The notes under the pieces: model-generated
What the model was told of the DNA's origin: nothing
The model's database searches: none
The model's input: only the letters and a program-made list of their open reading frames with translations
Assembly (NCBI GenBank): GCA_015075745.1
Contig: JABTTW010000001.1
Coordinates: 1,364,001-1,428,000 of the forward strand
Length of the DNA stretch: 64,000 nt
Direction of reading: 5' to 3'
Origin: Planctomycetia bacterium
GTDB taxonomy: Bacteria; Planctomycetota; Phycisphaerae; UBA1845; UTPLA1
Position numbers and translations under genes: made by a program
Part shown: piece by piece, positions 1-64,000 of the stretch
Position numbering within the stretch: position 1 is the stretch's first letter
Layout of the letters: every line of letters starts with the position of its first letter

Positions 1-1593
1 CCGATCCGACTCGCCCAACAATTCGAGCAGCGTCGGCATGACATCGACGAGCCGGCCGCACTCGATCGATGCGCCGCTGGCAAGCTCCGGACCGGCGAAG
101 AACAACGGAATGCGCATGTCCTCCGCGAGACACGAGCCGTGCTCGCCGCACCCGTTGCCGGCAAGCAGCCAACCCTGTGCCATGAAGATCACGAGATCCC
201 CGGCGCGCGGCGAGTCGAAGTACTCAATGATCTGCGGCACGAAGTCCGGACAACTGGATTCAACCGTCTTGGCAAGCCATTGCCGCGAATCGTGCCAGCC
301 CTCGCGGGCGAACCTCGCCAAGTCCGGCGACTGGGTCAGGCCCATTGCATCGGCCGCGACGTCCGCCAACGCACCATCGGCGGAGACGACTCGGTACTCC
401 TTCATCGAACCGGCCAGTTGCCGTTCCACCACCGCGATTCCCCGCGCCGATCGAACCTCGACCCGGTCGCGGTCCAGGCTTCGACACACAAAGGCCACCG
501 CCGGTAGATCGGCAATACGGCACGATTCAGCCTGATGGCTGCCTGTCGCAGTCGGACCGTCGATGAACTGAACCACCCGCTCCGTGCTTGGGTCTTCCCC
601 CCAGCCCTTGTCGCCCCGAAGAAAAACGGCGACGCGTCGATGCGAGCCGTCCACCAGCATGGCGTCGTACTTATCCAGGAATGAAAACCGTTCCGCGTAT
701 CCGGCGCCGGGAACGTCTCCCTCGCGGCATCGGATGCCCCGAGTCCGGCATAACCACGCGCCAAGGTCGAACGCCTTCGCCTCACTGGCCCGCGGGTGTC
801 CGTGATCCGTCACCAGAATCAGGTATGAAGTCTCCAGCAAACCGGCCGACTCCATTGCGTTGGTAACACGGCCGATCTGGTAGTCAACGTCCTCAAAGAC
901 CTTTGCGTAGTAGTCGGTATGCGATCCATACGCGTGCCCGGCGGCATCCAGGCCAGGAAAGTAAAACGTGAGCACGGACGGCCACTGCCGGACTCGCTCG
1001 GCCAGCGTGCCCACCTGCTCGATGCACGAGGCGACATATTGATTCACCGGTATGTGCCAGCCGAGAAACCACGCGGGACCGGTCTCAATCCTGTTATCGA
1101 ACGAATGCGTTACGCCGCGCTGAGTGTGGCACTGCACGTTGACCGTGAAGCGATCATCGAGCAGCTCGTAAAGCGTCGGTTGCGTGAAGTCTTGATTGAC
1201 GTGCTGATAGTTTTCAAGGGTGATGTAGTCGATCCAGGTCAGACGGTGGCGATCGAAGAGCTGATTGCACATGATCCCGTGATGCCCGGGAAAGCAACCG
1301 GTGAAAAGCGAGACGGTATTGGGATAGGTCATCGCGGGCAACGACGTGACGGCATTGTTAACCCGGACGCCGCCTTTGACGAAGCGCTTGTCGATGTTCG
1401 GCAGCCTGCCCTCCGCGAGCAGCTCATTCATCCGCGACTCGTCCATTCCGTCGACGAAAAAAATGACGGCGCTACGAGCCGGTCGCTCGACCTTGTCCGA
1501 AATTGACAGAACCAGGGGCTGTCGCCCGCAGCCTGCCGGCGCGATGAGCAAGGCGGAGTAAAGGATGGTGATGATGAATTGGCGTCGGTTCAT
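1..1593 (-). CDS. Alkaline-phosphatase-superfamily phosphodiesterase lipoprotein (3' end outside window)
   Basis: The frame stays open to the left edge, giving 531 codons and no stop, so the C-terminus is missing. The N-terminus is a lipoprotein signal with a lipobox ending at Cys22 (P-A-G-C), so the protein is probably tethered outside the inner membrane. The fold is nucleotide pyrophosphatase/phosphodiesterase-like. A metal Asp48 sits in FFVDGM, the motif MTYPNTVSLFTG places the probable nucleophile at Thr89, FPGHHGI follows, and LVTDHGHP supplies later metal ligands. The family hydrolyses phosphate mono- or diesters with two zinc ions; the substrate here is unknown. Its ATG overlaps the TGA of the upstream ABC permease (ATGA), so the two are translationally coupled. 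Confidence 0.85.
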   Translation of the reverse strand, partial: MNRRQFIITILYSALLIAPAGCGRQPLVLSISDKVERPARSAVIFFVDGMDESRMNELLAEGRLPNIDKRFVKGGVRVNNAVTSLPAMTYPNTVSLFTGCFPGHHGIMCNQLFDRHRLTWIDYITLENYQHVNQDFTQPTLYELLDDRFTVNVQCHTQRGVTHSFDNRIETGPAWFLGWHIPVNQYVASCIEQVGTLAERVRQWPSVLTFYFPGLDAAGHAYGSHTDYYAKVFEDVDYQIGRVTNAMESAGLLETSYLILVTDHGHPRASEAKAFDLGAWLCRTRGIRCREGDVPGAGYAERFSFLDKYDAMLVDGSHRRVAVFLRGDKGWGEDPSTERVVQFIDGPTATGSHQAESCRIADLPAVAFVCRSLDRDRVEVRSARGIAVVERQLAGSMKEYRVVSADGALADVAADAMGLTQSPDLARFAREGWHDSRQWLAKTVESSCPDFVPQIIEYFDSPRAGDLVIFMAQGWLLAGNGCGEHGSCLAEDMRIPLFFAGPELASGASIECGRLVDVMPTLLELLGESDR

Positions 1594-4139
1594 TCGTACC
1601 CAATGGCCGTCGTCACGTCGATGCGCTTCACCGCTCTGAGCGGGAGGATGGCAGCGGTCAGCGCAATGAGGATCGCCGCCGCGACGGCGTAGGCCATCGC
1701 CCCGTAGGGTCGGACAATCGGGAGATCATAGCCCGTCGCCTTCACCGACATAGGCAGGACAAGATACTCGACCGTCGCCATGCCGATGATGCAGCCCGCC
1801 AAGCCGCCCGCCAGACCGAGCATGGTCGCCTCGCCGGCGAGCATGCGCCGGATTTGTGCGGTCGAGGCCCCGATCGCGCGCAGCAGACCGATCTGCCGCG
1901 TCTGCGTGAGCAGCGAGACCAGGAGTGTGTTGGCCACGCCGACGCCGCCGACGATCACCGCGAGCAGCAGTTGCAGATTCGCCAGGGCAAACCAGTCGCG
2001 CATGAAGGCGTCAACGTTCTCTTTCAGGTTGGAGGTGCGATAGACAAACAACCCGTACTGGTTCGCCCAGCGATCGGTCAGCTTGGCGCGATACGGCTCG
2101 ATGGCCTCGCCGTCTTTCACCTGAATATCAACGTATGACAATGACGAATCGTCCCAGGTCTCTCGGTAAAGCGGCAGGTCGATGAACACGACGCCGCGAA
2201 ACCAGGAATAGTCGGTCTGGACCGCGCCGATCTTGTAGCTGCGCGGCCCCTGCGGCGTGGGGAGTTCGATGACGTCGCCTTCGTCCACGCCGTGTATCCG
2301 CGCGAAGTTCCGCGAGACGGCGACATTGCCGGCTCTAAAGGAGGCGATGGACTGCGAGGCGGTGTCCGCGTCTGTCGTGACGCCGCGTTCGGCCTTGATC
2401 CGCTCGAAGATCTCCGGCTCGTAGGCGATCAGCATGATCTCATCGCCGCCGAACGGCATGAGTCGCACGCGCACGCCATACGCGTTTCGACACTCTGGGT
2501 CACTGCGAGCCTCGGCGAGAAGCTCACTCGGAAACGTCCCCGCCGGATAGGCCGACGTGGCGATGTCGTTCATCTGGATCATCAGGTCAAACGCAAAGAT
2601 ATTGTCGATCCAGCGGTCGATCTCCCGTCGCAGACCGCCGACCAGCGCCGTCACCGCGATGACCAGGCTCAGGCTGCCCCCCAGCGCCACAATCGTCAGC
2701 GACGTTCGCGAGGGATATTTCACGATACTCTCGAGCGCCATCGTCAGCGGGACGCTCGACAACCTCGCGCCCAATGCACGGATCGCAGGCGTCGCCCAGA
2801 TCAATACTTGAGGCCCCACCAGCGCCAGCCCGATCATCGCCGCCATCAATCCGAAAACGGTCGGCTTCCACTCCGTTCGCGGATGGCGAACAATAACGAC
2901 GCACAATGCGATCAGCGCGACACCGCAGGCCAGCCAGAGGCCCGCGCGAAGTTGAAGCGTGCGCTCCACTTCGGCGGGCCGCATCGCCGAGACCGGCGGC
3001 AGATTCGCGGCCGCCCTCGCCGGAACGAAGGCCCCCGCAACAGCCGCGAGGACTCCGACAATCGGCGCGAGCAACCACGCATCGGTGGGAATGATGAGCC
3101 GAATGTCGCCCAGGTCCATCATGATCGAGAGCGTCTTCGCCACGCCGCGCAGGGCCTCGCCCGCAATGGCTCGCCCACCAAATGCGCCGATGACCGAGGC
3201 GACGAGCCCGATCAGCGCGGCCTCCAGTGTGAAGACGAGGAGTATCTCGCGCGGACGGGAGCCCAGCGCGCGCAGCGTTCCGATCTCCTTGGCTCGTTGC
3301 ACCACCGATAGCGACATTGTGTTATAGACAATGAAGAGCCCGATCACGGACGCGATCATGCTGACCGTAACGAGAATCGTCTGAAACTGGGCGTAGAGAT
3401 ATTCAAACGTCGGATCACCGCCGCCAACGGACTCAACCCGGCACTCGGGACGAACCGCCGCGCGCACGGCCTCGATCGTCGCTCCACCACCAAGGGCAAG
3501 ATCGATGCGGTCAATGGCATCCCCGCGCGCGAGCAGCCTCTGTGCCGCGCTGATTTCCATGAAAACGATATTGCCGCCCAGGGCCCGCGCAGGACCCTCG
3601 GCCGCGAGAATGCCGGCGAGATGACACGTCGTGACGCCGCTCGGCCCGGAGAGCTTGACTTCGCCGCCGAGTTTCCATCCGCGCAGCTCCACGATTCCCG
3701 CCGGCGCCACGAAGGCATTCCTGCGCATCAGCAGCGTCGGCAGATCAAGCTTGAGGTCGTCGGAAAACTGGAGATTTCGCAGGGCCGCGTCTCGCCGGGC
3801 ATCGAGCCCCACAACCATGATCGTCTGCCGGTCTTCAGGAATGATCGCCGCGCCCTGCACGATCGGCGCCGCCTTGACGCCGGCTACCGACTCGACGGCC
3901 GCGAGGTCGACCATGCGCAATTTGTCGGACGCCTTAAGTCGAAACTCCGCGCCGCCGGCGAGCGCCTCGACGTTGCGGCGAAATGCGGCGGTGATGCTGG
4001 CCTGTGTGCCGCGCATCGAGACGAAGAGCGCCACGGCCACGGAAATTGAAACGACCGACAGCGCGTACCGCAGCGGGTATCGCCGAAGGTGCGACGGCGT
4101 GGTGCAGAGCATCTGCTGCATGACGGCGCGGACGTTCAC
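1590..4139 (-). CDS. ABC transporter permease, double FtsX/MacB type
   Basis: This 849-residue membrane protein starts with GTG. It has an N-terminal transmembrane helix near residues 24-45, a MacB-like periplasmic domain, and an FtsX domain at about 255-375 (RAKEIGTLRALG). A central membrane pair and a second periplasmic segment follow, and a second FtsX domain lies at about 725-845 (TRQIGLLRAIGAS). Two FtsX units in one chain are typical of LolCDE/MacB-like lipoprotein or peptide exporters that lack a separate second permease. The start codon overlaps the stop of the ATPase gene (GTGA), and the stop overlaps the next gene (ATGA). The three genes form one tight operon. The exported substrate cannot be read from the sequence. 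Confidence 0.9.
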   Translation of the reverse strand: MNVRAVMQQMLCTTPSHLRRYPLRYALSVVSISVAVALFVSMRGTQASITAAFRRNVEALAGGAEFRLKASDKLRMVDLAAVESVAGVKAAPIVQGAAIIPEDRQTIMVVGLDARRDAALRNLQFSDDLKLDLPTLLMRRNAFVAPAGIVELRGWKLGGEVKLSGPSGVTTCHLAGILAAEGPARALGGNIVFMEISAAQRLLARGDAIDRIDLALGGGATIEAVRAAVRPECRVESVGGGDPTFEYLYAQFQTILVTVSMIASVIGLFIVYNTMSLSVVQRAKEIGTLRALGSRPREILLVFTLEAALIGLVASVIGAFGGRAIAGEALRGVAKTLSIMMDLGDIRLIIPTDAWLLAPIVGVLAAVAGAFVPARAAANLPPVSAMRPAEVERTLQLRAGLWLACGVALIALCVVIVRHPRTEWKPTVFGLMAAMIGLALVGPQVLIWATPAIRALGARLSSVPLTMALESIVKYPSRTSLTIVALGGSLSLVIAVTALVGGLRREIDRWIDNIFAFDLMIQMNDIATSAYPAGTFPSELLAEARSDPECRNAYGVRVRLMPFGGDEIMLIAYEPEIFERIKAERGVTTDADTASQSIASFRAGNVAVSRNFARIHGVDEGDVIELPTPQGPRSYKIGAVQTDYSWFRGVVFIDLPLYRETWDDSSLSYVDIQVKDGEAIEPYRAKLTDRWANQYGLFVYRTSNLKENVDAFMRDWFALANLQLLLAVIVGGVGVANTLLVSLLTQTRQIGLLRAIGASTAQIRRMLAGEATMLGLAGGLAGCIIGMATVEYLVLPMSVKATGYDLPIVRPYGAMAYAVAAAILIALTAAILPLRAVKRIDVTTAIGYE

Positions 4140-4828
4140 GCGTGGACGCTCCCTGTCGCGACGTCGGATTCCACTTTCCCGTCGCGGATGTGAACGATCC
4201 GGTCGGCCATCTTCGCCACCTGCATGTCGTGCGTGACGAGCAGCGTCGTTCGGCCGCTTTGGTGAGCTGTCTCGCGGATCTGGGCCATGATCTCCGCGCT
4301 TGTCGTAGAGTCGAGGTTGCCCGTCGGCTCGTCGGCGAGGAGTAAGTCAGGATTCGTAATCAGTGCCCGGGCAATGGCCACGCGCTGCATTTGTCCGCCG
4401 GACAGCTCATCGGGAAGAGACTTGGCGCGATCCTTCAGGCCGATGTGCGTGAGCAGGGCATGTGCCCGATCGGCCGCTTCACCGGCGCTGCGACCGTCGA
4501 GCAGGAGGGGAAGTGCGATGTTGCGATCGACCGTCAGCGTGGGCAGGAGATTGAAAAACTGAAACACGAGGCCGATGCGGTATCGACGCAGATCGGTCCG
4601 CTCGGTCTCGCTCATCGTGGAAATGTCGCGGCCGTCGAAGCACACCCTGCCGGATGTCGGGACGTCCAGCGCCGCCGCCAGGTGCAGCAGCGTGCTCTTG
4701 CCGGAGCCGCTCGGTCCGACGACGGCGACGAATTCCCCGCGCTCCAGTTTGAGGGAGAGTCCGTCCAGGGCCCGCGTGGCGATGCCGCGGCGGTCATAGA
4801 GTTTTGTGACGCCATCGAAGAGCAGCAT
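4136..4828 (-). CDS. ABC transporter ATP-binding protein (MacB/LolD family)
   Basis: This 230-residue ATPase should power the permease encoded immediately downstream. Walker [10 protein letters not shown] is at 38-46, the Q-loop Gln at 90, the signature LSGGQMQR at 142-149, Walker B LLLADEP at 162-168 and the H-loop His at 200. [10 protein letters not shown] is typical of the LolD/MacB subfamily. The ATG at 4826-4828 is preferred over an upstream in-frame TTG at 4861 because family members begin just before this point. An AGGA lies about a dozen bases upstream. It is first in the operon with the permease and the phosphodiesterase, and divergent from the dehydrogenase gene at 4964. Confidence 0.92.
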
Positions 4829-4874
4829 AGATCGGCGAATCCTAACGCCTGCCCGAAACAAGCCATAGCCCCGC

Positions 4875-4904
4875 TTGTTGTCGACCGGCCCGATTCGATA
4901 CGAT
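4875..4904 (+). promoter_or_regulatory. Possible sigma-70-type promoter
   Basis: TTGTTG (4875-4880) and TACGAT (4899-4904) are separated by 18 bp in the divergent region before the dehydrogenase gene at 4964. The match is only moderate and there is no experimental support. Confidence 0.3.
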
Positions 4905-4963
4905 AGTGATTCGAGGGGTGGCCGGGCTTTCCGACACCACAGTCACCTGGAGGGAGCATCAAC

Positions 4964-6556
4964 GTGCAAGGACAATTCGGTCGGGCGTCGCGAGCGGTCG
5001 CCATCAAGTCATGCGCCGCGGGTATCTTGTGGACCTCTGTGATCTCGGCGCTCTGCGGCTTGCCCGAGCGCGCCGATGCCGGGGGCACGCCGCTGACCAC
5101 GCAGCTCGTCGCCAACGGGCTTTCTCAGCCGCTCTATCTGACGCACGCGCCGGGCGACTTTCATCGGCTGTTTGTGCTGGAGAAGGCGGGGCGCATTCGC
5201 ATCATCAAGGACGGCGTGCTTCTGCCGACGCCGTTTCTGGATATTGACCCCATTGTGAACTCCACGACGCTGGAATGGGGCCTGCTCGGGATGGCGTTTC
5301 ACCCCGGCTATGAGTCGAACGGCTACTTCTTCGTCAACTACATCGAGAACACCGGCGACTCCGTGATTGCTCGATATCGCGTGAGCGGCAATCCTGACAT
5401 CGCCGACGCGGGCAGCGGTGAGATTGTGCTTTACATCGACCAGCCCAACGCCAACCATCGCGGCGGATGGCTCGACTTCACCTTTGACGGCTACATGTAT
5501 TGCACCTTCGGCGACGGCGGCGGACAGAACGACCCGAGCAACCGGGCGCAGAACATCAACCTCCTGCAGGGCAAACTCCTTCGCCTCGACGTCGACGGGC
5601 CGGACAACATCATGGGCAGCGCCGACGATGACGGTTTCCCCGCCGACCCGCAGAAGCTCTACACCATCCCGCCAAGCAACCCGTTCGCCGGCGTGGCCGG
5701 GGCCGATGAGATATTTGCTTACGGCTTTCGCAATCCGTGGCGGGCGTCGTTCGATCGTTCGACGGGCGCGCTGTACATCGCCGACGTCGGGCAGAACGCG
5801 TGGGAGGAGATCGACTACATCCCGTTCGGCACCGCGGGCGGACAGAACTTCGGCTGGCGATGCATGGAGGGCAACCACTGCACCGGCATGACCGGGTGCA
5901 CCTGTTCGCTGAACTGCCCGGGCGGCAGCGGACTGGTCTGTCCCATTCAGGAGTATGGCCATGCGTTCGGCGTCTCCATCACCGGCGGCTATGTCTATCG
6001 CGGCTGCGCGATACCGGATCTGAAGGGCGTCTATTTTTATGCCGACTTCCAGAGTTCGCGCATCTGGTCCTTCCGTTACAACGGTGTCTCCATTTCCAGC
6101 TTTGAAGAGCGTACGGCCGAGCTCGATCCGCCGGGCGCGCTTGCCATTAACTCGATTGCGTCGTTCGGCGAGGACGCCTTCGGGGAAATCTATCTTGTCG
6201 ATCACGGCGGGGAGATTTTCAAGATCGTCCCCGCCACTTTCGTCGGGCCGGACTGCAACGGCAACGCCGCGCGCGATACCTGCGACATCCTCGCGATGGT
6301 CAGCACCGATGTGAACCTCGACGAGGTGCCGGACGAGTGTCAGTGCGCCACGTGCCGGGGCGACATGAACGGCGACAACTCCACCAACGGGGCCGACGTG
6401 CAATCGTTCGTCGATTGCTATCTCGGAGGCGTCGCGACGGCGCTGGGCTGCTACTGCGCCGACATGAACATCGACCTGAGCCTCTCGACTGTCGATATCG
6501 ACTCGTTCACCGACAAGCTGCTCGGCATCGGCGATCCGAGCCCGATCTGCCCGTAA
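4964..6556 (+). CDS. Secreted glucose/sorbosone dehydrogenase-like protein with dockerin tail
   Basis: The start is GTG behind a strong GGAGGGA Shine-Dalgarno at 4949-4955; the product is 530 residues. A signal peptide covers about 1-39. Residues about 45-425 carry the PQQ-type six-bladed propeller of the GSDH family: WGLLGMAFHPGY, NANHRGGWLDF, GDGGGQNDP and YGFRNPWRASFD are family landmarks. A Cys-rich insertion (about 303-325) interrupts the late propeller. The tail has a DCNGNAARDTCDI segment and two EF-hand-like dockerin loops (DMNGDNSTNGAD, DMNIDLSLSTVD). The family oxidises sugars with PQQ, but activity and substrate are unproven here. The dockerin probably serves surface attachment or Ca2+ binding. 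Confidence 0.88.
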   Translation: MQGQFGRASRAVAIKSCAAGILWTSVISALCGLPERADAGGTPLTTQLVANGLSQPLYLTHAPGDFHRLFVLEKAGRIRIIKDGVLLPTPFLDIDPIVNSTTLEWGLLGMAFHPGYESNGYFFVNYIENTGDSVIARYRVSGNPDIADAGSGEIVLYIDQPNANHRGGWLDFTFDGYMYCTFGDGGGQNDPSNRAQNINLLQGKLLRLDVDGPDNIMGSADDDGFPADPQKLYTIPPSNPFAGVAGADEIFAYGFRNPWRASFDRSTGALYIADVGQNAWEEIDYIPFGTAGGQNFGWRCMEGNHCTGMTGCTCSLNCPGGSGLVCPIQEYGHAFGVSITGGYVYRGCAIPDLKGVYFYADFQSSRIWSFRYNGVSISSFEERTAELDPPGALAINSIASFGEDAFGEIYLVDHGGEIFKIVPATFVGPDCNGNAARDTCDILAMVSTDVNLDEVPDECQCATCRGDMNGDNSTNGADVQSFVDCYLGGVATALGCYCADMNIDLSLSTVDIDSFTDKLLGIGDPSPICP

Positions 6557-6618
6557 AGCTCGCCGCGCCATCGCCGGCGGTGGCGAAGCCTGCCGACGAT
6601 CGAATACAATCCCCCATC

Positions 6619-7674
6619 ATGGACGCTGCCGCGCTGCGCATACTCGATGCCAACTTCAACCGGGCGCGCGAGGGTCTGCGCGTGCTGGAGGAGCATGCGC
6701 GATTCGCGCTGGATGACGCGGGGCTGACGGATTCGCTCAAGCATCTGCGCCACGAGCTGACGGCGGCGGGCGCGCGACTCCTGCCAGCCGACGCACTTAG
6801 TTGTCGGGACACGCCAGGCGACGTCGGCACGCAAATCACGACGGACGCGGAGCATCAGCGGGCGGACACAACGGCGGTCGCATCGGCCGCGGCGAAGCGG
6901 CTTGGTGAGTCGCTTCGGTGCATTGAGGAATATGGTAAGCTCGTCGATCCATCTGCCGCCGCTGCCGTGGAGCAGATGCGTTACCGGTTGTATTCGATCG
7001 AGCAGGAGGCGCTTTTGACTTCGCCGCGGCGCAGGCGGCTGCGCGAGGCGAGGCTGCACGTGCTCGTCACCGCCGAGCTTTGCAAGGGGGACTGGCTGGC
7101 GACCTGCGAGGCGGCGATGGCGGGCGGGGCCGATGTGATTCAACTGCGCGAGAAATCGCTGAACGACCGGGAGCTGCTGGCCCGGGCGGTGCGGCTTCGC
7201 GCGATGACCGAGGCCGCCGGGGCGCTGCTGTTTATCAACGATCGGGCGGACATTGCCCGACTGTGCGGGGCTGACGGCGTTCATGTGGGGCAGAGCGATC
7301 TTTCGGTCGCGGATGTTCGGCGCATTGCCGGGCCGACTGTGCTGGTGGGCAAGAGCACGCACAGCGCCGCTGAGATTACGGCGGCGATCGAGGAGCGGCC
7401 GGATTACATTGCGGTGGGCCCGATGTTCGCTTCGGCGACGAAGCCGGATGTACAGGTCGCCGGGGCGCGACTGCTCGAGAAGGCTGCCGGGCTTACTGAT
7501 CTGCCGATTGTGGCGATCGGCGGGATCACGGCGGGCAATGTCTCGGGGCTGGTTTGCCGGAGTCCGTTTGCGGTGGCGGTGAGTCATGCGGTGATCTCGG
7601 CGAGCGATGTGGCTACGGCTGCGCGGGAGATTCGCGGGGCGGTTTCGTGCGACGAGCGGCAAACTCCAAGGTGA
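6619..7674 (+). CDS. thiE: Thiamine-phosphate synthase with N-terminal ThiD2-like domain
   Basis: The 351-residue protein joins two modules. Residues about 1-135 resemble the helical ThiD2 domain (RILDANFNRAREGLRVLEEH) found fused to ThiE in several phyla. Residues about 140-345 form the ThiE TIM barrel, which condenses HMP pyrophosphate with thiazole phosphate. Landmarks are DVIQLREKSL, FINDRADIA, GADGVHVGQSDL, GKSTHS, YIAVGPMFASATK and AIGGI. The ATG at 6619 is chosen because the domain begins there; upstream codons in the same frame overlap the preceding gene out of phase. The last codons and stop lie inside repeat copy A. It is cytoplasmic and no other thiamine genes are in the window. 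Confidence 0.9.
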   Translation: MDAAALRILDANFNRAREGLRVLEEHARFALDDAGLTDSLKHLRHELTAAGARLLPADALSCRDTPGDVGTQITTDAEHQRADTTAVASAAAKRLGESLRCIEEYGKLVDPSAAAAVEQMRYRLYSIEQEALLTSPRRRRLREARLHVLVTAELCKGDWLATCEAAMAGGADVIQLREKSLNDRELLARAVRLRAMTEAAGALLFINDRADIARLCGADGVHVGQSDLSVADVRRIAGPTVLVGKSTHSAAEITAAIEERPDYIAVGPMFASATKPDVQVAGARLLEKAAGLTDLPIVAIGGITAGNVSGLVCRSPFAVAVSHAVISASDVATAAREIRGAVSCDERQTPR

Positions 7675-7735
7675 CATAAGGTGACACAGCCGATTTTTTT
7701 CGTTTGCAACTCTTGTGGCGGGCATGTGTTGGGGC
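7668..7735 (+). repeat. 68-bp dispersed repeat, copy A
   Basis: It begins AAGGTGACATAAGGTGACAC and ends GTGTTGGGGC. It differs from the inverse of copy C at only about five positions and is more diverged from copy B. It contains a direct GTGACA doublet and an A/T-rich centre (GATTTTTTTCG). It overlaps and supplies the stop codon (7672-7674) of the thiamine synthase gene. GTCGAAA-like microrepeats follow it. Confidence 0.85.
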
Positions 7736-7969
7736 AGGGTCTGGAAAAGTCGAAAAAGCGAAAAGTCGGATCGTCGAAATGGGGGAGAGTTTGGGCGGGA
7801 CGGGGTCGCGGGGGCATTTGAGAGGGTCCAGGAAAATGCAAGGGCGATGACACAGTTGGCGTCGGCGGTTGGCGTTGAGTGCGATCGGGTATCCGGCTTT
7901 TCTGGTACCGCTTGCTGACGCGCGCGGCTCGGATCGGGGCGCGGGACGCGCGCAAGTCGTGCAAATCCG

Positions 7970-8037
7970 AAGGTGACATATAGTGACACACGCGATTTTT
8001 TTCGCTGGCAAGTCTTGTGGCGGGCGTGTGTTGGGGC
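7970..8037 (+). repeat. 68-bp dispersed repeat, copy B
   Basis: Same orientation and length as copy A, without indels in the 68-bp core. It begins AAGGTGACATATAGTGACAC and ends GTGTTGGGGC. Similarity to the inverse of copy C continues for about 35 bp past the core (TTCGCGTTTTGGGTGGTTTT), so the full element is longer than the core. Confidence 0.82.
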
Positions 8038-8064
8038 GGTTCGCGTTTTGGGTGGTTTTTGGGT

Positions 8065-8106
8065 GGAAACGTCGAAAAATCGAAACGTCGAAACGTCGAA
8101 ATTTCG
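8065..8106 (+). repeat. GAAACGTC microrepeat tract
   Basis: GTCGAAA recurs at 8071, 8087 and 8095, with spacing of 8 bp between the last two. A similar but less regular tract (GTCGAAA, GCGAAAAGTC) follows repeat copy A at about 7748-7780. It appears to be part of, or a tail to, the dispersed element. Confidence 0.6.
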
Positions 8107-8263
8107 CGGACCCGGGGCCTGGGGCTTGAGGTTGGGATTGCCGAAAACTCGGACATCGCGCGCTAACTCCTGCGGGGCCGGGGTGGGTTTGTTTCCATTT
8201 GGTTAATACTTGCTCGGCGTGCGCGCGGGCGGCGTGAATTTGGGGGTGTCGGGGATTGCTGGG

Positions 8264-8293
8264 GAAGCCCATGGACGGCCGTCCGTGGGCTTC
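8264..8293. repeat. 30-bp near-perfect palindrome
   Basis: GAAGCCCATGGACGG is followed directly by CCGTCCGTGGGCTTC. The arms pair over 15 bp with one G-T mismatch and no loop. No T-run follows, so it is not an obvious terminator. Being self-complementary, it could be a protein-binding site or a repeat remnant. Confidence 0.6.
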
Positions 8294-8501
8294 GGACGGA
8301 TTGCAAGGTAATCCGCGCTAACGCCTTTGTTACGGTCGAACCGTTTTAAGGGAATACCGGGGCTCTCCAGTTAGTTATAATCAAGGTGGTCATGCACGAA
8401 CATGCTTCGTCGGTGACCCGTCAGCATTCCGGAATTCGCGTGGCCTGATTCGCGACTGATTCCACGATTGGGCCGACTTGCAGCAAGGGCCGGTGCATCG
8501 C

Positions 8502-10835
8502 GTGACAAGAACTTCTCACATTCGGCGTCGCGTGGCGACACTACTTCCAGCGCTTGTTGCGATGGCCGCGTATCTGTTGAGTCCGCCGGCGTCCACTCTT
8601 GCACAGTGCGAATACGACTGGCTTCCCGGCGCGGGTCTGCCGGGGGTCGATGGCGGGGTGTCGTCGATGATCAACTGGGACCCGGACGGCGACGGACCGC
8701 AGAGTGAGATACTTGTTGTCGGCGGGATATTTGAAGCGGCGGGCAATGTGCTGACGCGCCATGCGGCCGCATGGGACGGAATGCAATGGCGGGCGATGGA
8801 CAACGGGCTGTTCCGCGCTGGGGTCACTGCTCTTGGTGTTCACGACGGGCAGTTGTATGCGGGCGTCTATAAGAACAGCGACGGACTTCCGCCTCGCGTA
8901 CTTCGGTGGGATGGCGCCGAGTGGCAGACGGTCGGCAACGTGACGCGCGGTTCTTTGCTTGCGTATGTCAGCGCGTTCGCGAGCTTCAACGGGAACCTGG
9001 TGATTGCCGGGTCCCTTTCGGAGGTCGACGGCGTCTCGACGCCCGGGTTTGCGATGTGGGACGGCAAGTCGTGGCAGCCGCTGGGATCGGGGGTGTCGGG
9101 CACATCCCCACCGATCGGGTATGGGCTGCATGTCATGAATGGAGAATTGATCGTCAGCGGATCGTTCACGATGGCAGGCGGCATCAGCGCCAATCGCATC
9201 GCTGCATGGAACGGGGAAACGTGGCGTGCGCTTGGGAGCGGTTTCTCATCGAGCGGCGCATCGGCGTTTGCGGAATTCAATAGCGACTTGATCGCCGGGG
9301 GATATTTCTATGAAGCGGGCGGCATTGTCGTCAACAACATCGCTCGATGGGATGGCGTCGCGTGGCATTCCATGGGCGAAACCAACAGACCGGTTAATGC
9401 ACTGCGCGTGTTCAACGGGGAGTTGATCGCGGCAGGGGAGTTCGGAGGTGTAGGGGGCGTGCTGACTCAAAGAATCGCGCGCTGGAATGGTGTGACGTGG
9501 GACCATGTCGGCAAGGGGATCGGATACGCCCACGGCGGCAGAGTGTATGCGCTGGGCCAACTGGGCGGTGACTTGTACGTCGGAGGTACATTCGGCGTCG
9601 CCGGAGGCGGCGTTGATGTGCAGAACTTCGCCCGTTGGGATGGTAGCGAGTGGCAAAGAGTCGGCGACGGTCTCATCGGTCCAGTTTATTCGTTTGGCGT
9701 GTACGACGGTGAGTTGATTGCGGCCGGGATGTCTCAGTTTAGCAGCGAACTGAATATCAATTATCTGTCTCGATACCGAGACGGTCGGTGGTCGAGAATG
9801 GCCAGTCACGTCGGGATTATCGACGAGATGATGACATTTCGCGGAGACCTGATCGTGGCCGGTGTGTTTGGCGCGGTTGACGGCACGCCTGCCAACAGCC
9901 TGGCGCGATGGGACGGGCAGAGGTGGTCCGCGGTCAGTACCGCCCTTGCGCAGGATTCTCCTTTGACCATTGCCGCGATGGTGGAATACCGCGACGAACT
10001 CGTCATCGCGGGCAGCTTCAGCCGCGCCGGCGGCGTGGTCGTCAACAACATTGCCCGATGGGACGGGACGACGTGGCGTTCACTTGGAACAGGAACTTCG
10101 TGGATCGTACTGGCATTGGAGGTTTTTCAGGGCGAGCTCATAGTGGGCGGCAACTTCACCAGCGTGGACGGGCAGGACATTCCGTACCTCGCGCGATGGA
10201 ATGGGGAGACGTGGCTTCCCGTCGGTCCGCGACTGAACGGCGGCGTGTCGGCGCTGGCGGTCCACCATGACAAGCTGATCGTCGGCGGAGGATTTTCAAC
10301 GGCGGACGGCGTGCCGACTGCCAATGTCGCCGAGTGGGGTGGTGACAACTGGACGCCGTTGGGCACCGGGTTTGGCGGCTATGGAATCAACGACTTTGCG
10401 ACGTACAACGATGAACTCTACGCATCGGGTTCATTCTGGGTGCCCGACGGGAACTCCGGGTACATCGCTCGCTGGGACGGTGAGAATTGGAAGGATGTCG
10501 CCGCGAGTCTGGGCGGCGAAGTTTATGCATTGCAAGCGTGGAATGGCGAACTGGTGGTGGGCGGCGACTATCCCTACCCCCTTGAGTGGTCGACGGACAA
10601 TTACTACGTCGCGCGATTAGCGCCGGTCTGCCGGGTCGGAGATATGAACTGCGACCATGTGATCGACGCGGGTGATGTGAGCCGGTTTGTGAACGCCATT
10701 TTGGAGCCGGAGAACCTCACCGGGTGCGGTCGCTACATCGCCAATACGAACCGGGACGTATTCGATGACGGCACGTCACGGGTCGATGCACTTGATATCG
10801 CAAGCTTTGTTGACGCAGTGCTGAATCATCCTTGA
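8502..10835 (+). CDS. Secreted WDG-repeat propeller-like protein with C-terminal dockerin
   Basis: The product is about 777 residues from GTG 8502. Earlier in-frame starts are GTG 8493 and TTG 8478; the only Shine-Dalgarno-like AAGGG (8485-8489) is close to 8493, so the exact start is open. A signal peptide with RRR n-region ends near TLA-QC. Then come 13 units of about 45-50 residues with the pattern NGELI-x2-G-x-F-x3-GG and ARWDG-x2-W-x2-LG-x-G, which predicts beta-propeller blades. The C-terminus has a dockerin pair starting GDMNCDHVIDAGDVSRFVN. It is presumably extracellular and no enzymatic motif was seen. Flanking 68-bp repeats lie in opposite orientations on the two sides. Confidence 0.85.
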   Translation: MTRTSHIRRRVATLLPALVAMAAYLLSPPASTLAQCEYDWLPGAGLPGVDGGVSSMINWDPDGDGPQSEILVVGGIFEAAGNVLTRHAAAWDGMQWRAMDNGLFRAGVTALGVHDGQLYAGVYKNSDGLPPRVLRWDGAEWQTVGNVTRGSLLAYVSAFASFNGNLVIAGSLSEVDGVSTPGFAMWDGKSWQPLGSGVSGTSPPIGYGLHVMNGELIVSGSFTMAGGISANRIAAWNGETWRALGSGFSSSGASAFAEFNSDLIAGGYFYEAGGIVVNNIARWDGVAWHSMGETNRPVNALRVFNGELIAAGEFGGVGGVLTQRIARWNGVTWDHVGKGIGYAHGGRVYALGQLGGDLYVGGTFGVAGGGVDVQNFARWDGSEWQRVGDGLIGPVYSFGVYDGELIAAGMSQFSSELNINYLSRYRDGRWSRMASHVGIIDEMMTFRGDLIVAGVFGAVDGTPANSLARWDGQRWSAVSTALAQDSPLTIAAMVEYRDELVIAGSFSRAGGVVVNNIARWDGTTWRSLGTGTSWIVLALEVFQGELIVGGNFTSVDGQDIPYLARWNGETWLPVGPRLNGGVSALAVHHDKLIVGGGFSTADGVPTANVAEWGGDNWTPLGTGFGGYGINDFATYNDELYASGSFWVPDGNSGYIARWDGENWKDVAASLGGEVYALQAWNGELVVGGDYPYPLEWSTDNYYVARLAPVCRVGDMNCDHVIDAGDVSRFVNAILEPENLTGCGRYIANTNRDVFDDGTSRVDALDIASFVDAVLNHP

Positions 10836-10893
10836 TCGGGCACGGGCGGATTTGATTTCTTAATTAAGTATTTTTTTGGCGCGCGCGGGAGAT

Positions 10894-10912
10894 GCGACCC
10901 CTTCGGGGTCGC
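10894..10912. repeat. GC-rich hairpin
   Basis: GCGACCCC-TTC-GGGGTCGC forms an 8-bp stem with a 3-base loop, 58 bp after the dockerin gene stop. It could be a transcription end, but no T-run follows. A second small hairpin (GGCCC-TTC-GGGCC) lies near 10967-10979. Confidence 0.5.
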
Positions 10913-10980
10913 TTTGCGCGGGGTGGGCTCGCGGTACAGGGGCGATGCCCCTGCCTACTCACTTTTGGCCCTTCGGGCCG

Positions 10981-11160
10981 GAGGCAGGTTGATCGTGCCG
11001 ATTGCCGATTTATCGGGGTAGATGCTGGTTAATCAAATGGATAACGGGTTCATCGAGTCGATTGCAGGTTCAACGAGCCGGATGCGAGTTGATTGAGTTG
11101 ATTGCGGGCAACTGGGCCAGGTGCAAATCAATCGAACCGATGCGGGTTGGTCGATTTGCC
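10981..11160 (+). repeat. Degenerate tandem array with 20-bp period (about nine units)
   Basis: Eight consecutive 20-bp blocks from 10981 to 11140 keep register. The first halves vary around GATTGCGGGTT and the second halves around NATCGAGCCG. Examples are ATAACGGGTTCATCGAGTCG (11041-11060) and ATTGCAGGTTCAACGAGCCG (11061-11080). A ninth unit at 11141-11160 is shifted by about two bases. The period is not a multiple of three, and no frame across it gives a conserved peptide. Units are too diverged and too close together for a CRISPR array. Confidence 0.75.
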
Positions 11161-11162
11161 AG

Positions 11163-11188
11163 GCGAGATGCGCGAGGCGGCATCTCGC
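11163..11188. repeat. Hairpin after the 20-bp array
   Basis: GCGAGATGC (11163-11171) pairs perfectly with GCATCTCGC (11180-11188) across an 8-base loop. It directly follows the last unit of the tandem array. Function unknown. Confidence 0.55.
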
Positions 11189-11358
11189 GCAGGCAGCTGT
11201 GTAGGCGCGCACGGGGAGCAAGTGTGGTTGGTGCGAGGAGTACCAGCATGACCTTGGCGCACGAAACGATCAGCGTTCGGCAAACAGCCGTCGGAACTCG
11301 GCGGGCTGCCGCAGTGTTTCGGCCTCATGTCACTCAAAAAACGCCAAAATATCGAAGC

Positions 11359-11426
11359 GCCCCAACACATGCCCGACACGAGAGTTGCGAACGAAAAAAA
11401 TCGCGTGTGTCACCTTATGTCACCTT
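11359..11426 (-). repeat. 68-bp dispersed repeat, copy C (inverted)
   Basis: Read on the minus strand it matches copy A over all 68 bp without gaps and with about five substitutions. It is downstream of the WDG-repeat dockerin gene, while copies A and B lie upstream in the opposite orientation. Matching to copy B continues beyond the core on the GGGGC side. Confidence 0.85.
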
Positions 11427-11514
11427 CTCTTTTGGCGCGAAGTGCGTGCGAAAAACCGGCCGGCATGGGCGCGCGGCCGCTTGCGGACGATTGCCCACGG
11501 TGGATGTTCAGCCG

Positions 11515-11533
11515 CCCGGACTGGAAGTCCGGG
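11515..11533. repeat. CCCGGACT hairpin, REP-like
   Basis: CCCGGACT-GGA-AGTCCGGG forms an 8-bp stem with a 3-base loop. It lies about 70 bp before the ATG of the zinc dehydrogenase. The shape resembles short interspersed palindromes common between genes in planctomycetes, which is my recollection and was not searched. Confidence 0.45.
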
Positions 11534-11600
11534 GCTCGTCGGACTGGGGTTCTTGCGGCGGCTTGCAGGGGCGCGGCGTCGCACCGAAAATGCGGCGACT

Positions 11601-12707
11601 ATGAGCAAGAATGCCAAAGCCGCGGTGATGAGTGCCTTCAAGGAAGCCATTGGAGTGCAGGAGTTCCCGTTGCCGGATGCGCTGGCGGCGGGCGACGTGC
11701 TGGTGAAGGTGACGATGGCCGGGGTGTGCGGGACGGACGTTCATCTGCACAAGGGCGAGCTGGCGGTGCCGCTGCCGCTGATCATGGGGCATGAGACGGT
11801 CGGCCTGGTGGAGGCGATCGGCGGCGAGGCGAATGACTGGCTGGGCGCGCCGCTGAAAAACGGCGACCGGGTGTCGTGGACTGTGGGCCGGCCTTGCGGC
11901 GAGTGTCTTTACTGCCGGCTGCACCGATTGCCGTCGCGCTGCTCGAACCGCAAGGCGTACGGGGTGAACACGCCGTGCAACCACGCGCCGCACTTTCTCG
12001 GCGGGTATGGGCAGTATCACCATCTGCGCGCGGGGACGGCGATCTTCAAGCTGGCGGACGATCTGCCGTCGGAAGCGCTCATCGGCGCGGGCTGCGCGCT
12101 GGTGACGTGCGTGCACGGCTACGAGAAGATGCCGGTGCGCTGGGCGGAGTCGTGCGTGGTGCAGGGGGCGGGGCCGGTGGGGCTGGCGGCCATCGCCATC
12201 GCATCGGACGCGGGGGCGCGGCCGATCATCGCCATCGGCGGGCCGAAGGATCGACTGGAGCGGTGCCAGCGCTTCGGGGCGGACATCACCATCGACATCG
12301 ACGAGATCAAGAACCCCGACAAGCGGCGCGGCATCGTTTTGGAGAACACCAACGGGCTGGGGGCGGACGTGGTGATCGAGTGCGTCGGGCATCCGTCGGC
12401 GGTGTCGGAAGGATGGCACCTGGCGCGCGACGGCGGGCGGTACATGGTGCTCGGGCAATACTGCGACGCCGGGCCGATCCCGCTGAACCCGCATTACATC
12501 ACCAAGAAGGAGCTGGAGATTCACGGCTCGTACGGCAGCGAGCCGCACCATTGGGCCAAGGCGCTGGAGTTCCTGCGGGCACGGGGGGACCGATTTCCGT
12601 TTCACGAGCTCATCACGCATCGCTACTCGCTGGACCAGGTGAACGAGGCGCTGGACGCAGTGGCGCACTGGCGGACGGGCAAGGCGGTGATTTGTCCGAA
12701 TGGGTAG
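11601..12707 (+). CDS. Zinc-binding medium-chain alcohol dehydrogenase
   Basis: This 368-residue cytoplasmic MDR-family oxidoreductase should use NAD(P). Catalytic zinc ligands appear as Cys43 (AGVCGTD) and His64-Glu65 (GHETVG). A structural zinc lobe has Cys99, Cys102, Cys105 and Cys114. The Rossmann motif GAGPVG is at 189-194. A long insertion after the structural zinc (NTPCNHAPHFLGGYGQYHH) and the general pattern recall the threonine-dehydrogenase-like or phosphonate-linked alcohol dehydrogenases, but the substrate cannot be assigned. The ATG at 11601 fits the family start; no strong Shine-Dalgarno precedes it. It is preceded by the repeat-rich gap and followed by the GGTGGGC repeats. Confidence 0.87.
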   Translation: MSKNAKAAVMSAFKEAIGVQEFPLPDALAAGDVLVKVTMAGVCGTDVHLHKGELAVPLPLIMGHETVGLVEAIGGEANDWLGAPLKNGDRVSWTVGRPCGECLYCRLHRLPSRCSNRKAYGVNTPCNHAPHFLGGYGQYHHLRAGTAIFKLADDLPSEALIGAGCALVTCVHGYEKMPVRWAESCVVQGAGPVGLAAIAIASDAGARPIIAIGGPKDRLERCQRFGADITIDIDEIKNPDKRRGIVLENTNGLGADVVIECVGHPSAVSEGWHLARDGGRYMVLGQYCDAGPIPLNPHYITKKELEIHGSYGSEPHHWAKALEFLRARGDRFPFHELITHRYSLDQVNEALDAVAHWRTGKAVICPNG

Positions 12708-12748
12708 GAGGAGACCTGGGGCGCAATACGGCACATTGACGCGGCATC

Positions 12749-12780
12749 GATGGTGGGCAGAGCCCACCCTACGGGGGCGC
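12749..12780 (+). repeat. GGTGGGC-AGA-GCCCACC repeat, copy 1
   Basis: A 32-bp sequence repeated exactly 57 bp further on. It contains a 7-bp stem around AGA, followed by CTACGGGGGCGC. Read on the minus strand it yields the VGWALPTI-type peptide often misannotated as protein in many genomes, so it is best treated as a REP-like intergenic element. Confidence 0.75.
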
Positions 12781-12805
12781 AGCGGTCGGTGAATTGCACG
12801 GGGGC

Positions 12806-12837
12806 GATGGTGGGCAGAGCCCACCCTACGGGGGCGC
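12806..12837 (+). repeat. GGTGGGC-AGA-GCCCACC repeat, copy 2
   Basis: Identical over 32 bp to the copy at 12749-12780. The pair sits between the zinc dehydrogenase and the ComM-type gene. Confidence 0.75.
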
Positions 12838-12916
12838 GGGGGGGCGGGGCCATTGCGGGGGCGCTCGGGTTGTCGGGTTTTGGCGAATTGGGTTTTCGTT
12901 GGTAGGCTTCCCGGTC

Positions 12917-14512
12917 ATGCTGGTACAACTTCACACGGCCACTCTGTTTGGTATTGATGCGATCGCCTGCGAGGTCGAGGTGAATATCTCGTCGCGCGGG
13001 TTTGCCGCGCCGGTGATCGTCGGATTGCCGGACGCGGCGGTGAAGGAAAGCCTGGAGCGGATTCGCACGGCGATCACCAATTGCGGATACCAGCCGCCGG
13101 GCAATCGGACGGTGATCAACCTTGCGCCGGCGGACATTCGCAAGGAGGGGCCGGCGTTCGATCTGCCGATCGCGCTGGGGATGATCTTCGCCAACGACGG
13201 CATCGCCCCGCCGGAGTTGAAAGAGTATGTCATCGTCGGGGAACTGGCGCTTGACGGACGGGTGCGGCCGATCAAGGGGGCGCTTTCGATCGCGATGATG
13301 GCGCAGAGCGAGGGCTTTCGCGGGGTGATCGTGCCGCGCGAGAATGCCAACGAGGCGGCGGTGGTCGACGGGCTGGAGGTCATCGCGGTGGCATCGCTGG
13401 CCGAGGCGGTGGGCTTTGTCGTCGGGCAACTGCCGCTGGAACCGACGACGGTCGATCTCGATCAGCAATTCGCGCAGGCGTCGGCGTATGACCTCGACTT
13501 TGCGGATGTGCGCGGGCAGGAGTTTGCCAAGCGGGCGCTGATTATCGCGGCGGCCGGAGGGCATAATGTGCTGCTCGTCGGGCCGCCGGGCTCGGGCAAG
13601 ACATTCATGGCGAAGTGTCTGCCGACGATATTGCCGGCGCTGACGCTTGCGGAGTCGCTGGAGACGACGCGTATCTGGTCGGCTTCGGGCAAGCTGCCGT
13701 CGGGGGCGACGCTGATGGCAACGCGGCCGGTGCGGACGCCGCATCATTCGGCGAGCAGCCCGGCCCTGGTGGGGGGCGGGACGATTCCGCAGGCGGGCGA
13801 GGTCTCGCTGGCGCACCACGGGGTGCTGTTTCTGGATGAGTTCCCGGAGTTTCAGCGTGCCATCCTGGAGACGCTACGGCAGCCGATGGAGGATGGGTGC
13901 GTCACGATTGCGCGGGCGCACAGCGTGGTGCGGTTTCCGGCGGAATTCATGATGGTGGCGGCGATGAACCCCTGCCCCTGCGGGTATCTGTCGGACCCGC
14001 GGAAGCCGTGCAAGTGTTCGCAGATGCAGATCGAGCGGTATCGGGCGCGGATCAGCGGGCCGCTCATCGATCGGATTGATATTCATATTACGGTGCCGGC
14101 GGTGCCGTTTGACGAACTGCGGAACAAGAAGGTGGGCACGGACTCGAAGAAGATGCGCGAGGAGGTGCTGGCGGCGCGCAACGTTCAACATGCGCGCTTC
14201 GCGGCTTCGAGGGAGCAGGCGGCGCAATCGGCAGGGCGCGAGGAGACGGCCGTCCTCACCGCGGCGCGTGCGACGACGACGATGCTCAATGCGCGGATGG
14301 GCCCGAAGCTGGTGCGGCAGCATTGTCCGCTGGACAGCGCCGGGGAGACGATCCTCAAGCAGGCGATGACGGAGCTGGGACTGTCGGCACGGGCGCACGA
14401 CAAGGTGCTGCGCATCTCGCGGACGATTGCGGACCTTGCGGGGTCGCAGCGCATTTTGCCAGAACACGTCAGCGAGGCGGTGAACTATCGGCAGCTCGAT
14501 CGGCAGCGATGA
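12917..14512 (+). CDS. YifB/ComM-family Mg-chelatase-like AAA+ ATPase
   Basis: This 531-residue protein begins with the ComM N-terminal chelatase-like domain (IVGLPDAAVKES, INLAPADIRKEG). Walker A GPPGSGKT is at 222-229 and Walker B is in GVLFLDEFPEF. The Mg-chelatase C-terminal part has a CPCGY-x-C zinc-like cluster (NPCPCGYLSDPRKPCKC). In naturally competent bacteria ComM is a hexameric helicase that helps branch migration during recombination. The family is widespread also in non-competent species. The ATG at 12917 matches the family N-terminus (MLVQLHTATLFGID). It converges on the helicase gene, with 57 bp between the stops. Confidence 0.92.
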   Translation: MLVQLHTATLFGIDAIACEVEVNISSRGFAAPVIVGLPDAAVKESLERIRTAITNCGYQPPGNRTVINLAPADIRKEGPAFDLPIALGMIFANDGIAPPELKEYVIVGELALDGRVRPIKGALSIAMMAQSEGFRGVIVPRENANEAAVVDGLEVIAVASLAEAVGFVVGQLPLEPTTVDLDQQFAQASAYDLDFADVRGQEFAKRALIIAAAGGHNVLLVGPPGSGKTFMAKCLPTILPALTLAESLETTRIWSASGKLPSGATLMATRPVRTPHHSASSPALVGGGTIPQAGEVSLAHHGVLFLDEFPEFQRAILETLRQPMEDGCVTIARAHSVVRFPAEFMMVAAMNPCPCGYLSDPRKPCKCSQMQIERYRARISGPLIDRIDIHITVPAVPFDELRNKKVGTDSKKMREEVLAARNVQHARFAASREQAAQSAGREETAVLTAARATTTMLNARMGPKLVRQHCPLDSAGETILKQAMTELGLSARAHDKVLRISRTIADLAGSQRILPEHVSEAVNYRQLDRQR

Positions 14513-14569
14513 AAGCGATCGGCCGTCGCCGAGCCGGCGCTGGAATGAACCGCCCAATGCCTGGGAAAC

Positions 14570-16096
14570 TTAGCGGCGACGGCGGCGGGAACGGTGCTTG
14601 GTGCTGCCGAAGGTCGGCTTGGCCTGGGCGGTCGCGGTTCCGCCGGCGTGAGCTGCCGGGCGCTGCGTCGTATCGCGCTTGGGCGCTGATCGGCCGTCTG
14701 AATCCCGCTGGGGCGCGGGCTGATTTCCGCGTCCATGGTGGGTGGCAGCCGCGGACTGTCCGGAATGACCCGGCCTGCCGCCGCGGCGCTTCTTTCGGCG
14801 CGGCCTGCCGTGCGATGCGTTGTCTCGCTGCGGTGCGTGCGCATTGCGGTCGCGGTTGTCCGAGTGGCCATGCTGTCGCGATGTCGCCTGCCTCGGCCGT
14901 CCGGGATTATGAATCGGTGACGAGCGCGGGCGATCGGCGGCATCATTCGATGCACCAGCCTGCGCGTATTCGGGATGTTCGCGAATGACGGTGATCGTCT
15001 TGCAGATCAGTCGCTCGATGGCGTTGAGCTGGGATCGCTCGTCCGAGTCACAGAAGGAGACGGCGAAGCCTGACGCGCCGGCGCGGGCGGTACGACCGAT
15101 GCGATGGACGTAGGTCTCGGGGGTGTCGGGCATGTCGTAATTCACGACGTGGGAGATTTCATCGATATCGAGTCCGCGGGCGGCAATGTCGGTGGCCACG
15201 AGGACGCGCGACCTGCCCGATTTGAAGTTTTCCATAGCTCGAAGCCGGGCGTTCTGGCTCTTATTGCTGTGGATGGCCTCGCAGGGAACGCCGGCGATCT
15301 CGAGATCGCGGACGACCTTGTTGGCCCCGCGGCGGGTGCGGGTGAAGATCAACGAGCGGGTGAACGCCGTTGTGCCGAGCAGGTGGTTCAGGAGGGCGGG
15401 CTTGTTTCGGCGCTTGAGGAAATAGACGGATTGCTCCACGTTGTCGGCGGCGGCGGATTCGCGGGCCACCTGCACGAGTACGGGTTTGTTAAGCATGGCA
15501 TCGGCGAGCTTGCGGATGTCGGGCGGCATGGTGGCGGAGAAGAACAGGGTCTGCCGCACCTTTGGCACCTTGGCGACGATCTTGCGGATGTCGTTGATGA
15601 AGCCCATGTCGAGCATGCGGTCGGCTTCGTCGAGGACGAGCACTTCAACGGTGCTGAGGTCGATGTGGCCCTGGTTCATCAGGTCGAGGAGCCGACCCGG
15701 GGTGGCGACGAGGACGTCAACACCGTGGCGAATGCCGGCGACCTGCCGGCCCTGGCCGACGCCGCCGTAGATGACCAATTCGCGCAGGCCAGTATGCGCA
15801 CCGTAGACGCGGAAGCTCTCGCCGATCTGCGAAGCGAGTTCACGCGTTGGGGAGAGGACGAGCGTTCGGATCGGCCTGATGCGGCCATTGGAGCCGGTGG
15901 GCTTCATCAATCGGTGGAGAATGGGCAAAGCAAAAGCGGCCGTCTTGCCGGTGCCGGTTTGGGCACAGCCGAGAAGGTCGTGGCCCTCGAGCACCTGGGG
16001 GATGGCCTGGACCTGAATGGGTGTGGGGGTGGTGTAGCCTTCGGCGGTCACAGCGCGAAGGATCGGCTCAGCGAGCCCGAGGTCTTCGAATTTCAT
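14570..16096 (-). CDS. DEAD-box RNA helicase (RhlE-like)
   Basis: The product is 508 residues. The Q motif region ([10 protein letters not shown]) is followed by motif I AQTGTGKT at 45-52, Ia [31 protein letters not shown] and [12 protein letters not shown]. The helicase core ends near residue 375. The tail of about 130 residues is low-complexity, rich in Arg, His, Gly and Gln, and ends in a run of arginines, which should bind RNA. Such enzymes remodel RNA in ribosome assembly, cold response or decay. The ATG at 16096 has AGGA six bases upstream; an earlier in-frame codon at 16174 would add a non-family extension. Confidence 0.92.
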
Positions 16097-16367
16097 GAAT
16101 GTTCCTGTTGAAATTGGCGGACAGAAGTGGAAAGTGCCGTCGAATGTCCCGGACGCGTGTCGCGTCCTCATCAAGTCATCGGATCAAGGCAATCATCCAA
16201 CGGCTTTCTGCCTCGTTGAATCAAGCAATATCGTAGTGCATGGCGGACTGGATGTCCAATGGCAGCCTCAAGGCACTGGAATTGGGCGAATCGGCAGTTT
16301 CGGCCGGTGGGTCGGGCTCCTGGTCGGGTATGAGGCCTTAAGAAGCCGATGGTCGCGCCGCGAGGGG

Positions 16368-16925
16368 TCAGAACTTTACCTTCGGCGCTTCCTTTGCGGC
16401 GGCATCGTCGAGCTCGAAGAACTCCTCGGCGCGGAAGCCGAGCGGACCGGCGACGAGCAGGTTGGGAAACTTCTGAATTGCCTCGTTGAAGTCGGCGACG
16501 GCGCGGTTGTAGCGCTGGCGCATGCTGCTGATCTGGTTTTCGGTGGCGGAGAGCTCGGTCGATAATTGCTGGAAGTTGGCGTTGGCTTTCAGATCGGGAT
16601 AGGCCTCGGACAGGGCGAAGATTTGCCGCAAGGCGCCGGTCAGCAGGCCTTCGGCGGCCGCGGATTCGACGGGGGTCTTCGCAGCGACCGCCTGATTGCG
16701 CGCGGCGATGACGCGCTCCAGGCTGTCCTTCTCGTGGGCGGCGTAACCTTTGACCGTCTCGACGACATTGGGGATCAGGTCGTGGCGACGCTTGAGCGAG
16801 ACGTCGATCTGAGCCCAGGATTCGCGCAGGTCCATGCGCCGGCGGACGAACCCGTTATAGGCGACGATGATCCAGAGAAGCCCGACGCCGACGACGACGG
16901 CAAGAGCAATCAGTGCATTGGTCAT
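16368..16925 (-). CDS. LemA family protein
   Basis: This 185-residue protein has one N-terminal transmembrane helix at about 4-25. The LemA helical domain follows, with RRMDLRESWAQIDVSLKRRH, DLIPNVVETVKGYA and ENQISSMRQRYN. Family members are membrane-anchored helical bundles of unclear function, often beside TPM-domain or peptidase genes; none is adjacent here. Flanking intergenic regions of 271 bp and 139 bp contain nothing I can name. Confidence 0.9.
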   Translation of the reverse strand: MTNALIALAVVVGVGLLWIIVAYNGFVRRRMDLRESWAQIDVSLKRRHDLIPNVVETVKGYAAHEKDSLERVIAARNQAVAAKTPVESAAAEGLLTGALRQIFALSEAYPDLKANANFQQLSTELSATENQISSMRQRYNRAVADFNEAIQKFPNLLVAGPLGFRAEEFFELDDAAAKEAPKVKF

Positions 16926-17064
16926 GGGACTGGCTCCGTATTGAATGGCCGGTCAGGACTCTCCCGGCGTGCCCGAGTCATCCGGCAAGAGCGTATCAGC
17001 CATTGCACCGGCCGCCAATAACGAGCTTCGGTCATCGATACTCGTCCAAAGTGCGCTTCACCAA

Positions 17065-19065
17065 TCAAAGCGGTTTATCAAGCGTGGGCAACGGCGCGGA
17101 AAGTATCGCTTTGGCCTTGTCGAGTTGCTTGTGCCCACCGACCAGGACGAGCACGTCGCCGGCTTCCATTTTGGTGTCCGGTGAAGGATTGGTTTGAGGC
17201 CGTCCGCCCCTGACCAGGGCAATGATTGTGACGCCGGTGTTCGCCCGGAGATCCATCTCTCGGATCGTCTTGGAGGCGGCGGGGCTGTCGGATTCGAGCA
17301 TGAAGGTCTGCGTGGCGGTCGCCTCGAGCAGACTGAGCAGATCCGACCGCCCTTCACCGGCGGCCGGCCTTCCGCGGAGCATTCCGTAACCGCCCGCGCG
17401 GATCATGGTGATTTGCGCCTCGATGACGTTGTCCGGAATGCCAAAGTGCTTCAGGACGTGGGCGAAGATTTCGATGGAGGTCTCGAATTCCTCGGGGATG
17501 ACCTGATGCGCTCCGAGCCGATACAGATGTTCCAATTCGCTGATATACCTCGTCCGGGCTAGCACATAAAGGTCCGGCCGGCGCGACCTCGCCTGGGCGA
17601 CGATTCTCCGGGTAGCATCCTGATCGTTGATCGCAATGACCATTGCCCGCGCCGAACTCAATCCCGCGTAGTCGAGGATCGCATGCCGCGCCGCATCGCC
17701 GACCAGCACGCGATTGCTCGCGTCGCGGGCGACTTGTGCGAGCCGGCTGTTCATTTCGATGACGATGAATGGAATGCCGGTGGCCTTCAGCACCTTCGCC
17801 AGATTCTGCCCGTTGAGCCCGAAGCCAACAATGAGGACATGGTCCTTCATTTCCAGGGCATGTGAACTAACTTCAATCTCTGAGTCAGTTCCACCGGCAA
17901 GCCTTTGATGCACGGCCATGGAAAGCCGACCGGCCAACGGGAAGAAAAACGCGCCGAACATCATCGTTCCGACGATCAGGGCCGTGAACTGATTAAGGTG
18001 TCCATCGGACAAGATTCCGAGTCGATCGGCCTCGCGCGCCAGCACATAACCAAACTCGCTCACCGTGCAAAGCCCGATCCCCGAATAGATGCCCAACCGA
18101 AGCGGCCAACCGGCGAGGCGCACGGCCGCCGTCGTGAGCAGGCACTTGGCGATCAGGATGACGACGATTGCAGCGCCGATCATCGCCGCCTGCGGCGCAA
18201 TCGTGGACAGATCGACCAGCATTCCCATTGAGATAAAAAAGACGGCATTAAACACGTATCGAAACGGCATGATCTCCGCGGAAAGCTGGTGACGCAGGTC
18301 CGTCTGCGAGAGAATGAGCCCTGCAATGCACGCCCCCAAGGCCCACGACCAACCCGCCAGGCCCGCCAGCCACGCCCCGGTAATTGCCATCACGACGGCG
18401 AAAAGCGTGAGCAGTTCGCGACCGCCGTAACGGAGAATGGTCTGAAGTACTCTCGGCACTACCCATCGGGCGATCATCGTCACGACACCCAGCATGGCGA
18501 CCGACAGGACGCCGCGCAGGGTCGCCTCTTGCCAGCCCGCCCCGGTGCCCGCGGCGACGAGCGGAAGAAAGAGCATCAGCAGAATGACGAAGACATCCTG
18601 GAGCAGGAGAATTCCCGTGACCAGCGTGCCCCCGACGGAATTCGTCTCGCCTTGCTGGCTGAGCTGGTTCAGCACGATCGCCGTGCTTGCAAGGGAGACG
18701 GCCGCCGCGAGGACCAGCGATTCCGCCGAACTCGAATAGTGAAGGAACTGACCCACGGCATAGGCGACAACGCCGATCAGCGCGATCTGGATGCCCGCAG
18801 CCACGAGAAGCCGCCGGCCACTTCGTATGAGCGGCTCCGGAGAGAGCTCCAGCCCCACCGTGAAGAGCAACATCACGAGTCCAAGCTCCGAGAACTGCTC
18901 CACCGCTTCCGATGGAATCAGCTGAAGCCCCGAGGGCCCGATGACGATTCCGGCGAAGAGGAATCCGATGATCGCCGGAGCACGGAAAATGCGAAAAAGC
19001 CACGCAATGCACAGGGCCGCTCCGAAGAGGACGGCTGCCTGCGTCAGGAAGCTTGATCCGTGCAT
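17065..19065 (-). CDS. Kef-type K+/H+ or Na+/H+ antiporter (CPA2) with TrkA-N and TrkA-C domains
   Basis: The 666-residue protein has a CPA2 membrane domain of about 12-13 helices (residues 1-395, for example FLFAGIVIGPSGL and ELGLVMLLFTVGLELSP). A TrkA-N/RCK Rossmann domain follows at about 405-530 (LIVGFGLNGQNLAKVL), and a TrkA-C domain at about 575-660. It likely exchanges a monovalent cation for protons across the inner membrane, gated by nucleotide or ligand binding to the RCK part. The ATG at 19065 fits; no KefF-type partner gene is present. The region upstream is a 608-bp gap shared with the divergent signalling gene. Confidence 0.92.
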   Translation of the reverse strand: MHGSSFLTQAAVLFGAALCIAWLFRIFRAPAIIGFLFAGIVIGPSGLQLIPSEAVEQFSELGLVMLLFTVGLELSPEPLIRSGRRLLVAAGIQIALIGVVAYAVGQFLHYSSSAESLVLAAAVSLASTAIVLNQLSQQGETNSVGGTLVTGILLLQDVFVILLMLFLPLVAAGTGAGWQEATLRGVLSVAMLGVVTMIARWVVPRVLQTILRYGGRELLTLFAVVMAITGAWLAGLAGWSWALGACIAGLILSQTDLRHQLSAEIMPFRYVFNAVFFISMGMLVDLSTIAPQAAMIGAAIVVILIAKCLLTTAAVRLAGWPLRLGIYSGIGLCTVSEFGYVLAREADRLGILSDGHLNQFTALIVGTMMFGAFFFPLAGRLSMAVHQRLAGGTDSEIEVSSHALEMKDHVLIVGFGLNGQNLAKVLKATGIPFIVIEMNSRLAQVARDASNRVLVGDAARHAILDYAGLSSARAMVIAINDQDATRRIVAQARSRRPDLYVLARTRYISELEHLYRLGAHQVIPEEFETSIEIFAHVLKHFGIPDNVIEAQITMIRAGGYGMLRGRPAAGEGRSDLLSLLEATATQTFMLESDSPAASKTIREMDLRANTGVTIIALVRGGRPQTNPSPDTKMEAGDVLVLVGGHKQLDKAKAILSAPLPTLDKPL

Positions 19066-19673
19066 GTCGGCATGATACGTCGCACCGGGAAATTATTCAC
19101 GCGAAGGACTGCGCGTGCCGCGAGACACGAAACGCGGTGAGCCGCGCCGGTGCCGTTATGCCCGACGGTGACGGAGGGCGCGTACCTCGACCATTGCGAA
19201 CGCCACGAAACGACGATCGCTATGAGAAACGCAAGGACTTGCGGTTCGTCGGCCGTCATCTGGTGTAACGAGTTGATGACGTATTGACCGGATGCGAGGT
19301 CGCCGAGTATTCAGTTAATGACTGCTCCGGCGGGGTCGCCGGACTTAAAGGCACTATTCAACTGACTAAGGGGGGTGAATGGCACCGGGCGGAGTTTATC
19401 GTGCAACCCGGCAGACCCGGCCCTGGGATTCAAATGAGGGATCACCAAATCGGCATTTACAGCCGATAATCCAAGAAGCTCGACGACCATCGCGCTATGA
19501 ATTGCAAGGCTGCGACCGGACTGCTAAAATGTTTTACTAGGCCGGTACGATTGCCCAGGCAGGAACGAGATGTTCAGGTCAGACGGGATTGGCATGAGTA
19601 TTCAGTTAGACATTCTTTATCGAAGCCAATTCAGGCATATGCTGTTTAATAGGGACTGCATAAGGAGATTGTG
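19066..19673. other. 608-bp divergent intergenic region
   Basis: It lies between the antiporter (minus) and the PAS/GAF/receiver gene (plus). It contains a 13-bp direct repeat GAGTATTCAGTTA at 19305-19317 and 19596-19608, and a small GC-rich hairpin near 19329 (CCGGCGGGGTCGCCGG). A 61-codon frame at 19284-19469 has no ribosome-binding site or recognisable domain and is not called. Confidence 0.6.
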
Positions 19674-21335
19674 ATGGCGCAGCCGCGCGTGCTATTGTTG
19701 ATTCGGCCCGGATCGCAGATCGGGCCGCTCACATCGCGCGTGACGGAAGGCGCTGAGGTCGTCACCGTTTCTTCGTTTGACGAGGCGGTCGCGGCGATGC
19801 GGGACCACGTCTTCGATCTTGTTATTTCAGATCAGAGCGATTTTCTGGCGGTCGAGCGCGCCGCGGTCAATCAGCAGTCCGCGATGATTCTGGAGAACAT
19901 CGGCCAGGGCGTCTGCATCGTCAACCTGAATGGGCGACTTGTCTGGGCGAACCCCAAGATGCGGAGCTACCCGGAGGAGTTAATCGCGCAGGTATGCGGC
20001 GTCTGCGTCAAGACGTTCGGCGCGGCCCATGACAACGACCGCGGGCGACCGGCGCATCACCGAGCCCGGCGCGTGAGTTTGACGAGCCCGCGAGACGAGT
20101 ATTTTGAGATCACGATTTCGCCGATTCTCAACAGTCGCGAGGAGGTCATCCAGATCGCGGCGGTGGTCTGGGACGTGACCCACAGCCGGCGGCTGCAGAA
20201 AAAGATCGACGCAATCGATCTGGCGGGCCGGGAGCTGGTGCGGCTGGACGGCGAGTCGACGGCGGCGATGAACGTCGAGGAGCGCATCGACCTGTTGGAG
20301 CAGAAGATGCTCCGCTGCATGCACGACCTGCTGCACTTCGACAACTTCGCGGTTCTGCTGGTGGACAAGAAAACGAATCGGCTGGAGTTCGTGCTGCAGC
20401 ACGGCATGACGCCGCAGAGCCAGGACTACGAGATCATCGCCCTGCCCGAGGGGAACGGGATCAGCGGCTACGTCGCCGCGACGGGCCGGAGCTACATCTG
20501 TCACGATACTTCGAAAGACCCGCGATATCTTCAGGGGCTGGAGACTGCGAAGAGTTCGCTGACGGTCCCGCTTCGATTTCAGGACCGGATCATCGGGGCG
20601 TTCAACATCGAGTCGGACCGGCTGGCGGCGTTCAACGAAGAGGATCGCCAATACGCGGAGATTCTGGCGCGCTACGTCGCCATCGCCCTGAACATTCTCG
20701 ACCTGCTCATCATCGAGCGTAATGAGTCCACCGGCCGTCTGGCCGACGACGTGATCGGCGAGATCTCCGGCCCGCTGAACGACATCATTACCGAAGCACA
20801 GACCCTCAAGGAAGAGTACATCGGCAACGACGATCTTCGGCACCGTCTCAATGCCATCTGCGATCACGTCACGGAGATCAAGCAGAAGGTCAAGGACGTG
20901 GCGGTCCCGCGCGGCGGCATTCTCGGACGAAGCTCCGCGACGGCGTCCGATCCGCTTCTTTACGGAAAGCGCGTGCTGGTGGCGGACGACGAGGAGGTCA
21001 TCCGCGAGACGATCGCCGGGGTCCTGCGAAAGGCGGGCTGCGAAGTAGAGACCGCGCCTGACGGCGCGGCGGCGATTACCGCGGTCAACGCACAATCGTT
21101 TGACCTGCTGGTGGCGGATATTCGAATGCCGCACAAGAGCGGCTACGAAGTGTTCGCGGCGGCGCGTGATTTGAATGCGGACATCGCCGTGATCTTGATG
21201 ACCGGCTTCGGGTATGACCCGAATCATTCCATCGTTCGGGCGCGTAAAGAGGGCCTGAACGCCGTTCTGTTCAAGCCTTTCAAGGTGGAGCAGCTTCTGG
21301 CCGAGGTTCGGGGCGCATTTCAGCCGGCGAGCTGA
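19674..21335 (+). CDS. PAS-GAF-receiver signalling protein without kinase or output domain
   Basis: The ATG at 19674 follows AAGGAG (19662-19667) with good spacing; an adjacent GTG at 19671 is less likely. The 553-residue chain begins with a degenerate receiver-like segment (about 1-60), then a PAS domain (about 65-175, ILENIGQGVCIVNLNGRLVW) and a GAF domain (about 200-345). A helical linker (about 350-415) resembles a dimerisation helix pair but has no kinase H-box pattern. A complete receiver domain is at about 435-550, with phosphoacceptor Asp482 (VADIRMP) and Lys in FKPFK. No HATPase domain is present, so it probably acts as a phosphorelay intermediate or a sensory regulator. It converges on the pseudopilin gene with only 2 bp between stops. 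Confidence 0.85.
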   Translation: MAQPRVLLLIRPGSQIGPLTSRVTEGAEVVTVSSFDEAVAAMRDHVFDLVISDQSDFLAVERAAVNQQSAMILENIGQGVCIVNLNGRLVWANPKMRSYPEELIAQVCGVCVKTFGAAHDNDRGRPAHHRARRVSLTSPRDEYFEITISPILNSREEVIQIAAVVWDVTHSRRLQKKIDAIDLAGRELVRLDGESTAAMNVEERIDLLEQKMLRCMHDLLHFDNFAVLLVDKKTNRLEFVLQHGMTPQSQDYEIIALPEGNGISGYVAATGRSYICHDTSKDPRYLQGLETAKSSLTVPLRFQDRIIGAFNIESDRLAAFNEEDRQYAEILARYVAIALNILDLLIIERNESTGRLADDVIGEISGPLNDIITEAQTLKEEYIGNDDLRHRLNAICDHVTEIKQKVKDVAVPRGGILGRSSATASDPLLYGKRVLVADDEEVIRETIAGVLRKAGCEVETAPDGAAAITAVNAQSFDLLVADIRMPHKSGYEVFAAARDLNADIAVILMTGFGYDPNHSIVRARKEGLNAVLFKPFKVEQLLAEVRGAFQPAS

Positions 21336-21337
21336 GA

Positions 21338-22105
21338 TCAATCCGGCTGGAATTCCCAACGAGACCAGGGTTCGGAGACGGGATCGTCCGTGGACAGGAC
21401 GTGGCCGCCGATGAATCCGACGTTCATCCTTCCCATGTGACGCATCGCGGGAAACCAGGACACACCCGATTCGTAGGCGTCTTTTTGATCGTCGTATTTC
21501 ATGGGCGGCGCGGAATAGTAGGGCGAGATTCGTCGCTCGACGGCGACCTCACCGGCGACGTCAAAGACCAGCGGCACGTCAGGATTGGTGAGTATCCTGC
21601 TTGAGAGGTACGCGGTGGTGGGAAAAGGCTTGCCCTTGATGAAGCGCGTCTTGCGGTCGAGTCGCTTGTTGAATCCGCTGCTGACTTCTTTTTGCGGTCC
21701 GACTGCGCCGGCGCTGCAGGGGACGCCGGAGCGGCGCGTCAGCCGAGCGCCTTTTTCGGGGCACACCAGCGGCGACTCGGAGGCCTTGATGAATTCGGAT
21801 TCGGACTTGGGCCCCTGCCAGAATTCGTGAACCTGATAGAGCGATTCCTGGAAGTCCTCCAGAAGAAAGCGATCGGCTCCGAGGTTTTGGCTGTCACCGC
21901 GCAAACCGGCGCCGCTTTCATCGGCAAACTCAATGAAACGCTGGACGACGGTTCGGTATTTGGCGCGACACTCCACATCCTTGGCGGCGTGGCGTCCGGC
22001 GCTGAGTGCGGGCATGAGGATGGCAAGCAGAAGTGCGATCACGCCGATTGCGATCAGCAACTCCACGAGGGTCAGGCCTCGAGATCTTCTTGCCGGGCAG
22101 ATCAT
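21338..22105 (-). CDS. Type II secretion/type IV pilus-like pseudopilin
   Basis: The 255-residue protein has a prepilin peptidase motif, RSRG|LTLVELLIAIG, with cleavage after Gly10 and Glu15 as the conserved Glu5 of the mature chain. A hydrophobic helix follows (about 11-33). The C-terminal MRHMGRMNVGFIGGHV is a variant of the H-x9-DG tail of planctomycete pseudopilins, with Gly in place of the usual Asp. The ATG at 22105 is chosen over a TTG three codons upstream. After processing by PilD-type peptidase it would assemble in an inner-membrane pseudopilus. It is downstream of the dockerin gene, with a 215-bp gap. Confidence 0.87.
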   Translation of the reverse strand: MICPARRSRGLTLVELLIAIGVIALLLAILMPALSAGRHAAKDVECRAKYRTVVQRFIEFADESGAGLRGDSQNLGADRFLLEDFQESLYQVHEFWQGPKSESEFIKASESPLVCPEKGARLTRRSGVPCSAGAVGPQKEVSSGFNKRLDRKTRFIKGKPFPTTAYLSSRILTNPDVPLVFDVAGEVAVERRISPYYSAPPMKYDDQKDAYESGVSWFPAMRHMGRMNVGFIGGHVLSTDDPVSEPWSRWEFQPD

Positions 22106-22320
22106 ATGAGTCAACTCTGCGCTGCCGGCGGGACACCGGTGCGCAACTTCCTCCGCCGTCTGGGATTATACAGGACCTTGGATGGGAAGTGAATCGGGAG
22201 CACGCCGATTTGTGGCGGACCCGTTGGTGGGAGCCGGTTTTCACAGCAGGAGGGCCGGTTGACGGGAGTGGGATCGGCGGTTCCGAACGGGTCGTGGGGT
22301 GGGGACAGCAGAATTGTGGG

Positions 22321-23838
22321 CTATTGATCGAGCAGGAGGTTTACAAAGCCACTGATGTCCCGCCCGTCGATGACGCCGTCGCCATTGATGTCTCCGCGGG
22401 TATCGGGGGTGATCCCATTGTGGGTACTGGCGTATTCCTGGGGCAAAAGCAGGCCTTGGACGAAATCGGACACATCCGAGGTTTCGAGGATCTGGTCGAG
22501 GTTCTTGTCCCCGAGAACGACGGCATCGGCCTGGGTCACGTAACCGTCGTAATTCGTGTCGTAGGCACAGAAGTTGGGGGAGAAGTTGATGAGGTCGATG
22601 CTCTCATTTGTGCCATTCTTGTCCTCGTCGTAGCCGGGCTGTCCGTCGTGGTCGGTCACGAAGGCAAGCAGTGCGGCGACGTCCTGGGCATTGACCGCGC
22701 CGTCACCATTGAAGTCGCCGGTCCGAACGTTGGGCGTGATGTCGGTCCAGATGAACTTGGCCCCCCACGGCTGCTGCGATTCGTAGGCGCTGCCGACCAG
22801 GACGCAGGTACGCCAGTTGGCAGGGTTCATGGCAGAGGAAACGTTGGCGTACTGCCACCCGGCGATTAGCTGGAACTCCGGCATCCAGGTCATATAGGGA
22901 TCGGCGTAGGTGGCACTGAATTGGAGGTCGAGCAGGGCTTCCTCGATGGAATTGTCGTTGATGTCGCAGCCGTCGTTGGGCTGGGGCGACATGCTTGAGC
23001 CATTCAATTGGGCGCAGGCTCCGTTGGTCAGGCCGTAGACGAGTGACACGGTGGTGCGGTTGGTGACTGTATCGTGCGCGAATCGCAACTTGGTCTCCGG
23101 CGTGTAGCGACCGGGACGTTCGACGCACTTGAATGCAAAATCCTCAAAGCCGTGGGCGCGGTGGAGGAATTCGCCGCGCAGGACCCAGGTCTCGCCCGCT
23201 TCGAAAACCGCCGGATTGCCGCCGGGCTTTTCGACAACGACCGAGATGCTTTCGATCTGATCCCCGAAAAGAGAGATATGAAACTCCTCGCCGCTGCGCT
23301 CTGCGTAGGGTGGAGTCGAAAAAGTACTGTCCAGCATGCTTCCGAGTAACACAGCCCGACCGGCAAAGCGCGCTTCGCTGGTCATGCCTCCGAATCGGGC
23401 GGCGTTGGCGAGATACCTGTTCTGAGGATAGCTCAACTCACCGCCGGTATTCGAATCGGCGTCGAGGTCAAACTCGACAAAGCCGAAGACCGGGTGGGGG
23501 CCATAGCAGAATGGGGAGTAGGTCGGGAACTCGTCGTCATAGCCGATGGGACCGGGCGGATTGATCAAGCCCACAAAGACGATGTCGAATCGGACGAACT
23601 GCCCCGCCGAACTCCACTGACCGGTGAAACGATCGGCCCAGGGAAAGTCGGGTGCGAATTTCCCCAGGCGCGTTTCGACAATATCGGGCAAGCGATGAGT
23701 GAGGGGATTAAACGGGCCGTCGTTTCCTTCGTCGGTTCGTCGAATGGTCGCGTCGCCGGCGGCGTCGGTGGCCACGATGGGCTGCGCCGGCGCAGGCGTT
23801 ACCAGGCTCAACATGACGAGCCAGGGAAGGGCGCGCAT
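22321..23838 (-). CDS. Secreted protein of unknown fold with multiple dockerin-type Ca2+ loops
   Basis: The 505-residue product begins with a signal peptide (MRALPWLVMLSLVTPAPAQ). The central 300 residues show no family I recognise. They are rich in aromatic residues and acidic loops, including EFDLDADSNTGGELSYP, which may bind calcium. The last 140 residues carry several EF-hand-like loops: GDFNGDGAVNAQDV, YDTNYDGYVTQADAV and GDINGDGVIDGRDISGFV. The start ATG (23838) is 19 bp after the stop of the NtrC-type regulator, which suggests co-transcription with the sensor system. It is probably extracellular; I infer adhesion or matrix attachment, not an enzyme. Confidence 0.78.
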   Translation of the reverse strand: MRALPWLVMLSLVTPAPAQPIVATDAAGDATIRRTDEGNDGPFNPLTHRLPDIVETRLGKFAPDFPWADRFTGQWSSAGQFVRFDIVFVGLINPPGPIGYDDEFPTYSPFCYGPHPVFGFVEFDLDADSNTGGELSYPQNRYLANAARFGGMTSEARFAGRAVLLGSMLDSTFSTPPYAERSGEEFHISLFGDQIESISVVVEKPGGNPAVFEAGETWVLRGEFLHRAHGFEDFAFKCVERPGRYTPETKLRFAHDTVTNRTTVSLVYGLTNGACAQLNGSSMSPQPNDGCDINDNSIEEALLDLQFSATYADPYMTWMPEFQLIAGWQYANVSSAMNPANWRTCVLVGSAYESQQPWGAKFIWTDITPNVRTGDFNGDGAVNAQDVAALLAFVTDHDGQPGYDEDKNGTNESIDLINFSPNFCAYDTNYDGYVTQADAVVLGDKNLDQILETSDVSDFVQGLLLPQEYASTHNGITPDTRGDINGDGVIDGRDISGFVNLLLDQ

Positions 23839-23857
23839 TCGGATTGACGGCCTATGA

Positions 23858-25270
23858 TCAGACACTCTCACGAGCCGCCTCCATGGACTTGTTGAGTCGA
23901 TAGCGCAGGGCCTCGCGGGTGATGCCCAGTAATCTGGCCGCCCGGCTGAGATTCTGACCGGTGTATTCAAAGGCGGCGACGAGAATCGCGTGTTCGACTT
24001 CATCCAGGGTGGGTCGGCCCTTTTCAAAGTCCATGTTGATGACACGACCGTGCGGAAGACCGAGGGAAACGTCGGGCGTGCGCATGTCGGACAGCAAGGG
24101 CAGTTGAGCGCGGTCGATGGACTCGGAGTCGGCCTGAAGGACGCAACTCTCGATCAGGTGAGACAATTCGCGGACATTGCCGCGCCAATCACATTCCTGG
24201 AGGGCGCGACATGCGTCGTCGGTAAAGCGGCGCCGGCCCAGACCGAACTTCGCACTGTGCATCGCCAGGAAATGATTGGCGAGCAGGACGACGTCCTCGC
24301 GCCTTTCGCGAAGCGGGGGGACGATGATCTCGACCACGCGCAGGCGATGGTACAGGTCGCGCCGAAACTCGCCGCTCTCGACGGCGGCGGGCAGGTCACG
24401 GTTAGTGGCGGCCACGACGTGGACATTCATCGGGCGCGTCTGAGTGCCGCCGACGGGGCGAATCGCGCGGTGCTCGATGGCATGGAGGAGCTTGGCCTGA
24501 ATATCGGCTTCCATGTGGCCAATCTCGTCGAGGAACAGGGTGCCGCCCTGGGCCACTTCAAACAGGCCGCGCTTGGCCTGCTGAGCACTGGTGAATGCGC
24601 CGCGGACGTGGCCGAATAATTCAGACTCAAAGAGCGACGACGGCAGGGCCGTACAGTTCACGTGAATAAACGGCCGGCCTCTGCGCGGGCCCTGATAGTG
24701 AATCGCCCGAGCGACGAGGTCCTTGCCCGTTCCGGTCTCGCCCATGATGAGGACGGTCGGCGGATCTCCCCGATCGAGGACGCCGGGGCGGGTGAGTCGG
24801 CGGATGGCCTGCCTGATCGATTCGATGGACTCGGATTTGCCGAGAATCCGATCGAGACCGCTGCTTTGCTCTTCGCGATGCTTGAGGAGGAAGAGGTTGT
24901 CGGAAATCTGCTGGTGCTCGACGAGCCGGGCGACGACCAACTGCAACTCGTCGAGATCGACGGGCTTGGTGAGGTATTCGGCGGCGCCGTTCTTCATGGC
25001 CTCGACGGCGATGCGCTCGCTGCCGTGGGCTGTTACCACGATGAAGTTGGTCAGCGGCGACTCCGCCTTCATCTGGGGCAGCAGCTTCAGCCCGTCGGCG
25101 TCGGGCAGGCGAATGTCCAGCAGGACGACGTCGGGTACCATTTCGGAAAAGGCGGGAAGCGACTCCCGACCGGTGTGCACCACTCGCACTTCGTGGCCGT
25201 GGGCCGTGAGTTTCTCCGCGACGTTTTTCGCAAGAACGCGTTCATCTTCGACGATCATGATGCGTGCCAT
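23858..25270 (-). CDS. Sigma-54-dependent response regulator, NtrC family
   Basis: This 470-residue protein has three domains. The receiver (1-115) has phosphoacceptor Asp52 and Lys102. The AAA+ sigma-54 interaction domain has Walker A GETGTGKD at 177-184, Walker B TLFLDE at 244-249, and the sigma-54 contact loop GAFTSA at 224-229 where GAFTGA is usual. A Fis-type helix-turn-helix is at about 425-465 (NLSRAARLLGITREALRYRL). It should activate sigma-54 promoters on phosphorylation by the kinase encoded 27 bp upstream. The Gly-to-Ser change in the loop occurs in some relatives and need not abolish function. The dockerin gene follows after 19 bp. Confidence 0.95.
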   Translation of the reverse strand: MARIMIVEDERVLAKNVAEKLTAHGHEVRVVHTGRESLPAFSEMVPDVVLLDIRLPDADGLKLLPQMKAESPLTNFIVVTAHGSERIAVEAMKNGAAEYLTKPVDLDELQLVVARLVEHQQISDNLFLLKHREEQSSGLDRILGKSESIESIRQAIRRLTRPGVLDRGDPPTVLIMGETGTGKDLVARAIHYQGPRRGRPFIHVNCTALPSSLFESELFGHVRGAFTSAQQAKRGLFEVAQGGTLFLDEIGHMEADIQAKLLHAIEHRAIRPVGGTQTRPMNVHVVAATNRDLPAAVESGEFRRDLYHRLRVVEIIVPPLRERREDVVLLANHFLAMHSAKFGLGRRRFTDDACRALQECDWRGNVRELSHLIESCVLQADSESIDRAQLPLLSDMRTPDVSLGLPHGRVINMDFEKGRPTLDEVEHAILVAAFEYTGQNLSRAARLLGITREALRYRLNKSMEAARESV

Positions 25271-25297
25271 TTGACACTTCCTATCTGACGAGGACCG

Positions 25298-26680
25298 TTA
25301 CGGCCCGACGTCTTCACCCTTGTTCACCGCCACTGACGGTAAATCCACCACAAAACGAGCCCCCTTCTGAGAGGATGCGAGGCGAACATCGCCCCCATGT
25401 AGTCGAGCGTAGCGCCGCGCCGTGGCCAACCCGATCCCGGTTCCGCCGGGCTTGGTCGTCATGAATAAGTCAAACAGGTTGTCCTTCAATTCGTCGCTGA
25501 CGCCTGATCCCTGATCCTGCACGGCGATTTCAATGCGACCGTTGGCATTGGGTCGCTCGCAGCTCACGACAATGCGATCACCGGAATTCGAATGATCCAT
25601 CGCATTGGAGATTAGTTCGATCACGACTTGTTCGAGCTGGGCCTGGTCGCCCTGAAGCGTTACCTCGCTTTGCGGCAACTGCAAGTCGAGGGCGATGCCG
25701 CGATTGGTCAGCTCGGAGGCAAGCCCATCGGTCGCGGACTTGATGACCTGTGTGAGATTGATCGCGGCAAATCCATCGGCGGTGGCGCGGGAGAGGGCCA
25801 GCAGGCCGGTGACACGGTCGCCGAGTCGTCGGCCTTCTTCGAGCACGTCCTGTAGGCGCGTGCGCGAGGCGGGATCGAGTTGGCCGAGTTGCAGAGTTAA
25901 CTGGGCGGAGCTTCGAATTCCCGCGAGCGGATTGCGAATGCCGTGGGCGACGCTGGAACAGAGCTCTCCGACGGCGGCGAGGCGTTCGCGGCGCTCCTCG
26001 CGAAGGCGCCGGCGCTCGATGTCGAGAGATCGCTCGGTCAAGTAGAGACGTCTGCCGAAACCGAGAATGCCCACCAGGATGACGAGGACGGCGGCGATGA
26101 GGTAGCGTTCGTCGCGTGCGCGCTTTTCCAGATCGCGCTGGTGAATGAGTAGCATTTCGTCGCGCAGGGCGGTATTGCGGCTCTCAATGATGCCGAGGGC
26201 GGTCAATGCTTCGCGCTGTGCGGCGTCCATCTTCGCCATGGCCCAGCCGGCGCGGCGCGTGGCCTCGTGCCGCGATTGCTCGTCGGCGGACTTATCGGTG
26301 AGAACGGCGTATTCCTCGAAGAGTTGATCGCCGGATTCGAAGATCTGGTTGATGGCGTCTTCGGGGAGCGGGCCGAGCTGCCTGATCTCCCGGCCTTCGT
26401 TAATAACGTCGATCATGCGGACTTTTTCGAATGCGAATCGACTGGCGCAATCATCAACGGCCTGAGTCAGGAAGACTTCGGTGGCCGGCGCGTTGAGCCT
26501 CACGATCCGCTCCTCGGCACGTTGCAGCCACTTTGAATGTTCATCATGCTCACCCGCCTTTTCGATCAGCAACTCCGCATCGCGGGTCGTTTCGCTGTGC
26601 ACCTGGAGCGTCAGCAGAATGACGACCGCATTGAAAAGCGCAAGCAGGAGGCAAACGTGGTAAGAGCGAATTCGGGACAC
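25298..26680 (-). CDS. Membrane sensor histidine kinase partnered with the NtrC regulator
   Basis: The start is GTG 26680, supported by GGAG eight bases upstream (26689-26692); an in-frame TTG at 26770 would add 30 unlikely residues before the first membrane helix. The 460-residue protein has a transmembrane helix at about 9-26 and a mostly helical periplasmic sensor at about 27-192. A second helix is at about 193-211. A HisKA domain has the phosphoacceptor His246 (SSVAHGIRNPLAGI). The HATPase_c domain has N-box ELISNAMDH, G1 DQGSGVS and G2 GGTGIGLA. The arrangement resembles ZraS/AtoS-type kinases. It likely phosphorylates Asp52 of the regulator; the signal is unknown. Confidence 0.92.
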   Translation of the reverse strand: MSRIRSYHVCLLLALFNAVVILLTLQVHSETTRDAELLIEKAGEHDEHSKWLQRAEERIVRLNAPATEVFLTQAVDDCASRFAFEKVRMIDVINEGREIRQLGPLPEDAINQIFESGDQLFEEYAVLTDKSADEQSRHEATRRAGWAMAKMDAAQREALTALGIIESRNTALRDEMLLIHQRDLEKRARDERYLIAAVLVILVGILGFGRRLYLTERSLDIERRRLREERRERLAAVGELCSSVAHGIRNPLAGIRSSAQLTLQLGQLDPASRTRLQDVLEEGRRLGDRVTGLLALSRATADGFAAINLTQVIKSATDGLASELTNRGIALDLQLPQSEVTLQGDQAQLEQVVIELISNAMDHSNSGDRIVVSCERPNANGRIEIAVQDQGSGVSDELKDNLFDLFMTTKPGGTGIGLATARRYARLHGGDVRLASSQKGARFVVDLPSVAVNKGEDVGP

Positions 26681-26688
26681 CTGCGAAT

Positions 26689-26692
26689 CTCC
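26689..26692 (-). promoter_or_regulatory. Ribosome-binding site that decides the kinase start
   Basis: GGAG on the minus strand, eight bases before the GTG at 26680. It supports this start over the TTG 90 bases upstream. Confidence 0.6.
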
Positions 26693-26917
26693 ACAACCGC
26701 GGCTCAAGGCGTCGATTTCGCGATCGAACGACGCCGGACCGCCTGCACAGAACTGTGCGTATTCACACAAATCCTGTGCGGTATCCCTCTATTCTAGCAG
26801 CTTCCGAGTCGCCTCCGTTAGGACAACTTCTCGTCTAAGAGGCTCATAAGTGCCCCGTTAGCCGAGGGTTGGGCAAAATGCCGAACCTGAGAATGGGTCC
26901 TTCCTGCATAGACAAGG

Positions 26918-26934
26918 AGCATTCCGCGTGCCAG
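26918..26934 (-). promoter_or_regulatory. Sigma-54 (-24/-12) promoter for the kinase-regulator operon
   Basis: Minus strand reads CTGGCACG-CGGA-ATGCT. The -24 element TGGCACG is a perfect consensus match, and the -12 element ATGCT differs from TTGCW at one position. Spacing between the GG and GC dinucleotides is exactly that of known sigma-54 promoters. Predicted start is near 26907. Since the operon encodes a sigma-54 activator, autoregulation is plausible. Confidence 0.72.
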
Positions 26935-27206
26935 GTTCGAGAATGGAAAGGGTACGGCGACAATGGGGTCGTCATTATCGGATCGATTGGCCCCTCAAGG
27001 GCGGCGGCGACGTAGTCCTGACATGAGCCAGGTTGATACCCTCCCAGGTGAGATTTGAGGAATTCAAAATTTTTGCGATTCGCCGGGAAGATTCGGCGGT
27101 CAGCCGGGTACCTCTATTGAGTGGCAGCCCATTGGACGAGATGGGATTGACCCGGATGGCGAGACTGATTCGCGGCGAACCATTTTGCCGCACCGCGAGG
27201 TGAGAG

Positions 27207-27614
27207 ATGTCCTGGAACTTTGCAAGACTGTTCGGCCGAGGCAAGTCGCGGATGCGTCAATTCGACGATGCAGCGTCGCTGATCTCGCAGTGGGAGATTG
27301 TCGCGGAACCGGATTGCATCCGAGTTCGCCCGGTGGGTGAAGAGCTGAAGCCCGCGGCGATGACGATGATGGTCGAGAAGATCATCGGCCTGAATCGCCC
27401 GGATGGGCCCTTTCGAATTGTGTTCGATTTCAGTCGGGTGCAGCGGTTCGGCCCGGAGTGGACGCCGATCATCGCCGGACTGGTACAGGTCGCCAGACAA
27501 CTGCCGGAGATTTGCGAGATCGCCGGGCTGCATGGTCAGCCGGAGGCGGCGGTCAGACTCTACCGAACGAACAAGACACTGATGGGGATGATGCCGCGCC
27601 GCAGCGCTGCATAA
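27207..27614 (+). CDS. Small STAS-like (anti-anti-sigma type) protein
   Basis: The 135-residue protein has an alternating beta/alpha pattern resembling STAS domains: WEIVAEPDCIRVRPVG, FRIVFDFSRVQRFGPEW and VARQLPEICEIAGLHG. A STAS protein would be expected to bind an anti-sigma kinase or a membrane partner, with a phosphorylatable Ser/Thr at the start of the second helix. Here that position reads FGPEWTP, so the usual Asp-Ser pair is not obvious. The start ATG follows GAGGTGAGAG, a strong but close Shine-Dalgarno. It is divergent from the kinase operon and convergent with the next gene. Confidence 0.6.
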   Translation: MSWNFARLFGRGKSRMRQFDDAASLISQWEIVAEPDCIRVRPVGEELKPAAMTMMVEKIIGLNRPDGPFRIVFDFSRVQRFGPEWTPIIAGLVQVARQLPEICEIAGLHGQPEAAVRLYRTNKTLMGMMPRRSAA

Positions 27615-27635
27615 CGATTCGACGCACCGAAGTCA

Positions 27636-28781
27636 TCAAAGAAAAGTCTGCGTCGATTTCAGATTCACGCTACGCGCGGCCAGTTCGCTGGTCATTCGCT
27701 CGAGCATGCCCGATTGCATGCCCAAGAGCTCCGGCGGCAGGACTCCGGGCTGGGCTATCTCGCTCCGGGCGAGCATTCTGGCGACGATGGCGCAGGGGAA
27801 CGCGGTGGTTCTGGCCATGGATGTTTGCGCGGTCGCATGATCATATTCATCGTATAGATCGTAGGTGTGTCGCACGGCGCGGCCGCCCTTTCGGCCATCG
27901 ACGACCACTCTGAGGATCGTAAATTCCTCTTCGCCAAGTTTATAAGTCCACATGGGGAAGAGGAGCTTCGAGGTCACATCGAGCGGGCGGACTTTGACGC
28001 CGCGAATCTCGATCTCGTCCTTGCCGAAAAGGCCCGTCTCGCGAAGGACGGCCATCAATTCGATGTGACCGGGATAGCGCAGCGTCTTTTCGACCATGTT
28101 CGGGGCATTAATGTTTTTGATAAGGGTCCGCAGGCCGTCGGTGTTGAATGCCTCGAGTTCACCGACGATGGGAAACTCGATACGCTCGGCATCGGAAAGG
28201 GCCGGCTTCACGACGTGGTTTCCGTTTTCGATCATCCGCGCCGGGCGGGTGTATTCCTCAATGACGTCAGCGGGGGCGAACGGGGCCTTGTACTGGTAGG
28301 GCCAGGCGGGTTGTTTCGGAAGGCCGCCGACGTAATAGACGACGCGATCGGTCACATCCAATTGAGATGCTATGTGGCCGATGACCAGATTCGCCAGACC
28401 GGGCGCGACGCCGCAATCGACGACGGCGGTGACGCCGCGTTCTTTCGCGAGGTCGTTCAATTCGGTCTGATCTTCGACCATGAATGAAATGTCGGCGAAG
28501 GGCTTGCCGGCTTCGATGACGGTTCGGAGCACCATGAAGCCCAACTTGCTGGGCATCGCGCCGAGGACGACGTCGGCCTGTTCGATGGCCTTAATCAGCA
28601 CTTCGGGAGAGCCGAGGTCGGCCTTGTGGGTGATGAGATTCTCGACTCCGGAGAGGCGCGCCAGATTGGCTTCATTGGCGTCGAGTGCGGTCACAATGAA
28701 ATCGGGATCGCTCGCCATGTCCCGGGCCATCGTCGCGCCAACGAGCCCGCAACCGAGGACGACTGCTTTTTTCTTGTCCAT
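27636..28781 (-). CDS. Saccharopine-dehydrogenase-family NAD(P)-binding oxidoreductase
   Basis: This 381-residue cytoplasmic protein begins with a Rossmann motif VVLGCGLVGATMARDM (residues 7-22). The catalytic domain of the saccharopine dehydrogenase/LYS9 family follows (VDCGVAPGLANLVIGH, LRYPGHIELMAVLRE). Relatives act in lysine metabolism or as lysine or carboxynorspermidine dehydrogenases; the exact substrate is not decided by sequence. No lysine pathway genes are adjacent. It is transcribed away from the glycosyltransferase at 28983, leaving a 201-bp divergent spacer. Confidence 0.85.
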   Translation of the reverse strand: MDKKKAVVLGCGLVGATMARDMASDPDFIVTALDANEANLARLSGVENLITHKADLGSPEVLIKAIEQADVVLGAMPSKLGFMVLRTVIEAGKPFADISFMVEDQTELNDLAKERGVTAVVDCGVAPGLANLVIGHIASQLDVTDRVVYYVGGLPKQPAWPYQYKAPFAPADVIEEYTRPARMIENGNHVVKPALSDAERIEFPIVGELEAFNTDGLRTLIKNINAPNMVEKTLRYPGHIELMAVLRETGLFGKDEIEIRGVKVRPLDVTSKLLFPMWTYKLGEEEFTILRVVVDGRKGGRAVRHTYDLYDEYDHATAQTSMARTTAFPCAIVARMLARSEIAQPGVLPPELLGMQSGMLERMTSELAARSVNLKSTQTFL

Positions 28782-28982
28782 GAATGATCCAATCGCAACG
28801 AGGATTCAGTGACTTCCAGTAAGTCGGCGAGGGCATTCTATCAGGTGACCCGATCCGGCGAGATCCGCCGGTCCGGTGGCCCCGTCGGTGATCGACGCTA
28901 TCATGTCGCCGCCCCCCCGATCACCCGGTACGTTTTGGGAGGCGACAGCTTTCGGTCTACCGGGCGGTATGCATCGCGCTTC

Positions 28983-30269
28983 ATGGACATTCACTGGGTA
29001 TATCTTGCGCTGTTGGCCACTTGCCTCCTTTCGTGCGTTCAGGGAGTCTTGGGGGTCATCGCCGGTTGGCGATTTCTCAGGGAGGTCAAGACGGCGGTGG
29101 CGCGCGGCCGGCGGCAACTGGATTCCGCGGGCCGTTTCACTTTTCAGCCTCCGCTTGCCGTCATCCTGCCTTGCTGCGGCGTCGATGAGTACCTGCACCG
29201 GACGGTCGAACAGCTCGCGCGACAGAATTACAACGACTATGAAGTCATTTTCACCTTTGAGTCGCAGTCCGACCCGGCGTATGCGGCGGTGGTGGAGTGG
29301 ACGCGCGGCTGGGGGGCCCCGCCGTACAGACTCGTCGTCGCCGGATCGGCTGACGCGCGGTCACAGAAGGTGCACAACCTGCTTGCCGCGTTGAAGCAGG
29401 TGTCGGCCGATCGAAAGGTGCTGATTTTTCTCGACTCCGACGCGGTGCCGGGGGATGACTGGCTGGGTCACATGGTCGCGCCGCTGTCCGATGAGTCGGT
29501 CGGGGCGGCGACGGGATTTCGCTGGTACTGTGCGAAAGGGGGAATCGCCAACGGCGTTCGATCCGTCTGGAACGCTGCGAGCCTGACCCTGTTCGAGCAG
29601 GAGCGGACGCGGTTTTGCTGGGGCGGGGCAACGGCCATTTTGCGGGAGCGCTTTGATTCGCTGCGCGTTGCCGAGCGCTGGGATCGGGCCTTGTCGGATG
29701 ACTTGCAGGTCACCATGGCGATCAAGGAGGCCGAGCTTCGGATCGTCTTCGTGCCGCAGGCGCTGATACCGAGTCACGATCAAACCACGCTTCGGGGCTT
29801 TTGGGAATTTGCGGTACGCCAGCTCACCATTACGCGGATCGGGGCCCCGCGCCTTTGGTGGTCGGGCTTTTTCTTGTGTCAGAGTTTCATGTTGGGCGGC
29901 ACGGTGGCGGCGGTGCTATGCGTTGGGGCGGCACTCGGGCTGTTCGGGTCACCGGCGATCCTGGCCATCTCCGCAGGGCTTTGGGGAATCATCTCCCTGA
30001 CGACGGTGGGACGGGCGGCATTGAGGCAGTCGGCGGTGAAGAAGGTCCTCGGCCCGCCGGATTTGACCTGGCGGGATACCGCCTGGGACATCGGCGGGGC
30101 CCTGCTGATCGGGATCGTCCACCAGCTTCTTTTCATGGCGTCCATGCGGGGTCGTGTAATTAACTGGCGAGGAAGAACTTATGAGATGGTTTCGGGCGAG
30201 GAGACGAGAATTCTACGGTCTCCCGGTGCCACCGGCGGTGTCACGCACCCACCCGCCAAAGCCGTTTAG
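28983..30269 (+). CDS. Membrane family-2 glycosyltransferase (ceramide-glucosyltransferase-like)
   Basis: The 428-residue protein starts at ATG 28983, where a transmembrane helix (about 3-26) begins; the earlier in-frame start at 28809 would add a non-family leader. The GT-A domain shows PLAVILPCCGVDEY, then FLDSDAVPGDDW near residue 148, then DDLQVT near 239, and an RQLTITR segment in place of the usual QxxRW. Three or four C-terminal helices follow (about 285-400). The pattern fits GT2/GT21 enzymes that transfer a sugar to a lipid at the membrane, as in ceramide or hopanoid glycosylation. The acceptor is unknown. Confidence 0.82.
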   Translation: MDIHWVYLALLATCLLSCVQGVLGVIAGWRFLREVKTAVARGRRQLDSAGRFTFQPPLAVILPCCGVDEYLHRTVEQLARQNYNDYEVIFTFESQSDPAYAAVVEWTRGWGAPPYRLVVAGSADARSQKVHNLLAALKQVSADRKVLIFLDSDAVPGDDWLGHMVAPLSDESVGAATGFRWYCAKGGIANGVRSVWNAASLTLFEQERTRFCWGGATAILRERFDSLRVAERWDRALSDDLQVTMAIKEAELRIVFVPQALIPSHDQTTLRGFWEFAVRQLTITRIGAPRLWWSGFFLCQSFMLGGTVAAVLCVGAALGLFGSPAILAISAGLWGIISLTTVGRAALRQSAVKKVLGPPDLTWRDTAWDIGGALLIGIVHQLLFMASMRGRVINWRGRTYEMVSGEETRILRSPGATGGVTHPPAKAV

Positions 30270-30441
30270 GACCCCCGAGAAATCACCAAATAGCGAGGAG
30301 TGCCTTAATGGGCCTGACTTACGTGGAATGTCCGAAAACCAGCGAAAACCCGGTCCTCAACCGGGGATGTCTGTGAGTAGTTAATGGGTGTTTCTGCCTC
30401 GATAAGACTCTGTTAATCAGCGATTTCTAAGCTTCCCGGCC

Positions 30442-30471
30442 TTGCAATTGAAAGCTCAAAAAGGGTAGTAT
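30442..30471 (+). promoter_or_regulatory. Sigma-70-type promoter candidate for the PEP-CTERM gene
   Basis: TTGCAA (30442-30447) and TAGTAT (30466-30471) with an 18-bp spacer. The predicted start near 30478 gives a leader of about 135 bases with three hairpins. Confidence 0.45.
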
Positions 30472-30495
30472 GGGGCTTGGAAAGAACATGGAGGA

Positions 30496-30580
30496 GGGGT
30501 GAGCGGTACCCCCCAGGTCATCATGGTTTTCTAGGAGCGCCGTGGAATTCGCTCCATCGCTCATGCCTGTATTCAGGCGT
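30496..30580 (+). promoter_or_regulatory. Three-hairpin 5' leader
   Basis: GGGGT/ACCCC (30496-30512), GGAGCG/CGCTCC (30534-30555) and ATGCCTG/CAGGCGT with a TATT loop (30563-30580) stand in a row before the AGGAGAGGA ribosome-binding site at 30597-30605. It might stabilise or regulate the message. It does not match a riboswitch that I know. Confidence 0.4.
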
Positions 30581-30613
30581 GGGGCCAGAAATTTTTAGGA
30601 GAGGACAGCGATT

Positions 30614-31333
30614 ATGAAGAACTTTGTACTAGCACTCGCAGTCGTGGCGCTTCTTGCCACACCGTCGTATGGCTCACTGCTCATGAATGAGCCCTTTAGC
30701 TACGCGAACGGCAATCTCGTTCCCAATGGCGGCTGGACCAACCACAGCGGCTCCGGCAGCTTCATTCAAGTCAACGCCGGCGTTGCCCAACTCGCTCAGG
30801 GCGGCGGCTCGCGCGAAGATGCGAACAGAGGTTTCGGTTCAGCGACCGGCACGCTCTATTCCGCCTTCGACGTCTCTGTTGATAACGGGAACCTCGACGT
30901 CTATTTCGCTCACATGATGATCGGCGGATCGACCACGTTCCGCAGCCGCGTCTGGGTCATTCCTGATCCGGCCGGTGCCGGCGACTTCACTTTCGCAATC
31001 AGCGATACAAGCAGCGCCGCGGTTGCCTGGGGATCAGGGCTGGACTTCGCCACGACTTATCGCGTCGTTCACTCATACGACCTCGCTACCGGCGCCACGA
31101 AATTGTGGGTCGATCAGGCTACTGAGGCTGGCACAAGCGTCTCCGCCGTCGTGAGTACGGCTGTCGTTGCCTTGGATGCGTTCGCCCTCCGTCAAGCGGC
31201 CGGTGACTCAACTCAGGCCATCGACAATGCCTGTGTCGCGACGAGCTACAACGAAGCTTACAACTGCATCCCGGAGCCCGGCACAGCCCTGCTCCTCGGA
31301 TTGGGCATTGTCGGCCTGATCCGCCGCCGGTAA
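30614..31333 (+). CDS. PEP-CTERM sorting domain protein
   Basis: This 239-residue exported protein has a signal peptide (about 1-20, ending ATPSYG) and a beta-rich central region containing FSYANGNLVPNGGW near the N-terminus. The sorting signal is PEPGTALLLGLGIVGLIRRR: a PEP motif, a hydrophobic stretch and an arginine tail. Exosortase would cleave at PEP during export; no exosortase gene is in the window. The AGGAGAGGA Shine-Dalgarno is well placed. Its own promoter candidate and strong terminator suggest a single-gene unit. The central domain resembles LamG/PEP-CTERM passenger folds, and its function is unknown. Confidence 0.92.
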   Translation: MKNFVLALAVVALLATPSYGSLLMNEPFSYANGNLVPNGGWTNHSGSGSFIQVNAGVAQLAQGGGSREDANRGFGSATGTLYSAFDVSVDNGNLDVYFAHMMIGGSTTFRSRVWVIPDPAGAGDFTFAISDTSSAAVAWGSGLDFATTYRVVHSYDLATGATKLWVDQATEAGTSVSAVVSTAVVALDAFALRQAAGDSTQAIDNACVATSYNEAYNCIPEPGTALLLGLGIVGLIRRR

Positions 31334-31392
31334 TTTCCGGCATACGCTGATCCCGACGCGAATTGCGGTTGGGACGATAGAATTGTGAACCT

Positions 31393-31437
31393 CACAGGCC
31401 GCGAGTAGTATGAATACTCGCGGCCTGTGTTCTTTTT
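31393..31437 (+). terminator. Rho-independent terminator after the PEP-CTERM gene
   Basis: A perfect 15-bp stem, CACAGGCCGCGAGTA (31393-31407) with TACTCGCGGCCTGTG (31415-31429), has a 7-base loop and is followed by TTCTTTTT. This is the clearest terminator in the window. Confidence 0.92.
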
Positions 31438-31495
31438 ACGCCCATCGTCCAGCGTAGCGCGACAGGAGCACGGACCAATACCCTCGGCGTGAATC

Positions 31496-31500
31496 AGGAG
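31496..31500 (+). promoter_or_regulatory. Ribosome-binding site for the TTG-started TPR gene
   Basis: AGGAG lies eight bases before the TTG at 31509, with a signal peptide directly after. It supports TTG as the real start. Confidence 0.6.
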
Positions 31501-31508
31501 AGAATCCC

Positions 31509-33653
31509 TTGACGGATGCACGACTAATTCGATTTGCCCTCTTCGCGACGATGGTGTTGCCCTGCGCAGCGACCATGGCCCGGGAGGATTTGCCTGCGAC
31601 GACCTCCGCACCGACCACGCAGGCAAGCAGGCCCACCCACGCGAAGCTCGTGAAGGCGGCAGCCAAGAAGCCGCTCGCTGTTCGGGAGCTGAAGAAAACC
31701 GACGGGAGTCCTTTGAGTGATACGGAGGCGTCTGAAATTCGCGAGGCCGAGCAGGCGCTCGATGAGATTCCCAAGCTTCGCGCCGAGGGGAAATATGCAG
31801 AGGCCCGCGAACGGGCGGAGAAGGCCGGCCGGGTGATCGCCCGACTGCTTGGCCCGCTTAATTACATGAATGTGACGGCGTCGGTTCAGTACACGGCGCT
31901 TGAGCGATATTTGTCCGCGAAGCCCGACGAACTGGCCACGTTGCGTCAGGCCGATTCGGCGGAGGCGGCCGCGGCCCAGGCCGTGCGCGACGGCGATTTT
32001 TTCACGGCCCGCGTCGAGGCGGCCAAGGCCATTTCCAAGCGCGAGCCCATCTTGGGGGACAATCACCCCGATCTGATCGAACCGCTTCGCATTCTTGGAT
32101 ATGCGCAGACGGAGTTGCAGGCGCTTGACGATGCCGAGGCTCAGCTTGCCCGGGCGCTGGAGCTGTGCGAGCAGACCTATGGGAAGTCGCACCCGCGTAC
32201 GGCTGCCGTACTGGATCGTCAGGGATGGTTGAATATCTATCGCGGCAAGCCGAACCTCGCGGAGCCCCCGCTGCGCCGCGCTCTCTACATCTTCACCTCC
32301 ACGCTGGGCGAAGGCGCCGAGGCGGCGGAAACGATGGACAACCTGGGCACGGCCCTGGGCTACAAGTCCGGCGGTGACTTTCTGGAGGCGGTGAACGCCA
32401 AGCTTCGTGCGCTGGTCATCCGCGAGCAGGTGCTCGGTCCGACATCCAAGGACGCGGCGATCTCGCTGAGCAATCTGGCATGGCTCTACAGCCGTGGAGG
32501 ATTGACGGAAGAAGTTATTCCCATGCGTTCGCGGGCACTGGAAAACCTGCGAGCCTCGCTGGGGCCGGATCATCGAGACACGCTGGTGGAGATGTCCAAT
32601 CTGGCGCAGGCCTACCGTCAATTTGGCAAGCCCGCCGAGGCGGCCGAGCTTTATCGAGAGCTGGTGGCTCACGATCAGAAAGAAAATAATCCCGCGGACG
32701 CCGTCGCGGTCAGTCACCTGACGATGCTGGGCTCGGTCCTTCTCGAGTCGGACAAACAGTCGGAAGGCGAAGAAGTGATGCGGCGGGCATTCGATCGCCT
32801 GAAGACGTTGCACGAAAAGGGCGAGCATGGGGCGGCGGCCTTTCAGGGCAACCAGCTTGCGATCGCCTACCAGGCAAGACGGATGCTGGATGACGCCTGC
32901 AAAGTGCGGAGGCAATTATATGAATGGGAACGCCAGCGACCCGGCCGCGTCAACCAGAACGCACTTCGCAGCAAGGTGCAGTTCGGTCTGCTGCTCGCGG
33001 AAGTGGGAGATTTGGCAGAAAGCCGCAAGATTCTGACCACGGCGGTCGAGGATGCGGCGATTGTGTACGGCAAGGGCGAACGCGACACGACCGTCTCGAT
33101 GATCGCGCTGGCCAGCACGCTTGAGAAGATCGGCGAACTCACGGAGGCCGGGCGGCTTTGTTCGGAGATTCTTCGCATCACGGAATCGAAGTATCCCGAG
33201 GGCACGCTGCCGCATGCATTTGCCCTTGCGGCGCTGGCTCGCGTGCAACTGCGACAGGAAAACTACGACCTGGCCAAGTTCTCGCTGGAAGAGGCGATAA
33301 AGATCCTGCAAGAGTCCACCCGACAGGATCCGGTCACGCTGATTTCGTGCCTGGTGGATCTGTCCAAGTGTGAAGAGGCCCTGGGTGACAAGGACGCGGG
33401 AATCGCCCGACTTCGCGAGGCGTTGACCATTTGCGATGAGATGAATCCGGCTTACCCGCTTCAGCACAAAGGGATGCGGGTGAGCGTCCTTAACCCGCTG
33501 CGCAAGGCCCTCGCGGGCAAGGATCAGGCCGAAGCCGATGCGTTGACCGCCGAATTGAAGAAAATCCTGGAGAAGCTGCGCGACTGCCTGGCCTTAAGCG
33601 CCGAAGATCGAGAATCCCTGAAAGAACTCGGCATCTCCGAGTCGCGTGGATGA
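31509..33653 (+). CDS. Secreted tetratricopeptide-repeat protein
   Basis: The 714-residue product starts at TTG, supported by AGGAG eight bases upstream. A signal peptide (about 1-24) is followed by a Thr/Pro/Ala-rich linker. From about residue 70 the chain is helical, with tandem TPR units in the style of kinesin-light-chain or CHAT-associated repeats (DDAEAQLARALELCEQTYG, AISLSNLAWLYSRGG, VEMSNLAQAYRQFGKPAEA). No enzyme domain is present, so it likely scaffolds partners in the periplasm. Its stop overlaps the GTG of the TMTC-like gene by 8 bp, implying joint expression. Confidence 0.85.
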   Translation: MTDARLIRFALFATMVLPCAATMAREDLPATTSAPTTQASRPTHAKLVKAAAKKPLAVRELKKTDGSPLSDTEASEIREAEQALDEIPKLRAEGKYAEARERAEKAGRVIARLLGPLNYMNVTASVQYTALERYLSAKPDELATLRQADSAEAAAAQAVRDGDFFTARVEAAKAISKREPILGDNHPDLIEPLRILGYAQTELQALDDAEAQLARALELCEQTYGKSHPRTAAVLDRQGWLNIYRGKPNLAEPPLRRALYIFTSTLGEGAEAAETMDNLGTALGYKSGGDFLEAVNAKLRALVIREQVLGPTSKDAAISLSNLAWLYSRGGLTEEVIPMRSRALENLRASLGPDHRDTLVEMSNLAQAYRQFGKPAEAAELYRELVAHDQKENNPADAVAVSHLTMLGSVLLESDKQSEGEEVMRRAFDRLKTLHEKGEHGAAAFQGNQLAIAYQARRMLDDACKVRRQLYEWERQRPGRVNQNALRSKVQFGLLLAEVGDLAESRKILTTAVEDAAIVYGKGERDTTVSMIALASTLEKIGELTEAGRLCSEILRITESKYPEGTLPHAFALAALARVQLRQENYDLAKFSLEEAIKILQESTRQDPVTLISCLVDLSKCEEALGDKDAGIARLREALTICDEMNPAYPLQHKGMRVSVLNPLRKALAGKDQAEADALTAELKKILEKLRDCLALSAEDRESLKELGISESRG

Positions 33654-35577
33654 GCCGTCCTTGTCCGAACTCTTAAACTGGTCCCGATCAGAACGCGTCA
33701 CTCGCCGACTCCTGGCCGTCGCGGTGTTCTGCCTCGTCGCGGCGACCTTCCTACCTGTCATCCATAACACGCTGATCAACTGGGATGACGAAAACTATTT
33801 CATCACCCACACAAACTACCGCGGCTTGTCTCTGGACAATATTCGCTGGTGCTTCACGACTTATTACATGGGCCACTATCAGCCGCTGAACTGGCTGAGT
33901 TACGCGGTGGATTATTCCATCAGCGGCATGAAGGACCTGCATGTCCGGCTGCATCAGACGCAGGTACTGCTCCATGCCCTCACTTCGGTGCTGGTCATGT
34001 ATCTCGGTTACGTGCTGCTCAGGATCATCCGACCGGATCGCGATGCGACATCGACGGCCATGGGGGGGGCGGCGGCGGCTTTGTTCTTCGCGCTTCACCC
34101 TCTGCGAGTGGAATCCGTCGCGTGGTCCAGCGCTCGATCTGACTTGATTGCTACGCCCTTTTTCGTGCTCGCGGTGATTGCGTATCTGACGTTGAATCGG
34201 AACGACCGTGCCGCACCGCGCTCGTGGGCTAAGCGGCTCGGTCCGTCTTTCGGGTTTTACATTCTCGCCCTGCTTGGGAAAGAGTTCGCGGTCACGCTGC
34301 CCGCGGTGCTTCTTTTGCTGGACGTGTATCCGCTTCGCCGCCTGGAACTCGGACGAATTCGTGAATGGGCAGACCTGCGGCATCGCTCCGTCCTGCTGGA
34401 GAAGCTACCGTTCTTCGCCGTGGCGATCGTCGCCATCGTCAATGCATTCTTCGCCGCCGGGTCCGAGGCCGTGGCTTCCATGGAGCAGCACTCCCTGGCC
34501 TCGCGAATTGCCCAGGTCTGTGTGTCACTGGTGTGGTACCCGTACAAGACGCTGGCGCCGACGGGATTGACCCCGCTCTACGAGTTCCCCGCCGGATTCG
34601 GGCCCGGTCACCCGTTGGCCGTTCGCAGCGGGATCGCGCTGGCGTTGATTGTCTGCTCGCTGTTCCTGGTACGCCGAAGGGCGAGGGGTCTGATCGCCGC
34701 GGCTGTCTGCTACGGCATCATCATTCTGCCGGTTTCAGGGCTGACACAGCGCGGCCCGCAGATCACGGCCGATCGATATACGTATCTCGCGTGTCTGCCG
34801 TGGGCCATGCTCTTCGGCTATCTGTTCTTCGCGGGCTTCGAGCGCTATCGGCTGCAAGCGACCGTGGCGGCCGGCGTTTTGTTCGCGGTGATGATCGTTG
34901 GGACGCGCGAGCAGATTTCGGTCTGGCGGAACTCACTCACACTGTGGACTCACGGCGTGGCGGTGAATGACGCCTGCGGCGGCGCGCACGCGCATCTGGG
35001 GCATGCGCTGCACTGGGAAGGCAGGCTCGACGACGCTATTCGGGAGTATCACAGAGGCCTGGAGCTGGGATGGAAGCACACGAATGTTCATCGCAATCTC
35101 GCGGCGATCTATAACCAGCTCTATCGCAACGAAGAGGCCGTCGCGGAGTATTTGAAGGACATCCAACAATATCCCGGCCGGTGGGAAAGTCATTACTACC
35201 TCGCCGTGACTTACGAGCGGATGGACGAAGACGAGAGGGCGAAGGAGCAGTATCTCGCGGCCCTGGAGATGAATCCCGATTGGGCCGATGCCCACGTGGC
35301 CATGGGTCGTCTGCTCATGAAGCACGGCTACGACGAACTCGCCGAGGCGCGGCTGCGGCACGCACTGACGCTCAATCCACGACAGCGCGAGGCGCTGGAG
35401 CGATTGGCACTGCTCTGCGCCGAGTCCGGGCGTCTGTCGGAGGCGATCAAGCTCGTGGACCTGTGCATTAAGGAAGCGATGGAGGTCGGCGACAAGCGGG
35501 CCGTCGAGGGACTCCAAAATCGGCGAGCGGAATACGAATCGATGGCCACTTCGCGGCCGGCGAGCGACGCGCGATAA
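33646..35577 (+). CDS. TMTC-like membrane O-mannosyltransferase with C-terminal TPRs
   Basis: The 643-residue protein starts at GTG 33646, overlapping the preceding gene. Its membrane half (about 20-425, roughly ten helices) has the TMTC/GT-C signature: NWDDENYFITHTNYRGLSLD near the first loop, with the acidic WDD pair likely catalytic, plus HYQPLNWLSYAVDY and HPLRVESVAWSSARSD. The C-terminal 200 residues are TPRs (HLGHALHWEGRLDDAIREYH, YLAALEMNPDWADAHVAMG). Such proteins transfer mannose from a lipid carrier to proteins on the outer face of the membrane. The acceptor is unknown; the secreted TPR and PEP-CTERM proteins nearby are candidates by context only. Confidence 0.83.
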   Translation: MDEPSLSELLNWSRSERVTRRLLAVAVFCLVAATFLPVIHNTLINWDDENYFITHTNYRGLSLDNIRWCFTTYYMGHYQPLNWLSYAVDYSISGMKDLHVRLHQTQVLLHALTSVLVMYLGYVLLRIIRPDRDATSTAMGGAAAALFFALHPLRVESVAWSSARSDLIATPFFVLAVIAYLTLNRNDRAAPRSWAKRLGPSFGFYILALLGKEFAVTLPAVLLLLDVYPLRRLELGRIREWADLRHRSVLLEKLPFFAVAIVAIVNAFFAAGSEAVASMEQHSLASRIAQVCVSLVWYPYKTLAPTGLTPLYEFPAGFGPGHPLAVRSGIALALIVCSLFLVRRRARGLIAAAVCYGIIILPVSGLTQRGPQITADRYTYLACLPWAMLFGYLFFAGFERYRLQATVAAGVLFAVMIVGTREQISVWRNSLTLWTHGVAVNDACGGAHAHLGHALHWEGRLDDAIREYHRGLELGWKHTNVHRNLAAIYNQLYRNEEAVAEYLKDIQQYPGRWESHYYLAVTYERMDEDERAKEQYLAALEMNPDWADAHVAMGRLLMKHGYDELAEARLRHALTLNPRQREALERLALLCAESGRLSEAIKLVDLCIKEAMEVGDKRAVEGLQNRRAEYESMATSRPASDAR

Positions 35578-35589
35578 CGGGCTGCGGCG

Positions 35590-36105
35590 TCACGAAGCGA
35601 GCTTGGCGAGCGCCGCCTGGTACACCTCCAGCGGGCGATGGCCGAACATCACAAAGATGACCTTGTCGATTTGATCATGACTTTCAAGGAAGCGGATGGT
35701 GGCGCCCAGCGCAACCTGCGCCGCCTCTTCGAGTGGATAGCCATAGACGCCGCAACTGATCGCCGGAAATGCGATTGAGCGAATCTTGTGCTTCACCGCG
35801 AGGCTCAGGGAGCTTTCATAGCAGGACCGCAGCAGCTCCGGCTCACCGTGCAGCCCTTCGCGATAGACCGGCCCGACCGTGTGGATCACATGCTTTGCGC
35901 GAAGGCGATAACCGCGGGTGATTCTCGCTTCGCCGGTCGGACAGCCGCCGAGTGTGCGGCATTCTTCGAGGAGTTCAGGCCCGGCGGCACGGTGGATGGC
36001 CCCATCGACGCCCCCACCGCCGAGGAGCGAGGAATTCGCGGCGTTGACGATGGCGTCGCAGTCCAATTCGGTGATGTCGCCTTCAACCAGCTCGATTCGA
36101 TCCAT
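35590..36105 (-). CDS. Macrodomain protein, O-acetyl-ADP-ribose deacetylase-like
   Basis: This 171-residue cytoplasmic protein is a single macrodomain. VNAANSSLLGGGGVDGAIH (residues 20-38) is the ADP-ribose-binding signature, with Asn24, Gly-rich loop and Asp34 as in YmdB. AFPAISCGVYGYP and HVIHTVGP are further landmarks. Family members hydrolyse O-acetyl-ADP-ribose or remove ADP-ribose from proteins. It converges on the TMTC-like gene with 12 bp between them and diverges from the next dockerin gene. Confidence 0.92.
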   Translation of the reverse strand: MDRIELVEGDITELDCDAIVNAANSSLLGGGGVDGAIHRAAGPELLEECRTLGGCPTGEARITRGYRLRAKHVIHTVGPVYREGLHGEPELLRSCYESSLSLAVKHKIRSIAFPAISCGVYGYPLEEAAQVALGATIRFLESHDQIDKVIFVMFGHRPLEVYQAALAKLAS

Positions 36106-36299
36106 CCGGCAATCCCCTTGAAAAGCTCAATAAGCGGGTATCCTACGATTTCCACATGGTTTCAACAGCGGGTCAACGGAAATCACCCGAATTACGCTTG
36201 AAACCGGCGTGCCGGAAGATTTAGGCTGTTGTTCGACGGCATACATTCATATCGAGACCGGCCCGTCAGATTGTCATTATTTTTTTGCCGGTTCCTCCG

Positions 36300-36379
36300 G
36301 GCAAAGACGCTATCCCTTACGAAGCGCGACGGAGCTTTGCCTGTCCGCCTCCACGCGCGGAATCCATATCTTTGCGGAC
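36300..36379 (+). promoter_or_regulatory. Structured 5' leader of the dockerin gene
   Basis: Two long-range stems: GGCAAAG (36300-36306) with CTTTGCC (36335-36341), and GTCCGC (36343-36348) with GCGGAC (36374-36379). The second ends five bases before the AGGAGG ribosome-binding site (36385-36390), so it could influence translation. No known riboswitch was recognised. Confidence 0.4.
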
Positions 36380-36397
36380 GCACCAGGAGGACTCAGA

Positions 36398-37861
36398 ATG
36401 TCTGCGCAGGTACGTAAAGCGGCGTTCGTGCTTTGTATAGTCTTGATCGCGGGAGGGCCCACATCCGCAGTTGTCATTGTGGGCGGGGCCGGCGCGCCGG
36501 TCATGGTGATGGATGATTGCTGCAAGGTCATCCTCAATCCAGCGCCTGTCGTTCCTCTTCCGGCCGGCGGCGCTGCGGCGGCGGGCCTGCGGGCGCAGAT
36601 TCTGGCGGACTATCCGGTCATTCCCGCGGGTGGGGTTGTGCTCGGCGCTGCCGCGCCAGGCACCGCGACGATCGACGTCTATGCCGCCGTGCTATATGGA
36701 CTGGATATCGAGGTGCGATACAACGACGGAGTGCCCGGACCGAGTTGGTCGTTTCCACCGCCATTTCCCGGCGGCATGGCGCCGAGCTACCGATTCTCGC
36801 AAAAGATTACGACAAACATGCCGCTTGGCGGAGTCGGCGGCATGTATATCGATCCGCGACCCAATGATGATCCGGGCGGGATGCCTCTGCCTTACTATGA
36901 GACAGATAGGGAGGCGGCGAGGTTCAGCAATGGGGCCAACGGTTTCGGCGCTTACGACCTGTGGTTCTGGGATTCGCCCAGGCGGCCCTGTAAGAATACG
37001 CACACGACCTGGATGGCGGACTGGTTCATCGTCAGCGAAAACCGATTCACCGTTCCCGGCGCGGACCCGTTGCATGTGATTACCGTTCATGACGGCTTTC
37101 GATACGGATTCGAGATCTGGCCGAAGAAGCTCTACTTCAGGATTCTCGATCTGTTTGATGTCGTCATTCCACTACCGGACATCGTCGTGGATTGGAGCCC
37201 GGCGGTCTGGACGAATAATCTGATGACCCCGACGACGGTCGGCGAGACTTATCCGGGTGGGGTCTTGACCCCCCCGCCGCCGCCGCCTTTCCAGGTGACG
37301 GTCGGCGACACGTGGCCGCCGAGCAACATTGCTCCGGACCAGATTCAATTCGGTGCGACGTTCATCCATCCTGGCAACGGCCAGCCGGCCTCCACGTCGT
37401 ACACGCTGAAGAACCTGCACGACCCGAACAACAAGGGAGATAACTGGAACATCGACGTACCGCTGCTGATGTCTCCCACGCAGGGCAATCACCTGCAAGT
37501 CACGATTGATATGTCCAAGAAGTTGATCGTGGTGGGACGAAACCAGCCGACGACCGATCGACAATCGGCGCTGCAGAACGTGCTTGCGGCGGAGATGCTC
37601 ATGGGATTCAACCCGGAGGCGCACAATCTGGTCGAGATCGGGCGACGATCGTTTAACTTCCAGTTGACCGCGATTGAGCACCCGCGCGGCGATATGGACG
37701 GCGATGCGCTGGTCAACGGACTCGACATCCAGGGGTTTGTCGATCTTCTCCTGTCCGACGAGCAGGACATCAATCTTGTGCCCTTCGGGGACTTTGACAT
37801 GACCGACACAGTAACGATAGACGACGTTCCGGGATTCGTGGATGCGCAATTGGCGCCGTAG
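36398..37861 (+). CDS. Secreted protein of unknown function with C-terminal dockerin
   Basis: The ATG at 36398 has a perfect AGGAGG at 36385-36390. The 487-residue chain begins with a signal peptide (about 1-23). The body is Pro/Gly-rich and beta-like, with SFPPPFPGGMAPSYRFSQ and a PPPPPP run near residue 290, and shows no family I recognise. The last 60 residues form a dockerin: GDMDGDALVNGLDIQGFVDL and GDFDMTDTVTIDDVPGFVD. It is probably extracellular and Ca2+-binding. A small lipoprotein gene follows within 10 bp, suggesting a two-gene unit. Confidence 0.78.
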   Translation: MSAQVRKAAFVLCIVLIAGGPTSAVVIVGGAGAPVMVMDDCCKVILNPAPVVPLPAGGAAAAGLRAQILADYPVIPAGGVVLGAAAPGTATIDVYAAVLYGLDIEVRYNDGVPGPSWSFPPPFPGGMAPSYRFSQKITTNMPLGGVGGMYIDPRPNDDPGGMPLPYYETDREAARFSNGANGFGAYDLWFWDSPRRPCKNTHTTWMADWFIVSENRFTVPGADPLHVITVHDGFRYGFEIWPKKLYFRILDLFDVVIPLPDIVVDWSPAVWTNNLMTPTTVGETYPGGVLTPPPPPPFQVTVGDTWPPSNIAPDQIQFGATFIHPGNGQPASTSYTLKNLHDPNNKGDNWNIDVPLLMSPTQGNHLQVTIDMSKKLIVVGRNQPTTDRQSALQNVLAAEMLMGFNPEAHNLVEIGRRSFNFQLTAIEHPRGDMDGDALVNGLDIQGFVDLLLSDEQDINLVPFGDFDMTDTVTIDDVPGFVDAQLAP

Positions 37862-37870
37862 CATTTGAAT

Positions 37871-38260
37871 ATGCGTGCATTAGAGCCGAGGCGAACTCAT
37901 CGGATCGCGAGCGCTTGCATTTGCCTCGCGCTCGCGGTCATCGCCGTCTCGTGCGCAGAGCGAGAGCGGGCGGCGGATCGCTCACTTCGGCCGGAGGCTT
38001 CCGCAATGCGAGAATCGCCGATGCCCGATGACGACGCGGTCACGATTGAAATCAACGATCGACTCGTCACGGCGCTGCGCAACGGGCGCGTCTTGTGGCA
38101 GACCGACGCGGTCGCAGCCGCGCCCGGGCCGATCGCCGGTGAGGCGCGCGTCAGGTCTGCGACCATCCACGACGGGGAAGTTCATGCCGTCGTCGGCAAG
38201 CACAGCCTTGTCATTCTGGATTTGCGAACGGGAAGCGTATTGGAAACCGCGTCGGATTAG
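37871..38260 (+). CDS. Small putative lipoprotein
   Basis: The 129-residue product begins with a basic n-region and hydrophobic helix ending in ALAVIAVSC, a slightly weak lipobox. The mature part has two beta-hairpin-like segments (DRLVTALRNGRVLWQTDAV and HSLVILDLRTGSVLETA) resembling one or two PQQ/WD-like propeller blades, too few for a whole propeller. The ATG at 37871 is used; an upstream in-frame TTG at 37865 is possible. It follows the dockerin gene closely and converges on ftsK. No function can be assigned. Confidence 0.65.
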   Translation: MRALEPRRTHRIASACICLALAVIAVSCAERERAADRSLRPEASAMRESPMPDDDAVTIEINDRLVTALRNGRVLWQTDAVAAAPGPIAGEARVRSATIHDGEVHAVVGKHSLVILDLRTGSVLETASD

Positions 38261-38297
38261 CCGACCGCTGAGGTCATGCTGAAGAGAAAAAAACGCG

Positions 38298-40757
38298 TCA
38301 GTCGCGCAGGTCCGCGCGGCCTTCGATGAGGTCGGGCACGCCTTCGTCGTCTTCGATGTCGGCGGTGCCGTAGGCGTCATCCTCCTCGGCTTCCATGTCG
38401 GCACGGAATTCGCCCTGAGCCACATCGTCATCGCGCTGCTTGCGGATCTCCGACCATTCCTTGGATGTGAGCAGGACTTCCCGCGCCTGGCTGCCCTTGT
38501 AGTCGCCGACAATTCCGGCCGAGGCCATCTGGTCGATGAGGCGACTGGCGCGCGAGTATCCGATTTCCAGACGCCGCTGCAGCAGGCTGACGCTTCCGCG
38601 CTGACTCTCGACAATGATCGACACGGCATCGTCAAAGAGCGGGTCGCGCTCGGAGTCCTCACCTTCGCCGGCCGGGCGGAGGCGCTGCAATTCGTGATGG
38701 AAGACGGGCCGGGCCTTGGTTGATAAGTCGGCGAGGACGGCGCGGAGTTCGTCGTCCTCGATGTAGGTGCCCTGTGCGCGAACGAGCTTGGACGAGCCGG
38801 GGGGCAGGAAGAGCATGTCGCCCTCGCCCATGAGGACTTCGGCGCCGTTCTGATCGAGGACGATGCGCGAGTCCATGCGGCTGGCGACGCGAAACGCCAT
38901 GCGGCAGGGGAGGTTACTCTTGATGAGGCCGGTGACGACGTTGGCCTGCGGCCGCTGCGTGGCGACGACCAGGTGGATGCCGACGGCGCGGCTCTTCTGG
39001 GCGAGGCGGGAGAGATGGTGCTCGACCTCTTTGCCGGAGGTCATCATCAGGTCGGCCAATTCGTCGATGACGATGACGATGTAGGGCAGGTGCGTGGGAA
39101 TCTGCTGCTTTTCCTCGTCGGTCGTGGGGGCGAATCGTTCGTAGATCTGATCCTTGGACATTCGATTGAAGCTGCCGATGTCGCGGACGCCGGCCTCGGC
39201 CAGCAGCTCATAACGCTCGTCCATCTTCGTCGTCGCCCACTGGAGGATCATTTCCGCCCGCTGCATGTCGGTGACGATCGGACACATCAGGTGCGGGATG
39301 TCCTTGAAGATGGAGAGTTCGACCATCTTGGGATCGACGAGAATGAGTTTCACGTGGTCCGGCCGCTGGGTCATCAGGACGGACATGATGAGCGTGTTAA
39401 TTGAGACGCTCTTGCCGCTGCCGGTGGTGCCCGCGACGAGAAGGTGCGGCATAGTGGCGATGTCGGCAATAAGCGGATCGCCGCTGGCGTTCTTGCCCAT
39501 GAAGATAGGCAGGGCCATCTTGGTCGGCTTGACGCCGCCGAGCATGATGAGTTCCTTGAGGCGGACCTTCTCTTTGTTGATGTTGGGAACTTCAATGCCG
39601 ATGGTGTTCTTGCCGGGGATCGGCGCGACGACGCGGACGGCCGGGGCCTTCAGCGCGCGGGCGATGTCGTTGGCGAGCGAATTGATCTGGCTGACCTTGG
39701 TGCCGGCGGAGAGCTCCAGCTCGAACATGGTGATGACGGGGCCGGTGTCGATCTCGACAACCTTCACTTCAATGCGAAACTCGGCGAGGGTGCGCTCCAG
39801 AATGGCCGCCTGATCGCGGACCAGCCCTTCCTGGCTCGCGGAGTATCTGCCCTCCGGATCGCGGAGGATGGACAGCGGTGGTAGGACGTAGTCGCCCAAT
39901 TCCGCCGGCCAGGCGTTCTTCGGCTGCTTGCCTTCGACGCGGTCCTTGCCCAGCATGCGGATGATCAGTTCGCGCTCAGGTGTTCGTTTGGGCGGGGCCT
40001 CGGCGTCATCGCCTTCAGATTCTGAGTCCTCCTCCTTCGCTTCAGGTACGGCGTCATCTTCGTCGTCGGGCTCGTCAAGCGCTTGTGCCGACGGCTGGGA
40101 GGGTGAGTCGAAGGCGCCGGAGCTCAGGTTGCCCGCCCCGATCATGACCGGCGTGAGCTTCGGACCGATACGACCCGCGGCGCCGACGGTGGAAGTCGCT
40201 CGCCGGGCAAACGAGGCGACCCATTCGAAGAATGTTGGGACTTTGACGAGCAGGTCATCGGCGGCGAGGACGACGCCGAGGGTGAATACGGCGGAGATGA
40301 CCACCGCGGCCCCCCAGAGTGAGAAGGCGTCCTTGAGCATCGCGGCAAATGCAATGCCGAGGATTCCGCCGTGTCCCTCGACAAGTCCCTCCCGAGCGTT
40401 CGGGTGGAGCAACGCACCGCCGGCAGCCGCGGCCGTGACCAGAAGGGTGAGTCCGATCAATCGCATGGCGGGCGAGGGAATGGATCGCCGCATGAGTTGC
40501 AGGACGGCCGCCGCCGAGACGAGCAGCAGAAGGGGATAGACTCCGTCACCGAGATAGTGAAGGAGGTGGAAGGAAAACCAGGCGCCGGCCCGACCGCAGC
40601 CGTTGAGGACCGGATCAGGCTGGGGCCAGACGGCGGAATTCGGCCAGTCGTTGACGTCAAACGTCAGGATGGCCACCCATGCGAATGCGCACAGCACAAG
40701 GGCCGCGACGGAGCGCGAGTTGCGAAGGGTCGCGGCATGTTGAGGAAAGAGCGTCAC
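38298..40757 (-). CDS. ftsK: DNA translocase FtsK/SpoIIIE
   Basis: This 819-residue protein has four N-terminal transmembrane helices (about 15-175), an acidic linker (about 220-255) and an alpha/beta motor domain. Walker A is in GTTGSGKS (about 442-449) and Walker B in VIVIDELADLM. Asp-rich motor features such as LILVDPKMVELSIF are present. The C-terminal winged-helix gamma domain (about 690-760, SVSLLQRRLEIGYSRASRLID) recognises KOPS-type polar sequences. It pumps DNA at the division septum and helps resolve chromosome dimers. The start is GTG at 40757. After the gamma domain there is an acidic tail. Confidence 0.94.
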   Translation of the reverse strand: MTLFPQHAATLRNSRSVAALVLCAFAWVAILTFDVNDWPNSAVWPQPDPVLNGCGRAGAWFSFHLLHYLGDGVYPLLLLVSAAAVLQLMRRSIPSPAMRLIGLTLLVTAAAAGGALLHPNAREGLVEGHGGILGIAFAAMLKDAFSLWGAAVVISAVFTLGVVLAADDLLVKVPTFFEWVASFARRATSTVGAAGRIGPKLTPVMIGAGNLSSGAFDSPSQPSAQALDEPDDEDDAVPEAKEEDSESEGDDAEAPPKRTPERELIIRMLGKDRVEGKQPKNAWPAELGDYVLPPLSILRDPEGRYSASQEGLVRDQAAILERTLAEFRIEVKVVEIDTGPVITMFELELSAGTKVSQINSLANDIARALKAPAVRVVAPIPGKNTIGIEVPNINKEKVRLKELIMLGGVKPTKMALPIFMGKNASGDPLIADIATMPHLLVAGTTGSGKSVSINTLIMSVLMTQRPDHVKLILVDPKMVELSIFKDIPHLMCPIVTDMQRAEMILQWATTKMDERYELLAEAGVRDIGSFNRMSKDQIYERFAPTTDEEKQQIPTHLPYIVIVIDELADLMMTSGKEVEHHLSRLAQKSRAVGIHLVVATQRPQANVVTGLIKSNLPCRMAFRVASRMDSRIVLDQNGAEVLMGEGDMLFLPPGSSKLVRAQGTYIEDDELRAVLADLSTKARPVFHHELQRLRPAGEGEDSERDPLFDDAVSIIVESQRGSVSLLQRRLEIGYSRASRLIDQMASAGIVGDYKGSQAREVLLTSKEWSEIRKQRDDDVAQGEFRADMEAEEDDAYGTADIEDDEGVPDLIEGRADLRD

Positions 40758-41088
40758 AATGATCCCCGTTTATCCCCCGCTTACGAATTCTCCAGAGCTT
40801 TGATTCATCGCTTCCCGCCGATTGCGATCGCCGGATGGATGGCGAGAAAAAAATCAAGGACCGGCGCGCATTTTCAGCGCCCGGCATGCCGCAATCGGCC
40901 TTTTCAGTACTATCGACCGAACATTGCCCATCGCTCAACCCAAACGGCGCGACGAAATGCGGCGCTGAAGCGCGCGAAGTCCGTCGAATTTCTTGATTCC
41001 AGTCGAACAAATTGTTATGCTCAACCCAGCACTTCGGACCGGGAGTGTGATTCAGGGCTCTGAGCATTTTTTACGGCAGGAGGCGGGC
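40758..41088. other. 331-bp divergent intergenic region
   Basis: Between ftsK (minus) and the SNase-like gene (plus). It contains a good sigma-70-type promoter for the plus gene at 40993-41021 and A-rich and T-rich tracts. No further gene or repeat was seen. Confidence 0.6.
40993..41021 (+). promoter_or_regulatory. Sigma-70-type promoter for the SNase-like gene
   Basis: TTGATT (40993-40998) and TATGCT (41016-41021) with an optimal 17-bp spacer. The inferred start near 41028 leaves a 60-base leader ending in the GGAGG ribosome-binding site. Confidence 0.6.
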
Positions 41089-41931
41089 ATGTCGAAGCGC
41101 CGTAGCTGCGCACTCACCCAGCCGGTCGACACGCACACTTACCTTATTGAGTGGGAGGGCAGCCCGCGCCGAATCCGCCTGATGGATGTCGCCCCGGAGA
41201 GCGCAACCGAGGCCTCGGGACGCAGACCGACAAATTTCGGACGCCAGACCCTCTCCTGGCTGCGTAGCGAGGTTTTGGGCGAGGCGCGGGAGGCGGAGGT
41301 CGAGCTTCCGGCCGAGTCGGTGGTCAGCAATTCCGGATGCCTGTTGGGGCACCTCTTCATCCGCGGCGCGAACATCTGCGTCCGGATGGTTCGCGAGGGA
41401 TGGTCCCCCTGCTTTGAGAAGTACGGACACCCCAGTTCTTATTGCGAGGAACTGGAGGATGCGGAGCGCTGGGCCATCCGCGAGGGGCTCGGCATCTGGG
41501 GCGGCGCGCATGCCGAGACATACTGGAAACGCAAGCGCTGGTGGCTGCTGCGCGCCGGACAGGTGGAGCGCTGCCGGCACGCCGCCGCGATGGGCGAGGA
41601 CATTCTGGACGCCCGGCTGGACTACGATGAGATCGTCAAGCGCGCAGCAGTCAACGCGCCATCGGTCATTTTCGCTGACGCGACGAATCTGTTTCCGCTG
41701 GCGGACGGGGCGTCGCTTGTGCAGCTTGGGAATCCGAGTCGGCCCTTGTGCGCGTTCTTTCCGTTGTCGATGCGAATCTTCGCCCGTTATCTCGCCAGGC
41801 ATCACATTGGCGCCGGAAAGCAGAACTACCTGTACTTCAACGGTCCGCTTTCCATGGAAGGCGATCAGCCGCAGATCCTGGTTGAAATCCCGAATGTCGT
41901 CGCGACCTATCCGCCGCGCGATCTTCAATAG
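41089..41931 (+). CDS. SNase-like domain protein with C-terminal extension
   Basis: This 280-residue protein starts at ATG 41089 with GGAGG at 41079-41083. Residues about 15-145 resemble a thermonuclease (SNase) beta-barrel: RIRLMDVAPES, GRQTLSWLRSEVLGE and CVRMVREGWSPCFEKYG. Compared with the usual RLxGIDxPE active-site strand, this copy is one residue shorter and the metal-binding Asp is displaced, so nuclease activity is uncertain. The 130-residue extension (about 150-280) is unfamiliar. There is no signal peptide, unlike most bacterial SNases. Confidence 0.65.
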   Translation: MSKRRSCALTQPVDTHTYLIEWEGSPRRIRLMDVAPESATEASGRRPTNFGRQTLSWLRSEVLGEAREAEVELPAESVVSNSGCLLGHLFIRGANICVRMVREGWSPCFEKYGHPSSYCEELEDAERWAIREGLGIWGGAHAETYWKRKRWWLLRAGQVERCRHAAAMGEDILDARLDYDEIVKRAAVNAPSVIFADATNLFPLADGASLVQLGNPSRPLCAFFPLSMRIFARYLARHHIGAGKQNYLYFNGPLSMEGDQPQILVEIPNVVATYPPRDLQ

Positions 41932-41938
41932 GCGAGCG

Positions 41939-41999
41939 GCGACGGACCGCGCGGCGCACGCGCAGGTAGCGCGCAGCCGCGCGGATGGTTCACCGTCGC
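41939..41999. terminator. Strong nested hairpin between convergent genes
   Basis: GCGACGG (41939-41945) pairs with CCGTCGC (41993-41999), and inside it CCGCGCGGC (41947-41955) pairs with GCCGCGCGG (41976-41984). It sits between the stops of the SNase-like gene and the MBL-fold gene. There is no T-run, so a bidirectional terminator role is only inferred. Confidence 0.5.
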
Positions 42000-42003
42000 C
42001 TGC

Positions 42004-43098
42004 TTACTCTTCCATCTCCACCCACCAGACCTTTGTGATCGTTCGTCCGTCCGTCTCAAAGATGAAGCTGTCGTCGGCCGGGGGCTCGTCGCCTCGGCCC
42101 GACTGGTCGCCTTCGTCGGTGCGAAGGATGTGGTCGGGCTTTACTCCGGCCTTTTTGAGGCGCTTGATCGAGCCTTCGTGGGGATGCTCATGCGCTTCGC
42201 CGGCGGGAATGACCGCCCACTCGGGATCGACTGCCTCCAGGAACGGCAGGGCGCTGGCACCCTCAGAACCGTGGTGAGCCACCTGTAGCACGGTGGACTT
42301 GAGAGAGCACTTCTCGGGCAGCAACTTCATCATGTCCAGCATGTCGGCCTCTTCGCTTTCGACGAATTCATCGGGGACTGGATTCTGCAGCTTCAGCGGC
42401 CGGCCGTTGATGTCGCCGGTGATGAGGAATGAGACGTCGCCGTAGATCAGCCGAAATACGAGCGACGCGTTGTTTCGCTGTTCGGCCTCGCGGTAGCGGC
42501 GATTGGTCTTCGGGTCGATCTTCGGCGGCTGAGCATCGACGTTGAGGTATCGCACGCAGATGTCATCTTTCGCCGTCGTCGTGCCGCAGTCGTCGATGAT
42601 CTCCAGGTCGCCGGGCGATACCCAGTCGGAGATGGGCATGTAAATCTTGCAATCCTCCTCGCTGCGAACCGCGCTGAGCATGGCCTGCCATTTCGAGTTG
42701 GACTTCTCAATGGGCGGACTGGTGTAGCCGGTGTTCCAGAATTGCTCCACGTCGTAGGTCTTGAAGATCTTGAACATGCCGTAGTAGTGGTCGGAATCGG
42801 GATGAGTTACAATGGCGATGTTGATCGGCTTGGATGTCGGCACGAAATGCCGCACGTATCGAACCATGTCGTCGAGACCGCTGATACCGCCGTCGATGAA
42901 TATTCGCACGCCGTCGTCGGGCGTCTGCACCAGCATCGCCAACCCCCCACTCACGTCGATGAAGTGGACACGGAGATGGTCGCGATTGAGCTGGACCTCG
43001 GAGATGGGCGTCTTGTGCGTCGGCGGCTCGGCGGCCTGCGCGAGTCCGGACACAAACAGCGCAAAGCAGGCGCCCCATGAAGTGATACTGCGGAACAT
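42004..43098 (-). CDS. Secreted metallo-beta-lactamase-fold hydrolase (ComEC/Rec2 C-terminal type)
   Basis: The ATG at 43098 follows AGGAGG with six bases between. The 364-residue protein has a signal peptide (about 1-22) and an MBL domain. Metal ligands appear in THPDSDHYYG, a variant HxHxDH motif lacking the second His, then ITGDIN and VAHHGSE, as in the extracytoplasmic ComEC domain. Relatives hydrolyse phosphodiester or related bonds. No ComEC membrane channel domain is present, so it acts alone outside the cytoplasm. Substrate unknown. Confidence 0.85.
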   Translation of the reverse strand: MFRSITSWGACFALFVSGLAQAAEPPTHKTPISEVQLNRDHLRVHFIDVSGGLAMLVQTPDDGVRIFIDGGISGLDDMVRYVRHFVPTSKPINIAIVTHPDSDHYYGMFKIFKTYDVEQFWNTGYTSPPIEKSNSKWQAMLSAVRSEEDCKIYMPISDWVSPGDLEIIDDCGTTTAKDDICVRYLNVDAQPPKIDPKTNRRYREAEQRNNASLVFRLIYGDVSFLITGDINGRPLKLQNPVPDEFVESEEADMLDMMKLLPEKCSLKSTVLQVAHHGSEGASALPFLEAVDPEWAVIPAGEAHEHPHEGSIKRLKKAGVKPDHILRTDEGDQSGRGDEPPADDSFIFETDGRTITKVWWVEMEE

Positions 43099-43334
43099 GG
43101 TTCCCTCCTGACCGTGAAAACGGCCCACGACATGAATCGGCCGGAGGATCGCACGAGACCGCCGCGATTGCGGCGAAGCCCTCTCGTCATGGGGTGCGGC
43201 CCGATGCCCGACGGCCTTCAGGTTCGATCATAGGCAGCCCGCAAAACCGGGGCAAATCGGGCTGAAAAAACTCGCCAGCCGGGCCCTGCCGGGGCGTGCT
43301 TTCCACTGAATCTAGCGTGACTTACGATATACGC

Positions 43335-46298
43335 ATGACACCCCGATCAGCAGAACAGATTCGACGCGAATTCATCGACTACTTCGTCAAGAAGTGCGGG
43401 CATACCTTTGTGCCCTCTTCACCGTGCGTGCCGCATGACGACCCCACGCTCATGTTCACCAACGCCGGGATGAACCAGTTCAAGCCGATCTTCCTCGGCC
43501 AGCAGGCCCCGGATGTGGACAAGTGGTCCGGCGTCACCCCGGGCATGGCGACGCGCGCGGCCAATACGCAAAAGTGCATCCGCGCCGGCGGCAAGCACAA
43601 CGACCTCGACGATGTGGGGCACGATACCTATCACCACACGTTCTTCGAGATGCTCGGTAACTGGTCCTTCGGCGACTACTTTAAGAAGGAAGCCATCGAA
43701 TGGGCATGGGACCTTTTGACCAAGGTATGGGGCATCGACCCGGAGCGACTGCACGCCACCTACTTTGAGGGCGACCCGGCCGAAGGACTCGCGCCGGACT
43801 CGGAGGCCCGCGATCTGTGGCTGAAGATTCTGCCGCCCGAGCGCGTGCATCCCGGCAATAAGAAGGACAACTTCTGGGAGATGGGCGATACCGGTCCGTG
43901 CGGGCCTTGCAGCGAGATTCATATCGACCTGACGCCGGACAAGAGCGGGGCGAAGCTGGTCAACGCCGGCGATGCCCAGGTGATGGAGGTATGGAACCTC
44001 GTCTTTATCCAGTTCAATCGCGGCAATGACAGTAAGCTGACGCCGCTGCCGGCCAAGCATGTCGACACCGGCATGGGCTTTGAGCGCATCTGCGCCGTCA
44101 TTCGCGGCTTCGAGACGGGCAAGATCGGGCAGGTCAGTAATTACGACACGGACGTGTTCACGCCGATCTTTGCGGCGATCCAGCGCGTGACGGGTGCGCC
44201 GGCGTATACGGGCAAGCTGGAGTCGAATGAAGCGGGCAGCGAGGCCGGCGGTCGCGAATCACCGGAACACGCGGCCGTCATGAAGGACGTCGCCTATCGC
44301 GTCGTGGCGGATCATTTGCGAACGCTGACGTTTGCGATTACCGATGGGGCGATGCCGTCAAACGAGGGGCGGGGATATGTCCTGCGACGCATCCTGCGGC
44401 GGGCCGTGCGCTACGGGCGGCAGTACCTCGGCACGACGCAGCCGTTCATGTGCGAACTGGTGCCCGCCGTGGCCGATGCCATGGGCGAGGCATTCCCGGA
44501 GCTGAATCGGGCGCACGGTGGGAAGAATGTCACGCATGTGGCGAGCGTGATCCGCGATGAGGAGGCGTCGTTTATCAAGACGCTGGACCGCGGGATTGCG
44601 CTCTTTGAAGAGGCCGCCGAGTACGCCGTCAATCACCACCACGGCCGCATCAGCGGGGAAGACGCCTTCAAGCTGCACGATACGTTCGGTTTCCCGATCG
44701 ATTTGACGGAGCTGATGGCGGAAGAACGCGGGCTGAGTGTGAACATTGGGGAGTACGAACGCCTTATGGAGGCGGCAAGGAATCGAGCTCGCGCCTCTTC
44801 AAAAGACTCAGGTGCCAACCTGGATGCGATGACGACTGACATGGTCTCACGCTTTGGGCCTACCGATGATTCTGCGAAGTATTCGGCGGAAATTGACTGC
44901 GTGGAAATCAAGGCGATTTTCGATCTGACAGATCGAGATCATCCCAAACCAATTGGGCCTAATGAATCGCTACATGCGGGAATGTTCGGAGCGATGATTC
45001 TTGGTCGGACCTGTTTCTATGGTGAGCAGGGTGGCCAGGTCGGAGACAGCGGGTCGATCTTCACTTCGCAGGACGAGACCGAAGCGACTGACATATTCGA
45101 TGTAGAGTCAACCGTGCGCCTGGGCGATGTTGTGGTGCATGTCGGACGCGTCTATCGAGGCGGCTTTGCTCCAGGAGAAGAGGTTTGGCTGAAAATCAAT
45201 CCTCGCCGCACCGCGATCATGCAAAACCACACCGTCACGCACGTCATGAACTGGGCGCTGCGCGACGTATTGGGCGATCATGTGCAGCAGAAGGGCTCGC
45301 TGGTTGATCCCGACAAGACGCGGTTCGACTTTTCGCATACGGCGCAGGTGAGCGAGGAGCAGCTTGCCCAGATTGAGGAGCTGGTCAATTCGCAGATCGA
45401 GGAGGACCTCGGCGTCTTTACCGCCGAAGTCGATCAGAAAAGGGCCCGCGAGATTAATACGCTTCGCGCCGTCTTCGGCGAAAAGTATCCCGACGTCGTG
45501 CGCGTCGTCTCCATCGGCGTGCCGGTCGAGCAGCTTCTGGCCGATCCGAAGAACGACGAGTGGATGCGCTACAGCGTCGAGTTCTGCGGCGGGACGCACG
45601 TGCAGCGCACCGGCGAGATCGGCCGCTTTCGCATTGTGGAAGAGTCCGCCGTCGCCAAGGGTATTCGGCGCGTCATCGGCGTGACCGGCGAGCGGGCGGC
45701 CAAGGCCGAGGCCGATGCCAGGGACGTTGCACGACTTCTCAAGGAAGCCTCCGGTGCGCCGGACGATTCACTGCATAACCGCCTCGCCGAGATCACCACG
45801 ATCATGACGCAAAGCGAGATGCCTGTCGTCGAAAAGGCGCGGCTGCGCAGCGACATGGCCCAACTTCAGGAGCGCGCCAAGAAGGCTCAAAAGGAGGCGG
45901 CGAAGGCCGGAGCGGGCGAAGTGTTGACCCAGGCGGAGTCGCTTCTGTCCGACGCCCCGCGCGTGGGCAGCACGGCGATCGTCTGCGGCGCGCTGCCCGG
46001 CGCGGCGGTCGATCAGCTTCGTGCCGCGTGCGACTCGCTGCGGGCCAAGGCGGGCTCGGCGGCGGTTCTGCTGGCGACGGAGAGCGAGGGCAAGGTGGTG
46101 CTGCTGGCCGCCATGACGACGGACGTGGTCGGTCGCGGCGTGAAGGCGGGCGAGCTGATCCGCGACATCGCCCCGGTCGTCGGCGGCAAGGGCGGGGGCC
46201 GGCCGGACATGGCCCAGGGCGGCGGCCCTGACGCGGGGAAGATCGACGAGGCAGTGTCAGCAGCGCGGCAGTGGCTGACGCAGCGGATTGGTTCGTGA
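43335..46298 (+). CDS. alaS: Alanyl-tRNA synthetase
   Basis: The 987-residue enzyme charges tRNA-Ala with alanine. The class II core (about 1-250) has MFTNAGMNQFKPIFLG and GDTGPCGPCSEIH. The editing domain has HTVTH at 632-636 (HTATH is usual) and CGGTH at 751-755, the zinc site that removes mischarged Ser or Gly. A DHHA1/C-Ala domain ends the protein (GGKGGGRPDMAQGGG). The ATG at 43335 begins the family-typical MTPRSAEQIRREFIDYF; a longer in-frame start at 43296 is less likely. Between about 44,800 and 45,130 base composition drops well below that of the flanks (28 and 29 G+C per 60 in 44881-45000), as if this segment had a different origin. Confidence 0.96.
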   Translation: MTPRSAEQIRREFIDYFVKKCGHTFVPSSPCVPHDDPTLMFTNAGMNQFKPIFLGQQAPDVDKWSGVTPGMATRAANTQKCIRAGGKHNDLDDVGHDTYHHTFFEMLGNWSFGDYFKKEAIEWAWDLLTKVWGIDPERLHATYFEGDPAEGLAPDSEARDLWLKILPPERVHPGNKKDNFWEMGDTGPCGPCSEIHIDLTPDKSGAKLVNAGDAQVMEVWNLVFIQFNRGNDSKLTPLPAKHVDTGMGFERICAVIRGFETGKIGQVSNYDTDVFTPIFAAIQRVTGAPAYTGKLESNEAGSEAGGRESPEHAAVMKDVAYRVVADHLRTLTFAITDGAMPSNEGRGYVLRRILRRAVRYGRQYLGTTQPFMCELVPAVADAMGEAFPELNRAHGGKNVTHVASVIRDEEASFIKTLDRGIALFEEAAEYAVNHHHGRISGEDAFKLHDTFGFPIDLTELMAEERGLSVNIGEYERLMEAARNRARASSKDSGANLDAMTTDMVSRFGPTDDSAKYSAEIDCVEIKAIFDLTDRDHPKPIGPNESLHAGMFGAMILGRTCFYGEQGGQVGDSGSIFTSQDETEATDIFDVESTVRLGDVVVHVGRVYRGGFAPGEEVWLKINPRRTAIMQNHTVTHVMNWALRDVLGDHVQQKGSLVDPDKTRFDFSHTAQVSEEQLAQIEELVNSQIEEDLGVFTAEVDQKRAREINTLRAVFGEKYPDVVRVVSIGVPVEQLLADPKNDEWMRYSVEFCGGTHVQRTGEIGRFRIVEESAVAKGIRRVIGVTGERAAKAEADARDVARLLKEASGAPDDSLHNRLAEITTIMTQSEMPVVEKARLRSDMAQLQERAKKAQKEAAKAGAGEVLTQAESLLSDAPRVGSTAIVCGALPGAAVDQLRAACDSLRAKAGSAAVLLATESEGKVVLLAAMTTDVVGRGVKAGELIRDIAPVVGGKGGGRPDMAQGGGPDAGKIDEAVSAARQWLTQRIGS

Positions 46299-46396
46299 GA
46301 ATCTCAGGAAGAATACTCCGAGAGAGCCACCTGCATGGTATAATGATGGAGTACATTTTGCCCCCTGGCGAAAATGTCGCCGAGGTTTGATTTCGC

Positions 46397-46687
46397 GTGA
46401 AGAAACGAGCGTCAGTTCCAAGAACGAAGCCGACTCGGCGCAAGCGCGTCGTGATGGCTCGCGTCATCAAGCTTGGCGAGGACGACGGCAGCTTTGACGA
46501 CGAATTCTGGCGGCGCGTCGGCCCTGAAGGACGGCAGGAGGCCATGTGGCAGCTTGTCCTGCGATACTGGCAGATGAAAGGCCGTGATCCCCGTGAGCTC
46601 CGACTGGACAGATCTGTTGTCGTTGTTAAACGCCGCAAGGGCAAGGTATCTCATCGTCGGCGCGCACGCGGTCAGCCACCACGGTAA
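46397..46687 (+). CDS. Small basic protein overlapping a nucleotidyltransferase gene
   Basis: The 96-residue product starts at GTG 46397. An N-terminal basic stretch leads to ARVIKLGEDDGSFDDEFW and EGRQEAMWQLVLRYWQMKG, then RELRLDRSVVVVKRRKG. This core pattern is one I associate with small proteins encoded just before single-domain nucleotidyltransferases; this is recollection, not a search result. It overlaps the downstream gene by 104 bp in another frame, so the last 25-30 codons are constrained by that gene. It may be a partner or antitoxin-like component. Function unproven. Confidence 0.6.
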   Translation: MKKRASVPRTKPTRRKRVVMARVIKLGEDDGSFDDEFWRRVGPEGRQEAMWQLVLRYWQMKGRDPRELRLDRSVVVVKRRKGKVSHRRRARGQPPR

Positions 46688-47063
46688 TCCGCGATTCACT
46701 GCCGACTTCGATGTATGGGTCGATTCTGGCAAGAATAATGCTGAGAAAGTCTTTCGCGCCCTCGTCAAATTCGGTGCGCCGTTGCACACATTCACACTTG
46801 ATGATTTGGCCAAGCCCGACGTGGTTATTCAAATAGGCGTCGAGCCATTCAGAATTGACATTATTACGAGCGTGGACGGCTTGAATTTTGCGGATTCCTG
46901 GACCACGCGGTCAGCCGGAAGCTTCGCAGGCGTGCCTGCCGCGTTTATCTCCAGAACTGATCTGATAAAGAACAAAAGGGCTTCCGGTCGACCACAGGAT
47001 TTGCTTGATGTTGAGTCTCTTTTGAGAAAAAAACCCAGCCCCGTTCGACGGCGCAAGAAGTAA
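46584..47063 (+). CDS. MNT/DUF6036-like nucleotidyltransferase
   Basis: The 159-residue protein starts at GTG 46584, or GTG 46593 (MSSDWTDLLS). It has a minimal nucleotidyltransferase fold: RYLIVGAHAVSHHGNPR is a variant of the G-G/S loop. FTADFDVWV gives the catalytic Asp pair, and FRIDIITSV the third Asp. A LysArg-rich tail ends it. Small stand-alone enzymes of this kind often act as toxins or modifiers of tRNA or proteins in toxin-antitoxin pairs, with a partner gene next to them. The overlapping upstream gene fits that arrangement, but it is not proven. Confidence 0.78.
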   Translation: MIPVSSDWTDLLSLLNAARARYLIVGAHAVSHHGNPRFTADFDVWVDSGKNNAEKVFRALVKFGAPLHTFTLDDLAKPDVVIQIGVEPFRIDIITSVDGLNFADSWTTRSAGSFAGVPAAFISRTDLIKNKRASGRPQDLLDVESLLRKKPSPVRRRKK

Positions 47064-47094
47064 ATCGCCAACGCTATTTTCTTCCACATCATCC

Positions 47095-48084
47095 ATGCGT
47101 ATCGCCATCACCGGTTCATCGGGCTTTCTGGGGCGGCGACTGGTCGCGCTACTGGCCGATCGGCCGGAGGTGGAGGCAGTTGTCGGCATGGATGTCGTCG
47201 CGCCCGCGGATGTGAGCCGACCGGCGAAGTTCCAATTCATTCAGCGCGACATTCGCGAGCCCTTCGCGGATGTCCTCCGGACCCACGGCATCACGAAGGC
47301 CGTCCACCTGGCGTTTATCTTTGGCCCGACGCGGCACAAGCGACTCGCGCGAGAGATCAATCTCGGCGGCACGCGAAACTTTCTCGATGCGTGCCACACG
47401 GCCGGCGTCGCGCGAGCCGTCGTCGTCGGTAGCGCCATCGCCTATGGGGCGCTTCGCGACAATCCGCCGATGCTCGACGAGGCCGCCCCGCTTCGCGCCG
47501 GCTCGGGCTTTATCTACGCCCATCACAAGCGGCTGGCCGACGAGATGTGTCAGCGATTCGACAAGGACCAGCCCGGGACCAAACTCGCGGTCCTTCGCCC
47601 GCCGATCGTCCTGGGCCGACACATGGATAATTATTTCTCACGCATGTTCTTCAAGCCGAAGGTCGTCTATCCACGATGGGGCGATCCGGCGATGCAGTTC
47701 GTCCACGAGGAGGACGTGGCCGACGCGATCCTTGCCCTGCTGGCGTGCGACGCGCCGGGCCCGTTCAACATGGCCCCGGAAGGGACGATCCGCTTCAGCG
47801 AGCTGGCCTGGGAGTGCAAGCGGGCTGCGTTCGGCATGCCGTATCCGATTCTCTGGGCGATCAGCGCTTTTACCTACGCGGCGAGGATCGGCCGATTGAA
47901 CGAGACACCGCCGGGGGCGCTGGCCTACATTCGCTATCCGTGGCTGGTGACCGGCGATCGACTGCGCCGCGAGACGGGCTTCACACCGGCGCGAACGACG
48001 ATTGAGACGGTGCGCGACTGGCGAGCGGGCGTGCGCGATCAGGCGATGACGGGGGCACAGATGCCGAAGAAGTACCGCGGCTGA
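47095..48084 (+). CDS. NAD-dependent epimerase/dehydratase (extended SDR)
   Basis: This 329-residue cytoplasmic protein has the Rossmann motif GSSGFLG at 7-13, an active-site pair YAHHK (Tyr141, Lys145) and a preceding SAIAYG Ser. The C-terminal substrate domain has VHEEDVADAILALL, typical of NDP-sugar epimerases and related reductases. The substrate is not determined. It begins 31 bp after the nucleotidyltransferase and converges on the DUF819 gene. Confidence 0.87.
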   Translation: MRIAITGSSGFLGRRLVALLADRPEVEAVVGMDVVAPADVSRPAKFQFIQRDIREPFADVLRTHGITKAVHLAFIFGPTRHKRLAREINLGGTRNFLDACHTAGVARAVVVGSAIAYGALRDNPPMLDEAAPLRAGSGFIYAHHKRLADEMCQRFDKDQPGTKLAVLRPPIVLGRHMDNYFSRMFFKPKVVYPRWGDPAMQFVHEEDVADAILALLACDAPGPFNMAPEGTIRFSELAWECKRAAFGMPYPILWAISAFTYAARIGRLNETPPGALAYIRYPWLVTGDRLRRETGFTPARTTIETVRDWRAGVRDQAMTGAQMPKKYRG

Positions 48085-48113
48085 GTGAAAGATGTATAAG
48101 AGGCGCGGCAGTG

Positions 48114-49355
48114 TCACTCGGCGATGAGACGGCATAGGTTGACGCAGACCAGACCGCCGTAGGTGCCCAGGACATATCCCAAGATGGCCAGCAGCACGCC
48201 GACCGGGGCCAGCAGCGGGTTGAATGCGCCCGCGACAATCGGCGCCGAGGCGGCGCCGCCGATGTTGGCCTGTGATCCGACGGCAATGAAGAAGAACGGC
48301 GCACGAATCAGCTTTCCGACGAGCAAGACGCAGCCAATGTGAATCAGGATCCACGTCAGTCCCAGCCCGAGAAACGCCCCGGACTCGGTCAGTCGGCGAA
48401 AGTCCGCGCCGGCCCCGATGCACGCGATGAGCAGGTAGAGCATCAGCGAGCCGATCTTCGACGCCCCCGCGCCTTCCAGCTTTCGCATTCGGGTGAACGA
48501 CAGCGTCACGCCGGCGGTGGTGGCGATGATGACCTTCCAGGCGAAGGCGTTGAGGTAGTCCCCGAGTCGGGCAAAGAACTCAAGTCCCATGATCCACTTG
48601 CCCACCGCATGACCGAGGTAGGCGAAGCCGAATCCGATGGCGACGACGTAGAGCAAGTCTCGCAGAGACGCGGGCCTGGTCACGCTGTTCTGAAAATCCT
48701 GAATCTCGCCTTCAAGGATGCGGATGGCAGACGCGTCGGCCTTGAGCCAGCGGTCCACCCGATCCGAACGGCCCGCCCAATAAAGCAGCACGCCGGTCCA
48801 CATATTCGCGACGGCAACATCGACCACGATGATTGGACTGATGGCCGCGTCGGAAACGCCGAAGGTCTTCTGGAGTGCCACCGCATTGGCCCCGCCGCCA
48901 ATCCAACTACCGGCCAAATACGACATGCGCCGCCATGCATCGTCGGGCAGCCAATGCTGCCAGATGGCCAGGGCGATGGGGCCGCCGAGCATGATGCCCA
49001 GAGTTCCGGCAAGCATGACGATGAGCGCCTTGGGGCCCAGGCGCATGATCGCCGGGACGTCGAGCGACAACGTCAGCAGGACCAGACTGGCGGGCAGGAT
49101 GAACTGCTTGACCCATTCGTACATGGGAGATTCGTTGGGGATGACGCCGAAGCCGGAAAGAGCCGTCGGCACGAAGTAGCAAAAGACCACCGACGGGACG
49201 ACCTTGAACAGGCGGCCGCCCACGCGATGAGACTGCGCCCAGAAGATGATCGCCAAGACCGAGAAGAGCACCGCGAGCAGTCCGGCGGGATCGCTGATCA
49301 GGGGTCCGTTGGTTTTGACATTGGCGAGAAGCAGCTCAGCCGTCGGAGTCAACAT
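48114..49355 (-). CDS. DUF819 family membrane protein
   Basis: The 413-residue polytopic protein has about ten to eleven transmembrane helices. Family landmarks are SYLAGSWIGGGANAVALQ, the internal VVDVAVANMWTGVLLY and a second repeat with FFFIAVGSQANIGGAASAP. The two-fold repeat with glycine-rich GGGAN and NIGGAAS loops suggests a transporter-like fold. The family has no established substrate. ATG start at 49355. It diverges from the YgfZ-like gene, with 73 bp between the starts. Confidence 0.88.
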   Translation of the reverse strand: MLTPTAELLLANVKTNGPLISDPAGLLAVLFSVLAIIFWAQSHRVGGRLFKVVPSVVFCYFVPTALSGFGVIPNESPMYEWVKQFILPASLVLLTLSLDVPAIMRLGPKALIVMLAGTLGIMLGGPIALAIWQHWLPDDAWRRMSYLAGSWIGGGANAVALQKTFGVSDAAISPIIVVDVAVANMWTGVLLYWAGRSDRVDRWLKADASAIRILEGEIQDFQNSVTRPASLRDLLYVVAIGFGFAYLGHAVGKWIMGLEFFARLGDYLNAFAWKVIIATTAGVTLSFTRMRKLEGAGASKIGSLMLYLLIACIGAGADFRRLTESGAFLGLGLTWILIHIGCVLLVGKLIRAPFFFIAVGSQANIGGAASAPIVAGAFNPLLAPVGVLLAILGYVLGTYGGLVCVNLCRLIAE

Positions 49356-49428
49356 GCGGAGGATGGTATCCTCACTCGGATGGAGCGCATACCGGGACGA
49401 AGGCGGCTATAATCCGCCGGAAATCCAC

Positions 49429-50442
49429 ATGCCCAACTCACCCGACATCTCGCGACAGTATCAGGCAGCGGTCACCAGCGCCGGGCTCTATCTGCGCAGC
49501 GACCGCGGGCTCATCGAAGTCACCGGCGCCGACCGGGCGGCCTGGCTGAGCAATCTGGTGACCAATGTGATCAAGACACTTCAGCCGGGAGAGGGGAACT
49601 ACGCCTTCGCCACCAACGTGAAAGGGCGGACCGTTTTCGATTTGAACGTGCTCGTCCTGGACGACCGGCTCTGGCTCGATGTGGCCGGCCCGTGGCGAGC
49701 GACAGCGCTCAAGCACTTTGAAAAGTACATCATCACCGAGGACGTGAAGCTGGCGGACAGGTCGGCGGAATTCTCCCGCGGGGCGGTCATGGGACCGCGC
49801 GCGGGCGATGTCGTCAGCGCCCTGGGCTTTGGTAATCTGGGCCCGATGTCGCAGTTGCAACATCTCGCCGGACGAGTCGGCGGGGAGGACGTCCGGATGG
49901 TGCGTCACGATTTCGCCGGACTCGTGACCGCGGAGTTCATCGTTCCCGGCGAGTCGGCCGACCCGGTTGTCGCTTCCATTGCCGGCGCTGTGAGCGGACT
50001 AACCTGTGAGCGATTGTCCGATGGGGCCGTCGAGGTGCTGCGCATCGAGGCGGGCATTCCGGCGTCGGTCGTGGATATTGACGAAGAGGTCGTCCCGCCG
50101 GAAACGTGCCAGGTCGAGCGCGGCATCAGCTATCACAAGGGCTGCTACCTGGGGCAGGAAGTCATCGAGCGCATGCGCTCGCACGGCATCCTCGCGCGAA
50201 AACTCGTCGGCCTGCGGATCGAGGGCCAGACGCCGAGCCCAGCAGGCAGCATCGTCAAACGCGATGACAAAGAAGTCGGCCGCGTGACCAGCGCGTGCTG
50301 GAGCGAGGCGCTTGGTGGGCCTCTGGCGCTTGGCTATCTGAAGTCCATTCACGCTCAGCCTGACACCCAGGTGACGATCAACGAACCATCCGGCAGCCAA
50401 TCGGCAATCGTCGCGGCGCTTCCAGTGAGGCCGAGGGCCTGA
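49429..50442 (+). CDS. YgfZ/GcvT-like folate-binding protein
   Basis: The 337-residue protein has the GcvT-like aminomethyltransferase fold and the YgfZ signature KGCYLGQEVIERM at about 237-249, whose Cys is essential in YgfZ. YgfZ proteins bind tetrahydrofolate and help assemble or repair iron-sulfur enzymes, for example the tRNA-modifying MiaB. The ATG at 49429 matches the domain start; the upstream in-frame start at 49246 would overlap the divergent gene. The next gene, nadB, starts 39 bp downstream, so they may share a transcript. Confidence 0.9.
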   Translation: MPNSPDISRQYQAAVTSAGLYLRSDRGLIEVTGADRAAWLSNLVTNVIKTLQPGEGNYAFATNVKGRTVFDLNVLVLDDRLWLDVAGPWRATALKHFEKYIITEDVKLADRSAEFSRGAVMGPRAGDVVSALGFGNLGPMSQLQHLAGRVGGEDVRMVRHDFAGLVTAEFIVPGESADPVVASIAGAVSGLTCERLSDGAVEVLRIEAGIPASVVDIDEEVVPPETCQVERGISYHKGCYLGQEVIERMRSHGILARKLVGLRIEGQTPSPAGSIVKRDDKEVGRVTSACWSEALGGPLALGYLKSIHAQPDTQVTINEPSGSQSAIVAALPVRPRA

Positions 50443-50481
50443 TAACGCCGGTCGACAAGACCAACGTAGCGGTACCACACC

Positions 50482-52134
50482 ATGAGTGAAACATTCGCCA
50501 GGCGGCGCTACCTGCTGAACTTCGACAGTCGCCGGCTCGGTCAGGTCTTTACCGATGTCCTCGTGATCGGCGGCGGCGTCGGCGGACTGCGGGCGGCCAT
50601 CGCCGCGGGCGAAGAATCTCACGTCCTCCTCGTCACCAAGGACCGTCTCGAAGAGTGCAACACCGCCTACGCCCAGGGCGGCATCGCCGTTGTCAGCGAC
50701 CCGTCCGATTCCTTCGCGGCGCACGTTCGCGACACGATCGCCGTCGGCTGCGGAATCTGCCACCCATCCCTGGTGGAACACTTGGCGCGCGAGGCGCCGA
50801 GCTGCCTGAAGGAACTTGTGGAGTGGGGCGCGAATTTCGACTTTGAAAACGGAACCTTCGCACTGGGCCGGGAAGGCGGACATTCCAAACGGCGCATCGT
50901 TCATGCCAGCGGCGACGCCACCGGCAAGGAACTCAGCCGCGCCCTCGCCGGTCGCGCCCGGGTATGTGACAACATCCGCATCTTTGAGTCGTGCTTCGTC
51001 GTCGATCTGGTCGTTCAGGAGGGCCGGGCCATCGCCGCACTCACGCACCACGCCAAGTACGGCCACCAGATCATCTGGGCGAAAGAGATCATCCTCGCCT
51101 CCGGCGGTGCGGGATGCCTCTACCGCGAAACGACCAACAGCCCCGTGGCGACGGCCGATGGATACGCCATTGCCCTTCGTGCCGGGGCGGTGCTGCGGGA
51201 CATGGAGTTCATGCAGTTCCACCCCACCGCGCTCTACATCGCCGGCGCAGCCCGAGCTCTGATCAGCGAAGCCGTCCGCGGCGAAGGCGCCAAGTTGGTG
51301 GATCGAGAAGGCAATCGATTCATGCCCGAGTACCATAGCGACGCCGAATTGGCGCCGCGCGACATCGTCAGCCAAGCAATGGTACAGCACATGGCCAGGA
51401 CGCACGCCAGCGCGCTTTATCTCGACGTGCGACATTTTCCCGCAGGGCGCTTCGCCGAGCGCTTTCCGAACATCGCTCAGCTCTGCAATGACTTCGACAT
51501 CGACCCGGCAACCGGCCTCATTCCCGTTCGCCCCGCCGCGCACTATATGATCGGCGGCGTCTCGGTGGACGCAAACGGTCGTTCGTCAATCGACGCGCTC
51601 TGGGCCTGCGGCGAGGCAGCTTCGACCGGCGTCCACGGCGCCAATCGACTCGCCAGTAATTCCTTGCTCGAAGGTCTCGTTTTCGGGCAACGTGTCGGGC
51701 GATTGGCCTCTGAGGCTGCGAGAGCCCAGCCTAATGGCGTCACCCCGCGATCACTCGACAGCTCAATTGAACAGAGTCCCAGGACGGAGCTGGACCTCGC
51801 AGACGTCCGAAACAGTCTTCGCGCGCTTAGTTGGCGGAACCTCGGCATTGACCGCACCGACGAGCGGCTTCACGAGACGATCGAGATCATTGAATTCTGG
51901 GCCCGATATGTGCTCGACAAGGTTCTCTGGGACCGCAACGGCTGGGAGACCCAGAATATGCTCACCGTTGCACGCTGTATGGCCGAGGCGGCGCGGCGCC
52001 GGGAGGAGTCTCGCGGCGTGCACTATCGGAGCGATCATCCGGAATCGGACGATCGCCTCTTCCTCGGGCATGTCACCCTGCGCAAATCGCAAAGCGGCAT
52101 CGTTTCTTCCTTTGAGCCGCTCACCAACGGCTGA
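50482..52134 (+). CDS. nadB: L-aspartate oxidase
   Basis: The 550-residue FAD enzyme makes iminoaspartate from L-aspartate in de novo NAD synthesis. The FAD Rossmann motif VLVIGGGVGGLRAA is at about 27-40, followed by AQGGIAVV, FHPTALY and GGVSVDANG. GACG-like VHGANRLASNSLLEGLVFG is the conserved C-terminal flavin contact. The helical C-terminal domain (about 425-530) is present, so the protein is full length. No nadA or nadC is nearby. The N-terminal extension of about 20 residues is not conserved in the family. Confidence 0.93.
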   Translation: MSETFARRRYLLNFDSRRLGQVFTDVLVIGGGVGGLRAAIAAGEESHVLLVTKDRLEECNTAYAQGGIAVVSDPSDSFAAHVRDTIAVGCGICHPSLVEHLAREAPSCLKELVEWGANFDFENGTFALGREGGHSKRRIVHASGDATGKELSRALAGRARVCDNIRIFESCFVVDLVVQEGRAIAALTHHAKYGHQIIWAKEIILASGGAGCLYRETTNSPVATADGYAIALRAGAVLRDMEFMQFHPTALYIAGAARALISEAVRGEGAKLVDREGNRFMPEYHSDAELAPRDIVSQAMVQHMARTHASALYLDVRHFPAGRFAERFPNIAQLCNDFDIDPATGLIPVRPAAHYMIGGVSVDANGRSSIDALWACGEAASTGVHGANRLASNSLLEGLVFGQRVGRLASEAARAQPNGVTPRSLDSSIEQSPRTELDLADVRNSLRALSWRNLGIDRTDERLHETIEIIEFWARYVLDKVLWDRNGWETQNMLTVARCMAEAARRREESRGVHYRSDHPESDDRLFLGHVTLRKSQSGIVSSFEPLTNG

Positions 52135-52250
52135 TCGTTCGCGGTCCGCATTGCAATACTGAAATCGTCGAATGTGATTTCGCCCCACCCCTTTCCCGAT
52201 ACCCAGTGTGCCTTCCCGAAAGGGAACTGGCATTTAGGGGGATCGGAAAG

Positions 52251-52880
52251 ATGCATCCAATAACCGAGGGCGCGAGCGGGTCCGCGCACACGCCCATTCA
52301 TCGCGATCGCAACCTGCGATCCGTTCTGGCCGGTATCGTCGGGATATTGACGCTCTGGGCGGTCGCCCTTTCTTCTGCATCGAACGGAGATGTCGGTCGC
52401 TACGTCAACGCCTACGGAGTCCTGCTCGTCCTGCTCTCGCCCCTGGCTGTGCTGACGCCGATCTACGGATGGGCGGGCGTCGTCGACGCCTTCGCATGGA
52501 TCGCCCGAAAGCCCGGCTGCGGACGGGGCGCACGCGATGCGGTCACGTTCTTTCAACTCGCGGCGGCCTTCGCACTGGCGTTCGGCTTCATCAATGCAAT
52601 GATAGGAATGGTCATCGCCCTGGCCCGGTCCGGCGGAATGCCGAAGGAGTTGGGTGGGCAGCTTGCGATGGCCCTGCTGAGTCAGCTATACGGTGTTTTC
52701 GTCGCGGTCATGGCGATTTCAATTGCCGCCTACATTTCACGGCGACATCGCTACGCACTCGTCAGGGCCATGGTCGGACGCCGCGCGGCAAGCGTTGCCG
52801 GCCTTACCGTCATTGCCGGCTCGATGACGACGCTGGTCGTCTTCGGCATCCTCATGCTCAGCGCCATGCCCGCCTGGTGA
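52251..52880 (+). CDS. MotA/TolQ/ExbB-like inner-membrane protein
   Basis: The ATG at 52251 follows GGAAAG. The 209-residue protein has three or four transmembrane helices. The third has the pattern of MotA/TolQ proton-channel proteins: FGFINAMIGMVIALARSG, then GGQLAMALLSQLYGVFVAV. A partner MotB/ExbD-type gene is absent, so it may work with products encoded elsewhere, or be a diverged paralogue. It converges on the glycosyltransferase gene, with only 4 bp between the stops. Confidence 0.6.
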   Translation: MHPITEGASGSAHTPIHRDRNLRSVLAGIVGILTLWAVALSSASNGDVGRYVNAYGVLLVLLSPLAVLTPIYGWAGVVDAFAWIARKPGCGRGARDAVTFFQLAAAFALAFGFINAMIGMVIALARSGGMPKELGGQLAMALLSQLYGVFVAVMAISIAAYISRRHRYALVRAMVGRRAASVAGLTVIAGSMTTLVVFGILMLSAMPAW

Positions 52881-52884
52881 GCGA

Positions 52885-54987
52885 TCAACCATGCGGTGCG
52901 GCGACACCCGGCACGGCAAAGAGCGACGAATAAACCCCCGCGCTCTCACCGATGTTGAAGTCTTCGACGTGCCGCAGCCCGGCGGTCATCAGCCGCTCAA
53001 AGAGACTTCGATCGATACTTTGCCAGAATCCGTAGCGCGAGTTTCGCAGGCGCGACATTTCTCCCCAATCGACGTACACATGCCCATAGCCGCGATCGCG
53101 AAGCCACGCGATCAGATCGCCGGACGAAAGATTCGCCGCAGCCTCGGCGAAGGGGTTGCGACTAAATACCACGCAGTAGTCCGCGCCGGCATTGAGATAA
53201 AATCGCCGTGCGTCGGCGACGACGAGGACGCGTCCGCCTTCGGCCGTCAGCTTGTTGATGCGCGGGACATGCGCGTGCGACGGCCACAAACCATCGGTGA
53301 ACCACTCCGTTCCGTCGCCGGCGCGAAGCGCGGCAACCTGGAACAATCCGGCCGAAGTGCCTTCGCGGACGAACATGGAAAAATTGAGCACAGCCGCCAG
53401 AACGACAATGGCGATACCGATCAGGCTCGTCTCCGTCCTGCGAAACAATTCCCATCGGGCCGCGACGATGAGACTCGCGGGCACGATCAGCGTGACGGCG
53501 AATCGCCCGACGAGATGGCTGAAGAAGAGCCACGCGACAACGCCGACGACGATCATCACCCACGCGGCTAAGGCCGGGGCAAACGGCAATCCGCGACCCA
53601 GCATTGCGCGGAGTAGCTGCCCGACGCCGACGATCATCGCCAACAAGATTAGCGGGCCAAACAACTCCGACGAAAGAATCTCCGTGCCAAACCGGCGAAC
53701 CCGCGCGTCCAGCGGCCGATCTTCCGGGGCGGGCAAGTGGCCCTCCGTCCAGCGTGCGGCCCCGTCATCGTCCCAGGCAAGTCCGTTATCCGGAAAGACC
53801 GACCGGGCCAACGGGAACACGGGGTTGTGAGTGTTGACCGTGTTTCTAATCAACCACGGACCGAAGGCGACGAGTACGCCGAGCGCAAAGAGCGACGCGG
53901 CGGCCAGCCTCTTGCCCTTGCACCGGATCAAACGCCAGAGGACGACAAATGCCATCGGCGCCAGGACCACGGCGATGCCGGTGTATTTGCACCCACAGGC
54001 GAACCCGCAGAACAAACCCGTCAGCAGCACCCAGCGAGATGACGCCGCCTCACCGTCCATCCACCAGCGCATGACAGCAGCCAGGCCCAGCGCCGCGTAA
54101 AGCAGTAGGGCGTTCTCCACGTAGGCCACGCCGCACAAGTACGCGACGAATGGACAGGTCGCGGCAAGAACTGCCGCGATGACGCCCACGCTGCTACTCA
54201 ACTGCTTTCCGGCGAGCCAGACGGCGGCGACGGCCAATCCCGCGATGATGAGATTAACCATCTGCGCCGTAATGCCCGCCGACACCGCCTCGCCGTGCAC
54301 GATCATGCTCAACAGGTAGAGCAACTCCACGGCGAAAGGGAAGTTGCTGTAGATGTTGTGCGGCAGAAAACTGATGCGGCCGGCCTCGAAGAACTCCCGC
54401 GGCGCGCCGAGGTGATACTCGAGCACGTCATAACCGTTGCCCTCGGCGGGCCAGAGAATGCCCGGCGGCAGACTGGCGGCCAGAATCGCGATGGCGGCGA
54501 ACGGTGCAACGAGCATCCAGAGCCAGCGGATCGCGCCCGGCGACTCACTCGCATCGGGCTTCGCGCGAGACAACGTGACGATCGGCCAAACGCCGACCGC
54601 AGCGAACACCGACAGAATGGCGAGCCAGAACGCTCGATTCATCAACCCGACCGAACCGAGCCCGAGCATCAGCAGCGCCAGGACGCCAAGCCCGATGCCC
54701 GTCCCACCGATCAATCGCCAACCGGGCCCCGCTGACTTAGGCAGCAAGACCGGCGACAGCGCCCATCCGATGCCAAGCCCGGCAAGTGCAATCAACATCG
54801 CGGGCGGCAAGTGCGCTGCCATCACCACGACCAACGCGGGCGAGCACACGGCGACGATCAGCAGACACGCGGCGAGGGCCAGCGCCAAGATGGTCCGACT
54901 CGGCGCGCAAGCCAGCGCCCCACTGCGAATGTCGCTCGGCGCGTTCAATACGTGGGCCTCGCGGCGGCTTCTTCGTACATCTTGCAA
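52885..54987 (-). CDS. Large membrane glycosyltransferase (GT39/GT83-like)
   Basis: About 700 residues with ten or more transmembrane helices. A PMT-type first external loop contains GYDVLEYHLGAPREFFEAG and NIYSNFPFAVELLYLL. The soluble C-terminal part (about 575-700) holds GRVLVVADARRFYLNAGADY. The fold and loop fit enzymes that move a sugar from a polyprenyl-phosphate donor to a lipid or protein outside. The start is uncertain: TTG 54987 lies inside the end of the rsgA gene, and no later ATG precedes the first helix. It is the last gene of the sigma/anti-sigma/rsgA unit, so expression may be linked to it. Confidence 0.75.
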   Translation of the reverse strand: MQDVRRSRREAHVLNAPSDIRSGALACAPSRTILALALAACLLIVAVCSPALVVVMAAHLPPAMLIALAGLGIGWALSPVLLPKSAGPGWRLIGGTGIGLGVLALLMLGLGSVGLMNRAFWLAILSVFAAVGVWPIVTLSRAKPDASESPGAIRWLWMLVAPFAAIAILAASLPPGILWPAEGNGYDVLEYHLGAPREFFEAGRISFLPHNIYSNFPFAVELLYLLSMIVHGEAVSAGITAQMVNLIIAGLAVAAVWLAGKQLSSSVGVIAAVLAATCPFVAYLCGVAYVENALLLYAALGLAAVMRWWMDGEAASSRWVLLTGLFCGFACGCKYTGIAVVLAPMAFVVLWRLIRCKGKRLAAASLFALGVLVAFGPWLIRNTVNTHNPVFPLARSVFPDNGLAWDDDGAARWTEGHLPAPEDRPLDARVRRFGTEILSSELFGPLILLAMIVGVGQLLRAMLGRGLPFAPALAAWVMIVVGVVAWLFFSHLVGRFAVTLIVPASLIVAARWELFRRTETSLIGIAIVVLAAVLNFSMFVREGTSAGLFQVAALRAGDGTEWFTDGLWPSHAHVPRINKLTAEGGRVLVVADARRFYLNAGADYCVVFSRNPFAEAAANLSSGDLIAWLRDRGYGHVYVDWGEMSRLRNSRYGFWQSIDRSLFERLMTAGLRHVEDFNIGESAGVYSSLFAVPGVAAPHG

Positions 54988-56120
54988 TAACTGTCGTAGC
55001 GCTCCACCGAGATGGCCCCGGACTCGACCGCATCACGGATCGCGCAGTCCGTCTCGTGACTGTGGCTGCAATTGGGATACTTGCATGTCTGAATCAAATC
55101 GCGGAACTCGATGAAGTACGCCTCGATCTCCTCCTTGTCGACGGCGGCGGGGTCGAACTGCCTCATCCCCGGCGTATCGACGATGTACCCTCCGAAACTC
55201 CATCGCAGCAGCCGGGCCGTCGTGGTCGTGTGCTTGCCGCGGCGAAGGTCCGTGAGCGTACCGACCGCCAGATCGAAGCCGGGCTCGATGGTATTGATGA
55301 GCGAACTCTTACCAACACCGCTGGGCCCGACAAACGTGGACGTTGTGCCGACCAGCAATTCTCTAAGCTCATCGATGCCCTTATTCTCCGGCACGCTGGC
55401 GAGGACGACACAGTAGCCGATGCCGCGATAGCGCTGCGCCACCTCTTCGGTCTCGCCGGCCTTGTCGAGGTCGATCTTGTTAATGCACAAGATGGGGCGC
55501 ATTTTCCCCTGATGAATGGCCACGAGATATCGATCGACAAGATGCGGGCGCAGCGGAGGATCGTTCGCTGCGACGACGATGATCGCCTGATCGACATTCG
55601 CGGCGATGACCTGCACACGGCGCTCGTATTGCCGCGAAAGCGTTGTCCGCCGGGGCTGCACGTCTTCAATGACGCCCTCGGGCAAATCGGTATCCTCGCT
55701 CACCGCCCTGGCGGCCTGCTCGCCGGCGACCACGGCGTGGAACATCACTTCGTCGCCCACCGTGATCGGGGCGCGATCGTCGCTCATCCGCGTGCGCAGC
55801 ATGCCGCGCACGGTGCAGGCCCAGCGCTGCCGGCCGTCATCGACCTCCACGAAAAGACCGCGCACCGTCGTGACCACGCCGGTTTGATACTGTGCTTCAG
55901 CCCCGGACTCATCTCGGATGATGATGGTGCGCTTTCGCGAGAGGTCGCCCTTGGCCCGGACGCTCTCGCCCTGCGCCGCATCTTCGGCGACTTCGTCGCC
56001 GCGCTTGGCCTGCCGGGTCCATGACTGCTTGTCGCGGCCGGGTTTGGCGCGATTCTTGCGAAGGTCAATGCGCACCTTTTTGCCGCGCTTGGCGGGTTTT
56101 TCATCGCCCTTTTCACTCAC
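54945..56120 (-). CDS. rsgA: Ribosome small-subunit-dependent GTPase RsgA
   Basis: This 391-residue circularly permuted GTPase has an N-terminal basic extension of about 65 residues and an OB domain (TGVVTTVRGLFVEVDDG). The G domain runs in permuted order: NKIDLDKAG (G4), GPSGVGKSSLIN (G1, about 265-276), DTPGMRQF (G3). A C-terminal zinc finger has CKYPNCSHSHETDC. RsgA matures the 30S subunit. GTG start overlaps the TGA of the anti-sigma gene (GTGA), an unusual partner for rsgA. The 3' end overlaps the glycosyltransferase start region. Confidence 0.95.
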   Translation of the reverse strand: MSEKGDEKPAKRGKKVRIDLRKNRAKPGRDKQSWTRQAKRGDEVAEDAAQGESVRAKGDLSRKRTIIIRDESGAEAQYQTGVVTTVRGLFVEVDDGRQRWACTVRGMLRTRMSDDRAPITVGDEVMFHAVVAGEQAARAVSEDTDLPEGVIEDVQPRRTTLSRQYERRVQVIAANVDQAIIVVAANDPPLRPHLVDRYLVAIHQGKMRPILCINKIDLDKAGETEEVAQRYRGIGYCVVLASVPENKGIDELRELLVGTTSTFVGPSGVGKSSLINTIEPGFDLAVGTLTDLRRGKHTTTTARLLRWSFGGYIVDTPGMRQFDPAAVDKEEIEAYFIEFRDLIQTCKYPNCSHSHETDCAIRDAVESGAISVERYDSYCKMYEEAAARPTY

Positions 56121-57445
56121 GGCTGCGCCTCCGGGGCAAAAGGCTGAGTGCTCGGCTGAGAACTTGCGGGTTGATTGGTAATCGGGCGGATGGTGACGAT
56201 CAGCCGGACCTTTTGTGCGGAGGACTCGGGACGCGATGTGGGAGCAACAGCAGACGCCGTGTCCTTCAGCAAGCCCCTCTTAGGCTCGACGACGTCAACG
56301 ACAACGCCTTGCTCAATAACGTCGACCTCTCGTTCGACGGCGCGGGAAATCGCCTGCTCAACCAAATCAATGTTCTTGTACTCCAGGTCGTAGACGCACT
56401 CGATGCCGCCCTCGATCTCGTCAATGCGAACGGGAGTCAACTGAGCGGCGATTCGGGCAAGCGCCTCTTTCACTTCGGGAGCGTCGTTGCCGGACGATCT
56501 TTCGGCAACGCTGTCCGGCGCTTGTCTGCCGCGCATGTACCGAATGACGTTTTCACGGGCGGGAGAATCGAGCTCGATATAAAGCCGGTGAACCATCAAC
56601 TCCTCACCACCGACTTCGGTCGGCTCCTTCGGGGCGACGTACCGCCACTTGGCGCGCGAAGGCGCGAGGCGAACAGGCGCGGCAGATTCAGTCCGCCCGG
56701 CGAGCGCGGGCGATGCTCCCGTCACCTCCGGCGAAGTCGAAGGACCTGCAACCTGACTGCTCGAATCCTTTTTCATCCCCCCTGCCGCGGCGGGCGGCTG
56801 GAGCATTTCATTCTCCCCGGCGTTCCTGGCCGCATCGGCGAGCAAATCCTCCTGCTTGAGCGACTGCATTGCACGGGACTCATCCCTGAAATCAGCCGAC
56901 CGCGAGGCCTGCTGCAAGGCCATCGGCGCGGCAGGCGTCGCGCCGGTCGGCGGAGGCTTCGTTGCCAGCGCGAGTTGATCCTCCGGCGGCTTTTCTTCGC
57001 GCGACTCTGCTTCGAGCGACGATTGTTCGCGCGGAGCGTCAGCTCGCTCGGCGTCCGCAACGGCGATCGTCGGGCTCTCAGAAGGCGGCTTCGGCAATTC
57101 CGGCCACATCAGCCAGCTCGCCGTGACGATCAGGGCCAGCGACGCTGCGATGGCCAGACCGCGCTGCCAAAGCGGTACCCGCCGCGCCGCCGACTCGCTC
57201 ACAACCGACGCACCCAGCAGCGCCTCGCGCTCCAGCCGCGCCGTTACTTCAGCGGACAAGCCCCTCGGGGCCGCCGCGCGGGGCAGTCCGCCGACCAGCC
57301 TCGCCGCATGACGCAGCTCTTCAAGTAATCGCCGCGCATCGGCATCGCGAGCCAACCACCCTTCCACCTCGGCGCGCGCAGTCTCGCTCAGCTCACCGTC
57401 GATGTAAGCAGACAACTGCTCGTATTGTCGATCATTCGGCGTCAT
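56117..57445 (-). CDS. Transmembrane anti-sigma factor with large external region
   Basis: The 442-residue protein starts with ATG overlapping the sigma gene stop (ATGA). Residues about 1-50 resemble an anti-sigma N-terminal helical domain (YEQLSAYIDGELSETARAEVEGWL) without the HxxxCxxC zinc site. One membrane helix is at about 97-112. The remaining 330 residues are external: a Pro/Ala/Ser/Glu-rich linker, then a folded segment at about 280-400 (HRLYIELDSPARENVIRYM, CVYDLEYKNIDLVEQAI). It should hold the adjacent ECF sigma factor at the membrane until a signal releases it. Confidence 0.82.
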   Translation of the reverse strand: MTPNDRQYEQLSAYIDGELSETARAEVEGWLARDADARRLLEELRHAARLVGGLPRAAAPRGLSAEVTARLEREALLGASVVSESAARRVPLWQRGLAIAASLALIVTASWLMWPELPKPPSESPTIAVADAERADAPREQSSLEAESREEKPPEDQLALATKPPPTGATPAAPMALQQASRSADFRDESRAMQSLKQEDLLADAARNAGENEMLQPPAAAGGMKKDSSSQVAGPSTSPEVTGASPALAGRTESAAPVRLAPSRAKWRYVAPKEPTEVGGEELMVHRLYIELDSPARENVIRYMRGRQAPDSVAERSSGNDAPEVKEALARIAAQLTPVRIDEIEGGIECVYDLEYKNIDLVEQAISRAVEREVDVIEQGVVVDVVEPKRGLLKDTASAVAPTSRPESSAQKVRLIVTIRPITNQPASSQPSTQPFAPEAQP

Positions 57446-58047
57446 GGTTGCTCTGTCGCGCTGAGCATGGGAAGCAGCTTCTCCCGCAGTGCCATTCGGG
57501 CACGATGAAGGCGGGACTTCACCGTACCGGGGGCAATATTCAATATCTCGGCGATCTCGGCGTAATCGAGCGATTCGACGTCACGCAGGACGACAATCGC
57601 CCGGGCGTCGGCGTCCAGCTCATCCATCGCCGCCAGGACCAGCCGATGTTCCTCTCGCTGGCCGGCCTGCATCACAACCGGCGCGTCGGCCGATTCGAGT
57701 TGGGCCCAGCGGCCGCCCTCGTCGAGCCCGCGCATGCGAACGGTCGATGCTCTGCGCCGCCCGCTGAGCACCAGATTGACGGCGATGCGAAACAGCCACG
57801 TGTAAAACCGCGATCGGCCGTCAAACCGGTCCAGCGATTGCAACGCCTTGATCAGCGCCTCCTGCGCGAAATCCTCCGCGTCCGCGGCATTTCCGCACAT
57901 CCGCAGGCACGTGTTGTACACCCGGTCCTGATATCGGGCGACCAATTCACCCTGCGCCGCACCCTCGCCGGCGCGGCATCGCATAAGCAGGATCGACTCG
58001 TCATCCTGCAAATCGGGGCCGGGGCGGGCTGGCGGATAGTCTTTCAT
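57442..58047 (-). CDS. ECF RNA polymerase sigma factor
   Basis: The 201-residue protein has sigma region 2 at about 35-100 (VARYQDRVYNTCLRMCGN, AEDFAQEALIKALQ, YTWLFRIAVNL) and region 4 at about 140-190 (LRDVESLDYAEIAEILNIAPGTVKSRLHRAR). These are all ECF sigma needs to direct RNA polymerase to target promoters. It is first in an operon with the anti-sigma factor, rsgA and probably the glycosyltransferase, each overlapping the next. A possible self-recognised promoter lies directly upstream. Confidence 0.93.
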   Translation of the reverse strand: MKDYPPARPGPDLQDDESILLMRCRAGEGAAQGELVARYQDRVYNTCLRMCGNAADAEDFAQEALIKALQSLDRFDGRSRFYTWLFRIAVNLVLSGRRRASTVRMRGLDEGGRWAQLESADAPVVMQAGQREEHRLVLAAMDELDADARAIVVLRDVESLDYAEIAEILNIAPGTVKSRLHRARMALREKLLPMLSATEQP

Positions 58048-58054
58048 TCACTTG

Positions 58055-58080
58055 GACTCTCAAAATCGCCTGGGAGTTCC
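58055..58080 (-). promoter_or_regulatory. Possible ECF-type autoregulatory promoter
   Basis: Minus strand has GGAAC (58080-58076) and GTC (58057-58055) separated by 18 bp, resembling GGAAC/GTC ECF promoters. The transcript would start about at the sigma ATG (58047), nearly leaderless, which weakens the call. Confidence 0.3.
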
Positions 58081-58184
58081 CGGTTTTAGCCGCATTACAC
58101 CTGTTCAGGCCGCATTTTGCTGATCGCTACCGCGGGGGTCAAACGAGGCGGCGGCAGGCGTTATTTTTCCCTGCCGGCCATGTT

Positions 58185-59240
58185 GTGGTACGATCTACGA
58201 TTGTGTCAGTCGCACTTCCCATCGCCCAAGTGGATATCCGGCCCGATTCGATCGTCGGCCCGCGAGAAATTCGCGCCGTCAGGACGCTCCGCGTCAGCGT
58301 CACCGATCGCTGCAACTTCCGGTGTGTTTATTGCATGCCGGAGGACAAGCTCGACTGGGTGCCCCGCGAGACGCTGCTGAATTTCGAGGAAATCCGCGCG
58401 ATCGCCGCCGCCGCGGTCCGGCATGGCATCACGGCTTTCAAGATCACCGGCGGTGAGCCGCTCGTCCGCCACGATCTTCCCCGGCTCATCGCCATGCTCC
58501 GCGCCCTGTCCGGCGTGACTGAGCTTTCCATGACGACCAACGGCGCGTTGCTGAACGAATACGCCGTCGCGCTGAAGTCCGCCGGCCTCGATCGACTGAC
58601 AGTGAGTCTCGACACGCTGGACCGCGAGCGGTTTCGCGGGATCACGCGCGGGGCGAACATCGACGACGTCTGGCGCGGCATTCGCGCCGCCGTCGCCGCC
58701 GGCTTCAAACATCCGAAGATCAACTGCGTCGCCATGCACGGCATCAACGACGACGAGTACGCAGACTTCGCCCGCTTGACGACCGAGACCGACGTGACCG
58801 TTCGATTCATCGAGTATATGCCGCTGGGCCGCACGGCGCTGGGCGGCGAATACGAGGCGCGATTCATTTCCGAGTCGCAGATTCGCTCGCACATCGAATC
58901 GGCCTTCGGACCGCTGGAGCCGTCCTCCCCCGACTCGGGCCACGGTCCCGCGAAAGTCTGGAAAGTCCACCAGGCGGCTGGGCGCATCGGATTCATCAGC
59001 GCCATGTCCAAGCCGTTCTGTGAGACATGCAATCGACTGCGACTCACCGCCGAGGGGCAACTTCGCAGTTGTCTGTTCGACGGCGGGGAAGTCGAGCTTC
59101 GACCGTTGCTGCGCGGGTCCGCGGGTGGCGGAGATTCGCTCGCCTCCGAGCTGCACGACGCCTTCATCCGCTGCGTCGCCTTCAAGCCTGAAGTGCACTC
59201 TTACTTCGGCACCCGTCAGATGTCCCAGATCGGCGGCTGA
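58185..59240 (+). CDS. moaA: GTP 3',8-cyclase MoaA
   Basis: This 351-residue radical-SAM enzyme performs the first step of molybdenum cofactor synthesis. The AdoMet cluster ligands are Cys43, Cys47 and Cys50 (CNFRCVYC), with GGEPLVR following. The C-terminal cluster has FCETCNRLRLTAEGQLRSC, and the chain ends in the family-typical IGG. The start is GTG 58185; GTG 58203 is also possible. No other moa genes are in the window. It diverges from the ECF sigma operon, with 137 bp between. Confidence 0.95.
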   Translation: MVRSTIVSVALPIAQVDIRPDSIVGPREIRAVRTLRVSVTDRCNFRCVYCMPEDKLDWVPRETLLNFEEIRAIAAAAVRHGITAFKITGGEPLVRHDLPRLIAMLRALSGVTELSMTTNGALLNEYAVALKSAGLDRLTVSLDTLDRERFRGITRGANIDDVWRGIRAAVAAGFKHPKINCVAMHGINDDEYADFARLTTETDVTVRFIEYMPLGRTALGGEYEARFISESQIRSHIESAFGPLEPSSPDSGHGPAKVWKVHQAAGRIGFISAMSKPFCETCNRLRLTAEGQLRSCLFDGGEVELRPLLRGSAGGGDSLASELHDAFIRCVAFKPEVHSYFGTRQMSQIGG

Positions 59241-59371
59241 GTAGATCCCCCCGGATCATGCTGATAAGCCGCTTCGGCCCCCACCCCCCTGGCGGAATTA
59301 CTCTCTTTCTGCCGCGGCGCTCGCCGATGCGCCATTTGACTCGTTCCTGCTCATTGACTCAGGAGATCGGT

Positions 59372-59728
59372 ATGTCTTCCGCTCAATTGCTCAAAGTGTC
59401 GTTGATGGCGCTGGTGGCGATCGCGTTAACCGCGGGAAGCTCGACAGGATCGGCGCCGGCCGTACCGACCTCTCGGCCGGTCATCCGGCTGGTCAACCGA
59501 ACCGATCGCTCGATTCTCGTCTATCTTGACGACAAATTCGTGATACGATGCGAACCCCATCGTACGCAGACCCTGGACTGCGCGACAGAGGGCGAGGTCA
59601 CAGGCATTGGACGCTCGCTGTGCGACACATGGGGTCCGAAGAAGCTGCAACTGAAAAACGGCCAGACCTCGCGCTGGGTGTTCCGTGAAGACTCTACAGC
59701 AGAGACCTCCGCCTCGGCCGCCGAATAG
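59372..59728 (+). CDS. Small exported protein of unknown function
   Basis: The ATG at 59372 has AGGAG six bases upstream (59361-59365). The 118-residue product has an N-terminal hydrophobic signal (about 5-22) followed by TAGSSTGSAPAVPTSRPV. The mature part, with VIRLVNRTDRSILVYLDD and two Cys residues in DKFVIRCEPHRTQTLDC, looks like one small beta-sandwich. No family recognised. It converges on the cytochrome-type gene at 59754. Confidence 0.65.
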   Translation: MSSAQLLKVSLMALVAIALTAGSSTGSAPAVPTSRPVIRLVNRTDRSILVYLDDKFVIRCEPHRTQTLDCATEGEVTGIGRSLCDTWGPKKLQLKNGQTSRWVFREDSTAETSASAAE

Positions 59729-59753
59729 CGCGAAATCCCGCCAGCGATGCGGC

Positions 59754-61553
59754 TTACTCCATCACCGACTCCGCAAAGTCCACGACATCGACCGCATTGA
59801 CCAGATTGTCCGCGTTCATGTCGCCGTGGGCCGGGTTGCAGCCGGGATAGTTGAGGGCGTACGCCGCGGGGTCCAGCACGGCCTCGACAAACGCCTGGAT
59901 ATCCAGACCATTCGCCACGCCGTCGCAGTTCATGTCGCCCCCGCAGGTGTAGGGAATCATTCTCAAGTGAGCGATCGGTGTCATGGCGATGCCACCCGCC
60001 GCGGCAGGGTCGGTCATCTGCCATTGCAGATACACGTCGCACGAATCGACGGCCGCCTGGTCGATCGGCCACTGCCACGTGCCGATGCCTGCGCCATTGC
60101 CGACGCCATCGAGCGTGATCGGCCCGTGCAGCGTCGGACTCACCAGGGCCCCGCCCACCGGCGGACTCGTGGACATCGCAACAAAGGCCTCCGCACCGCC
60201 CAGCGCCGAGGACACGCCGATCTTGAAGTCGATGTTGTTCAGATTCGGCGGGCTGACCGCGATCATGCGCGGCGTGATGCCGCCGCTGCCCGTGACGCCG
60301 ATGCCGGTCTGCGATGGATTCGGCGGGCCTTCCGTATGCAGCCGCGGACGATCAAACGGGAAAGTCTCGGCCGCGACGCGCGGATCGGTCAGGCCGTTTT
60401 GCAGAAAGTTGACGACATTGGGCACCGTCGGCGGAGGCAACCCGATGGGCAGGATCGGCGACTTGTTTTCCGGAAACTGTGCCGCGCCATTGGCATAAAA
60501 CCCGATCACCTGCGGAAGCGTCGTGAACTGACCGTTGTGCATGAATGTGCGTTTCAGACCGACATTGCGCAGGGTCGGCACCTTGAACCTCCCCCGATCG
60601 TTGAACACACCGGTTGTATTCTGTCTGCCTCGGTCTTCGGGCACAGGTCGCAGGCCCAGGTTCTGGAAACTGCTGTTGGTGAAGAGCGGCGGCGTGTGAC
60701 ACACCAGGCACGGTGACGCCTGGAGGGTGTTCCATCCCTGAACCTGTTGCGGCGTCATGGCCGCCCCGTTACCCGCGACGAATGCGTCCCACGGCGTCTG
60801 ATTCGGGACAAGCGTGCGCTCGTAAGTGGCGATGGCGAATGCGATGCGCTCGGCGGTGATGGCGGGATCGCCGAAGGCAGCCGCGAACAAATCGGGATAG
60901 CTCGGGTTCCCGGCGAGCACCGCGGCCATGTCAGCCGGCAGATTCGTCGCCACAATCATCGGCGTGACGATCGCCAATTTGGCCAGCACTTCCGGCCAGT
61001 TTCGCGCGTCGTGCGCCATTTCAACGCTGCTGAGAATCGGGCCGATCGCCTGGCTTTCCAGCGCCCCGTTGTTGGCGATACTCACCAGGCCCGTCGCGGG
61101 ATTCACAAACGTCGTCCGCGCACGACCATCCCAGAAAAGGTCCGGCGCGAACATGGCAAGGATGAAAGAATTCGCCGCGCGCGGCGTGATCTGCGGATTC
61201 AGCCCGAATACCGCGTCACTTAGGTAACGATTGTCGCTGCCGCTGCGAATGACGCCCGGCGAGCCGAAGATGTCGTCCGGTGTATTGATCGTGGCATCGA
61301 CGCCGGCGCTTCGAATGTTGCGGCTGTCCGCGCCAGCAACACTGGACCGATGGCACGTGCCGCAGGAAATCGTATTGTCAGAGGATAATTGCTCGTCCCA
61401 GAACAGAAGCTTGCCCAGAATGCGCTTCTGCTCCGTGATGGGGTTCTCCGGCGGCACCGGCACAGGGGGAAAAGGCTGAGCCACGACGGAGCGCGCAGCT
61501 CCCAATAGCGCGAGGCCGAACACGGCCGCGCAGGCACGGGACGACTTTCTCAT
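59754..61553 (-). CDS. Secreted di-haem cytochrome c peroxidase-like protein with dockerin
   Basis: The 599-residue protein has a signal peptide ending near Ala25. Two haem c sites are visible, CGTCH at 64-68 and CLVCH at 282-286, as in bacterial CcpA/MauG-family peroxidases. ITPRAANSFILAMFAPDLFW and LFWDGRA are typical family segments. After about 390 residues of peroxidase-like sequence come a loop-rich region and a C-terminal dockerin: GDMNCDGVANGLDIQAFVEA and GDMNADNLVNAVDVVDF. It would reduce peroxide or oxidise a partner outside the cell. The ATG at 61553 has GGAG nearby; longer in-frame codons to 61784 lack family similarity. Confidence 0.85.
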   Translation of the reverse strand: MRKSSRACAAVFGLALLGAARSVVAQPFPPVPVPPENPITEQKRILGKLLFWDEQLSSDNTISCGTCHRSSVAGADSRNIRSAGVDATINTPDDIFGSPGVIRSGSDNRYLSDAVFGLNPQITPRAANSFILAMFAPDLFWDGRARTTFVNPATGLVSIANNGALESQAIGPILSSVEMAHDARNWPEVLAKLAIVTPMIVATNLPADMAAVLAGNPSYPDLFAAAFGDPAITAERIAFAIATYERTLVPNQTPWDAFVAGNGAAMTPQQVQGWNTLQASPCLVCHTPPLFTNSSFQNLGLRPVPEDRGRQNTTGVFNDRGRFKVPTLRNVGLKRTFMHNGQFTTLPQVIGFYANGAAQFPENKSPILPIGLPPPTVPNVVNFLQNGLTDPRVAAETFPFDRPRLHTEGPPNPSQTGIGVTGSGGITPRMIAVSPPNLNNIDFKIGVSSALGGAEAFVAMSTSPPVGGALVSPTLHGPITLDGVGNGAGIGTWQWPIDQAAVDSCDVYLQWQMTDPAAAGGIAMTPIAHLRMIPYTCGGDMNCDGVANGLDIQAFVEAVLDPAAYALNYPGCNPAHGDMNADNLVNAVDVVDFAESVME

Positions 61554-61702
61554 CGAACTCCACTCCTCACTCAAAACGGTCGGGCGGCTATGACCCGATC
61601 GGCCCCGGTCTCCCACCATCGCCCGGGACATGACACTCGGCTCCCCATGCGTATCCAAACGCCTCCCGAGTTGGACATATTGCGTTGGGAAACAGCCCTT
61701 TT

Positions 61703-62344
61703 TCAGGCGGGACGGCGGTCCGGCTGGCGAAAATGTTCCCGCCAGCTCTCTGACAGATCCGAAAGGGCCGCCAAACGCCCGCAAAGCACGGGGTCCGGGA
61801 CCGGCTGCGACTTCAGTTGAACCATGCGGGCAATCGACAGGTCAGGGTGGGGATGGCTGATTCGCTCGACGGGGTCCCCCGCCTGAACCGCCCCCGGCTT
61901 AAGAACGCGGAAATAAAAGCCGCTGAACTGGTTCTCAAGAATCCACTTGATAATCCGCTGCTCGCCGAGCTTTCCGGCCAGCTTGAAACAAGGAAGCCTC
62001 GGCTGGGAGACCTGCATCTCCGCGCCGCCGACGCGAAAGACATCGCCGATGCAGACGTCGCTCTCCAGCATCCCCTGCGTCGTGAGATTCTCCCCAAAGG
62101 AAGGCACTTCCAATTCTCGCCCGAGAATCGGCGACCAGTGCGCGTAGTGTTCGTGAGGGTAACAGCAGACCGCCTTATCCGGTCCGCCGTGGGATTTCTC
62201 GTTCGAGACTCGATCGCCCACGAAGCCCAATGGCGTCGCCTCAAGCGGCCCCTCTACCGGGCGGCGATTAATCGACGTGCTGTACTGCTGTCCCCCGCAC
62301 ATGACGATCTGCGGCCGGCCGATGTTCAATGAAACGACGCGCAT
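61703..62344 (-). CDS. MOSC domain protein, YiiM-like
   Basis: This 213-residue protein has the MOSC core with the conserved Cys in QPRLPCFKLAGKLG and the motif FGENLTTQGM. A C-terminal helical 3-alpha segment (HPDLSIARMVQL) marks the YiiM subfamily, which handles molybdenum cofactor or detoxifies N-hydroxylated compounds. The ATG at 62344 has a GGAG eight bases before it; the GTG at 62368 is the alternative. It starts 27 bp after the pepF stop, so the two are likely co-transcribed. The Mo-related moaA lies 2.5 kb away on the other strand. Confidence 0.88.
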   Translation of the reverse strand: MRVVSLNIGRPQIVMCGGQQYSTSINRRPVEGPLEATPLGFVGDRVSNEKSHGGPDKAVCCYPHEHYAHWSPILGRELEVPSFGENLTTQGMLESDVCIGDVFRVGGAEMQVSQPRLPCFKLAGKLGEQRIIKWILENQFSGFYFRVLKPGAVQAGDPVERISHPHPDLSIARMVQLKSQPVPDPVLCGRLAALSDLSESWREHFRQPDRRPA

Positions 62345-62371
62345 CTCCTGGTTCTCCGGCACGGCCACGAT

Positions 62372-64000
62372 TCATCGGGCCGCGCGCTTTGCATGCTTCT
62401 CGTAGAGCGATTCGAACTCCGTCAGCAACGAGTCGAACTGCGCCATCGTGTCTTCGATGGGCTTCGGGTTGGTCATATCCACGCCGGCCAGCTTGAGAAT
62501 ATCCAGCGGATACTTGCTGCTGCCCGCGGATAGAAAGCTCATCAACCCTTCGACGGCGCCCTTCTCGTTATCAATGATACGTCGGCCGATGTTCGTAGCC
62601 GCGCAGTGACTCGTCGCGTAGGTATATACGTAGAAGTTCCGGTAGAAGTGCGGAATGCGCAGCCCCTCGGCGGCCCCGCATTCGTCCACGGCGCAATCCG
62701 CCCCATAATACTTGGCGACCAGTTCGGCGTACTTGCTCATGAGCAGCTCGCCGGTGAGCGGCGTGCCGCTCTCGGCCAGACTGTGAAAGAGCATCTCGTA
62801 CTCGGCGAACATCGTCTGCCGGAATACCGTCGTGCGGATGCCTTCGATCTGCTGCTGAAGGATCAGCAGCCGCTGCGTATCGTCCGCTGCGTTGTTGAGG
62901 AGGTAGTGCGCGAGCAGCACCTCGTTGACCGTGCTGGCTACCTCGGCGCAGAAGGTCGCATAGTCGCCGTAGACCAGCGGCTGGTGCTTCACCGTGTACC
63001 ACGAGTGCATCGCGTGGCCCATCTCGTGGGCGACCGTCGAACGATCGTTCATCGTCCCCGTGTAGTTCAGCAACAGGTATGGATGCGTCAGATAGGCGCC
63101 CCAGCAATATGCCCCGCTCCGCTTGTTCGGCGTCTCATAGACATCAATCCAGCGCGACTCAAACGCCTTCTTCAGCGTGCCGGTATAATCGCTGCCCAAC
63201 GGCGCCAGCCCCTTGAGGATCGTGCCCACGGCATCGTCGTAACCGATGTACGGCGTCTGGGCCTCCACCATCGGCACATACAGGTCGTACTGATGCACGT
63301 CCTCCAGGCCCATCAGTTTCTTGCGCAGTCGGACATACCGATGCAGCTTGTCCACGTGCCGGCCCACCGTCTGCACCAGGTTGTCATAAACCGACACCGG
63401 AATGTTCGGCCCGTTCAGCGCCGCCTCCCGGGCACTGGCAAATCCGCGTGCCTTCGCGAAGAACATGTGCTGCTTCACATGGCCGGACAAAAGCGCCGCC
63501 AGCGTGTTGGCCTTTGCCTGGTAGGTCTCGTGCATGCCGATGAAGGCGTCTCTGCGCACCCGGCGATCTTTTGAAAAGATGAGGTTGTAGTATCGCGCCG
63601 AGCTGAGCTGAATCTCCTTGCCGCTCTCGTCTTTAATCTTCGGAAAATCGAGATTCGTATTGGTCAACAGGCCATAGACGCTCTCGGGGGCCGACGCCAC
63701 GTCACCGGCCATCGCCAATAGCTCCTCTTCCCGCGCGGAGAGATAATGGGCGCGCTGCCGATGGATGTCCTCGATGTAATGCCGATAGACGGCCAGAGCG
63801 TCGCTGCGGGCCATCCAGTCGTGGACCGTCTCCGGTGCGATTTGCAGAATCTCCGGAACGAGCCAGCTCAGCCCCTCGGACGCCCGCGTGCCCAGCGACT
63901 GCGCCCGATCCCAACGACCCTGCGTGGCGCTGACGCTCATGTCCTCGTGATACGAAAGGCCCGCGTACAGCGTCACACGATCCAGCTCAGAAGCAAGCTC
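62372..64000 (-). CDS. pepF: Oligoendopeptidase F (N-terminus outside window)
   Basis: The frame is open to the right edge, so the first part of the protein lies beyond the window; 542 codons plus stop are seen. It is an M3-family zinc metallopeptidase. The HEMGH zinc site occurs in STVAHEMGHAMHSW, and the third ligand Glu is in FCAEVASTVNE. DETPNKR-like family segments (YETPNKRSGAYCWGAY, PYLLLNYTGTMNDRSTVAHE) surround it. PepF degrades short peptides in the cytoplasm. The visible N-terminal part shows the usual helical PepF_N region. The MOSC gene follows 27 bp downstream in the same direction. Confidence 0.95.
   Translation of the reverse strand, partial: ELASELDRVTLYAGLSYHEDMSVSATQGRWDRAQSLGTRASEGLSWLVPEILQIAPETVHDWMARSDALAVYRHYIEDIHRQRAHYLSAREEELLAMAGDVASAPESVYGLLTNTNLDFPKIKDESGKEIQLSSARYYNLIFSKDRRVRRDAFIGMHETYQAKANTLAALLSGHVKQHMFFAKARGFASAREAALNGPNIPVSVYDNLVQTVGRHVDKLHRYVRLRKKLMGLEDVHQYDLYVPMVEAQTPYIGYDDAVGTILKGLAPLGSDYTGTLKKAFESRWIDVYETPNKRSGAYCWGAYLTHPYLLLNYTGTMNDRSTVAHEMGHAMHSWYTVKHQPLVYGDYATFCAEVASTVNEVLLAHYLLNNAADDTQRLLILQQQIEGIRTTVFRQTMFAEYEMLFHSLAESGTPLTGELLMSKYAELVAKYYGADCAVDECGAAEGLRIPHFYRNFYVYTYATSHCAATNIGRRIIDNEKGAVEGLMSFLSAGSSKYPLDILKLAGVDMTNPKPIEDTMAQFDSLLTEFESLYEKHAKRAAR

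Follow-up and report, generated by a model that had tools for sequence, protein, structure and literature searches.

The BOX elements of Streptococcus follow the plan boxA-boxBn-boxC, are thought to be non-autonomous and are predicted to form stem-loops if transcribed (PMC3049150). TIRtrons carry genes for RAYT-type transposases between long inverted repeats, and these repeats are also met alone, as dimers and in clusters (PMC3733652). The usual substrates of RAYTs are the GTAG-tagged palindromes that flank them (PMC3733652). In the present study we analysed a repeat family of a planctomycete, CORE-Z, of which no earlier description was found in the literature searched. A 68-bp core that brackets a dockerin gene is, in our view, likely to be the heart of a ~95-bp module (CORE) of a non-coding, composite, dispersed intergenic element, built on the plan (CORE-spacer)1-4 - Z and private to one species.

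The window, the whole 64-kb stretch of DNA that was analysed, contains three copies of the core (A, B and C). A sequence-only reading had described three 68-bp copies, with A and B direct and C inverted, and this arrangement was recovered by both a repeat search of the window and a count of the doublet that marks the core. Copies A (7659-7735) and B (7961-8037) were found as direct repeats with 86% identity over 77 bp, and A and C as inverted arms (7656-7735 and 11359-11438; 88% over 80 bp). The similarity of B and C outside the core, also noticed earlier, was confirmed as inverted arms of 104 bp at 82% (7962-8065 and 11331-11434). The GGTGACATAWRGTGACAC doublet occurred at three sites in the 64 kb at 0 mismatches, against a chance expectation of 0.02 even at up to three mismatches. 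The window contains two composite elements, A-B-Z on the forward strand and C with a weak Z on the reverse strand, with the following features.

6589..7674, forward strand: thiE-type gene (ThiD2 plus thiamine monophosphate synthase, TMP-TENI), left flank
7668..7762, forward strand: copy A, first CORE module of the left element; its initial TGA is the thiE stop
7763..7967, forward strand: A-B spacer, a degenerate (GTCGAAA)n tract plus a shared module (...TTTTCTGGTACCGCTTGCTGACGCGCGCGGCTCGGATCGGGG...) that recurs in other arrays
7968..8064, forward strand: copy B, second CORE module of the left element
8066..8101, forward strand: 8-bp tandem (GTCGAAAC)n tract; the octamer is present in related genera, unlike CORE or Z
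8154..8226, forward strand: module Z at the right end of the left element (nhmmer E 3e-11)
8502..10835, forward strand: dockerin beta-propeller gene, bracketed (Rax2/DUF5122 repeats)
About 11205..11271, reverse strand: weak module Z at the right end of the right-hand element (E 0.1, plus sequence)
11334..11428, reverse strand: copy C, lone CORE module of the right-hand element, facing A and B
11604..12707, forward strand: zinc-binding alcohol dehydrogenase (ADH) gene, right flank

As had been proposed, copy A supplies the stop codon of thiE, the frame being closed by the TGA at 7672-7674 inside GGTGACA. The thiE product is a ThiD2-thiamine phosphate synthase fusion, and a glucose/sorbosone-dehydrogenase-like dockerin gene upstream of it is syntenic in congeners. 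The proposed absence of a transposase also held: none was seen between the arms among the ORFs and predicted genes of the window, and the dockerin propeller gene is the sole large gene there. This gene belongs to an expanded family, with 14 matching stretches in the host genome.

The copies were then counted in the host assembly (5.01 Mb in four contigs) and studied in the sequence stretches around them. BLAST with copy A alone gave at least 43 matches (40 of 162 candidates scored). The pattern GTGACA-N4-GTGACA, at up to one mismatch, had ~174 sites in the host genome vs three control sites; ~50 of them carried one mismatch and 124 were exact, 89 being of the TAAG type and 35 of the TATA, TACG or TATG types. 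The 124 exact copies fall into 103 arrays on three contigs, 56 on the forward and 47 on the reverse strand. The species-private modular repeat family of this planctomycete, with ~103 exact arrays in 5 Mb, is dense enough to influence how intergenic regions and the ends of genes are built.

The family appears private to one planctomycete species, as far as tested. When 60 relatives were scanned, the exact pattern was absent from the same-genus genomes G001 and G002 and from 57 other relatives, and a more distant genome gave one stray match. A stricter 21-base form was absent from 84,980 other species genomes (its own genome excluded) and from viral contigs, and a 199-base CORE-Z consensus query matched relatives almost solely in the (GTCGAAA)n spacer. 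The 8-bp (GTCGAAAA/C)n arrays found within the elements (window 7745-7768 and 8066-8101; L186-L191) are also present in G001, G002, G004, G009 and G014, and several of those in related genera stand directly after gene ends. This octamer is an older, family-wide repeat.

Alignment of 108 copies showed conservation from ~-30 to +95 relative to the doublet; in a subset, weaker similarity extends further upstream. The best conserved columns were the GTGACA doublet and the AA...GTT positions, although the perfect doublet of the alignment is partly by construction, since the aligned copies were gathered with that very pattern. Two main forms of the middle were seen, one GC-rich and one with a T-tract. 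The central T-tract noticed earlier is found in only 43 of 107 copies, A, B and C among them, and so does not mark the whole family. Within arrays a related variant, GGTGACAATAGGCGAAAAAAG, is met repeatedly. Nearly every sampled array has one to four tandem COREs of ~95 bp, followed on the same strand by one Z of ~70 bp, which is weak in some of them; the ends of the element are unlike, with CORE on the left and Z on the right. An extra shared module (GAATGATCCATCGTGAGACATGAATGGCGAGG...AAGTAGCATGTCCCC) follows Z in L003, L022, L027, L091, L098 and L116.

Comparison between arrays at unrelated sites showed that their homology ends near the start of CORE or the end of Z. L073 and L076 have 987 bp in common at 92%, beginning at the first CORE, and L082 and L105 have 634 bp in common at 91%, up to the 3' end of Z, showing that multi-module stretches have been copied to new places. 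The element may have spread in a non-autonomous (MITE-like) manner through an enzyme acting in trans, and arrays may have lengthened by tandem duplication or by recombination between CORE copies. The term mobile is taken here from the dispersed homologous units only, since the analysis found neither a target-site duplication nor a transposase partner nor an empty site. A 2,378-bp duplication with 99.6% identity was also observed in the host genome (G000), at C1:735853-738229 and C1:2874544-2876920 (L204 and L205). It contains a CORE and a 523-aa gene, with its left edge in another GTAG-like repeat; this recent duplication shows that some route exists for copying a gene along with a repeat.

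We next mapped the copies relative to genes called with a codon-usage gene finder, which was checked on the window. None of the 107 mapped copies lay inside a predicted gene. Among the first-in-array copies (n=83), 50 come after a co-directional gene, as against 32 that do not, and where the neighbouring gene is within 80 bp, all 14 of 14 follow a co-directional stop codon. The genes downstream of copies point in either direction about equally often. As read from the sequence, the GGTGACATAAGGTGACAC form has a stop codon in each of the three forward frames. An insertion next to the end of a gene would be tolerated because the left end of the repeat restores a stop. COREs in reverse orientation give open frames (..CHLMSPS..) that lengthen neighbouring genes N-terminally (L124 6176, L106 4724 and similar cases), and these extensions are likely to be an annotation artefact. 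Such repeats may thus supply both stop codons and spurious N-terminal extensions, and annotation should be read with this in mind.

As with BOX, the CORE-Z element is composite and high-copy, with a fixed module order and one tandem module in variable number (PMC3049150). However, the repeated module here is at the left end with a single Z at the right, the spacing is far larger (230-520 bp), and CORE lacks structural support for stem-loops of the kind predicted for BOX. The likeness to BOX is one of working plan, and CORE-Z is not taken to be BOX itself. As with MITEs, by the definition in PMC3049150, the element is short, non-coding, high in copy number and scattered over unrelated sites, but its CORE and Z ends are unlike and form no terminal inverted repeats, no target duplication was seen, and it is not AT-rich. 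GTAG-tagged REPs and BIMEs are likewise abundant intergenic mosaic repeats, and in this host RAYTs and GTAG REPs occur among the CORE arrays (PMC3733652, PMC2817692); CORE, in contrast, is ~95 bp long rather than a 20-40 bp palindrome, is preceded by GAAG or CAAG, and is not the end of a RAYT unit. Taken together, the sequences are best read as those of a new, species-private, BOX-like or MITE-like repeat family.

For the dockerin locus, the sequence-only reading had offered two views, a non-autonomous mobile cassette or intergenic REP/MITE elements that happen to lie on both sides of a gene. The cassette view found no positive evidence, since the number of array pairs was at chance, the arms are not nearest relatives and no empty site was seen. 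Array pairs closer than 5 kb numbered eight vs 10.1 expected by chance. In mutual kinship, A, B and C ranked 22nd-71st of 106, showing that they are not each other's closest relatives. A second copy of the bracketed dockerin unit was not found, and the closest congener relative of the dockerin protein is 40% identical and encoded at another locus, ~135 kb from thiE. Both same-genus genomes keep the upstream neighbour of thiE but have a different downstream neighbour, so synteny breaks after thiE, and the ADH gene is at another place in congeners. Because both flanks of the locus are different in congeners, no empty site for the A-to-C segment was obtained, and the locus was rearranged in all relatives checked. 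No target-site duplication was seen by eye in the flanks of CORE and Z, at element junctions without an empty site to define them. Thus the bracketed dockerin gene is probably not a mobile cassette; the elements on its two sides appear to have been acquired independently, and it is no demonstrated cargo of theirs.

The chance view comes close to the data. Many intergenic copies in both orientations, and close pairs at the chance number, agree with it. Seven of the eight pairs within 5 kb are convergent, however (label-shuffle P = 0.0005; random-placement P 0.012), and this bias is not explained by a pure chance arrangement. With diverged copies added, 10 of 11 pairs within 10 kb are convergent, in a set found partly via RAYT searches. 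The census of exact copies contributes two further pairs, a divergent one at 7.7 kb and a convergent one at 9.9 kb. The chance view had also been tied to a segment conserved in place across relatives, where we found a rearranged locus.

The convergent bias raises the alternative that CORE-Z arms are the terminal inverted repeats of larger elements which move together with their contents, the 1.5-kb RAYT brackets being autonomous and the dockerin bracket one of several non-autonomous forms with cargo. Profile search of the host genome gave 12 RAYT (Y1_Tnp) genes above the cut-off, five of them within about 600 bp of a CORE. Three (L062, L064 and L065) lie inside convergent brackets of 1,489-1,530 bp, which resembles the TIRtron arrangement, and a fourth lies in a 4-kb convergent bracket together with an IS3-type transposase pair (L124 3835-5135). 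TIR-flanked RAYT relatives with dispersed TIR families have been described (PMC3733652). Other brackets hold PEP-CTERM genes, a dockerin/SDR/isochorismatase stretch, an AhpD-like fragment and a membrane protein, the names being a reading of translations except for the window protein and one PEP-CTERM protein. Two PEP-CTERM paralogues, whose DNA is in parts 82-87% identical, each occupy a convergent bracket of their own (L060/L069, C1:1193342-1195696; L105 11676-15192). We considered these two as one cassette duplicated at a second site and rejected this, as the gene orientation is opposite and the surroundings are unlike.

The unit ends tell against this alternative. The RAYT units already have their own GTAG-tagged inverted ends (GTAGCCACGGGT... 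in L062, L064, L065 and L066; GTAGCCAGTGGC... in L061 and L067), and most arrays have no RAYT. The TIRtron expectation that the inverted repeats are the unit ends failed: the ~740 bp that the RAYT units have in common lie inside the arms, and the L066 unit, 92-93% identical, has no CORE in the 1.5-kb flanks searched on each side. Within one bracket the arms are mostly not each other's nearest kin, and RAYT loci carry them in reshuffled combinations; from one of its brackets to the other, the PEP-CTERM gene is turned round with respect to the arms; and no duplicated bracket was found. Without the RAYT-containing brackets, just four convergent exact-copy pairs within 5 kb are left. No autonomous parent with CORE or Z ends was recognised in searches of the Y1_Tnp and Y2_Tnp families, and an IS91/helitron-type Y2 transposase was dropped as a candidate because the host genome had no Y2_Tnp match. 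We therefore regard terminal inverted repeats as an unlikely explanation of the arms. A more specific form, in which the arms work in pairs as inward-pointing ends of composite elements able to capture and move genes for secreted proteins (dockerin, PEP-CTERM), with the RAYT-bearing 1.5-kb units active, is quite improbable; if true, this would be a transposon type with modular arrays as its ends. The convergent bias around RAYT and accessory secreted-protein genes is in any case a concrete and testable oddity.

A second alternative is that CORE is a cis-acting regulatory or chromosome-organising site, in which the doublet, a direct repeat with a 10-bp period, would bind a protein and arrays would serve as insulators, terminators or organising sites. 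The conservation of the doublet and AA...GTT columns, the 10-bp period tandem GGTGACATAA and the same-direction proximity to gene ends are consistent with such a role. However, conservation of the doublet comes partly from how the copies were collected, absence of CORE from congeners argues against an ancient conserved site, the strand bias of 56:47 is not strong, and downstream genes show no preferred direction. Sigma-70 promoter and terminator patterns were not above shuffles, and no covarying hairpin was found. A regulatory site is thus rather improbable, and the dispersed BOX-like or MITE-like repeat is preferred.

The RNA-level function that had been suggested from the doublet and the T-tract was not supported either. 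CORE had no Rfam match, alifold gave only a 6-pair hairpin, located in the near-invariant doublet, and for the best (second) predicted hairpin pairing was below that of shuffled controls, with no covariation; a structured RNA or hairpin was rejected on these results. At inspection, CAAC...GTTG also suggested an integron attC-like site, but this reading was set aside since the pairing is not conserved.

Finally, a REP/REPIN family served by the host's own RAYTs is highly improbable. RAYT genes stand close to COREs, and a 17-bp GTGACATAAGGTGACAC, preceded by SAAG, could form an imperfect hairpin; however, no covariation supports the second predicted hairpin, CORE follows a GAAG or CAAG tag, and both array-adjacent RAYT types lie between GTAG-tagged palindromes of other sequence, which are the usual substrates of RAYTs (PMC3733652). 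Reading the RAYT unit ends, with L066 free of CORE in its 1.5-kb flanks and the arms reshuffled, ruled out CORE as their cognate REP. The two RAYT types each have a separate GTAG-tagged palindrome, and five of six units stand just 3' of a Z module.
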